DNA of 40,281 bases from a bacterium. Its GTDB lineage: Bacteria > Bacillota > Clostridia > Lachnospirales > Lachnospiraceae. A model generated the notes under the pieces. The model was not told the DNA's origin. It did not search any database and saw nothing but the letters and a program-made list of their open reading frames with translations. Of this stretch, positions 1-40,281 are shown piece by piece. Position 1 is the first letter of the stretch. Each line of letters opens with the position of its first letter. The DNA is taken from contig JAMPFT010000027.1 in assembly GCA_023664305.1 (NCBI GenBank), positions 1 through 40,281 on the forward strand, written 5' to 3'. Position numbers and translations under genes: made by a program.

Positions 1-30
1 TTGTGTGAAGTTTTCAAGGTGCTATATTAG

Positions 31-417
31 GTAGGGGCTTTTGACCCCAACATCTCAAAATGGTTAGATGATGTATTAAAAACGGATATACCGGATGAGA
101 TTGCTGCTTTTGGTTTTAATTTATATGAGGATGACAATTATAACTGGTCGATGGAGTTGATTGGAACATCAGAATTTGATGTTGACGACGAGGATTGGTT
201 ATGCAATGAGGTAACGGATTTTAACACGAGGGAGAATCCGTTTCGCTGGATTAAGGAAGCGGAATGGGAAGAAATATTTGATGATATTGTTTCTGCTTTA
301 AGAGAATATTTGAAAAGGGGACAATATGCAGATGTTTTAAAGGCAAAATCAGGTATTGGCGCCGGGTTTGTCGATGGGAATGTCGAAATCCTTTATGTAA
401 ATTCCTATATACGATGA
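31..417 (+). CDS. immunity-like small acidic protein, start codon unclear
   Basis: The frame is open from just after a stop codon at 28-30 and ends at 417. The first ATG is at 151, but clear protein-like sequence (W-L-D-D, F-N-L-Y-E-D) starts well before it, around 46, and no ATG, GTG or TTG lies between the upstream stop and that region. The gene may therefore have lost its 5' end by recombination, or use an unusual start. The product is acidic and rich in Trp, Asp and Glu, and ends in a G-F-V-D-G-N-V-E-I-L motif. It resembles, from memory only, the small immunity proteins that accompany polymorphic toxins; I cannot name the family. Bases 1-30 read as the last nine codons of another ORF ending in TAG. 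The stretch is more AT-rich than the genes that follow. Confidence 0.4.
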   Translation, partial: VGAFDPNISKWLDDVLKTDIPDEIAAFGFNLYEDDNYNWSMELIGTSEFDVDDEDWLCNEVTDFNTRENPFRWIKEAEWEEIFDDIVSALREYLKRGQYADVLKAKSGIGAGFVDGNVEILYVNSYIR

Positions 418-577
418 GAGCAGGGAGGGATTGTTGTTTCACTATTATTCCACCGAAGACATTCAAAAGGCATTTCAGAATTATGAAATTCTCGATTTGG
501 AGGCGGATGCGCGGGGAAATCGGCATTTGATTATAAAATTTCCTCCGGAAACCCTTCAAGGCGCAGAAAGGGGATAA
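401..577 (+). pseudogene. C-terminal remnant, possibly of a SAM-dependent methyltransferase
   Basis: The frame is open from 401 and ends in TAA at 575-577. It encodes about 58 residues beginning I-P-I-Y-D-E-S-R-E-G and including F-H-Y-Y-S-T-E-D-I and F-Q-N-Y-E-I-L-D-L-E. This pattern of a short helix, a strand and a final strand resembles the C-terminus of class I methyltransferases, but this is recollection and not a search. There is no ATG; two TTG codons at 431 and 434 sit almost on top of a GGGAGG. The frame overlaps the end of the preceding ORF by 17 bases. The likeliest reading is a decayed 3' fragment. Confidence 0.3.
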
Positions 578-658
578 CGATGCAGATCAGGAATAGCAAA
601 CAACCTCAAAGGCCTTTGGGCGAGCGGCAGGGAATCGGAATTGCCGCCCGCCGTTTTT

Positions 659-706
659 TCATGACAACAGAATTTTCGCGGAGTATATTTTCTATTGTTG
701 GCGTCA
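659..706. repeat. dispersed hairpin repeat, family B, copy 1
   Basis: This is an imperfect inverted repeat of about 47 bases. It begins TCATGACAACAG, has GAATTTTCGCG near the centre and ends TTGTTGGCGTCA. The same layout recurs at 29951-29997. The right end holds the TGA stop codon of pyrI, which lies on the minus strand. It may act as a 3'-end structure of the pyrBI transcript. Confidence 0.5.
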
Positions 707-1144
707 GTTTCTTCTGGCGGACTCCGTATATTTTTCTTCGCAGTATTTGCAGCGGTAGATTTCCTTCTCCGGGTCAGCCAGGCAGAAAATATGAGGCAGC
801 TCCTGCTCGATGGAGGTGATGCAGCGGGGATTGCGGCACTTGATCACGTTTCGGATCTGTTTCGGGAGAACCAGTTCTTTCTTCTCCACGATCTCGCCGT
901 TTTTGATTACATTGACCGTAATGTTGTGATCGATGAAGGCCAATACGTCCAGGTCCAGCATATCTATGTCGCATTCCACCTTTAAAATATCTTTTTTTCC
1001 CATCTTGTTGCTGCGGGCGTTTTTGATGATGGCTACGGTGCAGTCCAGCTTATTTAGCTGCAGATGATCGTAAATATCCAGGCTTTTTCCGGCTTTGATA
1101 TGATCCAGGACAAAGCCTTCTTCTATTTTTCCGACGTTTAACAT
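704..1144 (-). CDS. pyrI: aspartate carbamoyltransferase regulatory subunit
   Basis: This is the nucleotide-binding regulatory chain of aspartate transcarbamoylase. It binds CTP/ATP and, through a zinc domain, contacts the PyrB catalytic trimers, controlling the first committed step of pyrimidine synthesis in the cytoplasm. The 146-residue product has the allosteric domain in roughly residues 1-95. The C-terminal zinc site shows Cys103-x4-Cys108 and Cys132-x2-Cys135. The length is close to the E. coli chain (153). Translation starts at ATG 1144 behind a GAGAGGAG-type site. It lies 90 bases downstream of pyrB on the same strand, separated by a hairpin-rich repeat. No other pyr genes follow within the window. 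Confidence 0.95.
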   Translation of the reverse strand: MLNVGKIEEGFVLDHIKAGKSLDIYDHLQLNKLDCTVAIIKNARSNKMGKKDILKVECDIDMLDLDVLAFIDHNITVNVIKNGEIVEKKELVLPKQIRNVIKCRNPRCITSIEQELPHIFCLADPEKEIYRCKYCEEKYTESARRN

Positions 1145-1166
1145 TTTTTCTCCTCTCTTTTACCAT

Positions 1167-1238
1167 ACAGGAAATCTTGATACAGCCGGGGAAGAATGCG
1201 AAGCATTCTTCTAAGCGTCCGATAGGACGCTTTTTTAT
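1167..1238 (+). repeat. double-hairpin terminator repeat, family A, copy 1 (between pyrB and pyrI)
   Basis: The left part reads CAGGAAATCTTGATACAGCC. Hairpin 1 is GAAGAATGC, loop GAA, GCATTCTTC at 1191-1211. Hairpin 2 is AAGCGTCC, loop GATA, GGACGCTT at 1213-1232, running into a T-tract at 1231-1236. On the plus strand it has the form of an intrinsic terminator. On the minus strand it sits inside the pyrB-pyrI transcript without a U-run. The pyrB stop codon (plus-strand TTA at 1235-1237) is built from its T-tract. Other copies are at 8851, 8919 and 28031. Confidence 0.8.
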
Positions 1239-2146
1239 ACCAGCCCCAGCAGCGTCAAAATCAAAGCCATCCGCACATAGACGCCGTAGCGGGCCTGTCT
1301 GAAATAAGCGGCTCTCGGATCGTTGTCTACTTCCACGGAGATCTCGTTGACTCTGGGAAGGGGATGGAGTACCAGCATGTCCTCTCTTGCAAGGGTCATC
1401 TTGGCAGCGTCCAGGATGTAGAAATCCTTCAGGCGGATGTAGTCTTCTTCGTTAAAAAAGCGTTCCTTTTGGACTCTTGTCATGTACAGAAGATCCAGGT
1501 CGGGCATCACGTTTTCCAGCCGGACGACCTCTTCGAAGGGAATCTGTTTTTCCCGCAGCATGTCGGTGATATAGTCGGGAACGCGCAGCTCTTCGGGCGA
1601 GATGAAGATAAATCTGACGTCGTCGTAGCGCACCAGGGCGTTGATCAGGGAATGCACGGTACGGCCAAATTTCAAGTCGCCGCACAGGCCGATGGTAAAG
1701 CGGTTCAGCCTTCCCTTCAGACTGCGGATGGTTAAGAGATCCGTGAGGGTCTGGGTGGGATGCTGGTGTCCGCCGTCTCCGGCGTTAATCACGGGAATCA
1801 GGGATTTTTCGGCGGCCACCATGGGAGCGCCCTCCTTGGGGTGTCGCATGGCGCAGATGTCCGCGTAGCAGGAGATGATGCGGATCGTGTCGGATACGCT
1901 CTCGCCCTTTGAGGCGGAGGAGGAGGCGGCATCGGAGAAGCCGATGACTCTGCCGCCCAGTCTCGTCATCGCGGACTCAAAGCTGAGCCGGGTGCGCGTG
2001 CTGGGTTCGTAGAAGCAGGTGGCCAGAATCCGGCCGTCGCAGGCGTGAGCGTATTTCGAAGGGTTGCGCTCAATGTCGTTTGCCAGATCAAAGAGCCTGT
2101 CAAGCTCTTCTGTCGTGAAGTCCAGGGGACTCATTAAGTGTCTCAT
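1235..2146 (-). CDS. pyrB: aspartate carbamoyltransferase catalytic subunit
   Basis: It catalyses carbamoyl phosphate plus L-aspartate to N-carbamoyl-L-aspartate, the second step of UMP synthesis. The 303-residue product (E. coli 311) carries the carbamoyl-phosphate loop [10 protein letters not shown] at residues 45-54. It also has the 80s loop with S-x-S-K-G-E near 77-82, and H-P-T-Q at 129-132. The start at ATG 2146 follows GGAG by six bases. The stop codon lies in the T-tract of a dispersed hairpin repeat. pyrI follows on the same strand, so a PyrB6-PyrI6 type holoenzyme is expected. I see no PyrR-type attenuator in the roughly 90 bases upstream. Confidence 0.97.
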
Positions 2147-2232
2147 AGTTACTCCGTTTCTGCCCGGGAGGCGGGCGGGAAATCATCTTAAAATTCGGGC
2201 AATTCCAGGGAAAATCTCAGATTCCCTTCTTC

Positions 2233-2267
2233 AGAAAAACAAGCCGAAGAGAAAGTCTTCGGCTTGT
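2233..2267 (-). terminator. intrinsic terminator of the nitroreductase gene
   Basis: A perfect 12-bp stem (2239-2250 with 2256-2267, loop GAAAG) is followed on the minus strand by a run of T. It sits five bases beyond the nitroreductase stop codon and isolates that gene from pyrB. Confidence 0.85.
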
Positions 2268-2271
2268 CACG

Positions 2272-2811
2272 TCATGATTGAAACGATAATAAATCCTCCA
2301 CTGTCTTACGCCTGGGAGCGGCGGGAGATTCCGCGGGATAGCCGATGGGAATCAGCGCTACGAGCTCTCTGCCCTCGGGAAGGTCGAGAACCTTTGCGGC
2401 GTCTGCCTCGTCAAAAAGTCCCATGATTACGGTGCCAAGACCCTGCTCGTAAGCGGCCAGGCAGAAGGCTTCGCTGGCCACGCCGGCATCGTACATCTGC
2501 CAGCCCGTTTTCTTGGGGGTGGAGAAGGAGCCGTCTCTCTCGTAGCCGCTGCGCCCGGTGATCATGGTCACGGCGATTACCATGGGAGCCTGCTCCATGA
2601 CAGCGCCGTTTCCGGCGTAAAGGGAAGTGCATTTGGCAAGCGCCGCTTTCTTTTCGCCCTCCACGGCAATGTAGCGGGTGATCTGTGTGTTTTTCCAGCT
2701 GGGAGCGTAAGCCGCCGCAGCTACGATCTTTTCAATCAGCTCGTGGGAGACGGGCTGATCCGTAAATTTTCTGATACTTCTGCGTCCGATAATGCATTCG
2801 TTTGCCGTCAT
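2272..2811 (-). CDS. nitroreductase family protein
   Basis: This is a flavin (FMN) oxidoreductase of the nitroreductase fold, and the true substrate is unknown. The 179-residue product starts with the family's N-terminal signature R-R-S-I-R-K-F near residues 9-15. It has A-P-S-W-K-N-T-Q in the FMN-contacting helix, and the C-terminal G-L-G-T-V-I-M-G and I-P-I-G-Y-P motifs. The frame stays open another 135 codons upstream, but the start at ATG 2811 is chosen because GAGGG lies seven bases before it and homology begins there. Transcription probably starts from the promoter at 2992-3020, leaving a long leader of about 170 bases. A strong terminator follows the stop codon. Confidence 0.9.
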   Translation of the reverse strand: MTANECIIGRRSIRKFTDQPVSHELIEKIVAAAAYAPSWKNTQITRYIAVEGEKKAALAKCTSLYAGNGAVMEQAPMVIAVTMITGRSGYERDGSFSTPKKTGWQMYDAGVASEAFCLAAYEQGLGTVIMGLFDEADAAKVLDLPEGRELVALIPIGYPAESPAAPRRKTVEDLLSFQS

Positions 2812-2991
2812 ATTAACCCTCATTTCTGCGCTGCCGGATCCCGTTTTCTGACTGAGACCGTGTATAAGCGGCTTTGTGCAGGCAGCGCGGGCACAAAGCG
2901 CTCTGTGGAAATTGGTTTTACGCGTTTTTGCGCGGCCGTATCTCGGAAGCAGCCGGTGCCCGGACTTTGGCGCAACGCAAATCCTGATAGT

Positions 2992-3020
2992 ATGATACCA
3001 CTTCGCCGAAGCGGTTGCAA
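2992..3020 (-). promoter_or_regulatory. promoter for the nitroreductase gene
   Basis: On the minus strand TTGCAA (3015-3020) and TATCAT (2992-2997) are separated by 17 bases. It is arranged back to back with the promoter at 3044-3072, and the two -35 boxes are 23 bases apart. The region 2812-3151 holds these two promoters and no convincing gene. Confidence 0.6.
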
Positions 3021-3043
3021 TGGGAGAAAGCGAAAAATTTTGG

Positions 3044-3072
3044 TTGCAAATCACCGCAAATGCTTCTATACT
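3044..3072 (+). promoter_or_regulatory. promoter for the PH-like protein gene
   Basis: TTGCAA (3044-3049), a 17-base spacer and TATACT (3067-3072) precede the gene at 3152 by about 80 bases. Confidence 0.6.
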
Positions 3073-3151
3073 GGGAGAGAAGGAAAAAATATTCCGGCCA
3101 AAAAGAGGAAGAGAAAAAGCGGACTGCGGAGAGAAAGGGACGGGAAAACGG

Positions 3152-3532
3152 ATGAGCGTGGAATTTAATGAGAGAAAACGGTGGTTATTTTTGGGGCTGC
3201 CCTTTACCTTTACCAAGTACAGGATCAGAGAGGATATGATTACGGTGGATACCGGTCTGCTGAAGACGGTGGAGAACGACTGTTATATGTATAAGGTGCA
3301 GGATGTACAGCACAGCGCGACGCTTTGGGAAAAGATGTTCAGGCTGGGAACCGTGACCTGTTTTACCGGAGATACCACACATCCTCAGCTGGTATTGGAG
3401 CATATTAAAAATTCCAGGGCGGTGAAGGATTTTATTTTGGAGCAGTCGGAGCAGGCGCGGCTGAAGAGACGCACGGTAAATATGCTGGATATCGGAAGCG
3501 GTGAGATCCAGGATATGGACGATCCTGAGTAA
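3152..3532 (+). CDS. bacterial PH-domain-like protein (putative)
   Basis: The 126-residue product begins with W-L-F-L-G-L-P-F-T-F-T-K-Y and then alternates strands (Y-R-I, D-M-I-T-V-D-T-G-L-L, Y-M-Y-K-V-Q-D-V) in the way small bacterial PH-like (bPH) domains do. The Y-x-V-x-D-V segment and the basic-acidic tail fit that group. The domain is usually membrane-associated in Firmicutes, but no full transmembrane helix is evident here. The start at ATG 3152 follows an AAAGGGA; the frame is open 44 codons further upstream with no support. A strong hairpin terminator follows. Function is unknown and the family call is from pattern only. Confidence 0.6.
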   Translation: MSVEFNERKRWLFLGLPFTFTKYRIREDMITVDTGLLKTVENDCYMYKVQDVQHSATLWEKMFRLGTVTCFTGDTTHPQLVLEHIKNSRAVKDFILEQSEQARLKRRTVNMLDIGSGEIQDMDDPE

Positions 3533-3545
3533 AACAGATGTTATT

Positions 3546-3590
3546 AAATTCCCTGCAACGGTGGATGGCCGCCGTATTGCAGGGAATTTT
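3546..3590 (+). terminator. intrinsic terminator after the PH-like gene
   Basis: A perfect 13-bp stem pairs AAATTCCCTGCAA (3546-3558) with TTGCAGGGAATTT (3577-3589), with an 18-base loop. The T-run is only four bases. The 3' arm is also the start of a tandem repeat array. Confidence 0.65.
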
Positions 3591-3720
3591 CAAGTGATGA
3601 CGACGCTGTGAAATCTGACGTACTGCAGGAATTTTCAAGTGATGACGCTTCTGCGGAGGCTGACGTATTGCAGGGAATTTTCAAGTGATGACGCTTCTGT
3701 GAAGTCTGACATATTGCAGA
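3574..3720 (+). repeat. 46-bp tandem repeat array
   Basis: There are three contiguous units (3574-3619, 3620-3664, 3665-3710) and the start of a fourth at 3711. Each contains GCAGGGAATTTTCAAGTGAT followed by GACG and a more variable half. Unit lengths are 46, 45 and 46. There is no spacer between units, so this is a minisatellite and not a CRISPR array. Each unit repeats the 3' arm of the adjoining terminator. Confidence 0.85.
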
Positions 3721-3780
3721 TGTCGGCGTTAAAAGGCAGAGCGCAGGCTACGCCGCCGGTATGCGGGGGCGGTTATCCGG

Positions 3781-4191
3781 TCAGTCGGAGGGCTTGGAGA
3801 GCAGCCGCTCAAACAACAGTCCCGCCGTAAACCAGTAAGGGGCAAAGTCAAGACGGATCAGCCGGTTGACGTTCCATCTGCTTTTGCCGTAGTCCCAGGG
3901 ACACAGCTTATGCTTCGACAGCAAAAGTCCCGTGAGATATTCTGCGGAGAAAATCAGACCCGTGTAGGACAGTCCACGCAGCCATATAGGTTTTTTCTGA
4001 AGCAGTCTGCTGACGGGGGCGAGGAGGGCGGCCGAGCCGTAGATCGGAAACATCCAGAGCGAGGTTGCGCCTTTCAAGGTCATATCACGTCTGCGCAGGG
4101 AGGCGGCCGCGGTAAAGAGGATTTCCATACACCATCCGGTCAGCCCGCATTTGAGAAAATTTTTAAAGAAACAAGCGATATTTTTATTCAT
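3781..4191 (-). CDS. CmpB-like membrane protein (putative ABC transporter type IV)
   Basis: The 136-residue hydrophobic protein has about four membrane segments: near residues 14-30, 45-62, 70-90 and 115-130. The pattern E-Y-L-T-G-L, then C-P-W-D-Y and N-V-N-R-L-I-R-L-D-F is characteristic of the CmpB-like family often annotated as 'putative ABC-transporter type IV', although no transport function has been shown that I know of. The start at ATG 4191 follows a GGAG. It is divergent from folC. The gene is monocistronic here. Confidence 0.7.
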   Translation of the reverse strand: MNKNIACFFKNFLKCGLTGWCMEILFTAAASLRRRDMTLKGATSLWMFPIYGSAALLAPVSRLLQKKPIWLRGLSYTGLIFSAEYLTGLLLSKHKLCPWDYGKSRWNVNRLIRLDFAPYWFTAGLLFERLLSKPSD

Positions 4192-4368
4192 AGAAGTAGC
4201 TCCTTTTGTGAACTCTGCCTGTTTTTGCAGTATGACCGGGCAGGAGGCAAAAAATCATGGAAAGTGTTACCAGAAACGCGGACGGCCTGTTTTGCGGAAG
4301 GCGGAGGGGATTCTGCGTTTTGATATCGTGAGGAGAGAGGTTTCGCTTCGGCGGGAGGAGGCGTGCAG

Positions 4369-5655
4369 ATGAATGAACGTCAGGTGATGGAATATATAGA
4401 ACAGGTAAGTCATTACGGTATTGTCCCCGGCCTGGACAGTATCAGGGAGCTGTGCAGGCGGCTGGGAGATCCGCAGAAAGAGCTTTCGTTTGTACATATT
4501 GCGGGGACGAACGGAAAGGGGTCCGTCTCTGCCTTTATTGCCACAGTGCTGCGGTGCGCCGGATACAGGGTGGGACGATATATTTCGCCTGTTATTTTTC
4601 AGTATCGGGAGAGAATACAGGTAAACGACAGATTTATTTCGAGGCGGGCTCTCTGCGAGGGGATTGAGCGGATCAGGGCGGTGTGCGATGAGATGACGGC
4701 CTGCGGACTGCCGCACCCGACTCCCTTTGAGATCGAGACGGCGCTGGGATTTCTTTACTTTCGGGAAAAGTCCTGTGACGTGGTAGTGCTGGAGACCGGG
4801 ATGGGCGGCTTGGAGGACGCAACCAACATCGTGGAAAATACGCTGGCGGCTGTGATTACGTCCGTGAGTATGGATCACATGCAGTTTTTGGGGAAAACGC
4901 TAAAGGAAATTGCCCGGCAGAAGGCCGGTATCCTGAAGCGGGGCTGCGCCGCGGTCAGCGGACGTCAGGAGAGGGAAGCGGCGGATGTAATTGAGAAAGC
5001 GGCCGCGGAGCTTGGCTGTCCCCTGACGGTTACCCGGCCGGAGGAGCTGACTCATGTTCAATACGGTCTGCAGAGGCAGTATTTTGATTATCGCGGCTAT
5101 AAAAGACTGGAGATTTCGCTGGCTGGCCGCTATCAGATCGAAAACGCCGCCGTCGCGGCGGATGCGGTGGAGGCGCTGAGAGGCAGGGGCTTTTCCATAT
5201 CGGAGGAACAACTCAGGCAGGGACTGCGGCAGACTGTCTGGCCCGGCAGATTTACCGTGCTGGGAAAAAAGCCGTATTTCATCGCGGACGGGGCGCACAA
5301 TGAGGACGCGGCAAAAAGACTGGCCGAATCGCTGGAATTTTATTTTACAAATAAGAGAATTATCTATATAATGGGAGTGCTGAAGGATAAAGAGTACGGG
5401 AAGATCATTGATCTGACCCACTCTCTTGCGGATCAGATCATTACCGTGACGCCTCCGAATACCGCCCGGGCGCTGCCGGCTTATCTGCTGGCGCAGGAGG
5501 TGGCAAAAGTACATCCTGACGTGACGGCGGCGGACAGCCTGGAGGAAGCGGTTGAGATGAGCAGGCTGCTGGCGGGAAAAGAGGATGTGATTGTGGCTTT
5601 CGGCTCTCTTTCCTTTATGGGGAGATTGATTGAAATCTACAGGAATGGAGATTGA
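4369..5655 (+). CDS. folC: bifunctional folylpolyglutamate synthase / dihydrofolate synthase
   Basis: It adds glutamate to dihydropteroate and then further glutamates to folate, using ATP in the cytoplasm. The 428-residue product has the Mur-ligase P-loop G-T-N-G-K-G-S at 46-52. The E-T-G-M-G-G-L-x-D-A-T-N motif follows at about 138-149, and D-G-A-H-N near 305 marks the C-terminal glutamate-binding domain. A GTG at 4363 is in frame, but ATG 4369 is preferred because GGGAGGAG ends eight bases before it. folE begins one base after its stop codon. It is the first gene of the folate operon; a promoter in the 177 bases upstream is not clear to me. Confidence 0.95.
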
Positions 5656-5656
5656 A

Positions 5657-6223
5657 ATGATAGATCAGAACAAAATCAGAGAAGGAGTCAGGCTTATCCT
5701 GGAGGGGATCGGCGAGGATGCGGCGAGAGAGGGACTTTTGGAGACTCCGGACAGAATCGCAAGAATGTACACGGAAATCTTTGCGGGTATGGAGGGGGAC
5801 CCCGCCGTACCGCTGTCTAAGGTATTTGCCGTGGAAGGCGGAGAGATGGTGCTGGAGCGGGATATTGTCTTTTATTCCGTGTGTGAGCATCATATGCTTC
5901 CCTTTTTCGGAAAGGCGCATGTGGCGTATCTGCCGGACGGGAAGGTGGTAGGTTTGAGCAAGCTGGCGAGAACCGTTGAGATATACGCAAGGCGTCTGCA
6001 GATACAGGAGCGGATGACGGGGCAGATTGCAGACGCCGTCATGGAGCATCTCGCGCCGAAGGGAGCGATGGTGGTGCTGGAGGCGGAGCATATGTGCATG
6101 ACAATGCGGGGGATCAAAAAACCGGGCAGCAGCACGGTGAGTATTGCGACGAGGGGCGTTTTTCAGGATAACGCCGCGCTGCAGGAACAATTCTTTCGGA
6201 TGCTGCGGCTTGGAGACGGATGA
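5657..6223 (+). CDS. folE: GTP cyclohydrolase I
   Basis: It converts GTP to 7,8-dihydroneopterin triphosphate plus formate, the first step of pterin synthesis. The 188-residue product shows the zinc ligands Cys76-x2-His79 (in C-E-H-H-M-L-P-F) and Cys147 (in E-H-M-C-M), and the R-G-I-K-K-P-G-S motif near 151-158. ATG 5657 is preferred over ATG 5645 and TTG 5630, since GGAG lies six bases before it. It is tightly coupled to folC. A tandem repeat of 42-bp units separates it from the HD hydrolase gene. Confidence 0.96.
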
Positions 6224-6262
6224 TTTTTGCGGGAAGTGAGAGCGGAAGCGGATTCGGGAAAA

Positions 6263-6431
6263 AGTGGAAGCGGTTTGTCGGCATGGCAGGAATTGTGGGA
6301 AGAAAGCGGAAGCGGTCTGCCGGGATGGCGGGAATTGTGGGAAGAAAGCGGGAAGCGGTTTGTCGGCATGGCAGGGATTGTGGGAAGAAAGCGGAAATCG
6401 GTCTGCCGTGATGGCGGGGCTGCGGGAAAAG
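6263..6431 (+). repeat. 42-bp minisatellite between folE and the HD gene
   Basis: There are four head-to-tail units at 6263-6304, 6305-6346, 6347-6389 and 6390-6431, of lengths 42, 42, 43 and 42. The core is TGGCRGGAATTGTGGGAAGA preceded by a GGAAGCGGT segment. The units alternate in type: 1 and 3 share GTTTGTCGGCATGG, 2 and 4 share GTCTGCCG. The 43-bp unit breaks any common reading frame, so the array is not coding. Confidence 0.9.
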
Positions 6432-6443
6432 ACAGGAAGCGGA

Positions 6444-6926
6444 ATGGAAAGAATAGACAGAATACGGGAGCATCCCCTGTTTGTGGAAAATCTGGAGAAA
6501 AACGCGGCGGCAGAGGCGGGCAGACGCTTCTGCCGCCATGATATGTCTCATTTTCTGGACGTGGCGAGAATCGGCTGGATTATTATTTTGGAGGAACGGC
6601 TGGAGATTCCAAAGGCGCTGATCTATGGGGCGGCGCTGCTGCATGATCTGGGAAAACACAGACAGTATGCGGAAGGGATTCCTCACGAGCAGGCCGGTGC
6701 GGTTATTGCGCCGCGGATTTTGGCTGACTGCGGGTTTGATGATAAAGAAACAGATGTTATTGTTGATGCGATTCTGCAGCACAGGAACAGCAGCGTCAGC
6801 CGGGAGAAAAATCTGCGGGGCGTGTTGTACCGCGCGGACAAGCAAAGCAGAGCCTGCTTTGCCTGCAAGGCGGAAGCCGACTGTAACTGGAAAGAGGGCA
6901 AGAAGAATCTGAAGATTACGGTATAG
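6444..6926 (+). CDS. HD-domain phosphohydrolase in the folate operon
   Basis: This is a 160-residue metal-dependent phosphohydrolase of the HD superfamily. The metal-binding pattern is His36, His67-Asp68 in L-L-H-D-L-G-K, and a later H-E-Q and D-A-I-L-Q-H near residues 81 and 110. The start at ATG 6444 follows AGGAAG; the frame is open upstream through the minisatellite but that part is not protein-like. The position between folE and folP suggests a role in pterin synthesis. The operon has no NudB-type Nudix gene for removing pyrophosphate from dihydroneopterin triphosphate, so this enzyme is a candidate for that step (inference). The C-terminus is Cys- and Lys-rich. Confidence 0.85.
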   Translation: MERIDRIREHPLFVENLEKNAAAEAGRRFCRHDMSHFLDVARIGWIIILEERLEIPKALIYGAALLHDLGKHRQYAEGIPHEQAGAVIAPRILADCGFDDKETDVIVDAILQHRNSSVSREKNLRGVLYRADKQSRACFACKAEADCNWKEGKKNLKITV

Positions 6927-6953
6927 ACTTTCGAGGCGGTTCTTTTGAAAAAC

Positions 6954-7128
6954 GTCGATCGGTCTGATTTTGGGAAGGGCAGTCTCTTTGAGAAGAAGCC
7001 GGGCGGTTTTGCTTTGGAGAGAGCAGCTTCTTTGAGAAGGAGCCGGGCGGTTTTGCTTTGGAGAGAGCAGCTTCTTTGAGAAGGGATCGGGGTGCCCCGG
7101 CTTTGGAGGTGCGGATCTCTTTGCAAAA
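6954..7128 (+). repeat. 44-bp minisatellite between the HD gene and folP
   Basis: Two exactly identical 44-bp units lie at 6997-7040 and 7041-7084, each beginning AGCCGGGCGGTTTTGCTTTG. Degenerate units flank them on both sides, recognisable by CTTTGAGAAG or CTCTTTGCAAAATGG. No reading frame of the array looks like protein. Confidence 0.85.
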
Positions 7129-7191
7129 TGGCAGGCTGATTTGGTTTTGAAAAACGCGGCGGATGTGCCGTCGGAGAGGAATAGGAACAAG

Positions 7192-8007
7192 ATGAAGATA
7201 GGCGGCAGGGAATTTGAGACAAAGGGCCACACTTATGTGATGGGAATATTGAACGTGACGCCGGATTCCTTTTCCGACGGCGGAAGGTGGAACGACAGAG
7301 ACCGCGCCCTGCGGCATGTGGAGGAGATGGCAGAGCAGGGGGCGGATGTGATCGATATCGGCGGGGAGTCTACGAGACCGGGGTATACCGTGCTCTCCGA
7401 GGAGGAGGAAATCCGGCGTGTTGTGCCCGTGATCGAAGCGGTGAAAGCGCGTTTTGACATACCCGTGTCGCTGGATACCTGTAAGGCAAAGGTGGCGCAG
7501 GCGGGAATCGGGGCCGGGGCCGATCTGATCAACGACATTTGGGGACTGAAATACGACAATAAAATAGCGAATGTTATATCAGAGAGCGGACTGCCCTGCT
7601 GTCTGATGCACAACCGGAAGACCCCGGTTTATGCGGATTTTATGCAGGATGTGGCGGCGGATTTGGCAGAGACCTTGTATCTGGCGGAGAGAGTGGGCAT
7701 TCCCGGGGACAGGATTATACTGGATCCGGGCGTCGGGTTTGCGAAATCCTATGAACAGAATCTGGAAATTATCAATTCTCTGGAGGAGCTGCATGCGCTG
7801 GGGTGTCCGCTGCTTTTAGGCTGCAGCCGGAAGTCGGTGATCGGCCAGACGCTCGACCTTCCCGTGGATCAGCGTCTGGAGGGGACTCTGGCCACCACAG
7901 TGCTGGCGGTGATGAAGGGCTGTATGTTTGTCCGGGTTCACGATGTGAGGGAGAATCTGCGGGCGGTCAGGATGACGGAGGCTGTTTTGAGAGGAGGAAG
8001 AGCCTGA
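7192..8007 (+). CDS. folP: dihydropteroate synthase
   Basis: It condenses hydroxymethyl-dihydropterin pyrophosphate with p-aminobenzoate, and is the target of sulfonamides. The 271-residue product has the signatures M-G-I-L-N-V-T-P-D-S-F-S-D-G-G at 17-31 and D-I-G-G-E-S-T-R-P-G at 55-64. Further along come N-D-I-W-G, L-D-P-G-V-G-F-A-K and G-C-S-R-K-S. ATG 7192 is chosen because homology begins there and a GAGAGGA precedes it by 11 bases. An in-frame TTG at 7141 lies in the minisatellite region. folBK overlaps its stop codon by one base (TGATG), which indicates translational coupling. Confidence 0.96.
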   Translation: MKIGGREFETKGHTYVMGILNVTPDSFSDGGRWNDRDRALRHVEEMAEQGADVIDIGGESTRPGYTVLSEEEEIRRVVPVIEAVKARFDIPVSLDTCKAKVAQAGIGAGADLINDIWGLKYDNKIANVISESGLPCCLMHNRKTPVYADFMQDVAADLAETLYLAERVGIPGDRIILDPGVGFAKSYEQNLEIINSLEELHALGCPLLLGCSRKSVIGQTLDLPVDQRLEGTLATTVLAVMKGCMFVRVHDVRENLRAVRMTEAVLRGGRA

Positions 8008-8843
8008 TGTACAAAGGATTCGGGACGGATGAAATCAGAATTGAGAAGCTGGAGGTTTACGCCTATCACGGCGTCTATCCGCAGGAGAAGAGCAGGGGGC
8101 AGACCTTTTATGTGAACGCGGCATTGTACACGGATATCCGTAAGGCGGCCGCAAAGGACGACCTGGCGCTTTCCGTGGATTACGGGGATGTCTGTACCTT
8201 TATCAGTCAGTGGATGAAAGATAACAAGCGTAATTTATTGGAGACAGTGGCGGAGGATTTGTCTGAGGCGATACTGTTGAGATATCCTTTGGTTTTTTCC
8301 GTGGATTTGGAGATCCGAAAGCCGGAGGCTCCGATCGATCAGCCCTTTGGCTGCGTGTCTGTGAAGATAAACCGCGGCTGGCATCGGGCTTATCTGGGAT
8401 TGGGCTCCAATCTGGGAGAGAAGGAGAGTTACCTGGACGGTGCGGTTTTAGCCCTGCGGGAGCATCCCCTGATCCGGGAGGTCAGGGAGTCAAAGCGGAT
8501 TGAGACGGCGCCTTACGGCGGTATAGAGCAGGACAACTTTTTAAACAGCGTGTTGAGACTGGATACCCTGCTGGGTCCCGAGGAATTGCTGGAGGTTCTT
8601 CACGGGATCGAAAACGCCGCGGGCCGGGAGCGGACGGTGCGCTGGGGGCCAAGGACGCTGGATCTGGATATTCTGTTCTACGACCGGCTGGTCTATGAGA
8701 GCGACGATCTTGTTATCCCGCATCCCGATCTGGAAAACCGTGATTTTGTGCTACGGCCGCTGGAGACCCTTGCTCCAAATTACAGACATCCCGTCTCGGG
8801 AAAAACCGTATCCCGGCTTCTGCAGGAGCTTTCCGGGAAGTGA
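8007..8843 (+). CDS. folBK: fused dihydroneopterin aldolase / HPPK
   Basis: It carries two consecutive steps. The FolB half (residues 1-120, with V-Y-A-Y-H-G-V-Y-P-Q-E and L-S-V-D-Y-G-D-V) cleaves dihydroneopterin to hydroxymethyl-dihydropterin. The FolK half (about 130-278, with Y-L-G-L-G-S-N-L-G and R-W-G-P-R-T-L-D-L-D-I-L) transfers pyrophosphate from ATP. Total length is 278 residues. The start at ATG 8007 overlaps the folP stop codon, with GAGGAGG seven to ten bases upstream. It is the last gene of the folate operon and is followed by two hairpin-terminator repeats. Confidence 0.95.
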   Translation: MYKGFGTDEIRIEKLEVYAYHGVYPQEKSRGQTFYVNAALYTDIRKAAAKDDLALSVDYGDVCTFISQWMKDNKRNLLETVAEDLSEAILLRYPLVFSVDLEIRKPEAPIDQPFGCVSVKINRGWHRAYLGLGSNLGEKESYLDGAVLALREHPLIREVRESKRIETAPYGGIEQDNFLNSVLRLDTLLGPEELLEVLHGIENAAGRERTVRWGPRTLDLDILFYDRLVYESDDLVIPHPDLENRDFVLRPLETLAPNYRHPVSGKTVSRLLQELSGK

Positions 8844-8850
8844 GGGGAAA

Positions 8851-8914
8851 GGAAGGATGCGAAGCATTCTTCCAAGCCGGTTTACCGGCTTTGTGTCCGA
8901 CAGGACGTTTTTTA
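8851..8914 (+). repeat. hairpin terminator repeat, family A, copy 2 (three hairpins)
   Basis: Hairpin 1 (8851-8873) pairs GGAAGGATGC with GCATTCTTCC around GAA. A second stem, AAGCCGG/CCGGCTT at 8874-8891, follows. Then comes a short GTCC/GGAC stem with six T at 8908-8913. It is a diverged copy with an extra stem and should terminate the folate operon. Confidence 0.75.
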
Positions 8915-8918
8915 TCTT

Positions 8919-8991
8919 ATAGGAAATTTCGCCGTAGCCAGGGAAGAATGCGAAGCATTCTTTTAAGTGCCACGCAGGGGCACTTTTTTAT
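8919..8991 (+). repeat. hairpin terminator repeat, family A, copy 3
   Basis: The left part reads AGGAAATTTCGCCGTAGCCA. Hairpin 1 is at 8943-8963 (GAAGAATGC, GAA, GCATTCTTT). Hairpin 2 is AAGTGCC/GGCACTT, running into T 8984-8989. The TAA stop of the minus-strand Gx transporter gene (plus-strand TTA, 8988-8990) lies in its T-tract, exactly as in copy 1. Confidence 0.8.
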
Positions 8992-9494
8992 GGAAGCTCC
9001 GGCAGATGAGGCTTCAGATACCGGGTCGCAAAGAAAGCGGCCAGACCGGTGAAAAAACCCGTGATGACGCCGCTTAATATCAGGAAAGGGAGATAAGTCC
9101 ATATCCCGGCGGAGCGGGTCAAGGCATAGGCGACCAGAAGCTGGCCGATATTGTGAGCCAGACCGCCGACGGCTCCTGTAATAAATAGCGCCTGTTTTTT
9201 AAATAGACGGTTGAAAAAGTACATTGCGAACATGCCGAGAACGCCGCCGAAGAGGCTGTAAAGCAGACTGACGGCCTGCCCGAACAGAAGGGCGGACAAA
9301 AGGATGCGCACGGTTAATACAAGGGAGGCCTCCCGCAGCGTGTAACGGTATAAAAGGATCAAAGTGACGATATTTGCCAGTCCCAGCTTGATCCCGGGAA
9401 TCGGCACCAGAGGAGGCAGCATGCTTTCAACCGCGTAGACTGCCAGCGAGACAGTGGCGTATAGCGCTAAAAAGGTCATCTTTTTGACGGACAT
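8988..9494 (-). CDS. Gx transporter family protein (heptaprenyl diphosphate synthase component I family)
   Basis: The 168-residue integral membrane protein has about five helices. It shows the family pattern P-x-P-G-I-K-L-G-L-A-N-I-V-T-L near residues 33-47 and G-x-x-G-x-x-A-H-N-I-G-Q near 110-120. The family (PF07456-like) is annotated both as a subunit of heptaprenyl diphosphate synthase and as an S-component-like transporter; neither function is proved for this gene. It follows the NusG-II gene on the minus strand, and apbE is divergent. This grouping is known from flavinylation and Rnf-like redox loci. The start at ATG 9494 follows GGGAGG. Confidence 0.8.
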   Translation of the reverse strand: MSVKKMTFLALYATVSLAVYAVESMLPPLVPIPGIKLGLANIVTLILLYRYTLREASLVLTVRILLSALLFGQAVSLLYSLFGGVLGMFAMYFFNRLFKKQALFITGAVGGLAHNIGQLLVAYALTRSAGIWTYLPFLILSGVITGFFTGLAAFFATRYLKPHLPELP

Positions 9495-9512
9495 TTGAAT
9501 CCCTCCCGTTTG

Positions 9513-9911
9513 TCAGTAGGTTGTGATATCGATATCGTCCCGGTCCGCAGCGCGCAGTTCAATTACGAGACGGTTGGGAAGACAGACGATGGGAAGCCCC
9601 AATGAGCTGACGAAGCCCTGCCGGACGCAGAGCTTGTCCGGGCAGTCTGCGGAAACGATGCCGATGCTCCCGGGCCGCACTTCCACCCGGTTTTCGCCGC
9701 CGTTTTCCCCGGTGACGGTGAAAGTATGGGGTTCTGAAATATCGTTCAGCGGGATGCTGGCGATCAGCTTTCCGTCCTGATAGATATCGGCAATGCAGCC
9801 GGAGGACGGCCGGCGCGGGGAGAGAACAGACCACAGGCTTGCGGCACACAGGATCAACAGAAATGCGCCGGTCAGGACGGCGGCCCGTCTTGTTTTGTTT
9901 TTTTCGTTCAA
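9513..9911 (-). CDS. NusG domain II-containing membrane-anchored protein
   Basis: The 132-residue protein has one N-terminal membrane anchor (about residues 10-28) and an extracytosolic NusG domain II-like beta domain. The domain has C-I-A-D-I-Y-Q-D-G-K, the conserved D-C-P-D-K-L-C-V-R-Q-G-F and I-V-C-L-P-N-R-L. The Cys pairs are typical of this family, which occurs with ApbE and the Gx transporter in extracytosolic electron-transfer loci. The start is TTG 9911, behind AAAGGAGG with about six bases spacing. It is in an operon with the Gx transporter gene and divergent from apbE. Confidence 0.85.
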   Translation of the reverse strand: MNEKNKTRRAAVLTGAFLLILCAASLWSVLSPRRPSSGCIADIYQDGKLIASIPLNDISEPHTFTVTGENGGENRVEVRPGSIGIVSADCPDKLCVRQGFVSSLGLPIVCLPNRLVIELRAADRDDIDITTY

Positions 9912-9975
9912 GAGAGTCCTCCTTTTTCGGTAAGGTGGTATCTGCTTTTTAAGTATAGCAAAAAGGATTGTGAAA

Positions 9976-10998
9976 ATGAAGAAATTTTTTTTACTTGCGG
10001 CGGTCTGCTTTATGGGAATACTGTCCTGCGGCTGTGGAGAGGTAAAGCCCCGGAGAGTTCAGAGTACGGACGTGGCTATGGGCACGGTCATACAGCAGGT
10101 GCTCTATACGGTTTCCGATGACGGCAGGGAGGCGGAAGAGATTCTGCGGCTGTTAAACGACCTGGAGCAGGGCCTTTTGTCTAAAAGGCTGGAAACCTCG
10201 GAGGTTTTTGCCGTGAACGAAGCGGTAGGCGCGCAGGACGGCGTTTTGCTTTCCCCCGCGCTTTCGGAGATTGTGGCCGCCTGTCTTGAGATGTGGGAAA
10301 GGTCTGACGGCTGCTTTGACATAACGCTGGGAGAGGCGGTGGCCCTCTGGGATATCGACAAATGGGCCTCGGAAGAAAATACGGAGGAATTTGAACTCCC
10401 CGACCGCGAGGCCCTGCAAAGGGCGCTGGAGCGCTGCGGCAGCGGAAAGCTCGTTTTGGAGGACGGGCGGCTTTTTCTCCCGGAGGGGGTGCAGCTTGAC
10501 CTGGGCGCGGCGGGAAAAGGCGTGGCTATGGACGAAATCCTGAGCTTTCTGCAAGAGAATGATACAATAACAGGCGCTACCATATCGCTGGGGGGAAGCG
10601 TTTTGACTTACGGGGAAAAACCGGATAAAAGTCTTTGGAGGATCGGGGTCAGAAATCCTGCCGACGTGTCCGCCAATATCGGGATTTTATCGCTGGAGGG
10701 CCAATGGTGTATCTCTACCTCCGGAGATTATGAACGGTATGTGGAGCTGGACGGCGTCCGGTATCACCATATTCTGGATCCCGCCACCGGTTATCCGGCG
10801 GACAGCGGCGTGGCGGGTGTGACGGTACTTTCGAAAAACGGTCTTTTAAGCGACGCACTGTCTACGGCCTGCTTCATCCTGGGGCCCGAGCGGGGAATCC
10901 CTCTGGCGGAAAGCTATGGCGCGGAGGCGCTCTTTGTCGGGAAAGACGGCAGTTTGGAGATGAGCGACGGAATGAGACGATATTTTTCCCGGGAGTGA
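9976..10998 (+). CDS. apbE: FAD:protein FMN transferase, lipoprotein
   Basis: ApbE attaches FMN to Thr/Ser of extracytosolic flavoproteins, using FAD and Mg. The 340-residue product has a lipoprotein signal (K-K-F-F then a hydrophobic stretch, lipobox I-L-S-C with Cys18), so it should sit on the outer face of the membrane. Family motifs include M-G-T-V near 35, D-L-G-A-A-G-K-G near 178, and S-L-G-G-S-V. The C-terminal H-H-I-L-D-P-A-T-G-Y-P and S-D-A-L-S-T-A metal-site segments are also present. ATG 9976 is preferred over GTG 9970 because AAGGA is eight bases before it. No flavoprotein substrate gene is seen nearby. Confidence 0.93.
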   Translation: MKKFFLLAAVCFMGILSCGCGEVKPRRVQSTDVAMGTVIQQVLYTVSDDGREAEEILRLLNDLEQGLLSKRLETSEVFAVNEAVGAQDGVLLSPALSEIVAACLEMWERSDGCFDITLGEAVALWDIDKWASEENTEEFELPDREALQRALERCGSGKLVLEDGRLFLPEGVQLDLGAAGKGVAMDEILSFLQENDTITGATISLGGSVLTYGEKPDKSLWRIGVRNPADVSANIGILSLEGQWCISTSGDYERYVELDGVRYHHILDPATGYPADSGVAGVTVLSKNGLLSDALSTACFILGPERGIPLAESYGAEALFVGKDGSLEMSDGMRRYFSRE

Positions 10999-11075
10999 CG
11001 CCGCTGACGCATCGCTTGCGGAAATGTCGGTTTGGGTGTAAAATAAAAGAAAATCCCGAAAAGGCGGAGGAAACG

Positions 11076-11420
11076 ATGGAAGAGATAATCTATATGCACG
11101 CGGACGATCAGATTTTGAAGACCATAGACGAAAAAATGCCGCCCGAGGAGGAGCTGCAGGATCTGGCGGAATTTTTCAAGGTTTTCGGGGATACCACCAG
11201 GCTGAAAATACTGTATGTGCTGCTCAGCGCGGAAATGTGCGTGTTCGATATCTCCGCCGTGCTGGGGATGTCCCAGTCCGCCATCTCCCACCAGCTGCGA
11301 GTGCTGAAACAGATGGATCTTGTCAAAAACCGCCGGGAGGGGAAGACGGTTTTTTACTCTTTGGCGGACGGCCATATTGTGACGATTTTAAGCCAGGGGC
11401 TGGATCACATCGAGGAGTGA
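11076..11420 (+). CDS. ArsR/SmtB-family metal-sensing repressor
   Basis: The 114-residue winged-helix repressor has a recognition helix M-S-Q-S-A-I-S-H-Q-L-R-V-L-K near 65-78. Near its C-terminus it carries Asp98-x-His100 and His111-x2-Glu114, which matches the alpha-5 metal site of SmtB/CzrA (zinc-type sensors). An A-E-M-C-V-F-D segment at residues 52-58 has a single Cys where alpha-3 sensors have C-x-C. Zinc or a related divalent metal is the likely signal. The start at ATG 11076 follows GGAGG by five bases. No metal efflux gene lies next to it, so the regulated gene is either elsewhere or lost. The last 33 bases overlap the 3' end of the convergent gene. Confidence 0.9.
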   Translation: MEEIIYMHADDQILKTIDEKMPPEEELQDLAEFFKVFGDTTRLKILYVLLSAEMCVFDISAVLGMSQSAISHQLRVLKQMDLVKNRREGKTVFYSLADGHIVTILSQGLDHIEE

Positions 11421-11654
11421 ATGCACTTCGCCTTTTTTCTCTCCGTAAATATAGAGCCAATATGCCAGGGCGCATAAACGGTCTGTATCGGAAACGCTTT
11501 TGTAAGAGCATTTTTGCATCAGTTTTTTGCAGGGATTGATAACCGTATCATAAATTTTCGGTGTGCTTTGTTGCTCATACCGTTCCAAAATCTTTTCCAG
11601 CACCGGTTTCAATTTGTTGTGAAAGCTTTTGATATCCTGCTGTAATTCATTCAT
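11388..11654 (-). pseudogene. DUF6707-like small protein, probably 3'-truncated
   Basis: The 88-residue product starts at ATG 11654 behind GAGG. It is helical in its first 75 residues (K-L-K-P-V-L-E-K-I-L-E-R-Y, then L-C-A-L-A-Y-W-L-Y-I-Y-G-E-K-K). The last 13 or so residues are encoded on the complement of the arsR gene and do not look like a natural continuation. The family assignment (DUF6707) is from memory of the A-L-A-Y-W-L-Y-x-Y-G motif. I infer that the original 3' end was lost when this AT-rich segment joined the arsR side. Confidence 0.4.
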
Positions 11655-11688
11655 TTTTCCTCAAATCCCCGTTTTACTTTGTACCGTT

Positions 11689-11742
11689 ATCTTACCACAA
11701 AAGCATACGCGAATCCATCCTCTTTTCCCGCCGATATCAGCC
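11689..11742 (-). promoter_or_regulatory. promoter module with GCCGATATCAGCC motif, copy 1
   Basis: On the minus strand an extended -10 (TGGTAAGAT, -10 box at 11689-11694) lies 35 bases downstream of the near-palindrome GCCGATATCAGCC (11730-11742). The intervening bases resemble those of the copy at 12316-12367. Confidence 0.5.
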
Positions 11743-11771
11743 GGAATCCTCAGAAGCCTTGAATTTGTAAA

Positions 11772-12266
11772 TCACCTTTTTATAACGAAATTCAAACAGC
11801 CGTTTACGGTATGAACTACAAAAAATACCGAGGCGGTTCCGACTAATAGATAATTGCCTTTCCATAACCCGAAAAACAGGTAGTACAACGGGACAACCGC
11901 AAACTGGCTTATCACAATCAACCAGCCATATTGAAAGCCAAGGTAATAAAAAGCCCAGCCTGTAAAATTGATCAGTATCATGAAAACAGTTATTGCGAAA
12001 AAGACTTTCTCTTTGTGTGTGGCTATCGAAAAGAATTTATTGCCGTCTTTAACAATCAATATCAGCAAAAGCATAGACAGCATACCGAATACCCCCTGTG
12101 TCTTTTCGATCCAGGGAATTTCATTCGGCATATTCATGATAGGATTAAAGTTCATGTTTATCAGCGGCATAATCATATACGGAATTTCCTGAATAACAAA
12201 TGCAATCATTCCCGCATAAGAAATTCCAAAATAATAATTCCGAAACAGACGAAAAAACTTTACCAT
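11772..12266 (-). CDS. membrane protein of unknown function
   Basis: The 164-residue protein has about five hydrophobic segments (near 12-30, 52-68, 82-102, 105-122 and 132-150) and a basic C-terminal K-R. I do not recognise the family. ATG 12266 is preferred over ATG 12278, because the codons G-G-A-G of the first form the ribosome-binding site six bases before the second. Base composition is clearly AT-richer than neighbouring housekeeping genes. Its upstream region is a near-copy of the one upstream of the gene at 11654. Confidence 0.65.
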   Translation of the reverse strand: MVKFFRLFRNYYFGISYAGMIAFVIQEIPYMIMPLINMNFNPIMNMPNEIPWIEKTQGVFGMLSMLLLILIVKDGNKFFSIATHKEKVFFAITVFMILINFTGWAFYYLGFQYGWLIVISQFAVVPLYYLFFGLWKGNYLLVGTASVFFVVHTVNGCLNFVIKR

Positions 12267-12315
12267 ATACTTCTCCATTCATAAACGCCGATTTGTTGAG
12301 CAGTCCGACATCAAT

Positions 12316-12367
12316 ATTTTATCACAAACACACTCGCAATGCCATTCCCTACATGCCGATATCAGCC
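12316..12367 (-). promoter_or_regulatory. promoter module with GCCGATATCAGCC motif, copy 2
   Basis: An extended -10 (TGATAAAAT on the minus strand, box at 12316-12321) and the motif GCCGATATCAGCC at 12355-12367 lie 33 bases apart. The arrangement and much of the sequence match the copy at 11689-11742. Confidence 0.5.
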
Positions 12368-12424
12368 CGCCCCGGCCCTGAACCCCCGGTTGAAAACGGA
12401 ACCGAAAATTGAACGACGCCGTTA

Positions 12425-12454
12425 TTGAAGAAAAACGCCGCGATATACTATAAT
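12425..12454 (+). promoter_or_regulatory. promoter for the XRE regulator gene
   Basis: TTGAAG (12425-12430), 18 bases, and TATAAT (12449-12454) precede the start codon by 66 bases. Confidence 0.65.
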
Positions 12455-12520
12455 AGGTTTCAGATCACGGAAATACTGTGGTGCAGCCGCTGTTTTCAGC
12501 CGACAGAAGGAGAAACGCTT

Positions 12521-13591
12521 ATGAACCTGAAAATCTGTGAAAATCTGAAAACCTTTCGCGCCGATCAGGGCAACACTCAGGAAGAGCTCGCGAATCATCT
12601 GGGAATTTCTATTCAGGCCGTATCCAAATGGGAGCGGGGCGAGAGTTATCCCGACATCACGCTTCTGCCTGCCATCGCCGCATATTACGGCAGGACGGTG
12701 GATGCTCTGTTGGGCTGCGGTGAAATCGAACAGCGCAGGAAAATCGACGGGATTATGAAAGAATATCAGGAAAACGCGCGCAAGGGCAGGATTGAAGACT
12801 GTATCGGCCTGATGCGCGGCGCATTGAAGGAATTTCCGGGCAATCTGTCCCTGACGGCGAGCCTGGCGTATTCTCTGCTGTATATCGGCAAGGAGGAGTA
12901 TCTGGACGAATGTATCGATCTCTGCGAAAAGGTTTTGGGGAAAAGTGTTGACGACAGACAGCGATTTGAAGTATTGCAGAATATCGTTTATGCGTACGGC
13001 AAAAAAGGAAATCCGGACAAGGCAAGGGAATATGCGGAAAAGCTGCCGGGTTCCTACTGCACGCAAAACGCCGTGCTGGAAAGCGTATTGAAGGGAGAAG
13101 AGTGCCGGGAACTGGCGCAGCAGAACATTTATAACTATATGAATCTGATCTGTCTTTCTGTCGTCAGGATGCTCCATACCCGGCCGTATCGTCCGGAGGA
13201 AACGGTTTTTGCATACGAAACGGTGGTAAAGCTTTTCGAGCTGTTCCTTTATGACGGAAACTACGGTTTTGCGCATCTCAATTTGGGACAGCTCTGGACT
13301 GATATTGCGCAGGCCTATGCGGAGTGCGGAAACAGGGAAAAGACCGTGGATGCGCTGAAAACGGCTTGCAGACATGCCATTGAAGCGGATCACATGGAGG
13401 AGGGAAAATGCACCTCAATCTTTGCGGATACCCTCAGCTACTCCGGCAGCAGAATCGTGAAAAATTCTGAGATGAGCCAAACGGAATGGATCCTGAAAAG
13501 AATGGAGGATCCCATATTCGACTTCATCCGGGAGAGCGAGGAGTTTCGGCAGATATCGGGACGCTTTTTTCAGGGGACAAAGAGGTTATAG
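12521..13591 (+). CDS. XRE-family regulator with a helical (TPR-like) C-terminal region
   Basis: The 356-residue product has an N-terminal Cro/C1-type helix-turn-helix. It is marked by T-Q-E-E-L-A-N-H-L-G-I-S-I-Q-A-V-S-K-W-E-R-G, within residues 18-40. The rest is all-helical with repeated A-Y-x-x-x-G/K and aromatic-small patterns that resemble tetratricopeptide repeats (about residues 75-340). Proteins of this layout in Firmicutes often sense peptides or monitor cell state, but the ligand here is unknown. The start at ATG 12521 follows AGAAGGAGA. The gene has its own promoter. Its last 22 bases overlap the convergent gene at 13570. Confidence 0.85.
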   Translation: MNLKICENLKTFRADQGNTQEELANHLGISIQAVSKWERGESYPDITLLPAIAAYYGRTVDALLGCGEIEQRRKIDGIMKEYQENARKGRIEDCIGLMRGALKEFPGNLSLTASLAYSLLYIGKEEYLDECIDLCEKVLGKSVDDRQRFEVLQNIVYAYGKKGNPDKAREYAEKLPGSYCTQNAVLESVLKGEECRELAQQNIYNYMNLICLSVVRMLHTRPYRPEETVFAYETVVKLFELFLYDGNYGFAHLNLGQLWTDIAQAYAECGNREKTVDALKTACRHAIEADHMEEGKCTSIFADTLSYSGSRIVKNSEMSQTEWILKRMEDPIFDFIRESEEFRQISGRFFQGTKRL

Positions 13592-14565
13592 CCGCTGCTG
13601 CCCAAAGGCGAGTGGTAGGTAGTGGTTTCATCGCCGTAGGGCTGGAAGTAAACATAGCGGGAGGTCATGTTGATATGCGTATAGTTCCCCTCCGCCACCG
13701 CAAAATTCTCCGAGCCGTCGGTGCGCATACATCTCAGCTGGGGCTCGCTTCCGTTTTTCTGATAGTAAATGTAGCCGTTTCCCACGTTGAAGCAGTCCAC
13801 CCGGTCTCCGGTCAGAATCTGGATCTCGTTGCGGGACAGACTGTAACGGCAGAGGCGGTAATTTTCCGCAACATCCAGATAATACACATAGTCGCCGTCT
13901 GCTACGGGATACCAGAGATTGCCGCGCCAGACCTCCGAGACGACATCGTTCGCCGTGTTCAGGGCGTACAGGTAGTGATCCTGCTGTGTCCCGTTATAAT
14001 AGATGGCGCCGTTGTAGACGCAGGCGGGATTGATGTTGTAATCGGCCAGATCCACCTGTTCCGATTTGTCGATCTTCAGCTTATAAAATGAGATGGCGGA
14101 ATCGGAGGCGGTGAGCAGATAAAGGTAATTGTCTGCCAGCTGTCCCGTCACAACCACGTCTCTTGTCAGCACGGTGAGATCGTTTCCGTTGAGTCTGCAG
14201 CGGTTGAAGGATTTTTTTCCCTGAAACTGCCCGAACAGGGAGTCTGTGACGCTTTCGGTCTGGTAGAAGAACAGATATTGACCTCCCGCCAGGATATTTC
14301 TGACCTTCAGCCGATTGATCTGCCGCGGGTTGGATTCGTCCGGATTCATGGCGTAGAGTACGCCGCCGTCGGAGGTGTTGGAAAAATACACGGTGCCGTC
14401 GTGTTCGCAGAACAGCCCCTCGTTGTTTAAATTTCCCGCCGTGTTTCCCACGGTGCCCGCCGGGTTCATGGGGATGCGGCCCGAAAAGATCAGGAACACT
14501 CCCAGCAGAGCCACAAACAGGACAAGAATGACGAGAATCAGAATATTTTTCGTGCTCTTTTTCAT
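13570..14565 (-). CDS. membrane-anchored DUF5050-like protein
   Basis: The 331-residue protein has one N-terminal transmembrane anchor (about residues 8-28) and an extracytosolic part made of recurring short motifs. These are Y-F-S-N-T-S-D-G-G-x-L-Y, Y-L-F-F-Y-Q-T, Y-L-Y-L-L, I-Y-Y-N-G, Y-V-Y-Y-L and Y-I-Y-Y-Q-K-N-G. Such Tyr-rich blades about 40 residues apart suggest a beta-propeller and match DUF5050 in Clostridia. Ligand and role are unknown. The start at ATG 14565 follows GGAGG. It is divergent from pheA, with about 120 bases between. Confidence 0.8.
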   Translation of the reverse strand: MKKSTKNILILVILVLFVALLGVFLIFSGRIPMNPAGTVGNTAGNLNNEGLFCEHDGTVYFSNTSDGGVLYAMNPDESNPRQINRLKVRNILAGGQYLFFYQTESVTDSLFGQFQGKKSFNRCRLNGNDLTVLTRDVVVTGQLADNYLYLLTASDSAISFYKLKIDKSEQVDLADYNINPACVYNGAIYYNGTQQDHYLYALNTANDVVSEVWRGNLWYPVADGDYVYYLDVAENYRLCRYSLSRNEIQILTGDRVDCFNVGNGYIYYQKNGSEPQLRCMRTDGSENFAVAEGNYTHINMTSRYVYFQPYGDETTTYHSPLGSSGYNLFVP

Positions 14566-14626
14566 ACCGGATTTCCTCCCTGCGCTTCAAATCGATCTCT
14601 TACCTCCACTATACACCCCTTTTTGC

Positions 14627-14655
14627 TTGCTATCAAGTTTGTTTTGTTATAAAAT
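14627..14655 (+). promoter_or_regulatory. promoter for pheA and possibly the downstream genes
   Basis: TTGCTA (14627-14632), a 17-base spacer and TAAAAT (14650-14655) lie about 30 bases before the pheA start. The leader is too short for a T-box or a leader peptide. Confidence 0.65.
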
Positions 14656-14683
14656 AAATACTGGAAATCTACGGAAGGAACGG

Positions 14684-15820
14684 TTGAACAAAGGGATGGA
14701 TTTACTGGAGTTAAGACGGCAGATCGATGAGATTGACACCCAGATCGTAACGCTTTACGAGCGGCGGATGGAGATCAGCGGTCAGGTGGCGGAGTATAAG
14801 ATCAGCACGGGGAAGAAGGTCTTTGACAGACAGCGGGAGACGGAGAAGCTGGCGAAGGTGAAATCGCTGACGCACAATGAGTTTAACAGCCACGGGATTG
14901 TGGAGCTGTTTGAGCAGATTATGTCTATGAGCAGAAAGCTGCAGTACCGTCTGCTGACTGAAAACGGAAGTATGGGAAAGCTGCCCTTTATCGAGGTGGA
15001 GGAGTTGGAGACGAAGAAGGCGAGAGTGGTTTTCCAGGGGGCGGAGGGAGCCTATTCCCAGGCGGCCATGACGCGGTATTTCGGCGATCAGGTGCGAAGC
15101 TTCCATGTAGACAGCTTCCGGGACGCCATGAGCGCTATCGACGAGGGAAGCGCAGATTTTGCGGTGCTTCCCATCGAAAATTCCACCGCGGGGATTGTCA
15201 ACGAGATTTATGATCTGCTGCAGGAATATGAAAACTATATCGTGGGAGAGCAGATCATCCGGATCGAGCACTGCCTGCTGGGCGTTCCCGGGGCGGAGCT
15301 TGCCGATATCAGGACAGTGTACTCGCATCCGCAGTCCCTGATGCAGAGCGCCAAATTTCTCGGAAATCATGACTGGCAGCAGATCAGCATGCAGAACAAT
15401 GCATTCGCGGCGAAGAAGGTGGCGGGGGACCGGGACAAAACCCAGGCGGCCATCGCCGGGGAGCAGGCGGCCGCCGCGTACGGACTTGAAGTGCTGCAGC
15501 GGGGCGTCAACGATTCCGGGGGCAATTCCACCCGGTTCATCATCGTGACCAATCAGAAAATCTTCCGAAAAGACGCGAGGAAGATCAGTATCTGCTTTGA
15601 AGTGCCTCATGAGAGCGGCTCGCTCTATCATATGCTGTCGCATTTTATCTACAATAACCTGAATATGACCAAGATCGAGAGCCGTCCCATCGAGGACAGG
15701 GACTGGGAATACCGCTTCTTTATCGACTTTGAGGGAAACTTGGCCGACAGTGCGGTGAAAAACGCCTTGAGGGGTCTGCGGGATGAGGCGCGGAACATGA
15801 AGATTCTGGGAAACTATTGA
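14684..15820 (+). CDS. pheA: bifunctional chorismate mutase / prephenate dehydratase
   Basis: This P-protein converts chorismate to prephenate and then to phenylpyruvate, for phenylalanine synthesis. The chorismate mutase AroQ helix is in residues 1-90 (L-R-R-Q-I-D-E-I-D, then R-R-M-E-I and K-I-S-T-G-K-K-V). The dehydratase domain is about 110-290, with F-Q-G-A-E-G-A-Y-S-Q, P-I-E-N-S-T-A-G and the catalytic N-S-T-R-F. A C-terminal ACT domain has E-S-R-P in place of the common E-S-R-P/x motif for Phe feedback. I favour the TTG at 14684 (GGAAGGA four bases upstream) over ATG 14696, which has no spaced ribosome-binding site. It is followed by the DUF815 gene after 84 bases. Confidence 0.94.
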   Translation: MNKGMDLLELRRQIDEIDTQIVTLYERRMEISGQVAEYKISTGKKVFDRQRETEKLAKVKSLTHNEFNSHGIVELFEQIMSMSRKLQYRLLTENGSMGKLPFIEVEELETKKARVVFQGAEGAYSQAAMTRYFGDQVRSFHVDSFRDAMSAIDEGSADFAVLPIENSTAGIVNEIYDLLQEYENYIVGEQIIRIEHCLLGVPGAELADIRTVYSHPQSLMQSAKFLGNHDWQQISMQNNAFAAKKVAGDRDKTQAAIAGEQAAAAYGLEVLQRGVNDSGGNSTRFIIVTNQKIFRKDARKISICFEVPHESGSLYHMLSHFIYNNLNMTKIESRPIEDRDWEYRFFIDFEGNLADSAVKNALRGLRDEARNMKILGNY

Positions 15821-15904
15821 GCTCCTGGCGGATAACGCGAACAAGGGGAGTGAAGCTTCCCGAGTCTGCTTATGTATGCCGGCAGGACAGGAGGAATGGA
15901 AGGA

Positions 15905-17218
15905 ATGCGGATAGAGGAACTGATCGTGTATCGCAATTTTGAAGAGGGAAGGCTTCTGGACGACATGGCCTGCGTCATGGAGCATTACCAGGACCGTCAG
16001 GAGGGACTGCCGCCGGACAGCCCCCTGACCGCGGAGAACCTGCGAAAGCGATTCTACGGCTGTATCCATCAGCTGATCGAGCTGGCGGGAAGCTACGGCT
16101 TTCACGGGAATCTCTGGCACTGTTATCTGGCAAATCTGTTGGTGAACAATGAGAACAGCTACAGCTGCGGCTGCGAACTGCGGGGAGCGATCGACGGAAC
16201 CATCAATGAAGCGGCGCTGCACGATATTGTGATTTTTAAGGAGCTTTACGATTTTGATTTTGCTCCCGTGACGGAGAGACTGCATGTCCCGGAATACAGA
16301 CTGACAGAGCAGTATCGGACGAGCAGCAGGGAGAGTAAGGTTTATAACGCGAGGATCTGCGCCCGGATCTGCGAGCTGGCGGAGCAGTTTTGCCGGGACA
16401 GTACGCCGGAGGAGATGAAGGCTACGCTCACCCGGTTTTATCAGGAGTATGGCGTGGGAAAATTCGGACTTCACAAGTCTTTTCGGGTGGAGCATGACAG
16501 CGAGGGAGTGCGGATCGAGCCGATCTTAAATATCGCCCATGTGACGCTGGACGATCTGGTGGGATATGAGATTCCCAAAAAGAAGCTGACGGACAACACG
16601 GACGCCTTTGTGGCGGGCAGAAAGGCCAATAACTGCCTGCTGTACGGAGACGCGGGAACGGGAAAATCCTCCAGCATCAAAGCCATCGCCAACGAATATT
16701 ATGAAAAGGGGCTCCGGATTATAGAGCTTTACAAGCATCAGTTCCGGGATCTGAACGAGGTAATCAGCCGGATCAAAAAGCGCAATTACCGGTTTATCAT
16801 CTATATGGACGACTTAAGCTTTGAAGAGTTTGAGACGGAATACAAATACTTAAAAGCCGTCATTGAGGGAGGACTGGAAAAAAAGCCGGAAAACGTGCTG
16901 ATCTACGCCACCTCAAACCGCAGGCATCTGATCCGGGAAAGCTACGGCGACAAGGAGGAGATCCGTCAGGACATGCATACCGGCGATACCGTACAGGAAA
17001 AGCTTTCGCTGGTGTACCGTTTCGGCGTGACCGTTTACTTTGGCGCGCCGGACAAAAAGGAATTTCAGAGGATTGTCAAAGCGCTGGCGCAGCGGGGCGG
17101 CGTAAATCTGCCGGAGGAGGAGCTGCTTTCGGAGGCCAACAAGTGGGAGCTGTCCCACGGCGGGCTTTCCGGGCGGAGCGCGCAGCAGTTTATCGATTAT
17201 CTGTCCGGGACGCGGTGA
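15905..17218 (+). CDS. DUF815-family AAA+ ATPase
   Basis: The 437-residue protein has a helical N-terminal half of unknown role and a C-terminal AAA+ ATPase. Walker A is G-D-A-G-T-G-K-S-S (about residues 248-256). Walker B is F-I-I-Y-M-D-D-L-S-F near 298-307. A T-S-N-R-R sensor 1 follows, with the DUF815 hallmark K-L-S-L-V-Y-R-F-G. DUF815 proteins are widespread, but their biological role is unsettled. ATG 15905 is preferred over 15896 and 15872 because AGGAGGA lies nine bases upstream. It sits between pheA and ppx on one strand with gaps of 84 and 123 bases, probably co-transcribed. Confidence 0.88.
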   Translation: MRIEELIVYRNFEEGRLLDDMACVMEHYQDRQEGLPPDSPLTAENLRKRFYGCIHQLIELAGSYGFHGNLWHCYLANLLVNNENSYSCGCELRGAIDGTINEAALHDIVIFKELYDFDFAPVTERLHVPEYRLTEQYRTSSRESKVYNARICARICELAEQFCRDSTPEEMKATLTRFYQEYGVGKFGLHKSFRVEHDSEGVRIEPILNIAHVTLDDLVGYEIPKKKLTDNTDAFVAGRKANNCLLYGDAGTGKSSSIKAIANEYYEKGLRIIELYKHQFRDLNEVISRIKKRNYRFIIYMDDLSFEEFETEYKYLKAVIEGGLEKKPENVLIYATSNRRHLIRESYGDKEEIRQDMHTGDTVQEKLSLVYRFGVTVYFGAPDKKEFQRIVKALAQRGGVNLPEEELLSEANKWELSHGGLSGRSAQQFIDYLSGTR

Positions 17219-17341
17219 GGCCGGAGAGGACGGAAGTAATTCTTCTCGGAACCGGCGGCTTAGAGAGAGTGCAGGCATAAGGAGAGTTCGCGGAGTACAC
17301 TGCGGTTGTCCGTGGTGCGCCGGCGGCGTAGAGGTATCAGG

Positions 17342-18883
17342 ATGAGTGTGAGGACTTTTGCAGCGGTTGATGTGGGAAGCTTTGAGCTTACCATGAAAAT
17401 ATTTGAATTTTCGGGGAAAAATAACATGCGGGAGATCGACTGCATAAGCAGGCGGCTTGATCTGGGCTCCGACACCTATGCCTTCGGAAAGATTGGCAAC
17501 GAGAAGCTGGACGAGCTGTGCAGGACGCTGCGGGAATTTAAGCAGATTATGGAGTCTTACCGCGTGGAGGCGTTTCAGGCTTACGGCACCAGCGCCCTTC
17601 GCGAGACGGAGAACTTTGCCATTATTCAGGATCAGATCGAGCAAAGGACGGGGATTCGTCTGGAGACCCTGAGTAATTCCGAGCAGCGCTTTCTGGATTA
17701 TAAGTCCGTGGCCTCCAAAGGGGAGAGCTTCCGCAGGATCATCGAGGAGAAGACGGCGATTCTCGATATCGGCGGCGGGAGCATCCAGATTTCCCTGTTC
17801 GACAACGATACCCTGGTATCTACCCAGAATCTGCGGCTCGGCGTTCTGCGGATCCAGGAGTATTTGAACCGTTTCGAGGTCAGCCATTTTAAGACGGAGA
17901 CCTTTATCGACGAGATGGTGATGGCGCAGCTTGCCACTTATAAAAAGCTGTACTTAAAGGATCGGGAAATCCGGAATCTGATCGTCATCGACGATTACAT
18001 TTCTCCCTGGGCCGTCAGGCGTACCGGGGGAGACACCGCGAAGGCTTTTCTGGATGAGGAGGATTTCCGGGATGTCATGGAGCGGCTCAGATCCCGGAAC
18101 CGGGCGCAGACGGCGGCCGCCATGGGGATCCCGGAGGAGAAAGCGCCGCTCATGTTTGTCAGCGCCGTCCTGATCAGCCGCGTGGCGAGGCTGATGGAGG
18201 CCGAGAGGATCTGGGCGCCCGGTGTGACGCTCTGTGACGGCATCGCCTATGAATATGCGGAAAAGATCAAAATGTTCCGGGAGGAGCACGACTTTGAAAA
18301 GGATATTATCGCCTGTGCCATGAATATCAGCAAGCGCTACATGGGCAGCATGAAACGCTCCGAGACGCTGGAAAATATCACGGCGGTTATTTTCGACAGC
18401 ATGAAGCGGATCCACGGCCTGGGCAAACGGGAGCGGCTGTATCTGCGGCTGGCGGCGATCCTGCACGACTGCGGGAAGTATATCAGCATGATGAATATCG
18501 GGGAGACCTCCTACAATATCATCATGGCGACGGAGATCATCGGCTTATCCCACACGGAGCGGGAGATCGTGGCGAATGTGGTGCGCTTCAACCACAGCAG
18601 ATTTCTTTATTACGGGCAGCAGGCGGGGACCGGAGGCCTGGACCGGAGAGCTTACCTGACGGTGGCGAAGCTGACGGCGATTCTGCGGCTGGCCGGGGGG
18701 CTGGACCGCAGCCACAAGCAGAAGCTGAAGGGTCTGAAGGCCGTGCTGCAGGAGGACCGGCTGATCCTGACGGCGGAATCCGCCGTGGATATCACGCTGG
18801 AAAAGGGCTTTTTCGAGGAACGGTGCGAGTTCTTTCAGGAGGTCTTCAGTGTGGAACCCGTTTTGAAGCAGAAGAGGATATAA
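17342..18883 (+). CDS. ppx: Ppx/GppA phosphatase with HD domain
   Basis: This exopolyphosphatase / pppGpp phosphatase of the ASKHA fold degrades polyphosphate from chain ends and may hydrolyse guanosine pentaphosphate. The 513-residue product begins A-A-V-D-V-G-S-F-E-L. It has the second phosphate-binding loop D-I-G-G-G-S-I-Q-I-S near 145-154, and E-R-I-W-A-P-G-V near 285. The C-terminal HD domain shows L-H-D-C-G-K-Y near 375-381, as in GppA. The start at ATG 17342 follows GAGG by seven bases. ppk1 begins 37 bases later, so synthesis and breakdown of polyphosphate are encoded together. Confidence 0.92.
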   Translation: MSVRTFAAVDVGSFELTMKIFEFSGKNNMREIDCISRRLDLGSDTYAFGKIGNEKLDELCRTLREFKQIMESYRVEAFQAYGTSALRETENFAIIQDQIEQRTGIRLETLSNSEQRFLDYKSVASKGESFRRIIEEKTAILDIGGGSIQISLFDNDTLVSTQNLRLGVLRIQEYLNRFEVSHFKTETFIDEMVMAQLATYKKLYLKDREIRNLIVIDDYISPWAVRRTGGDTAKAFLDEEDFRDVMERLRSRNRAQTAAAMGIPEEKAPLMFVSAVLISRVARLMEAERIWAPGVTLCDGIAYEYAEKIKMFREEHDFEKDIIACAMNISKRYMGSMKRSETLENITAVIFDSMKRIHGLGKRERLYLRLAAILHDCGKYISMMNIGETSYNIIMATEIIGLSHTEREIVANVVRFNHSRFLYYGQQAGTGGLDRRAYLTVAKLTAILRLAGGLDRSHKQKLKGLKAVLQEDRLILTAESAVDITLEKGFFEERCEFFQEVFSVEPVLKQKRI

Positions 18884-18920
18884 GATCCGGGATACGGGCC
18901 GGAGAGAACGGAGAACAGAT

Positions 18921-21044
18921 ATGGGAAAGATTGATTTTAGCAGCCCGAAATATTATACCAACAGGGAGCTGTCCTGGATTCTCTTTGATCACAGAGTGTT
19001 GAACGAGGCAAGGGACAAACATATCCCGCTTTTCGAGAGACTTAAGTTCTTAAGCATTACGGCGTCGAATCTGGACGAATTTTTCATGATCCGCGTGGCC
19101 TCCTTAAAGGATATGGTGAACGCCGGGTACGAAAAGAAGGATATCGCCGGGATGACACCCTCGAAGCAGCTGGAGGCCATCGACGTGGCAATCCATGAGC
19201 TGGTGGAGATGCAGTACTCCACCTGGAACCGGTCCCTGCTGCCGCAGCTGAAAAAGAACGGTCTGACGGTGGTCAGCAGACACGAGGATCTGACGCCGGA
19301 GGAGGGAGCCTTTATCGACCGGTATTTCGAGGAAAACGTCTATCCTGTGCTGACGCCCATGGCCGTGGATTCCTCCAGACCCTTTCCTCTGGTCCGCAAC
19401 AAGACGTTAAACATAGCGGCGCTGGTACACAAAAAGAACAGCGAAGAGCTGGAGTTTGCCACGGTTCAGGTGCCCTCCGTGCTGGAGCGCATCGTGGCGC
19501 TGCCGACGGAAGGAAAGGCCGCAAAGATCATCTTTCTGGAGGAGATCATCGAGCGGAATATGCACAAGCTGTTCTTAAACTATGATATTGTCTGCGCCCA
19601 CCCTTTCCGGATTATGCGCAACGCCGATTTAAGCATTGAGGAGGACGAGGCGGCGGATCTTTTAAAGGAAATTGAAAAGCAGTTAAAAAAACGGCAGTGG
19701 GGCGAGGCCATCCGCCTGGAGGCGGAGGACGGTATGGATAAGCGGCTGTTGAAAATACTGGAGCGGGAGCTGCATCTGGAGGAGCAGAGTATCTATCGGA
19801 TTCCGGGGCCGCTTGACCTGACCGTGCTGATGAAGCTGTACGGACTGGACGGCTTTGAGCATCTCAAAACTCCGAAGCACATTCCCCAGCCGGTGCCGGA
19901 GCTTCCGGCGGGCTGTGCGATCTTTGAGGAGATCCGAAAGAGAGATATCCTTCTGCACCATCCTTACCAGACCTTTGAGCCGGTGGTGGATTTCATACGG
20001 CAGGCGGCCAGGGATCCGGAGGTTTTGGCCATCAAGCAGACGCTGTACCGGGTCAGCGGCAACTCGCCCATCATCACGGCGCTTGCCCAGGCGGCGGAGA
20101 ACGGGAAACAGGTGACGGTGCTGGTAGAGCTGAAGGCGCGCTTTGACGAGGAGCATAATATCGTCTGGGCGAAGATGCTGGAGAAGGCGGGGTGCCATGT
20201 GATCTACGGGCTGGTGGGACTCAAGACCCACAGCAAGATCACGCTGGTGGTGCGCCGGGAGGAAGACGGGATCCGCCGGTATGTTCACCTTGGCACGGGC
20301 AACTACAACGACGCCACGGCAAAGCTTTATACGGACATCGGACTGCTCACCTGTTCCGAGGCGGTGGGAGAGGACGCCACCGCGGTCTTTAACATGCTGT
20401 CGGGCTATTCCGAGCCTCTTGTGTGGAACAAATTAAGCGTCGCGCCCCTTTGGCTGAAGGATAAATTCCTCTACCTCATCGACAGGGAGACCAGACATGC
20501 GCTGGGAGGACATCCCGCCAGAATCATCGCAAAGGTCAATTCCCTCTGCGACAGGGATATCATCGCCGCCCTGTACGCGGCCAGCGCCGCGGGCGTGCGC
20601 ATCGATCTGATCGTCCGGGGAATCTGCTGCCTGAAGACGGGGATCAAGGGGGTCAGCGAGAATATAACGGTGCGCTCTATCGTGGGAAATTTCTTGGAGC
20701 ACAGCAGAATTTTTTACTTTGAAAATGATGAACGGTACGAAATTTACTGCGGAAGCGCCGACTGGATGCCCAGAAATCTGGAACGCCGGGTGGAAATTCT
20801 CTTCCCCATCGACCGGCCGGAGCTGAAGGAGGAGCTTCTGCATATCCTGCAGAGCCAGTTAAAGGACAACGTCAAGGCCTCCGTCCTGCAGGAGGACGGC
20901 TCCTATGAGAGAGTGGATAAGCGGGGAAAATCCCGTTTCCAGTGTCAGGAGGCTTTCTGCCAGGAGGCGCAGAAAAAGGCGAAGAGCGCGGTGGAAGAGG
21001 AAGCGCATATGACGAGGACGTTTGTCCCGGAGGTGCATCAGTGA
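18921..21044 (+). CDS. ppk1: polyphosphate kinase 1
   Basis: It reversibly transfers the gamma-phosphate of ATP to polyphosphate. The 707-residue product (E. coli 688) has the N-terminal Y-x-N-R-E-L-S-W-I-x-F-D-x-R-V-L-N-E-A motif and the N-D and H domains. The two PLD-like C-terminal domains carry the phosphorylated histidine His437 in L-K-T-H-S-K and the second catalytic His594 in L-E-H-S-R-I. The start at ATG 18921 follows GGAGA. Its TGA overlaps the GTG start of maf, so the two are translationally coupled. The extra tail of about 25 residues is charged. Confidence 0.96.
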   Translation: MGKIDFSSPKYYTNRELSWILFDHRVLNEARDKHIPLFERLKFLSITASNLDEFFMIRVASLKDMVNAGYEKKDIAGMTPSKQLEAIDVAIHELVEMQYSTWNRSLLPQLKKNGLTVVSRHEDLTPEEGAFIDRYFEENVYPVLTPMAVDSSRPFPLVRNKTLNIAALVHKKNSEELEFATVQVPSVLERIVALPTEGKAAKIIFLEEIIERNMHKLFLNYDIVCAHPFRIMRNADLSIEEDEAADLLKEIEKQLKKRQWGEAIRLEAEDGMDKRLLKILERELHLEEQSIYRIPGPLDLTVLMKLYGLDGFEHLKTPKHIPQPVPELPAGCAIFEEIRKRDILLHHPYQTFEPVVDFIRQAARDPEVLAIKQTLYRVSGNSPIITALAQAAENGKQVTVLVELKARFDEEHNIVWAKMLEKAGCHVIYGLVGLKTHSKITLVVRREEDGIRRYVHLGTGNYNDATAKLYTDIGLLTCSEAVGEDATAVFNMLSGYSEPLVWNKLSVAPLWLKDKFLYLIDRETRHALGGHPARIIAKVNSLCDRDIIAALYAASAAGVRIDLIVRGICCLKTGIKGVSENITVRSIVGNFLEHSRIFYFENDERYEIYCGSADWMPRNLERRVEILFPIDRPELKEELLHILQSQLKDNVKASVLQEDGSYERVDKRGKSRFQCQEAFCQEAQKKAKSAVEEEAHMTRTFVPEVHQ

Positions 21045-21748
21045 AGATATATCTGGCGTCCGCATCCCCCAGAAGAAAGGAACTGCTGGAGCAGATCGGA
21101 CTGGAATTTGAAGTGTGTGTGAGCAAGGTGCAGGAGCAGATTGCCGCCGTAGGGCCGGGCAAGGCGGTGGAAGAGCTGGCCGCACAGAAAGCCCGGGCGG
21201 TTTTGGAGGAACTGTCGGCTCGGAAGGCGGAGACGGTTTTGAAGGAACTGCCGGATAGGAGGCCGGAGGCGGTTCCGGAGGAGTTGTCGGCTCGGACGGT
21301 GGAGGCGGTTTTGGAGGAACTGCCGGCTCGGAAGGCGGAGACGGTTCCGGAGGAATTTCTCGTCATCGGCGCGGATACGGTCGTAGCGCTAAAGGACAGA
21401 ATTTTGGGAAAACCCGCGGACGAAAAAGAGGCGGCGCAAATGCTTGTCCTGTTAGCGGGAAAGACCCATGAAGTTTATACGGGAGTGGCCCTTCTGCACA
21501 GAATGCCTGACGGCGCCGTGGAGAGCAGGATTTTCCATGAGGCGACAAAGGTGACCTTCTTTCCCATGGACGGGGAGGAAATCAGACGGTATGCGGCCAC
21601 CGGCGACTGCCTGGATAAGGCCGGAGCCTACGGCATCCAGGGCTTCTGCGCCAGGTACATACAGGGGATCGAGGGAGATTACAATAACGTAGTGGGACTT
21701 CCGGTGGGAAGGCTTTATCAGGAAGCAAAGGAGTGGCTTGGAGCATGA
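21041..21748 (+). CDS. maf: Maf-family nucleoside triphosphate pyrophosphatase with an in-frame repeat insertion
   Basis: Maf hydrolyses non-canonical or m-type NTPs (dTTP/UTP class) to monophosphates and affects septum formation. The 235-residue product has S-A-S-P-R-R-K-E-L-L at 7-16, V-I-G-A-D-T-V-V at 108-115, and G-K-T-H-E-V-Y-T-G. It also has the Y-G-I-Q-G and G-D-Y-x-N-V-V-G-L-P motifs. Usual length is about 190. The excess is residues 51-105, built from four to five 12-residue repeats rich in Glu, Ala, Val and Leu between the first helices and the catalytic Asp. The start is GTG 21041 with GGAGG seven bases before it, overlapping the ppk1 stop. All catalytic residues are present, so it is likely functional. 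Confidence 0.94.
   Translation: MKIYLASASPRRKELLEQIGLEFEVCVSKVQEQIAAVGPGKAVEELAAQKARAVLEELSARKAETVLKELPDRRPEAVPEELSARTVEAVLEELPARKAETVPEEFLVIGADTVVALKDRILGKPADEKEAAQMLVLLAGKTHEVYTGVALLHRMPDGAVESRIFHEATKVTFFPMDGEEIRRYAATGDCLDKAGAYGIQGFCARYIQGIEGDYNNVVGLPVGRLYQEAKEWLGA
21191..21364 (+). repeat. 36-bp in-frame tandem repeat inside maf
   Basis: Units lie at 21191-21223 (33 bp), 21224-21259, 21260-21295, 21296-21331 and a partial at 21332-21364. Each follows the pattern GAGGCGGTTTTGGAGGAACT then a GCCGGCTCGG-like end, coding for twelve residues of the type K-A-E-T-V-L-E-E-L-P-A-R. All full units are multiples of three, so the frame is kept. Confidence 0.9.
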
Positions 21749-22395
21749 AAAAGGCCGTGATTTTTGATCTGGACGGAACATTGTCCGACTCGATTGCCAG
21801 CTTAAAATACTGCGGGGACAGGGCGCTGGCGCCTTTCGGCTACGGCCCTTTTCCGGAGTCCGACTACAAATATTTCGTGGGCGACGGGGCGGCAAATCTG
21901 GTCAAAAGGGCGCTGATTAAGGCGGGGGACGAGAAGCTGGCACACTTTGAGGAAGCCTTTGCCCTGTACAAAGACTACTTTGCGGCGGACTGCATGTATC
22001 AGGTAAAGCCCTACGACGGAATACCGGAGCTTTTGACGGCGCTGAAGGAAAGGGGGCTGAAGACGGCGGTGCTCTCCAATAAGCCTCATCTGCAGACCTT
22101 GGAGGTTATCCATACCCTGTTCGGCAGGGACTGCTTTGACCTGATTTGGGGACAGCGGGACGGCCTGCCCATCAAGCCAGACCCGGCCGGGGTTTTTGCC
22201 ATTCTGGATAAACTGAATCTGGGCGCGGAGGAAATCCTTTATCTGGGGGACACCGCCACGGACATGAAAACCGGCAAGAGCGCGGGAGCCTTTACCATCG
22301 GCGCACTTTGGGGCTTTCGGGACAGACAGGAGCTGGAGGAGGGAGGCGCGGACGCTTTGATCGCGCATCCGCCGGAGCTGCTGGAATATGTTTAA
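21745..22395 (+). CDS. HAD-family phosphatase, phosphoglycolate phosphatase-like
   Basis: The 216-residue HAD hydrolase (subfamily IA) has motif I D-L-D-G-T-L-S-D-S at residues 8-16 and motif II L-S-N-K-P near 113. The motif III lysine is in I-K-P-D-P near 146, and motif IV is G-D-T-A-T-D-M near 171. Overall similarity is to Gph/PpaX-type phosphatases; the substrate is not determined. The start at ATG 21745 overlaps the maf stop codon (ATGA). It is the last gene of the row. No clear terminator follows before the promoter at 22427. Confidence 0.88.
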   Translation: MKKAVIFDLDGTLSDSIASLKYCGDRALAPFGYGPFPESDYKYFVGDGAANLVKRALIKAGDEKLAHFEEAFALYKDYFAADCMYQVKPYDGIPELLTALKERGLKTAVLSNKPHLQTLEVIHTLFGRDCFDLIWGQRDGLPIKPDPAGVFAILDKLNLGAEEILYLGDTATDMKTGKSAGAFTIGALWGFRDRQELEEGGADALIAHPPELLEYV

Positions 22396-22426
22396 AAGAG
22401 ACAGTGCATAAAAATTATATAGGGTA

Positions 22427-22457
22427 TTGACAATCTTTTTTCGGGGGGGGGTAAAAT
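22427..22457 (+). promoter_or_regulatory. promoter with a poly-G spacer tract
   Basis: TTGACA (22427-22432) and TAAAAT (22452-22457) are 19 bases apart. The spacer contains six T, a C and then nine G (22443-22451). A spacer of 17 would be optimal, so loss of two G would be expected to strengthen it. A homopolymer in this position is the classical arrangement for switching by slipped-strand mispairing. The target is the secreted repeat protein at 22514. Confidence 0.7.
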
Positions 22458-22513
22458 AGTGGTACGAAACATCCGTGTCCTGTTTGGCATGGGGAAACAA
22501 GGAGGAAACGAAA

Positions 22514-23818
22514 GTGAGTACTGAAAAAGGAAAAATTGCAAAAAGCACAAGACGCATTCTGACGGTTGGGCTGGCGGGCTGTCTGCTGTGCGGCAGCGTC
22601 ATGCAGGTCAGTGCGGTGACGCTGAAGGATGTGTTTGACCCGGAGTATTACGCAGATACTTATCCGGATCTGAAGGAGGCATTCGGCTACAACAGCAAGC
22701 TGCTCTGGAAGCATTTCAAAACCTGCGGCCTGGCGGAAGGCAGAAGCATGAACGGCATGATCGACATCGTAAAGTACCGGGAGAGCTACGCCGATTTGGA
22801 GGAGGCCTTCGGGAATGACTGGGACGCTTATCTGGAGCATTATTTGAACTATGGGGCGAAGGAAGGGAGAGACTCCGGGACGGGATTTAATCCCATGGAC
22901 TATGCGGGAAGATACGAGGATCTGCAGGAAGCCTTCGGTGAGGATATTCTGGCTCTCTGGGAACATTATCATACTTATGGGGCTACGGAGAACCGGGAGG
23001 CCAGGGCTGAGACCGTCGTGCAGGCGGAGAAGGCAGCGGAGGCAGCCGCGGCACAGAGGCAGCAGGCGGCAAGCGGATGGACCGAGCGGGTAGATCATAC
23101 CTATAACGACGGCTGGGATATTCGGGAATATAACAGTGTGGGTCAGATGGTAAAGCAGACCTCTTATAACGCGGACGGCAGCATGTCGAGATGGATGGTG
23201 TATGAATATAACAGTGCGGGTCAGATGGTAAAACAGACCTCTTATAACGCGGACGGCAGCATGTCGGCATGGGGTGTGTATGAATATAACAGTGCGGGTC
23301 AGAAAGTAAAGGAGACTTATTATAACGCGGACGGCAGCATGTTGAGTTGGATGGTGTATGAATATAACAGTGCGGGTCAGATGGTAAAGGAGATTTATTA
23401 TAACGCGGACGGTAGTGTAAGGTACAGATATGTATATGTATACTGCAATGGAAAACAGCTGACGCAAAGTTACATTCGGTATAATTCAGACGGCAGCGTA
23501 TCCGAAAGTAAAGCGCATGAATATGACAGCGCCGGGAATGAGATAATGGTGAAGTATACCAATTATACCGATTCTGCTCGATCCTATTGGTATGAATATG
23601 AATTGAACAGTGCCGGGCAGTGGCTCAAGTCGATCATGAAAAACTCGGACGGCAGTGTAAATATGTGGACGGAGTTTGAATATGATGACGCAGGGCGTCG
23701 TACAAAGATGACTGAAAAAGATGCAGGCGGCAGTGTATGGAGGTGGTGGGAATATACCTATGACAGCGATGGAAAGCAGACTGTGACTGAACACACAGCC
23801 GATGAAGAACAGAATTAA
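22514..23818 (+). CDS. secreted protein with N-terminal Y-Y-x-x-x-Y-P-D-L repeats and C-terminal YD-like repeats
   Basis: The 434-residue protein has a signal peptide (basic start, hydrophobic stretch L-T-V-G-L-A-G-C-L-L-C-G, cleavage after V-S-A near residue 34). The first module has three repeats of about 36-38 residues: D-P-E-Y-Y-A-D-T-Y-P-D-L, then E-A-F-G, a W/H segment, and G-L-A-E-G-R or G-A-K-E-G-R. An Ala/Gln-rich linker follows. Residues 205 onward contain about eight units of roughly 26 residues of the form E-Y-N-S-A-G-Q-M-V-K, then Y-N-A-D-G-S, resembling RHS/YD repeats. No transmembrane anchor or sorting signal is seen at the C-terminus. The start is GTG 22514, eight bases after GGAGG. 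Its role is unknown, probably binding at the cell surface or in the medium. Confidence 0.85.
   Translation: MSTEKGKIAKSTRRILTVGLAGCLLCGSVMQVSAVTLKDVFDPEYYADTYPDLKEAFGYNSKLLWKHFKTCGLAEGRSMNGMIDIVKYRESYADLEEAFGNDWDAYLEHYLNYGAKEGRDSGTGFNPMDYAGRYEDLQEAFGEDILALWEHYHTYGATENREARAETVVQAEKAAEAAAAQRQQAASGWTERVDHTYNDGWDIREYNSVGQMVKQTSYNADGSMSRWMVYEYNSAGQMVKQTSYNADGSMSAWGVYEYNSAGQKVKETYYNADGSMLSWMVYEYNSAGQMVKEIYYNADGSVRYRYVYVYCNGKQLTQSYIRYNSDGSVSESKAHEYDSAGNEIMVKYTNYTDSARSYWYEYELNSAGQWLKSIMKNSDGSVNMWTEFEYDDAGRRTKMTEKDAGGSVWRWWEYTYDSDGKQTVTEHTADEEQN
23126..23437 (+). repeat. four 78-bp direct repeats in the secreted protein gene
   Basis: Units of 78 bp (26 codons) start at 23126, 23204, 23282 and 23360 with GAATATAACAGTGYGGGTCA, and share TATAACGCGGACGGCAGCAT. 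Downstream units are older and diverged. The near-identity indicates recent duplication. Confidence 0.9.
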
Positions 23819-23918
23819 AAAGGTTGTCATACCTTCAGGAATTGAGAGCGCAGGACTCTTTTGCGCAGGCAATGTAAAAGGGAAACTGCGGGAAAGTTGA
23901 GATTACAGTCTCGGGAAA

Positions 23919-23961
23919 GAAGCCTCCCTGCCTTATCGACGGATAGGGCGGGGGCTTCTTT
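23919..23961 (+). terminator. intrinsic terminator after the secreted protein gene
   Basis: The stem GAAGCC (23919-23924) with GGCTTC (23953-23958) is extended inward by TCCC/GGG and TTATC/GGATA pairs, and is followed by TTT. It lies about 100 bases after the stop codon. Confidence 0.7.
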
Positions 23962-24051
23962 GCGCTTTGGGACATGGCTGCTTTTGCAAAAGTTATTATT
24001 TTGTGTCGAGCCGTTTTTCGGAAAATTTTTTTGTATCCTTTTCGAAAATTC

Positions 24052-24080
24052 TTGCCCGGTCTCTTTTTCCGTGTTAAAAT
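24052..24080 (+). promoter_or_regulatory. promoter for the Rpn-family gene
   Basis: TTGCCC (24052-24057), a 17-base spacer and TAAAAT (24075-24080) leave a leader of about 200 bases before the start codon at 24292. I see no other structure in 23962-24291. Confidence 0.55.
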
Positions 24081-24291
24081 AAATTCAAAGCATAATCATT
24101 TCAAAACAAGGCGGCAAGCTTATTCTTACGGCGCCGCTGTCAAAGCCCGGCGGGGAAGATCCCGGGGGTCAGGTCAGATATTCTGTATATCACCGGAAAA
24201 TCTATGCTTTTCAATTCAATTACAATTTAAGCAGGAGATTCCGGATAGAAAAAGCGCCCGTGTGTTTCTCCTGCAGTAAGGAGGGAACGGG

Positions 24292-25200
24292 ATGGGATTT
24301 GTTTCGTTAAAGTACGACTTTGCCTTTAAGCGGTTGATGGAGAACGAGGCGGTCAGGAAGCATTTTGTCAGCGACGTGTTGGAAATCCCTGTGGAGGAGA
24401 TTCAGTCCGCGCGGATCGCCAGCCCTGTTTTAGGGAAGGCTTATCTTTGGCAGAAGGAGGGCGTATTGGACATCCTGTTGGTGCTGCAGGACGGCAGGAA
24501 GGTAAACATCGAGCTGCAGGTCAGATCCATAAAATATTGGGACAGGAGAGTCTCGTTTTATTTGGCGAGGATGCTTGCGGAGGACATGCGGGCCGGGGAG
24601 GATTATGGGAAGCTGAAAAAGTGTATTAATATCAGTATCCTGGATTTTGAGATAGATGACAGTCCGGAATACCACAGGGTATACCGCCTCCGGGACAGGC
24701 AGGGGAATGACTTTACGGATCTGATGGAGATACATATTATCGAGCTGCGTAAAGATCTGAGCGGCGGGAAGCTGGACGACTGGATCCGGCTGTTTAACGC
24801 GAAGACAGAGGAGGAATTGAGTATGATAAAGACAGAAAATCCCGGGATGTTGGAAGCGATCAGGGAGGTCAGGGCCATGAGCTATGGAAAAACACTGAGA
24901 TGGATGTACGAGACATGGCGGATGAACCAATGGGATCGGAAGGCCAGGGAGGAGTATGTGCGGGATGAGGGAATAGCGATCGGGGAGGAGAGAGGAATTG
25001 TTCGGGGCATTACTCAGGGCGAGACCCGGAAGCTGGTAAGTCTTGTAAGGAAGAAAGTTGCTCGAAATCAGACAGCGGAGGAGATTGCTGCTCTGCTGGA
25101 GGAAGAACCTTCTCACATTTCCGAAATCTGTGATCTGATCAGAAAACATCCCGAATGGAACGACGAGAGAATCTGTCAGGAATTGGAGGATTCCTTATAA
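24292..25200 (+). CDS. Rpn-family recombination-promoting nuclease / putative transposase
   Basis: The 302-residue protein belongs to the PD-(D/E)XK nuclease family (Rpn, TIGR01784-like). It starts with the typical L-K-Y-D-F-A-F-K-R-L. The catalytic core is G-V-L-D-I-L-L at 57-63 (Asp60) and N-I-E-L-Q-V at 72-77 (Glu74-x-Gln76). The C-terminal part has the usual G-I-A-I-G-E-E-R-G and G-I-T-Q-G-E repeats and a helical tail with a possible helix-turn-helix (T-A-E-E-I-A-A-L-L near 262-270). Such genes are numerous in gut Clostridia and may aid RecA-independent recombination or act in defence. ATG 24292 follows AAGGAGG. No terminal inverted repeats are seen, so I do not call a mobile element. Confidence 0.88.
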   Translation: MGFVSLKYDFAFKRLMENEAVRKHFVSDVLEIPVEEIQSARIASPVLGKAYLWQKEGVLDILLVLQDGRKVNIELQVRSIKYWDRRVSFYLARMLAEDMRAGEDYGKLKKCINISILDFEIDDSPEYHRVYRLRDRQGNDFTDLMEIHIIELRKDLSGGKLDDWIRLFNAKTEEELSMIKTENPGMLEAIREVRAMSYGKTLRWMYETWRMNQWDRKAREEYVRDEGIAIGEERGIVRGITQGETRKLVSLVRKKVARNQTAEEIAALLEEEPSHISEICDLIRKHPEWNDERICQELEDSL

Positions 25201-25287
25201 TCCTGACAGAAAATCTCCAAATCTCCCGCCTCAACAGAATGGGGGTACGGCACAGACTGTTGTTTTGTGCGGTAGAAGTCGTGCCGG

Positions 25288-26475
25288 TCAACCTGTAACA
25301 GCTTTTGTCAGATTCCGGATTTCCTCCGCGATGAATCGGACGGGGCCTCCGCAGGAGTCCAGTTCTTCTGCCTGCGCGAAAAGCATTTCGCATATCTGAC
25401 ACAACGCTTCGGTGATTTTTTCCGGGGAGGTCTCATTTCCCTCCGGGCAGAGCCGGATTGCCGCACGCATTTCGCGGCAGATACGGTCAAAGGAACTTTT
25501 TTGCTCCGCGCTCAGCAGGGGCGCCAGCTTCCGGATTTCTCCCTTGAGGTAGAAAAGCAGGATGCTGCCGGAGAAGGTGATATTGCTGCAGTCTGTATCT
25601 GCACTTGGGTTTGAGGAGACAGCACCGTCACGGTCAGCTTCGGCTGTCCGTCCCAAGGCAGCTTCTTCTTCCTGTCCTGTAAGTTCGCGGAAAACATCTG
25701 CAGAAAGTTCCCGGAAAAACAAAACGACTTCTTCCAAACGATCCCGAAAAGCCGGAATGCCATCCAGCAGCTGTCTGTGGGAAGGCATACGCAGCAGATC
25801 CAGCTTGGCGGCGGAAGCGACAATATCCAGTCGGAACAGGGAATCCTCCAGAACGGATACGCTGATATCTTCAAGGGTCAAAGAAGACAGTTCGTCCGTG
25901 AGCTCATAGATTTCTTCCGCAAGATAGTTATAGGGAAGAGAGGAGGCGGCAGACAGCCTTTTGGCGGCAAGGCGTCCTGCTGTTGTGGCTTCCCGAAGCA
26001 TTTTCACTGCATTTTCCCGCATATCCTGAAAGATGAGGACAGTCAGTTCCCGAAAGTATTCTGCAATTTCGCTGATCTCTATTTGTACATTTTGAGCCAA
26101 TTCCGTATATTGATCGGATATCGGTTTAAAGGCAGCACGGTGCTCCGGTCTGGCGCGGGCTAACAGCAGTCTGATCTGAAAGACCAGAATACCGGATTTC
26201 CGTTCGACGGTTTCCAGAGTTCTCAGAATCAAAAAGCGGGCTGATATCTCGTCAGGATGCTGTGGAATATCGGTGATACGGTTGATTATTGCGCTAAGTT
26301 CATCCGCCATGTCATCCGCGTCAGCGGCAATCAGATCCCGGAATGCGGAGTAGAACGCAGCGGCATCCGGCGCGGCATCCCTGTTTTTTCGGGTGTACTC
26401 TGCTGTGTCCCGGATCCGAACGATCAGCCGGTTCATGTTTCGAATTATTTCGTCAATCTTTTTTGAATACGTCAA
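25288..26475 (-). CDS. all-helical protein of unknown function, coupled to an AraC regulator
   Basis: The 395-residue protein is rich in Ala, Leu, Glu and Arg, and is predicted by eye to be almost wholly alpha-helical. There are no membrane segments and no catalytic motif that I recognise. Helical blocks with recurring E-I-x-E/D-I-x-x and F-R-E-L-x-x patterns (around residues 130-160 and 230-260) suggest bundles or coiled coils; a short polar linker lies near 275-300. The start is probably TTG 26475: AAGGAG lies about ten bases upstream within the AraC gene, and the frame further upstream is only the complement of that gene's code. It overlaps the AraC stop by 23 bases, so the two form an operon. 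Confidence 0.65.
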   Translation of the reverse strand: MTYSKKIDEIIRNMNRLIVRIRDTAEYTRKNRDAAPDAAAFYSAFRDLIAADADDMADELSAIINRITDIPQHPDEISARFLILRTLETVERKSGILVFQIRLLLARARPEHRAAFKPISDQYTELAQNVQIEISEIAEYFRELTVLIFQDMRENAVKMLREATTAGRLAAKRLSAASSLPYNYLAEEIYELTDELSSLTLEDISVSVLEDSLFRLDIVASAAKLDLLRMPSHRQLLDGIPAFRDRLEEVVLFFRELSADVFRELTGQEEEAALGRTAEADRDGAVSSNPSADTDCSNITFSGSILLFYLKGEIRKLAPLLSAEQKSSFDRICREMRAAIRLCPEGNETSPEKITEALCQICEMLFAQAEELDSCGGPVRFIAEEIRNLTKAVTG

Positions 26476-26839
26476 TAGGATATTTCTCCTTCCTGGTTTT
26501 TTCGGGGCAAACAGATAAACGGTGTTTTCGGTACTCTCTTGGAGATACGCCCATATGAGCCCGGAAGCTGCGGGTAAAGACTTCATGAGAGTCGTAACCG
26601 TATTTCAGGGCAATATCGAGGATACTCTCGTCCGTTTCCGCCAGATCCGCGGCGGCAAGTGCGAGTCTGCGCCTGATCACATAACTCATTACGCTGTCTC
26701 CTACGGCTTCACGAAACAGCCGTTGGTAGCGGGAACCGGACAGATGGATACTGCGCGCAAGGCTTTCGACAGTCAGTTTTTTTTGAATGTTTTCCTCGAT
26801 TACCGCCAGAGAGCGAAAAACGGGGTCTTTATTGTTCAT
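26453..26839 (-). CDS. AraC-family single-domain regulator
   Basis: The 128-residue protein is almost entirely one AraC/XylS DNA-binding domain with two helix-turn-helix units. The first has L-T-V-E-S-L-A-R-S-I-H-L-S. The second has I-L-D-I-A-L-K-Y-G-Y-D-S-H-E-V-F-T-R-S-F and the terminal G-V-S-P-R-E-Y-R. In size it resembles MarA/SoxS, and it lacks the GyrI-like effector domain often fused in Firmicutes. The start at ATG 26839 follows AGGAGG. The downstream helical gene overlaps its end, so that protein may be the sensing partner (inference). Confidence 0.88.
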   Translation of the reverse strand: MNNKDPVFRSLAVIEENIQKKLTVESLARSIHLSGSRYQRLFREAVGDSVMSYVIRRRLALAAADLAETDESILDIALKYGYDSHEVFTRSFRAHMGVSPREYRKHRLSVCPEKTRKEKYPIDVFKKD

Positions 26840-26960
26840 GGTCGTGTCCTCCTGTGTCCTGTGAGCAGTTGTATTTTTTCAATTCATTCTTCTATTACAT
26901 CATACCGCATCCGAGACCCTTTTTCTTGACAAATCCTACTGTTTTTGGATATCGGCTTGT

Positions 26961-26990
26961 TTGAAATTATGGCGGCATGTGACGTATAAT
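26961..26990 (+). promoter_or_regulatory. promoter for the controller and restriction genes
   Basis: TTGAAA (26961-26966), 18 bases, and TATAAT (26985-26990) lie 57 bases before the controller start. I did not find a convincing paired C-box; a GATTTAAAATC palindrome at 26995 overlaps the expected start site. Confidence 0.6.
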
Positions 26991-27047
26991 CCGTTGATTT
27001 AAAATCTACAATCCGATACGGTATTTAAGGGTAAGAGAGGTGCCGTT

Positions 27048-27254
27048 ATGATAAAGCAAAAGGTTGGTAACCGGATTCGGGAACTTAGAAACAACGCAGG
27101 GTTAAGCCAGGAAAAACTGGCGCTTGCAGCTGATTTGGACAGGACCTATATTGCAAGCGTTGAAAATGGGAAAAGAAATATTTCAATTGTCAATCTGGAA
27201 AAAATTGCAAATGCATTGGATTGTACACTGGCGATATTCTTTCAGGGGTTATAG
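27048..27254 (+). CDS. small XRE regulator, probable restriction-modification controller protein
   Basis: The 68-residue protein is one Cro/C1-type helix-turn-helix domain: R-I-R-E-L-R, L-S-Q-E-K-L-A-L-A-A-D-L-D-R-T-Y-I-A-S-V-E-N-G-K-R-N-I-S. This is the size and layout of C-proteins of type II restriction systems, which delay and boost expression of the endonuclease. The start at ATG 27048 follows AGAGAGG. The endonuclease gene begins eight bases after the stop codon, and the methyltransferase is convergent. Base composition is AT-rich. Confidence 0.85.
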   Translation: MIKQKVGNRIRELRNNAGLSQEKLALAADLDRTYIASVENGKRNISIVNLEKIANALDCTLAIFFQGL

Positions 27255-27262
27255 GAGTAGAA

Positions 27263-28030
27263 ATGAATTATATTCTGAACAAAGATAACGCCGTATTAAT
27301 TGAGGGTGAATGTACTATCAGTAATGAAAATCTGATAAATGCAATCCTGTTTTGTAATAATGCCATCCGCACGTTAGATGAGCAGACAAAGCAGTTTGAT
27401 ATTAACATTTTTGAAGTTTTGGGAATGCGTAACCTTAGCGGCATGGTAGGCGAATACTTTGCTAAAAGTGTAGAACGTTTTTCAAACGGCAGTTTGCATT
27501 CTAATTTACATCAAGACGGTTATCCTGATTTGCTGCGGACGAATACAACAGAACGGTTAAATTATTATCAGTCGTTATATACCGTAATTGACGGGAAAAA
27601 GTATCCGAAGGATAAAGCGCTGTTCAGCCCGTTCAAATATGGCGGTGTAGAGATAAAGGCAACCTGTGGCAGCACACCGTCAGCGTCCGTTACCCCCAAA
27701 CCGTTAATCGGCGAGCAACGTATCGGTAAGCTGACTTCGTTTGACTGGAAGGCCCATCACAGAGAAACAAATAATCTGTTGTCAATTTTCTGGGATTTTA
27801 TGGATGAAGTTCCGACGGTTGCCGCCTGCTTTTATCGCAGCGATCTGACAATTGACGACTGGGGAAAAATCGTTCAACCGAAATCTGACGGCGGGAGAAC
27901 GACAAGCGTTTCTATTATGACTTCCGCCGGCGTAAAGAAAATGTGTAAGGGCTGGGTTGCCGTCATTGATTCAGAGCCATACATCAATGCGCTTGCAGCC
28001 GGAAAATGGATTGGCCGCAGGGTGAAATAA
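27263..28030 (+). CDS. type II restriction endonuclease, PD-(D/E)XK type
   Basis: The 255-residue protein carries a PD-(D/E)XK site: G-Y-P-D-L-L with Asp89, and G-G-V-E-I-K-A-T with Glu130-x-Lys132. Spacing of about 40 residues is within the range of this superfamily. Glu63 in M-V-G-E-Y-F may be the helix-borne acidic residue. I cannot name the recognition site. The start at ATG 27263 follows AGGAG by six bases, and the frame open to 27221 is not used. It lies in one operon with the controller and is convergent with a C5 methyltransferase, which supports the restriction role. Confidence 0.82.
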   Translation: MNYILNKDNAVLIEGECTISNENLINAILFCNNAIRTLDEQTKQFDINIFEVLGMRNLSGMVGEYFAKSVERFSNGSLHSNLHQDGYPDLLRTNTTERLNYYQSLYTVIDGKKYPKDKALFSPFKYGGVEIKATCGSTPSASVTPKPLIGEQRIGKLTSFDWKAHHRETNNLLSIFWDFMDEVPTVAACFYRSDLTIDDWGKIVQPKSDGGRTTSVSIMTSAGVKKMCKGWVAVIDSEPYINALAAGKWIGRRVK

Positions 28031-28112
28031 CGAAAAATTTCGCTGTAGCCAGGGAAGAATGCGAAGCATTCTTCTAAGCGTCCGGCAGGACGCTTTTTTA
28101 TGACGAAATTTT
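28031..28112 (+). repeat. double-hairpin terminator repeat, family A, copy 4
   Basis: The left part reads CGAAAAATTTCGCTGTAGCC. Hairpin 1 is at 28054-28074 (GAAGAATGC, GAA, GCATTCTTC). Hairpin 2 is AAGCGTCC, GGCA, GGACGCTT at 28076-28095, with T-tract 28094-28099. AAAAATTTCG at 28033-28042 and CGAAATTTTT at 28103-28112 are inverted copies enclosing both hairpins. The element begins right after the endonuclease stop codon, and its T-tract supplies the stop of the methyltransferase on the other strand (28098-28100). Confidence 0.85.
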
Positions 28113-29378
28113 TATAATGTAGGTACAAATCAAGTCAATTACCCGTGGCGGTACGCTTTCCCCGATCGTATCTCTTATAAGACTGTCAGAGCACATTTTC
28201 CCATTTATGCAGAACGAATAGTCATAGTCTGCAATAGATTGAAGAATCAACCCTTCATAAAGAGAAAGAACTCTGCTTTGACTTGGATGTATTTTGTTGT
28301 CAGAACAGGCATATTGGAAGTTTTGTGTTAATGTACTTGCCGGTTCATCCCATTTCATCCGTTTATATGCGCTGACAAAGCCCTTCATTAGCCGCTTTCC
28401 GCCTGTTTGAGCATCTTCAACCCACGGTCGCGGCAATAGGAAGCCGCATTTTTCACAATATAGCGGCGTATCGGTATGCGATTTGTTTATCCCGTCATCA
28501 CAGGAAGCACCATGCGTTTTGTTCCCCTGATAGCCGCATTCCGGATTGACGCACTGATTATTAAATGCAGTATCGCCTTCTTGCGTATTGTCAACCCAAA
28601 ACAGTTTTTTTCCGTCAAGTAAAGGAACCTTGTGTAATCCGTTGAATCCCGGGACTTTGTTTTTCCCCTTTTCCGCTCTTAAAGCAGGCAATTCACCGAT
28701 TGCCTCCCTTAACGTAACCCAATGGCGGGTAAATGAGGTGTCGTTTGCCGAATGCGTAAAATCCGGAAGCAGCCTTTCCCGCTCTTTCAATATTTTTTTG
28801 GCATTTTCATTTCTTGACATTACCGTAATTAAGCGCTTCCTGTGTTGCGGAACACCGTAATCCGCCGCATCTATAACGGCGGGTTCACCATAATAAATAT
28901 CTTTCAATTTACGCTTAACATAATCAAGAATGTTGATTAACTCATCATTTTCGTCATATATGAGAGTATTTGTCATATTGACGACATTTTCAAAGATTAC
29001 CCATTCCGGGCGCAGCGATAAAATAATTTCAACAGCCGGAATGATTAATCTGTTTCGTTCATCCATTTCAGGGCGGATCCCTTTCCTGTAGTTGCTAAGC
29101 ATTTTTCCCATTCCGTTTGATGACATCCCCTGGCACGGCGGCGTGGCCAGTATTAAGAAGGGAGCTTCTGTATAGGTGTTTTTGTAATAATCTACAATTT
29201 CATCCTTAAGAGTCCAAATGTCGCCCTGAAAGCATTTTGTATCCGGATAGTTATTGTGAAAAAGGTTCATACGTTCTTCGAGCAATTCACAGGCGATAAC
29301 GGTGTTGATACCGTTGGCTTTTAATCCCAAATCGCCAATCCCTGACGAAGAAAAAAGGCTGATTGCATTCCGTATCAC
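28098..29378 (-). CDS. DNA (cytosine-5-)-methyltransferase
   Basis: This 426-residue C5 methyltransferase should protect sites cut by the neighbouring endonuclease. Motif I is near F-S-S-S-G-I-G-D-L-G-L. Motif IV is A-T-P-P-C-Q-G with catalytic Cys82, motif VI is F-E-N-V at 129-132, and motif VIII is Q-H-R-K-R-L at 178-183. The target-recognition region holds a zinc-ribbon-like insert, Cys276-x4-Cys281 and Cys308-x2-Cys311, which is not usual for the family. Motif X near the C-terminus (E-S-V-P-P-R-V) is present. The start is GTG 29378, behind GAGGGGG with seven bases spacing. A consensus promoter lies directly upstream. The gene is AT-rich like the rest of the system. Confidence 0.92.
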   Translation of the reverse strand: MIRNAISLFSSSGIGDLGLKANGINTVIACELLEERMNLFHNNYPDTKCFQGDIWTLKDEIVDYYKNTYTEAPFLILATPPCQGMSSNGMGKMLSNYRKGIRPEMDERNRLIIPAVEIILSLRPEWVIFENVVNMTNTLIYDENDELINILDYVKRKLKDIYYGEPAVIDAADYGVPQHRKRLITVMSRNENAKKILKERERLLPDFTHSANDTSFTRHWVTLREAIGELPALRAEKGKNKVPGFNGLHKVPLLDGKKLFWVDNTQEGDTAFNNQCVNPECGYQGNKTHGASCDDGINKSHTDTPLYCEKCGFLLPRPWVEDAQTGGKRLMKGFVSAYKRMKWDEPASTLTQNFQYACSDNKIHPSQSRVLSLYEGLILQSIADYDYSFCINGKMCSDSLIRDTIGESVPPRVIDLICTYIIKISS

Positions 29379-29411
29379 ACGACCACCCCCTCGATGATGA
29401 CTATGAGTAAC

Positions 29412-29444
29412 ATTATAATTGTGAATGCCGCTCTTGTCAAGAGC
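29412..29444 (-). promoter_or_regulatory. methyltransferase promoter with an overlapping 15-bp palindrome
   Basis: On the minus strand TTGACA (29435-29440) and TATAAT (29412-29417) are 17 bases apart, a perfect consensus promoter. A perfect odd palindrome, GCTCTTGTCAAGAGC (29430-29444), covers the -35 box. It could be an operator for the controller protein or for the methyltransferase itself (inference). Confidence 0.75.
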
Positions 29445-29498
29445 GCCGGGAAAAAACGCTGAAGTGAATGTCTTTACGGATTTTTTCCCATCACACTA

Positions 29499-29527
29499 TT
29501 GACATGACCGGAATAACATTGTAGTAT
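29499..29527 (+). promoter_or_regulatory. promoter for the small acidic protein gene
   Basis: TTGACA (29499-29504), a 17-base spacer and TAGTAT (29522-29527) lie 67 bases before the start codon. Confidence 0.7.
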
Positions 29528-29593
29528 GTGGGCATAAAGAACTGTGTCGGGTTGACCGATGCGATATTCCGGTGAGCAAAGGAGGGTAGAAGT

Positions 29594-29857
29594 ATGCGCA
29601 TATTTGACGATGATGTATTGGAGTGCTTCCTGGATAATCAGCTCCAGCTTTTTCCCGAGAAGGTGGTGGAAACGCTGGATGAGGCGGACGGTTTTCTGGA
29701 GGAATGCATGGCTGTAGTGGTAAATTCCGTTGACGAAGTAATAGAGTTCTTCGAAGAGGAAGGTATCGACATGGACGGGGCTGTGGATGATGAGATCCTG
29801 GAGGCGGACGAGGTTTTTGATATCGGTGACGGAAGGTATCTGATCGTGGAAGGATAA
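29594..29857 (+). CDS. small acidic protein of unknown function
   Basis: The 87-residue product is strongly acidic (many Asp and Glu, very few basic residues) and predicted helical in the middle: K-V-V-E-T-L-D-E-A-D-G-F-L and V-D-E-V-I-E-F-F-E-E-E-G. I do not recognise a domain. ATG 29594 follows AAAGGAGGG with good spacing, and it has its own near-consensus promoter and a strong hairpin after it, so it is very likely expressed. The antisense ORF of 154 codons over the same region has no such signals. Confidence 0.75.
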   Translation: MRIFDDDVLECFLDNQLQLFPEKVVETLDEADGFLEECMAVVVNSVDEVIEFFEEEGIDMDGAVDDEILEADEVFDIGDGRYLIVEG

Positions 29858-29907
29858 GATCAGATAAAAAACGCAGAAAATTTCCTGTAAATTGCATGAA
29901 AGACAAC

Positions 29908-29944
29908 AGGTCTTCTATGATATAATCCAAATCATAGAAGACCT
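29908..29944 (+). terminator. perfect hairpin after the small acidic protein gene
   Basis: A perfect 14-bp stem pairs AGGTCTTCTATGAT (29908-29921) with ATCATAGAAGACCT (29931-29944), loop ATAATCCAA. The following bases are TATTATT, not a pure T-run. It probably serves as a terminator or 3'-end stabiliser. Confidence 0.6.
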
Positions 29945-29950
29945 TATTAT

Positions 29951-29997
29951 TCATGACCATGGAATTTTCGCGAAGCGTAAATTCTATGGTTCGTGAC
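29951..29997. repeat. dispersed hairpin repeat, family B, copy 2
   Basis: A long imperfect inverted repeat is centred on GAA at 29971-29973. The left arm is CCATGGAATTTTCGC, the right arm GCGTAAATTCTATGG, and outer bases TCATGA/TCGTGA extend it. It shares TCATGAC and GAATTTTCGCG with the copy at 659-706. It lies between the hairpin at 29908 and the oxidoreductase gene. Confidence 0.6.
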
Positions 29998-30091
29998 AGC
30001 AGGGGCTTCAGGAGGCGTAAACGCGATTGCCTGCGGAACGGGAAATTTGCGGCAGGGAAGAATACCTGCAGTTTTTTCGGGGAGGAGTATC

Positions 30092-31282
30092 ATGAGAGAG
30101 ATCAGAGTCGGAGTGGTCGGGATCGGAAATATGGGGAGCGCCCACGCATGGACAGTATTTCAAAATAAAATCAAAGGGATGAAGCTGGAGGCTGTCTGCG
30201 ATATCGACGGCAGCCGTCTGGAGTGGGCACATCATAAATTCGGGGAGCAGGTAAGGTGCTTTTCGGATTATCGGGAAATGATTTGCGCCGGTGTTTTGGA
30301 CGCCGTAATCATAGCGACGCCGCATCCGGCGCATCCGAGGATGGCACAGGAGGCTTTCGAGCGGGGGCTTCATGTGTTGACGGAAAAGCCTGCGGGAGTG
30401 GCGGTCTCAGAGGTGAGGAGCCTGAATCAGGTGGCGGAGGAGAGCGGCAGGGTATTCGCAATCATGTATAACCAGCGGACGAATCCGCTTTACAGGGCGC
30501 TGAAGGAATATTTGGACGCGGGAAAGCTGGGCGGCGTGAAGCGTTTTGTCTGGATCATTAATAACTGGTATCGGACGCAGGCCTATTATGACTCGGGAGA
30601 CTGGAGAGCCACCTGGAACGGGGAAGGGGGCGGGGTTCTTTTGAATCAATGTCCCCACAACCTGGATCTCTGGCAATGGATGATGGGGATGCCGGTCCGG
30701 CTCAGGGCGTTTTGCAGGACGGCTCAGTACCATCGGATTCAGGTTGAGGACGATGTGACGATCTATGCGGAATATGAAAACGGCGCAAACGCCTGCTTCA
30801 TCACTTCCACCGGGGAATATCCGGGGACGAACCGCCTGGAAATCAGCGGTACGCTCGGAAAAGCGGTGATCGAGGACGGAAAGCTGAAAACATATCTGCT
30901 GGAGCAGGATGAGCGGGATATCTGCATGCACAGCAGCCAGGCAATGCCGCAGGAAAAGGTAAACTATGACGAAATTGTTCAGGACAGACCGGAGCAGGGC
31001 CATCCGGAAATTCTGCAGAATTTTGCAGACGCAATTTTGGAGGGAAAGAAGCTGATCGCTCCCGGAGAAGAAGGGATCAGGAGCCTGATCCTCAGCAATG
31101 CGGCCTATTTGTCGCAATGGACAGACGACTGGGTGACGTTCCCGATGGAAGAAGAGAGGTTCGACCGTCTGCTGAAAGAAAGGCAGGAGCAGGAGAGAAT
31201 CTGCCGGAAGACGCCGGAAAAACCTCAGATTTCTCAGCCGGACGGGATTTATGAGAAGCGTTGGTCCGTAAAATGGACGTAA
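30092..31282 (+). CDS. Gfo/Idh/MocA family oxidoreductase
   Basis: The 396-residue NAD(P)-dependent dehydrogenase acts on sugars or sugar derivatives; the substrate is not known. The Rossmann motif V-G-I-G-N-M-G-S-A-H is at 9-18. E-K-P-A is near residue 98 (the conserved lysine). The second domain has G-G-G-V-L-L-N-Q-C-P-H-N-L-D-L, with the likely catalytic His near 190. A long charged tail follows residue 370. The start at ATG 30092 follows GGGGAGGAG. It is convergent with the PHP gene, only five bases apart. No sugar transport genes are adjacent. Confidence 0.9.
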   Translation: MREIRVGVVGIGNMGSAHAWTVFQNKIKGMKLEAVCDIDGSRLEWAHHKFGEQVRCFSDYREMICAGVLDAVIIATPHPAHPRMAQEAFERGLHVLTEKPAGVAVSEVRSLNQVAEESGRVFAIMYNQRTNPLYRALKEYLDAGKLGGVKRFVWIINNWYRTQAYYDSGDWRATWNGEGGGVLLNQCPHNLDLWQWMMGMPVRLRAFCRTAQYHRIQVEDDVTIYAEYENGANACFITSTGEYPGTNRLEISGTLGKAVIEDGKLKTYLLEQDERDICMHSSQAMPQEKVNYDEIVQDRPEQGHPEILQNFADAILEGKKLIAPGEEGIRSLILSNAAYLSQWTDDWVTFPMEEERFDRLLKERQEQERICRKTPEKPQISQPDGIYEKRWSVKWT

Positions 31283-31287
31283 TCAAA

Positions 31288-32343
31288 TCATCTCCCGGAT
31301 TTCGCCTGCTTCAGCTCATCCAACAGCGTGGAGGGAACAAAAAGGTTTCCGTAGCCCGTGCCCAGATCCAGGCCGGGCTTATTGCCGCCGTGGAAGTCGC
31401 TGCCGCCGGTGATGAGAAGACCGTATTTTTTTGCCAGAGCGCGGATCTGGCGTTCTTCGCAGGCCTTGTAGGTGGAATAGACCGCCTCGATTCCCATCAG
31501 TCCGTTTTCCGTAAGCTCCGCAGTCAGGGCGTCCAGCCGGGCGTCGCTCATATGATAGAGGATGGGATGGGCGAGGACGGGAATCCCTCCAACCGCGAGG
31601 ATCAGTTTTACGGCCTGAACCGGCGTCACCTTTTCCCGGGGAACATAGCAGGGACAGTGATCCCCCACATACCGGTCAAAGGCCTCCTTCATACCGGAGA
31701 CATAGCCGTGGGTCAGGAGGTATTTTGCGTAATGGGCTCTGGTGATCACGGAGTCCGGAAATTCCTGTAAAAGCGCCTCATAGGTAATCTCAACGCCCGC
31801 TTCCTGTAAAAGGCGGCACATCTTCTGATTGCGCCGGTCGCGCGAATCCACAAACTCCCGCAGCCTGTCGCGGAAAGCTTCCTGACGGTAGTCGATGTAA
31901 TATCCCAGTACATGTACGTCCTGTCCCTGATATTCCGTGGAAAATTCGATGCCGGGGATGACCTCGGGAACCTTTGTAAAGCGTTGCGTAGAATCTGTTT
32001 TCTGTCCGGGATCCGCGGAGGAGAAGGTTTTTCGGGCAACGCTATCTTCCGGGTGGGAGTGGTTCTTCGGAGCGTCTCCGTATTCCGCAGGGAAGAAATT
32101 TCCCTGAGCGGAGTCGTATTTCGGATTAGCGGCTTCTTTCTGTGCCGCAGAGCTTCGGGTGCGGGATTCCCGCAGCCCTTCCGCATAGGAAACAGCCTCC
32201 TCCAGGCCGTCCACCGTATCGTGGTCGGTGAGGGCGAAGGCGGCAAGTCCTTTTTCCATCGCGTAGTCCACCAGCTCGGAGGGAGTGTATGTCCCATCGG
32301 AGCGGGTGGAGTGTACATGTAAATCAATCGGTAATAGGTTCAT
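31288..32343 (-). CDS. PHP-domain phosphoesterase with an insertion
   Basis: The 351-residue metal-dependent phosphoesterase is similar to RNase AM / YciV-like (nucleoside 3',5'-bisphosphate or RNA 5'-end) enzymes. PHP motifs are D-L-H-V-H-S-x-x-S-D-G at 7-17, D-H-D at 40-42, I-P-G-I-E-F-S at 129-135, and V-L-A-H-P near 240. G-S-D-F-H-G near 322 is also present. Residues about 58-124 are an extra polar, weakly repetitive segment absent from typical homologues (about 280 residues). ATG 32343 follows AGGGGGA, and the frame upstream is not used. It overlaps the YcxB-like gene by four bases (ATGA). Confidence 0.87.
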   Translation of the reverse strand: MNLLPIDLHVHSTRSDGTYTPSELVDYAMEKGLAAFALTDHDTVDGLEEAVSYAEGLRESRTRSSAAQKEAANPKYDSAQGNFFPAEYGDAPKNHSHPEDSVARKTFSSADPGQKTDSTQRFTKVPEVIPGIEFSTEYQGQDVHVLGYYIDYRQEAFRDRLREFVDSRDRRNQKMCRLLQEAGVEITYEALLQEFPDSVITRAHYAKYLLTHGYVSGMKEAFDRYVGDHCPCYVPREKVTPVQAVKLILAVGGIPVLAHPILYHMSDARLDALTAELTENGLMGIEAVYSTYKACEERQIRALAKKYGLLITGGSDFHGGNKPGLDLGTGYGNLFVPSTLLDELKQAKSGR

Positions 32344-32843
32344 ATCTGTCCCCCTGTCCGCTTCATAAGAGAGTGTACAAACTCCCTGCATTCTTCCCAG
32401 GTTCCCCTGACAAAGCAGTCGCAATAAAGCCGAAAGCAGCTTTTGTCTTTTAAGTGAAGGAGAAGACAGCCGTCTTTTTCTTCGATGCGCTCCAACTCGG
32501 AATAAGAGGTGTTGATCGAAATGTTTCCTTCCTGGAGCGTAATGCCTTCGTCGGTCAGGGTATATTTTCGAGTCCAGGATTCGGCATGATACTGATTCTT
32601 GAGAAGCCTGTACTGCCTTTCGAGAATCAGTATCCAGCGGAGCAGACCGCGGTACAGGGCATAAAGGAAGAACCAGAGCAGCAGCCGCATTCGTGTGAAG
32701 ATGACGACGACAAGAATCAGCGCCGCAAACGCACACCAGAAGATGCTAAAGGCAAGCTGCGGCGAGTGGAGCAGCCGCTCCTTTCCCCAGGAGATATACT
32801 TCTTTTTATCCACCGTGTATTCACATTCGAAAAGCGTTTCCAT
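32340..32843 (-). CDS. YcxB-like membrane protein
   Basis: The 167-residue protein has two transmembrane helices (about residues 30-50 and 52-72). A C-terminal YcxB-like domain follows: Y-T-L-T-D-E-G-I, S-Y-S-E-L-E-R-I-E-E and F-R-L-Y-C-D. The role is unknown. The start is ATG 32843, with AAAGGA six bases upstream; an upstream in-frame ATG at 32864 is not needed. Its stop overlaps the start of the PHP gene, so the two are co-translated. Confidence 0.78.
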   Translation of the reverse strand: METLFECEYTVDKKKYISWGKERLLHSPQLAFSIFWCAFAALILVVVIFTRMRLLLWFFLYALYRGLLRWILILERQYRLLKNQYHAESWTRKYTLTDEGITLQEGNISINTSYSELERIEEKDGCLLLHLKDKSCFRLYCDCFVRGTWEECREFVHSLMKRTGGQI

Positions 32844-32926
32844 ATCGATTCCTTTCAGCCGCATCGCAAATTCGTTGCGGGAAACGTCTTTATCAGCGTT
32901 TCTCTATAAACCGCAGCAAAGTGGCA

Positions 32927-34564
32927 TCAATCTTCGTCCCCTTCTCTCTGCGCAGTAAAGACGGTTCTCTTTCTCGCCATTTCGTCGCTCGCCAGATATT
33001 CGTCGTAGGTGGTGATCTTGTCGATGATCTGGCCGCCGGGCAGGATTTCGATGATCCGGTTGGCGGTGGTCTGTACAAACTGGTGGTCATGGCAGGAGAA
33101 GAGCGCCACGCCGGGGAACTTGATCAGGCCGTTGTTCAGGGCGGTGATGGATTCCATATCGAGATGGTTGGTGGGCTCGTCCAGCACCAGGCAGTTTGCG
33201 CCGCTGATCATCATTTTCGAGAGGAGGCAGCGCACCTTCTCGCCGCCGGAGAGCACCTTTACTTTCTTTACGCCGTCTTCGCCGGCAAAGAGCATACGCC
33301 CCAGAAAGCCTCTCACATAAGTGACATCCTTTACGGGAGAGTAGCCGGTGAGCCAGTCGGTGATGGTCAGGTCGTTGTCAAACTCCGCGGTGCTGTCCTT
33401 GGGGAAATAGGCCTGAGAGGTGGTGACGCCCCATTTGTAGCTTCCCTCGTCCGGCTCCAGCTCTCCCATGAGAATCTGAAAGAGCGTGGTTTTCGCCAGC
33501 TCCTGGCTTCCCACGAAGGCGATCTTATCCTCGTGTCCCATGACAAAGGAAACGTCGTCCAGCACCTTTTCGCCGTTTACGGTTTTAGATAGGTGCTCTA
33601 CCGTCAGCACCTCGTTTCCGATCTCCCGGTCGGGACGGAAATCGATATAGGGGTATTTGCGGCTGGAGGGCTTGATTTCGTCCAGCTCGATTTTTTCCAG
33701 GGCGCGCTTCCTTGAGGTGGCCTGCTTGGATTTGGAAGCGTTGGCGGAGAAACGGGAGATAAATTCCTGTAGCTCCTTGATCTTTTCTTCCTTTTTCTTG
33801 TTGGCCTCCTTCATCTGCCTGATCAGCAGCTGGCTTGACTCGTACCAGAAGTCGTAGTTGCCGGCGTAGAGCTGGATCTTGCCGTAGTCGATGTCCGCCG
33901 TATAGGTGCAGACCTTGTTTAAAAAATAGCGGTCGTGGGAGACCACGATGACGGTGTTCTCAAAGTCGATCAGAAAGTCCTCCAGCCAGGCGATGGCGTC
34001 CAGATCCAGATGGTTGGTGGGCTCGTCCAAAAGCAGGATGTCCGGGTTGCCGAACAGCGCCTTTGCCAGCAGCACCTTTACCTTCAGGCTGCCGTCCAGA
34101 TCTCCCATGACGGAATAATGGTATTCCGTGCCGATGCCGAGACCGTTTAACAGCATGGCGGCGTTGGATTCCGCCTCCCAGCCGTCCAGCTCCGCAAACT
34201 CCGCCTCCAGCTCGCTTGCGCGGATTCCGTCCTCGTCGGAGAAGTCCTCCTTGGCGTAGATGGCGTCCTTCTCCTTCATGATCTGATAGAGCCGCTCGTT
34301 GCCGAGGATGACCGTATCCATGACCACCCAGTCGTCGTACTTAAAGTGATCCTGTTCCAGCACGGAGAGACGCTGCCCGGGGGTGACGGCGATGTCTCCC
34401 TTTGTCGTCTCCAGCTGCCCGGAGAGAATCTTTAAAAACGTGGATTTCCCCGCGCCGTTTGCGCCGATGAGCCCGTAGCAGTTGCCCTCGGTGAATTTGA
34501 TATTGACGTCTTCAAATAAGGCTTTTTTTCCTACTCTGTAGGTTACGTTGTTTGCACTGATCAT
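32927..34564 (-). CDS. ABC-F family ATPase, YbiT-like
   Basis: This is a cytosolic ABC-F protein of 545 residues with two ATPase domains and no membrane part; the family acts on the ribosome. Domain 1 has Walker A G-A-N-G-A-G-K-S at 34-41 and L-L-L-D-E-P-T-N-H-L-D. Its signature reads L-D-G-S-L instead of L-S-G-G-Q. Domain 2 has a degenerate P-loop, G-S-Q-E-L-A-K-T-T (about 347-355), with the usual Gly before Lys changed to Ala. Its signature L-S-G-G-E is normal. As I recall, YbiT-type proteins of Firmicutes share these changes, so they may be ancestral. The inter-domain linker is Lys/Glu-rich. The start at ATG 34564 follows AGAGGG. Confidence 0.92.
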   Translation of the reverse strand: MISANNVTYRVGKKALFEDVNIKFTEGNCYGLIGANGAGKSTFLKILSGQLETTKGDIAVTPGQRLSVLEQDHFKYDDWVVMDTVILGNERLYQIMKEKDAIYAKEDFSDEDGIRASELEAEFAELDGWEAESNAAMLLNGLGIGTEYHYSVMGDLDGSLKVKVLLAKALFGNPDILLLDEPTNHLDLDAIAWLEDFLIDFENTVIVVSHDRYFLNKVCTYTADIDYGKIQLYAGNYDFWYESSQLLIRQMKEANKKKEEKIKELQEFISRFSANASKSKQATSRKRALEKIELDEIKPSSRKYPYIDFRPDREIGNEVLTVEHLSKTVNGEKVLDDVSFVMGHEDKIAFVGSQELAKTTLFQILMGELEPDEGSYKWGVTTSQAYFPKDSTAEFDNDLTITDWLTGYSPVKDVTYVRGFLGRMLFAGEDGVKKVKVLSGGEKVRCLLSKMMISGANCLVLDEPTNHLDMESITALNNGLIKFPGVALFSCHDHQFVQTTANRIIEILPGGQIIDKITTYDEYLASDEMARKRTVFTAQREGDED

Positions 34565-34730
34565 TCGGAACCCTCTTTTCAGTTTATTTAACAGGAAATG
34601 ATAAAATGTGGATAATAGAATCCGCTTTTTAGTTCTATTATGCATGGCCGGGAAACTTTTGTGTTTTCAGGCCGCTCCTTTCATTATACACAAGATATCT
34701 CAATTTTCAAGGGAAAACTGGGGGTTTTCA

Positions 34731-34759
34731 TTGCGGGAAGCGGGGAAATCTGTTAGAAT
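34731..34759 (+). promoter_or_regulatory. promoter for the MFS transporter gene
   Basis: TTGCGG (34731-34736), a 17-base spacer and TAGAAT (34754-34759) imply a transcript start near 34766 and a leader of about 105 bases. Confidence 0.55.
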
Positions 34760-34765
34760 GATTAA

Positions 34766-34871
34766 GGGAGTAACTCCTTTTTGGAAATTTTGGAGCAATG
34801 GATGGGAATGCTTTTCCGAAAAAGGAGCAGATGAAACGACGCCTGCCGAAGCAGGCAAGAGAGGGGAGATT
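34766..34871 (+). promoter_or_regulatory. structured 5' leader of the MFS transporter mRNA, possible riboswitch
   Basis: The leader can form a long stem pairing CTCCTTTTT (34774-34782) with AAAAAGGAG (34819-34827), extended inward by GGAAA/TTTTCC. A second stem is GCCTGC, loop CGAA, GCAGGC (34841-34856), directly before the ribosome-binding site. An early GGAG (34767-34770) could compete for CTCC (34774-34777). The start GGGAGTAA faintly recalls the manganese yybP-ykoY motif, but its other conserved parts are absent. Class unknown. Confidence 0.45.
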
Positions 34872-36239
34872 ATGCAGTCAAATTTAAAATGTGTGGGGAA
34901 GCTTAGTGCCGTGCTGAAATTTATCATGAAGCACGGAAGAACCTTCTTTATCGGGCTGGCTTTCTTAAGCATCAGCGCCTTTTGGCAGATGTACGACAAT
35001 GTGGTTCCGCTGATGCTCCAGAGAACCTTTAACCTGGGAGAAACGATAACGGGAGCTCTGATGGCCATGGATAATGTGCTGGCGCTGGTGCTTCTGCCGG
35101 TGTTCGGCTCGCTGTCGGACAAGGTGGATACCAGGCTGGGAAAGAGGATGCCCTTTATCCTGACGGGTACGGTTCTGGCGGTGTGTTTTATGATGCTTCT
35201 GCCGTATGCGGATAAGACGGAGAACCTTGTCCTGTTTGTGGCGGCTTTGTTCTTTACCCTGCTGTCCATGGGGCTGTACCGCTCTCCGGCGGTGGCGCTG
35301 ATGCCGGATCTGACGCCGAATTACCGGCGCAGCCGGGCTAATGCCGTGATCAATCTCATGGGCGCGGTGGGCGGCGTTTACGCCCTGATCATGATACGGT
35401 TTCTGGTGGGAAGAGGCTATCGGCCGGACTACAGCCCGCTGTTTGTCAGCGTTGCGGCCCTGATGGTCGTAGCGGTAGGAATATTGTTGATTACAATCCG
35501 GGAGAACCGGCTGCGGCAGGAGGCCGAGCGCGAGGAGAAGCTTGTAGAGGAGGCCGGAAAGCAGCAGGAGGCTGCTGAGACCCTGCAGGCCGCCGCCGCG
35601 GACGGATTCCGGGAAAAGCAGGCGCTTCCCTCCGCCGTAAAACGCAGTATGATTTTCCTGCTGTTATCCATTTTCTTCTGGTTTACGGCCTATAACGCAG
35701 TGACCACCGCCTTTTCCCGCTATACTCAGAAGGTCTGGGGAATGGAGGGCGGAAGCTACGCGGACTGCCTGATGGTGGCGACGGTGGCCGCGATTCTCAG
35801 CTATATTCCGATCGGAAATATTTCCTCCCGGATCGGAAGGAAGAAGACGATCCTGGGCGGGATTCTGATTATGGCTGCCTGTTATCTGGCGGCGGTTTTC
35901 GTGGGAGCCTATCATCCGCTGATCAATATTGCCTTTGCCATGATCGGTGTGGGCTGGGCGGCGATCAACGTGAACTCCTATCCCATGATCGTAGCCATGA
36001 GCCAGGGGGGAGATATCGGAAAATACACGGGAACCTACTATACCTTTTCCATGGCGGCGCAGATTTTTACCCCGATCTTTTCGGGCTTCCTGCTGGAAAA
36101 CGTGTCCTACCGGACGCTGTTTCCCTACGCGCTGATCTTTGCGCTGGCTTCCTTCTGCACCATGTCCCAGGTGCGCCACGGCGATGTAAAGCCTCCGAAA
36201 AAGAAGAGTCTGTTGGAGAATTTCGACGTGGACGACTGA
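34872..36239 (+). CDS. MFS transporter, probable sugar transporter
   Basis: The 455-residue membrane protein has twelve predicted helices. The loop between helices 2 and 3 carries G-S-L-S-D-K-V-D-T-R-L-G-K-R-M-P, typical of major facilitator proteins of the sucrose/SLC45-like or glycoside group. A charged central loop of about 45 residues is rich in Glu, Gln and Ala (about 215-260). The second half has I-S-S-R-I-G-R-K-K. The substrate is not known. ATG 34872 follows GAGGGGA, and the frame open from 34608 contains the promoter and leader and is not translated. The GDPD gene starts 21 bases after its stop. Confidence 0.85.
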   Translation: MQSNLKCVGKLSAVLKFIMKHGRTFFIGLAFLSISAFWQMYDNVVPLMLQRTFNLGETITGALMAMDNVLALVLLPVFGSLSDKVDTRLGKRMPFILTGTVLAVCFMMLLPYADKTENLVLFVAALFFTLLSMGLYRSPAVALMPDLTPNYRRSRANAVINLMGAVGGVYALIMIRFLVGRGYRPDYSPLFVSVAALMVVAVGILLITIRENRLRQEAEREEKLVEEAGKQQEAAETLQAAAADGFREKQALPSAVKRSMIFLLLSIFFWFTAYNAVTTAFSRYTQKVWGMEGGSYADCLMVATVAAILSYIPIGNISSRIGRKKTILGGILIMAACYLAAVFVGAYHPLINIAFAMIGVGWAAINVNSYPMIVAMSQGGDIGKYTGTYYTFSMAAQIFTPIFSGFLLENVSYRTLFPYALIFALASFCTMSQVRHGDVKPPKKKSLLENFDVDD

Positions 36240-36260
36240 CGTAAGAAGGAGCAGGATTTT

Positions 36261-37283
36261 ATGAAGATACTGATTGTTTTATTGGTCGGCGCAGCCGTGC
36301 TGGTGGCGCTGTACCTGCTGATGATTATGCCGAGGACGCTGGGAAAGCCGGACACGGCGCCCTTTCGGGAATGGCTGTACGCTCACAGAGGATTGCATTG
36401 TAACGAGCCGCCGCGTAATCCGGAGGAAACGGCAGGAGGCGGCCGGAACCCGGCGGGATCAAGCCAGGAAACGGACGGAGGCGTCCGACAGCCGACGGAA
36501 ATAGTCGGAGAAACGGCAGGAGGCGCGCAACGTTCGGGAGAAACCGCTGCAGGCGGCGGAAAAAACGTATCCGGAGCGGAAGAGATCGCACCGGAAAATT
36601 CTCTGCGTGCCTTTCAGAGGGCGGTGGACGCCGGATTCGGTATCGAGCTGGATGTACAGATGTCGAAGGATCACATTCCCGTCGTGTTCCACGACTTTAC
36701 TTTAAAGAGAATCTGCGGCGCGGAGGGGAAGGTGTGCGATTATACTTATGAGGAGCTGCAGCGTTTTCCGCTCTGCGGCTCCGACCAGAGGATACCGAGA
36801 CTTAAGGATGTGCTGGACTGTGTTGCCGGAAAGACGCCTTTGATCGTGGAGTTAAAGGTAGAATCGACAGACCTTTCCGTCTGCCCGGCGGCGGACGGAC
36901 TGCTTGCGGAGTACAAAGGAATGTATTGCATCGAATCCTTTAACCCGCTTTGTCTGCTCTGGTATCGCAGACATCGAAAGGATGTGGTCAGGGGACAGCT
37001 GGCGGAGTTTTTTTTGAAGACTGCAGATCTGTCCGCACCCCTGGGATTTCTGCTGCAGAATCTTTTGTTTAACTGGCTGACGAAGCCGGATTTTGTGGCA
37101 TATAATTACAATCACCGGGACGGGCTCTCCCGAAGGATCTGCAGGAAGCTGTATCATAATACGGCGGTTGCCTGGACAATTAAGAGCCGGGAGCAGCTAA
37201 AGACGGCAAGAAAAAGCTTTGACATCTTTATTTTTGACAGCTTTCTGCCTGACGCGGCGGAATGCAGGCAGAATCCGCAGTGA
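36261..37283 (+). CDS. glycerophosphodiester phosphodiesterase, membrane-anchored, with a repeat insertion
   Basis: It hydrolyses glycerophosphodiesters to glycerol 3-phosphate and an alcohol. The 340-residue product has one N-terminal membrane helix (residues 2-22). Catalytic motifs are A-H-R-G-L-H at 41-46, P-E-N-S at 111-114, E-L-D-V at 129-132 and the general acid His144 in V-F-H-D. Between the first two motifs, residues about 48-107 are extra, made of 14-residue Gly/Glu/Thr-rich repeats; homologues have only about ten residues there. The C-terminal half of the TIM barrel seems complete. ATG 36261 follows AAGGAG. It is probably co-transcribed with the MFS gene. Confidence 0.88.
   Translation: MKILIVLLVGAAVLVALYLLMIMPRTLGKPDTAPFREWLYAHRGLHCNEPPRNPEETAGGGRNPAGSSQETDGGVRQPTEIVGETAGGAQRSGETAAGGGKNVSGAEEIAPENSLRAFQRAVDAGFGIELDVQMSKDHIPVVFHDFTLKRICGAEGKVCDYTYEELQRFPLCGSDQRIPRLKDVLDCVAGKTPLIVELKVESTDLSVCPAADGLLAEYKGMYCIESFNPLCLLWYRRHRKDVVRGQLAEFFLKTADLSAPLGFLLQNLLFNWLTKPDFVAYNYNHRDGLSRRICRKLYHNTAVAWTIKSREQLKTARKSFDIFIFDSFLPDAAECRQNPQ
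36414..36560 (+). repeat. 42-bp in-frame repeats inside the GDPD gene
   Basis: Four degenerate units begin at about 36414, 36444, 36486 and 36528. The two central ones are 42 bp, the outer ones have lost 9-12 bases. They code for R-N-P-x-E-T-A-G-G-G-type segments of 10-14 residues. All length changes are multiples of three, so the reading frame survives. Confidence 0.75.
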
Positions 37284-37457
37284 CAGTCCGTGCCGCAGAC
37301 GCGCCGAAAGTCGCAGGCGAAAAATCCGGGGGTTTTCCGCAGAGAAGTAAAGCGGGCTGTCTGCACTGTCATTGTGCGGATATTACGATTTTTTTACGCA
37401 AAAATCTGTCATTATATACAAAAACAGGAAAAGTGACAAAGAATCGTCGGATTATAC

Positions 37458-37486
37458 TTGATATTCCGGCCTTGAATTGTTAAAAT
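37458..37486 (+). promoter_or_regulatory. promoter for ppdK
   Basis: TTGATA (37458-37463), a 17-base spacer and TAAAAT (37481-37486) leave a leader of about 85 bases. The preceding 170 bases after the GDPD gene hold only weak inverted repeats. Confidence 0.65.
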
Positions 37487-37577
37487 GAAAGGTATAAGAC
37501 AGCGGTTTGACGGATCGGTGTAGACGGCAAACCGGTGCAGCCGTTTCAAATTAAAATTGAAAGGAAGAAACACAAGA

Positions 37578-40211
37578 ATGAAAAAATGGGTGTATTTATT
37601 CAGTGAAGGTGACATGAGCATGCGCAACCTTCTCGGCGGCAAGGGCGCTAATCTGGCTGAGATGACGAGTATCGGCCTGCCTGTTCCTCAGGGCTTTACG
37701 ATTACAACGGAAGCCTGCACGCAGTATTACGAGGACGGACGCAAGATTAACGATGAAATTATGGGTCAGATCATGGAGTATGTGGCCGAGATGGAGAAGA
37801 TCAACGGCAAAAAATTCGGCGACAGCTTAAATCCGCTGCTTGTTTCCGTCCGTTCCGGTGCCCGCGCTTCCATGCCGGGTATGATGGATACTATCCTGAA
37901 TCTGGGGTTAAACGACGAGGTGGTTGCGACTATGATCGCAGGCAATTCCGACCCTGCGTTTGAACGTTTTGTATACGATTCCTACAGACGGTTTATCCAG
38001 ATGTTCTCCGATGTGGTCATGGAGGTCGGCAAGAAGTATTTCGAGCAGCTGATCGACAAAATGAAGGAAGAAAAGGGCGTTCACTTTGATGTGGAGCTCA
38101 CGGCGCAGGATCTGAAGACTCTGGCGGCACAGTTCAAGGCAGAGTACAAAAACCAGCTGGGCACGGACTTCCCTTCCGATCCCGTGGAGCAGTTAAAGCT
38201 GGCGATCGAGGCCGTTTTCCGTTCCTGGGACAACCCCCGTGCGAACGTGTACCGCCGCGACAATGATATTCCTTATTCCTGGGGTACCGCGGTAAACGTT
38301 ATGCCCATGGTATTCGGCAACCTGAACGAGCAGTCCGGAACCGGCGTTGCCTTTACCAGAGATCCCGCAACCGGCGAGAAAAAGCTGATGGGCGAGTTTT
38401 TGAAGAACGCCCAGGGCGAGGATGTGGTGGCGGGTGTCCGCACACCCATGCCGATCGCACAGATGGAGAAGGAATTTCCCGAGGCTTATGCGGAGTTTAT
38501 TAAGGTATGCGAGATCCTGGAAAATCATTATCACGATATGCAGGATATGGAGTTTACCGTTGAGAATCAGAAGCTTTACATGCTGCAGTGCCGGAACGGC
38601 AAGAGAACCGCGCAGGCAGCTTTGAAGATTGCCTGCGATCTGGTGGACGAGGGACACAAGACCGAGGCGGAGGCTGTTGCCATGATCGATCCCCGTAACC
38701 TGGATACACTGCTGCATCCTCAGTTTGACGCGGCGGCCCTGAAGGCGGCGACTCCCATCGGAAAAGGACTTGGCGCTTCTCCCGGAGCGGCATGCGGCAA
38801 GATCGTATTTACGGCGGAGGACGCTGAAAGCTGGGCGGCGAGAGGCGAGAAGGTAGTTCTGGTTCGTCTGGAGACCTCTCCCGAGGATATCACCGGCATG
38901 AAGTCGGCACAGGGAATCCTTACCGTCCGCGGCGGTATGACCTCCCACGCGGCTGTAGTGGCCCGCGGCATGGGAACCTGCTGCGTATCCGGCTGCGGCG
39001 AGATGATAATGGACGAGGAGAATAAGAAATTTACCCTGGCGGGACAGGAGTTCCACGAGGGAGATTATATCTCCATCGACGGCACCACCGGCAATATTTA
39101 CGCGGGACAGATCAAGACGGTAGACGCTACCATCGCCGGAGAGTTTGGACGGGTTATGGCCTGGGCGGACAAGTATAGAACCCTGAAGGTGCGCACCAAT
39201 GCGGATACCCCCGCGGACGCGAAGAAAGCCCGCGAGTTGGGCGCGGAAGGCATCGGTCTTTGCCGTACAGAGCATATGTTCTTTGAGGAGGACAGAATTG
39301 CCGCGTTCCGCGAGATGATCTGCGCGGATACGGTAGAGGAGAGAGAGGCGGCGCTGGAGAAGATTCTGCCTTATCAGCAGGGAGACTTTGAGAAGCTTTA
39401 CGAGGCTCTGGAGGGTTACCCGGTTACCATCCGTTTCCTGGATCCTCCGCTTCATGAGTTCGTGCCTACCGAGGAAGAGGATATTAAAAAGCTGGCCGAG
39501 GCGCAGGGCAAGACAGTGGAAGAGATCAAGAACCTGATCGCGAGCCTGCACGAGTTCAATCCGATGATGGGACACAGGGGATGCCGTCTGGCGGTGACTT
39601 ATCCGGAAATTGCAAAGATGCAGACGAGAGCCGTTATCCGTGCGGCAATCAATGTGCAGAAGTCGCATCCCGGCTGGAAGCTGAAGCCTGAAATCATGAT
39701 CCCCCTGATCTGTGAGGTAAAGGAACTGAAATATGTAAAGAAGACCGTTGTGGAGACTGCGGACGCGGAAATTGCCGCTTCCGGAATTGAACTGGACTAC
39801 GAAGTGGGAACCATGATCGAGATTCCCAGAGCCGCGCTGACCGCTGACGATATCGCGGCGGAGGCTGACTTCTTCTGCTTCGGCACCAACGACCTGACCC
39901 AGATGACCTTCGGCTTCTCCCGCGACGATTCGGGTAAGTTCCTGAGCGCATATTATGACGCGAAGATTCTGGAGAGCGATCCTTTTGCAAAGCTGGATCA
40001 GACCGGCGTCGGCAAGCTGATGGAAACGGCGATCAAACTGGGCAAGCCCGTAAATCCGAAGCTGCACGTCGGTATCTGCGGCGAGCACGGCGGCGATCCC
40101 GCTTCCGTAGAGTTCTGCCATAAGATCGGCCTGGATTATGTGTCCTGCTCGCCGTTCAGAGTACCGATCGCGAGATTGGCGGCAGCACAGGCGGCTATCA
40201 ATAGTAGGTAG
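37578..40211 (+). CDS. ppdK: pyruvate, phosphate dikinase
   Basis: It interconverts ATP, phosphate and pyruvate with AMP, pyrophosphate and phosphoenolpyruvate. In anaerobic Clostridia this serves glycolysis or gluconeogenesis. The 877-residue product matches the family's usual length (about 875). The N-terminal ATP-grasp domain starts G-G-K-G-A-N-L-A-E-M. The phosphorylated His457 is in G-G-M-T-S-H-A-A-V-V-A-R. The C-terminal barrel has C-R-T-E-H-M-F and the catalytic Cys834 in G-I-C-G-E-H-G-G. ATG 37578 follows AAGGAAG; the frame is open seven codons earlier to a TTG that is not needed. Its codon use is biased to frequent codons, as for a highly expressed gene. Confidence 0.98.
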   Translation: MKKWVYLFSEGDMSMRNLLGGKGANLAEMTSIGLPVPQGFTITTEACTQYYEDGRKINDEIMGQIMEYVAEMEKINGKKFGDSLNPLLVSVRSGARASMPGMMDTILNLGLNDEVVATMIAGNSDPAFERFVYDSYRRFIQMFSDVVMEVGKKYFEQLIDKMKEEKGVHFDVELTAQDLKTLAAQFKAEYKNQLGTDFPSDPVEQLKLAIEAVFRSWDNPRANVYRRDNDIPYSWGTAVNVMPMVFGNLNEQSGTGVAFTRDPATGEKKLMGEFLKNAQGEDVVAGVRTPMPIAQMEKEFPEAYAEFIKVCEILENHYHDMQDMEFTVENQKLYMLQCRNGKRTAQAALKIACDLVDEGHKTEAEAVAMIDPRNLDTLLHPQFDAAALKAATPIGKGLGASPGAACGKIVFTAEDAESWAARGEKVVLVRLETSPEDITGMKSAQGILTVRGGMTSHAAVVARGMGTCCVSGCGEMIMDEENKKFTLAGQEFHEGDYISIDGTTGNIYAGQIKTVDATIAGEFGRVMAWADKYRTLKVRTNADTPADAKKARELGAEGIGLCRTEHMFFEEDRIAAFREMICADTVEEREAALEKILPYQQGDFEKLYEALEGYPVTIRFLDPPLHEFVPTEEEDIKKLAEAQGKTVEEIKNLIASLHEFNPMMGHRGCRLAVTYPEIAKMQTRAVIRAAINVQKSHPGWKLKPEIMIPLICEVKELKYVKKTVVETADAEIAASGIELDYEVGTMIEIPRAALTADDIAAEADFFCFGTNDLTQMTFGFSRDDSGKFLSAYYDAKILESDPFAKLDQTGVGKLMETAIKLGKPVNPKLHVGICGEHGGDPASVEFCHKIGLDYVSCSPFRVPIARLAAAQAAINSR

Positions 40212-40281
40212 GAGTTTTCTTTCCTTTGTTCTTGCAGAACCAGATTTTCCTCCCCGCAAATTTTAATTTTTCCTGAGCGGA

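Follow-up and report, generated by a model that had tools for sequence, protein, structure and literature searches.

In gut commensals, DNA inversion is the form of phase variation that receives most attention. The closest described counterparts of the locus treated here are promoters with a homopolymer in or near their spacer. According to the passages of PMC7864442 that deal with such promoters, tp0126 of T. pallidum, which encodes an outer-membrane protein homolog, carries poly-G between -35 and -10, with measured length effects and an optimum at a total spacer of 17; measurements showed that the poly-G in the related promoter of tprL varies within isolates, and in meningococcal porA poly-G is situated between the promoter signatures. 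In case of Neisseria meningitidis fetA, the relevant excerpt of PMC5953494 gives an intergenic C(10-14) tract. A 2025 review of phase variation presents, in the passages considered, inversion systems of C. difficile and Bacteroides, and a word search of the review gave 0 matches for Firmicutes, Gram-positive, Bacillota, and spacer (PMC11868660). Slippage in the corresponding excerpt of PMC6437147 concerns Campylobacter, and a "poly-g" match in PMC12355684 was rejected, as it stands for polyglycerolphosphate in the matching passage. Neither slippage switches in Lachnospiraceae nor a genus-wide G-only promoter set were found in the open-licence literature searched.

The window, i.e., the whole stretch of DNA that was analysed (40,281 nt), contains a promoter with a G tract in its spacer, located between two genes of the same strand. 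The features are as follows:

21733..22395, + strand: upstream gene encoding a HAD-family hydrolase (Pfam)
22427..22432, + strand: -35 element TTGACA (consensus), read from the sequence; the layout recurs in the genome and genus searches
22433..22442, + strand: fixed spacer part of 10 nt (ATCTTTTTTC), read from the sequence; the non-G length is mostly kept among orthologs
22443..22451, + strand: G9 tract, the variable spacer part, total spacer 19 (sequence, run counts, ortholog pairs)
22452..22457, + strand: -10 element TAAAAT, directly abutting the G9 tract (sequence)
22500..22505, + strand: ribosome binding site AGGAGG (sequence)
22514..23818, + strand: gene of a secreted repeat protein (DUF2963 / RHS-repeat type), 434 aa, GTG start (sequence, Pfam)
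23126..23412, + strand: tandem repeats of 78 bp (26 aa), 3.7 copies, 88% matches (repeat scan)
23925..23954, + strand: terminator-like hairpin 3' of the repeat-protein gene, weak (1 found versus a shuffle mean of 2.4)

On direct reading, the full spacer (22433-22451) consists of 10 nt plus G9, i.e., 19 nt. The first-pass annotation, which had reported nine G between TTGACA and TAAAAT and a 19-base spacer, was exact in this respect, and its statement that loss of two G leads to a 17-base spacer holds (19 - 2 = 17). In its architecture, the promoter fits the poly-G spacer class, in which a homopolymer of at least about 8 lies between recognisable -35 and -10 elements and its length sets the spacer; its transcript is predicted to begin near 22464. 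That G homopolymers in spacers serve as switches in other bacteria, as had also been stated, is published for tp0126 and porA in the passages mentioned above (PMC7864442). The description of the downstream product as a secreted repeat protein was fair, given the signal-peptide-like N-terminus (judged by eye) and the 3.7 copies of the 78-bp repeat; on the longer reading from 22475, Pfam matches to PF11178 (4e-18) and PF05593 (3.8e-14) were obtained. No NCBIfam name was found for the product, and no relatives of it were confirmed in viral contigs. Further tandem repeats of the window are located at 3573-3719, 6255-6442, and 6968-7084, and 36-bp repeats occur at 21189-21355 inside an ORF (20942-21748) matching Maf. 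Downstream of the repeat-protein gene, an ORF resembling a PD-(D/E)XK nuclease family transposase (Pfam PF12784) is situated at 24292-25200.

With tp0126, as far as the cited passages describe it, the locus shares the G run in the promoter spacer, but there a spirochaete pathogen is concerned, whereas here many loci in genome sequences of commensal Lachnospiraceae are involved. Neisseria porA and fetA share with it, in the excerpts cited, that promoter geometry is altered by a homopolymer situated between the -35 and -10 elements or close to them. While these are single-gene switches, the layout described here recurs at as many as about ten loci in one genome, its tract abuts the -10 element or lies two nt off, and it shows G only in the strand of the gene and lineage-typical lengths. 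Each single site is of a known kind; it is the genus-wide G-only Lachnospiraceae set with lineage-typical lengths that was not found in print in the open-licence literature. Invertible promoters, e.g., of Clostridioides difficile, share transcriptional phase variation and the occurrence in gut anaerobes, according to passages of PMC11868660, but they act by site-specific inversion between inverted repeats. Since 0 inverted repeat pairs of at least 10 nt were detected around the promoter (22300-22620), an invertible promoter was rejected. A riboswitch or cis-RNA leader was rejected as well, as the leader gave 0 Rfam matches at gathering threshold in the same interval. With a probability of about 0.6, we favour a sigma-A promoter of the kind known from porA and tp0126, tuned by slippage. 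A G run, read in the strand of the gene, forms the end of its spacer, and it belongs to a genus-wide set.

Occurrence of the layout in the genome and across the genus

The window has few long G runs: 3 G7 positions were counted on both strands, all of them within this run, versus about 10.8 expected from dinucleotide shuffles. Among the homopolymers of all four bases in the window, the G9 tract is the longest. The own genome (3.58 Mb, 44 contigs) contains 31 G8 positions, which form 25 runs of at least 8, and six of these reach the maximum length of 9. Inspection in context covered 24 of the 25 runs (the remaining one had no locus), and 4 of the 25 are located between TTGAC and TANNNT. The pattern of TTGAC, a gap, G5+, and TANNNT, with the reversed pattern as control, yielded 4 sites (the window at C19:22443, C22:51113, C38:93, and C41:70430), all of them with G8 or G9; the reversed G5+ control matched 2 times and the reversed G8+ pattern 0 times. 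For 25 runs combined with TTGAC, a spacer of 13-21, and TANANT, the chance expectation is about 0.001 to 0.004, an approximate value based on overlapping loci.

The C22 site resembles that of the window (N10+G9, spacer 19) and precedes a gene encoding a 429-aa protein with a zinc-ribbon-like end (by eye). A small lipoprotein-like gene follows the C41 site, and in case of C38 the gene is cut off by the contig end within its first few codons. A less strict layout, in which two bases separate G7 from the -10 element, adds sites on C10 and C33 of the own genome, and both genes start zinc-ribbon-like. These two sites, L366 (G000:C10:25093-25120) and L367 (G000:C33:106427-106454), read TTGACA-N7-G7-CG-TAAACT with a spacer of 16. 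The second layout, TTGACA-N7-Gn-2 nt, has tracts of G6-G9 in several genomes of the genus.

The genus, which we infer to be Acetatifactor (Lachnospiraceae), was searched in 138 genomes; G8+ sites numbered 52 and were distributed over 28 of these genomes, with 0 matches of the reversed control. The C7+ version gave 0 sites in the same 138 genomes; thus the layout comprises G in the strand of the gene only. With G6+ and TANANT, in a search covering spacers up to 17, 114 sites were identified in 30 of 40 chosen genomes against 1 control match, and a single genome contains up to about ten sites (G013 and G044 have 10 each). The layout with the tract two bases from -10 accounts for 62 rows in 36 of 138 genomes versus 4 controls, a number that includes some abutting sites again, as the second gap can absorb extra G. 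The loose G5+ pattern, searched with spacers of 11-19, occurred among the matches listed at 193 sites versus 53 reversed controls in 91 genus genomes, whereas in 55 genomes outside the genus 30 sites versus 30 controls, i.e., no excess, were found among the matches listed. Several G5 matches read ATACCC...GGGGGTATATT, which we take to be CsoR sites; CsoR-type operators were set aside, the later promoter sets requiring G6 or more.

Homopolymers are error-prone in assembly, the lengths stem from single assemblies, many of them MAGs, and the loose G5+ pattern has non-zero controls, all of which could be read as chance or as a homopolymer assembly artefact. Such an origin is highly improbable in view of the 0 matches of both the G8+ reversed control and the C7+ version, the presence of the layout in 28 of 138 genomes, and an own-genome chance expectation far below 1, and for the architecture it is largely refuted.

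Promoters reading TTGACA-N-G-TANAAT were also noted, among the matches listed, in Moraxella, Streptococcus, Streptobacillus, Helicobacter, and Treponema records (L089, L101, L112, L121, L128, and others), in a search with no control run that covered spacers of 14-18, so that the length spread there is bounded by design. Tandem pairs of G-tract promoters before one gene were encountered at L311 (G013:C7), L304 (G083:C41), and L387 (G033:C36); in L311 and L304 the two G counts differ.

Tract and spacer lengths in the promoter set

The collected set comprises 136 promoters from 39 genomes, chosen for fetching and not a census; it is limited to spacers of 12-22 and to sites with an ORF, each site being counted once per genome. 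Its common shape is TTGACA, a fixed part of mostly 9-10 nt, and then 6 to 12 G, abutting the -10 element or two nt from it. Spacer totals are 13 (1 promoter), 14 (1), 15 (17), 16 (67), 17 (14), 18 (7), 19 (19), 20 (8), and 21 (2). The commonest forms are N9+G7 (42/136) and N7+G7+2 nt (20/136), the second layout, with its tract two bases further from -10, mostly keeping a total spacer of 16. In 58 of 79 family representatives, the tract is preceded by C.

In the 12 long-tract genomes, including that of the window, 17 of 36 promoters have a spacer of 19. In the remaining genomes, 64 of 100 promoters have a spacer of 16, and a 9-nt remainder with G7 occurs in 60 of 100. The two spacer modes (16 and 19) arise partly by construction, because the long set was selected by tract length; the long-tract genomes originate mostly from the G8+ search, and in G191, G169, and G183 abutting tracts were searched from a length of 8 onwards. 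Six of the long-tract genomes (G038, G169, G172, G183, G081, and G001) cluster in a tree based on RpoD from 30 genomes, and others are placed elsewhere. Between 12 genomes with a mean G count of at least 8.5 and 16 with a mean below 7.6 (G000 and G149, mean 8.0, belong to neither group), no fixed RpoD residue was found in 344 aligned columns, 98 of them variable, from 30 genomes. A changed sigma factor as the cause of tract length was rejected, as no RpoD residue separates long from short genomes. In two genus genomes, a second RpoD-like sigma factor was noted (G029:C39 and G189:C7, 336 and 339 bits, family cut-off 354).

The strongest counter-argument to a switch is that many genomes keep G7 with spacer 16 and that C runs are absent, which fits a fixed element equally well. 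The set may represent a stable promoter class, in which the G run just upstream of -10 is a fixed functional element (a contact similar to an extended -10, or the site of a regulator) and the mark of an envelope regulon, and in which length differences between species reflect slow drift and not switching. The C preceding most tracts would suit such an element, and the restriction to G, never C, suggests that the G letters themselves matter. The second layout does not fit easily, since it mostly totals 16 as well, as if the distance rather than the position of the tract were kept, nor does the lack of an RpoD residue fixed between long- and short-tract genomes. For slippage tuning, on the other hand, the centre of the long-tract genomes at spacer 19 counts against the proposal, as a simple model would leave most of these promoters off.

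Tract length among orthologs and phage contigs

Ortholog pairs consist of reciprocal-best downstream genes of different species with a tract promoter on both sides, losses being uncounted, and the genus comparison contains one genome per species. Of the 38 pairs, 17 have unequal numbers of G and 10 an unequal length of the remaining spacer; some promoters recur among the pairs, and a few loci (e.g., G029/G189) were fetched since their prefixes already looked alike. The non-G spacer length is kept in 28 of 38 pairs and in 9 of 9 close pairs. These nine close pairs, defined by an identity of 75% or more in both flanks, have unequal G counts in 4 cases and an unequal length of the remaining spacer in 0; their 1074 flanking nt contain 8 gaps, and of 190 promoter bases beyond the tract 7 are substituted. 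In five pairs, -35, non-G spacer, and -10 agree letter by letter, but the number of G does not: L367/L373 (7/8; the own-genome site with G7 versus G050 with G8), L282/L293 (7/6), L263/L272 (6/7), L262/L271 (8/7), and L356/L364 (8/6).

With the claim of a phase-variable tract, made in the first-pass annotation for one site, the pairs agree in part: changes in the G count outnumber changes in the length of the remaining spacer (17 versus 10 of 38; close pairs 4 versus 0 of 9), but the many members of the genus-wide set that are constant at G7 and spacer 16 depart from what is expected of a pure switch. The same G count in 21 of 38 ortholog pairs speaks against a fast switch. Three G074/G044 pairs (L281/L294, L283/L286, and L285/L287) keep G7 although other promoter letters changed, as a fixed element would, whereas the span of tract lengths from 6 to 12 and the unequal counts in the five otherwise letter-identical pairs are at odds with it. 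Weighing these observations, we consider a stable promoter class unlikely, if still an alternative to be reckoned with.

Among the 31 homolog loci of the window gene (window included), the layout is present at 10, with G6, G7, or G9, and was not found in 350 nt upstream of the match at the other 21. Own-genome paralogs on C29, C20, and C10 are likewise without such a tract in 350 nt upstream of the match. The promoter might also be little used, the gene being transcribed mainly by read-through from the HAD gene and the tract being incidental. Since the hairpin scan detected nothing terminator-like between the HAD gene and this promoter, some read-through into the repeat-protein gene is possible, and a 19-base spacing is poor for sigma-A. 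The recurrence of the layout at 10 of the 31 loci and the retained consensus TTGACA, however, render this explanation improbable.

A comparison of the layout at strain level is offered by three phage contigs (L323, L325, and L432; viral), which have a promoter of the same look with a G tract between TTGACA and TAAAAT. Two of the three are identical over the shared 2950 bp (G12). L323 and L432 are 99.7% identical over 7300 bp with only two gaps, both inside the tract (12 versus 15 nt); the longer tract of 15 nt contains two T, possibly a sequencing error. Four further viral contigs, L324, L326, L327, and L328, show TTGACA-N8-Gn-TAGAAT with G8, G8, G7, and G10, respectively.

Downstream products and the proposed slippage tuning

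Secreted and membrane products are enriched behind the promoters. Product classes were assigned by a simple hydropathy rule and not by a trained predictor, with one representative for each of 73 of the 79 families (products of at least 60 aa), and compared to a small background of ORFs from tract loci, RpoD loci, and the window. Secreted- or lipoprotein-like products were assigned to 34 of 73 downstream families versus 12 of 122 background ORFs (Fisher 1.6e-8) and zinc-ribbon membrane proteins to 9 of 73 versus 1 of 122 (7e-4), while 24 of 73 families are soluble-looking. Pfam matches, considered for 70 of the 73 families (L320, L360, and L361 were left out), comprise zinc ribbons (8/70), TPR (3), RHS (3), LRR (2), DUF2963 (2), and others. 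In case of L281 and L294, the gene after the layout has an N-terminus that presumably resembles CpsB-type tyrosine phosphatases of capsule operons.

With regard to slippage tuning, the poly-G spacer probably acts as a switch or dial. The G run would gain or lose letters by replication slippage, each step would shift the distance between -35 and -10 by one base pair, and transcription would be expected to drop as the spacer departs from an optimum of about 16-17. Envelope and secreted proteins would consequently vary between cells and between lineages. By the rule of tp0126 and porA, the window allele with its spacer of 19 is predicted to be weak, and minus two G would bring it to 17; the G9 allele may thus represent a weak or off state and about G7 the on state. 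If both the fixed-element and the switch readings were true, short tracts could represent a locked and long tracts a switching state. In favour of slippage tuning count the excess of sites over controls in the own genome and in the genus, the differences in G count among orthologs, the 10 homolog loci with the layout, the bias towards secreted products, the phage contigs, and the precedents tp0126 and porA. Counted against slippage tuning are the 21 homolog loci lacking the tract, the lack of a G5+ excess outside the genus, and the soluble-looking families.

It is tempting to extend this to a contingency regulon of Acetatifactor and its relatives, in which up to about ten promoters per genome, all sharing one short signature, with the -35/-10 distance set by G6-12 and lineage-typical set points at spacer 16 or 19, would tune envelope and secreted proteins independently by slippage, a proposal for which we regard the arguments as evenly balanced. 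If true, this would be a transcriptional phase-variation system based on simple sequence repeats in a Gram-positive gut commensal, and common gut Firmicutes would diversify their surface as Neisseria and treponemes do.
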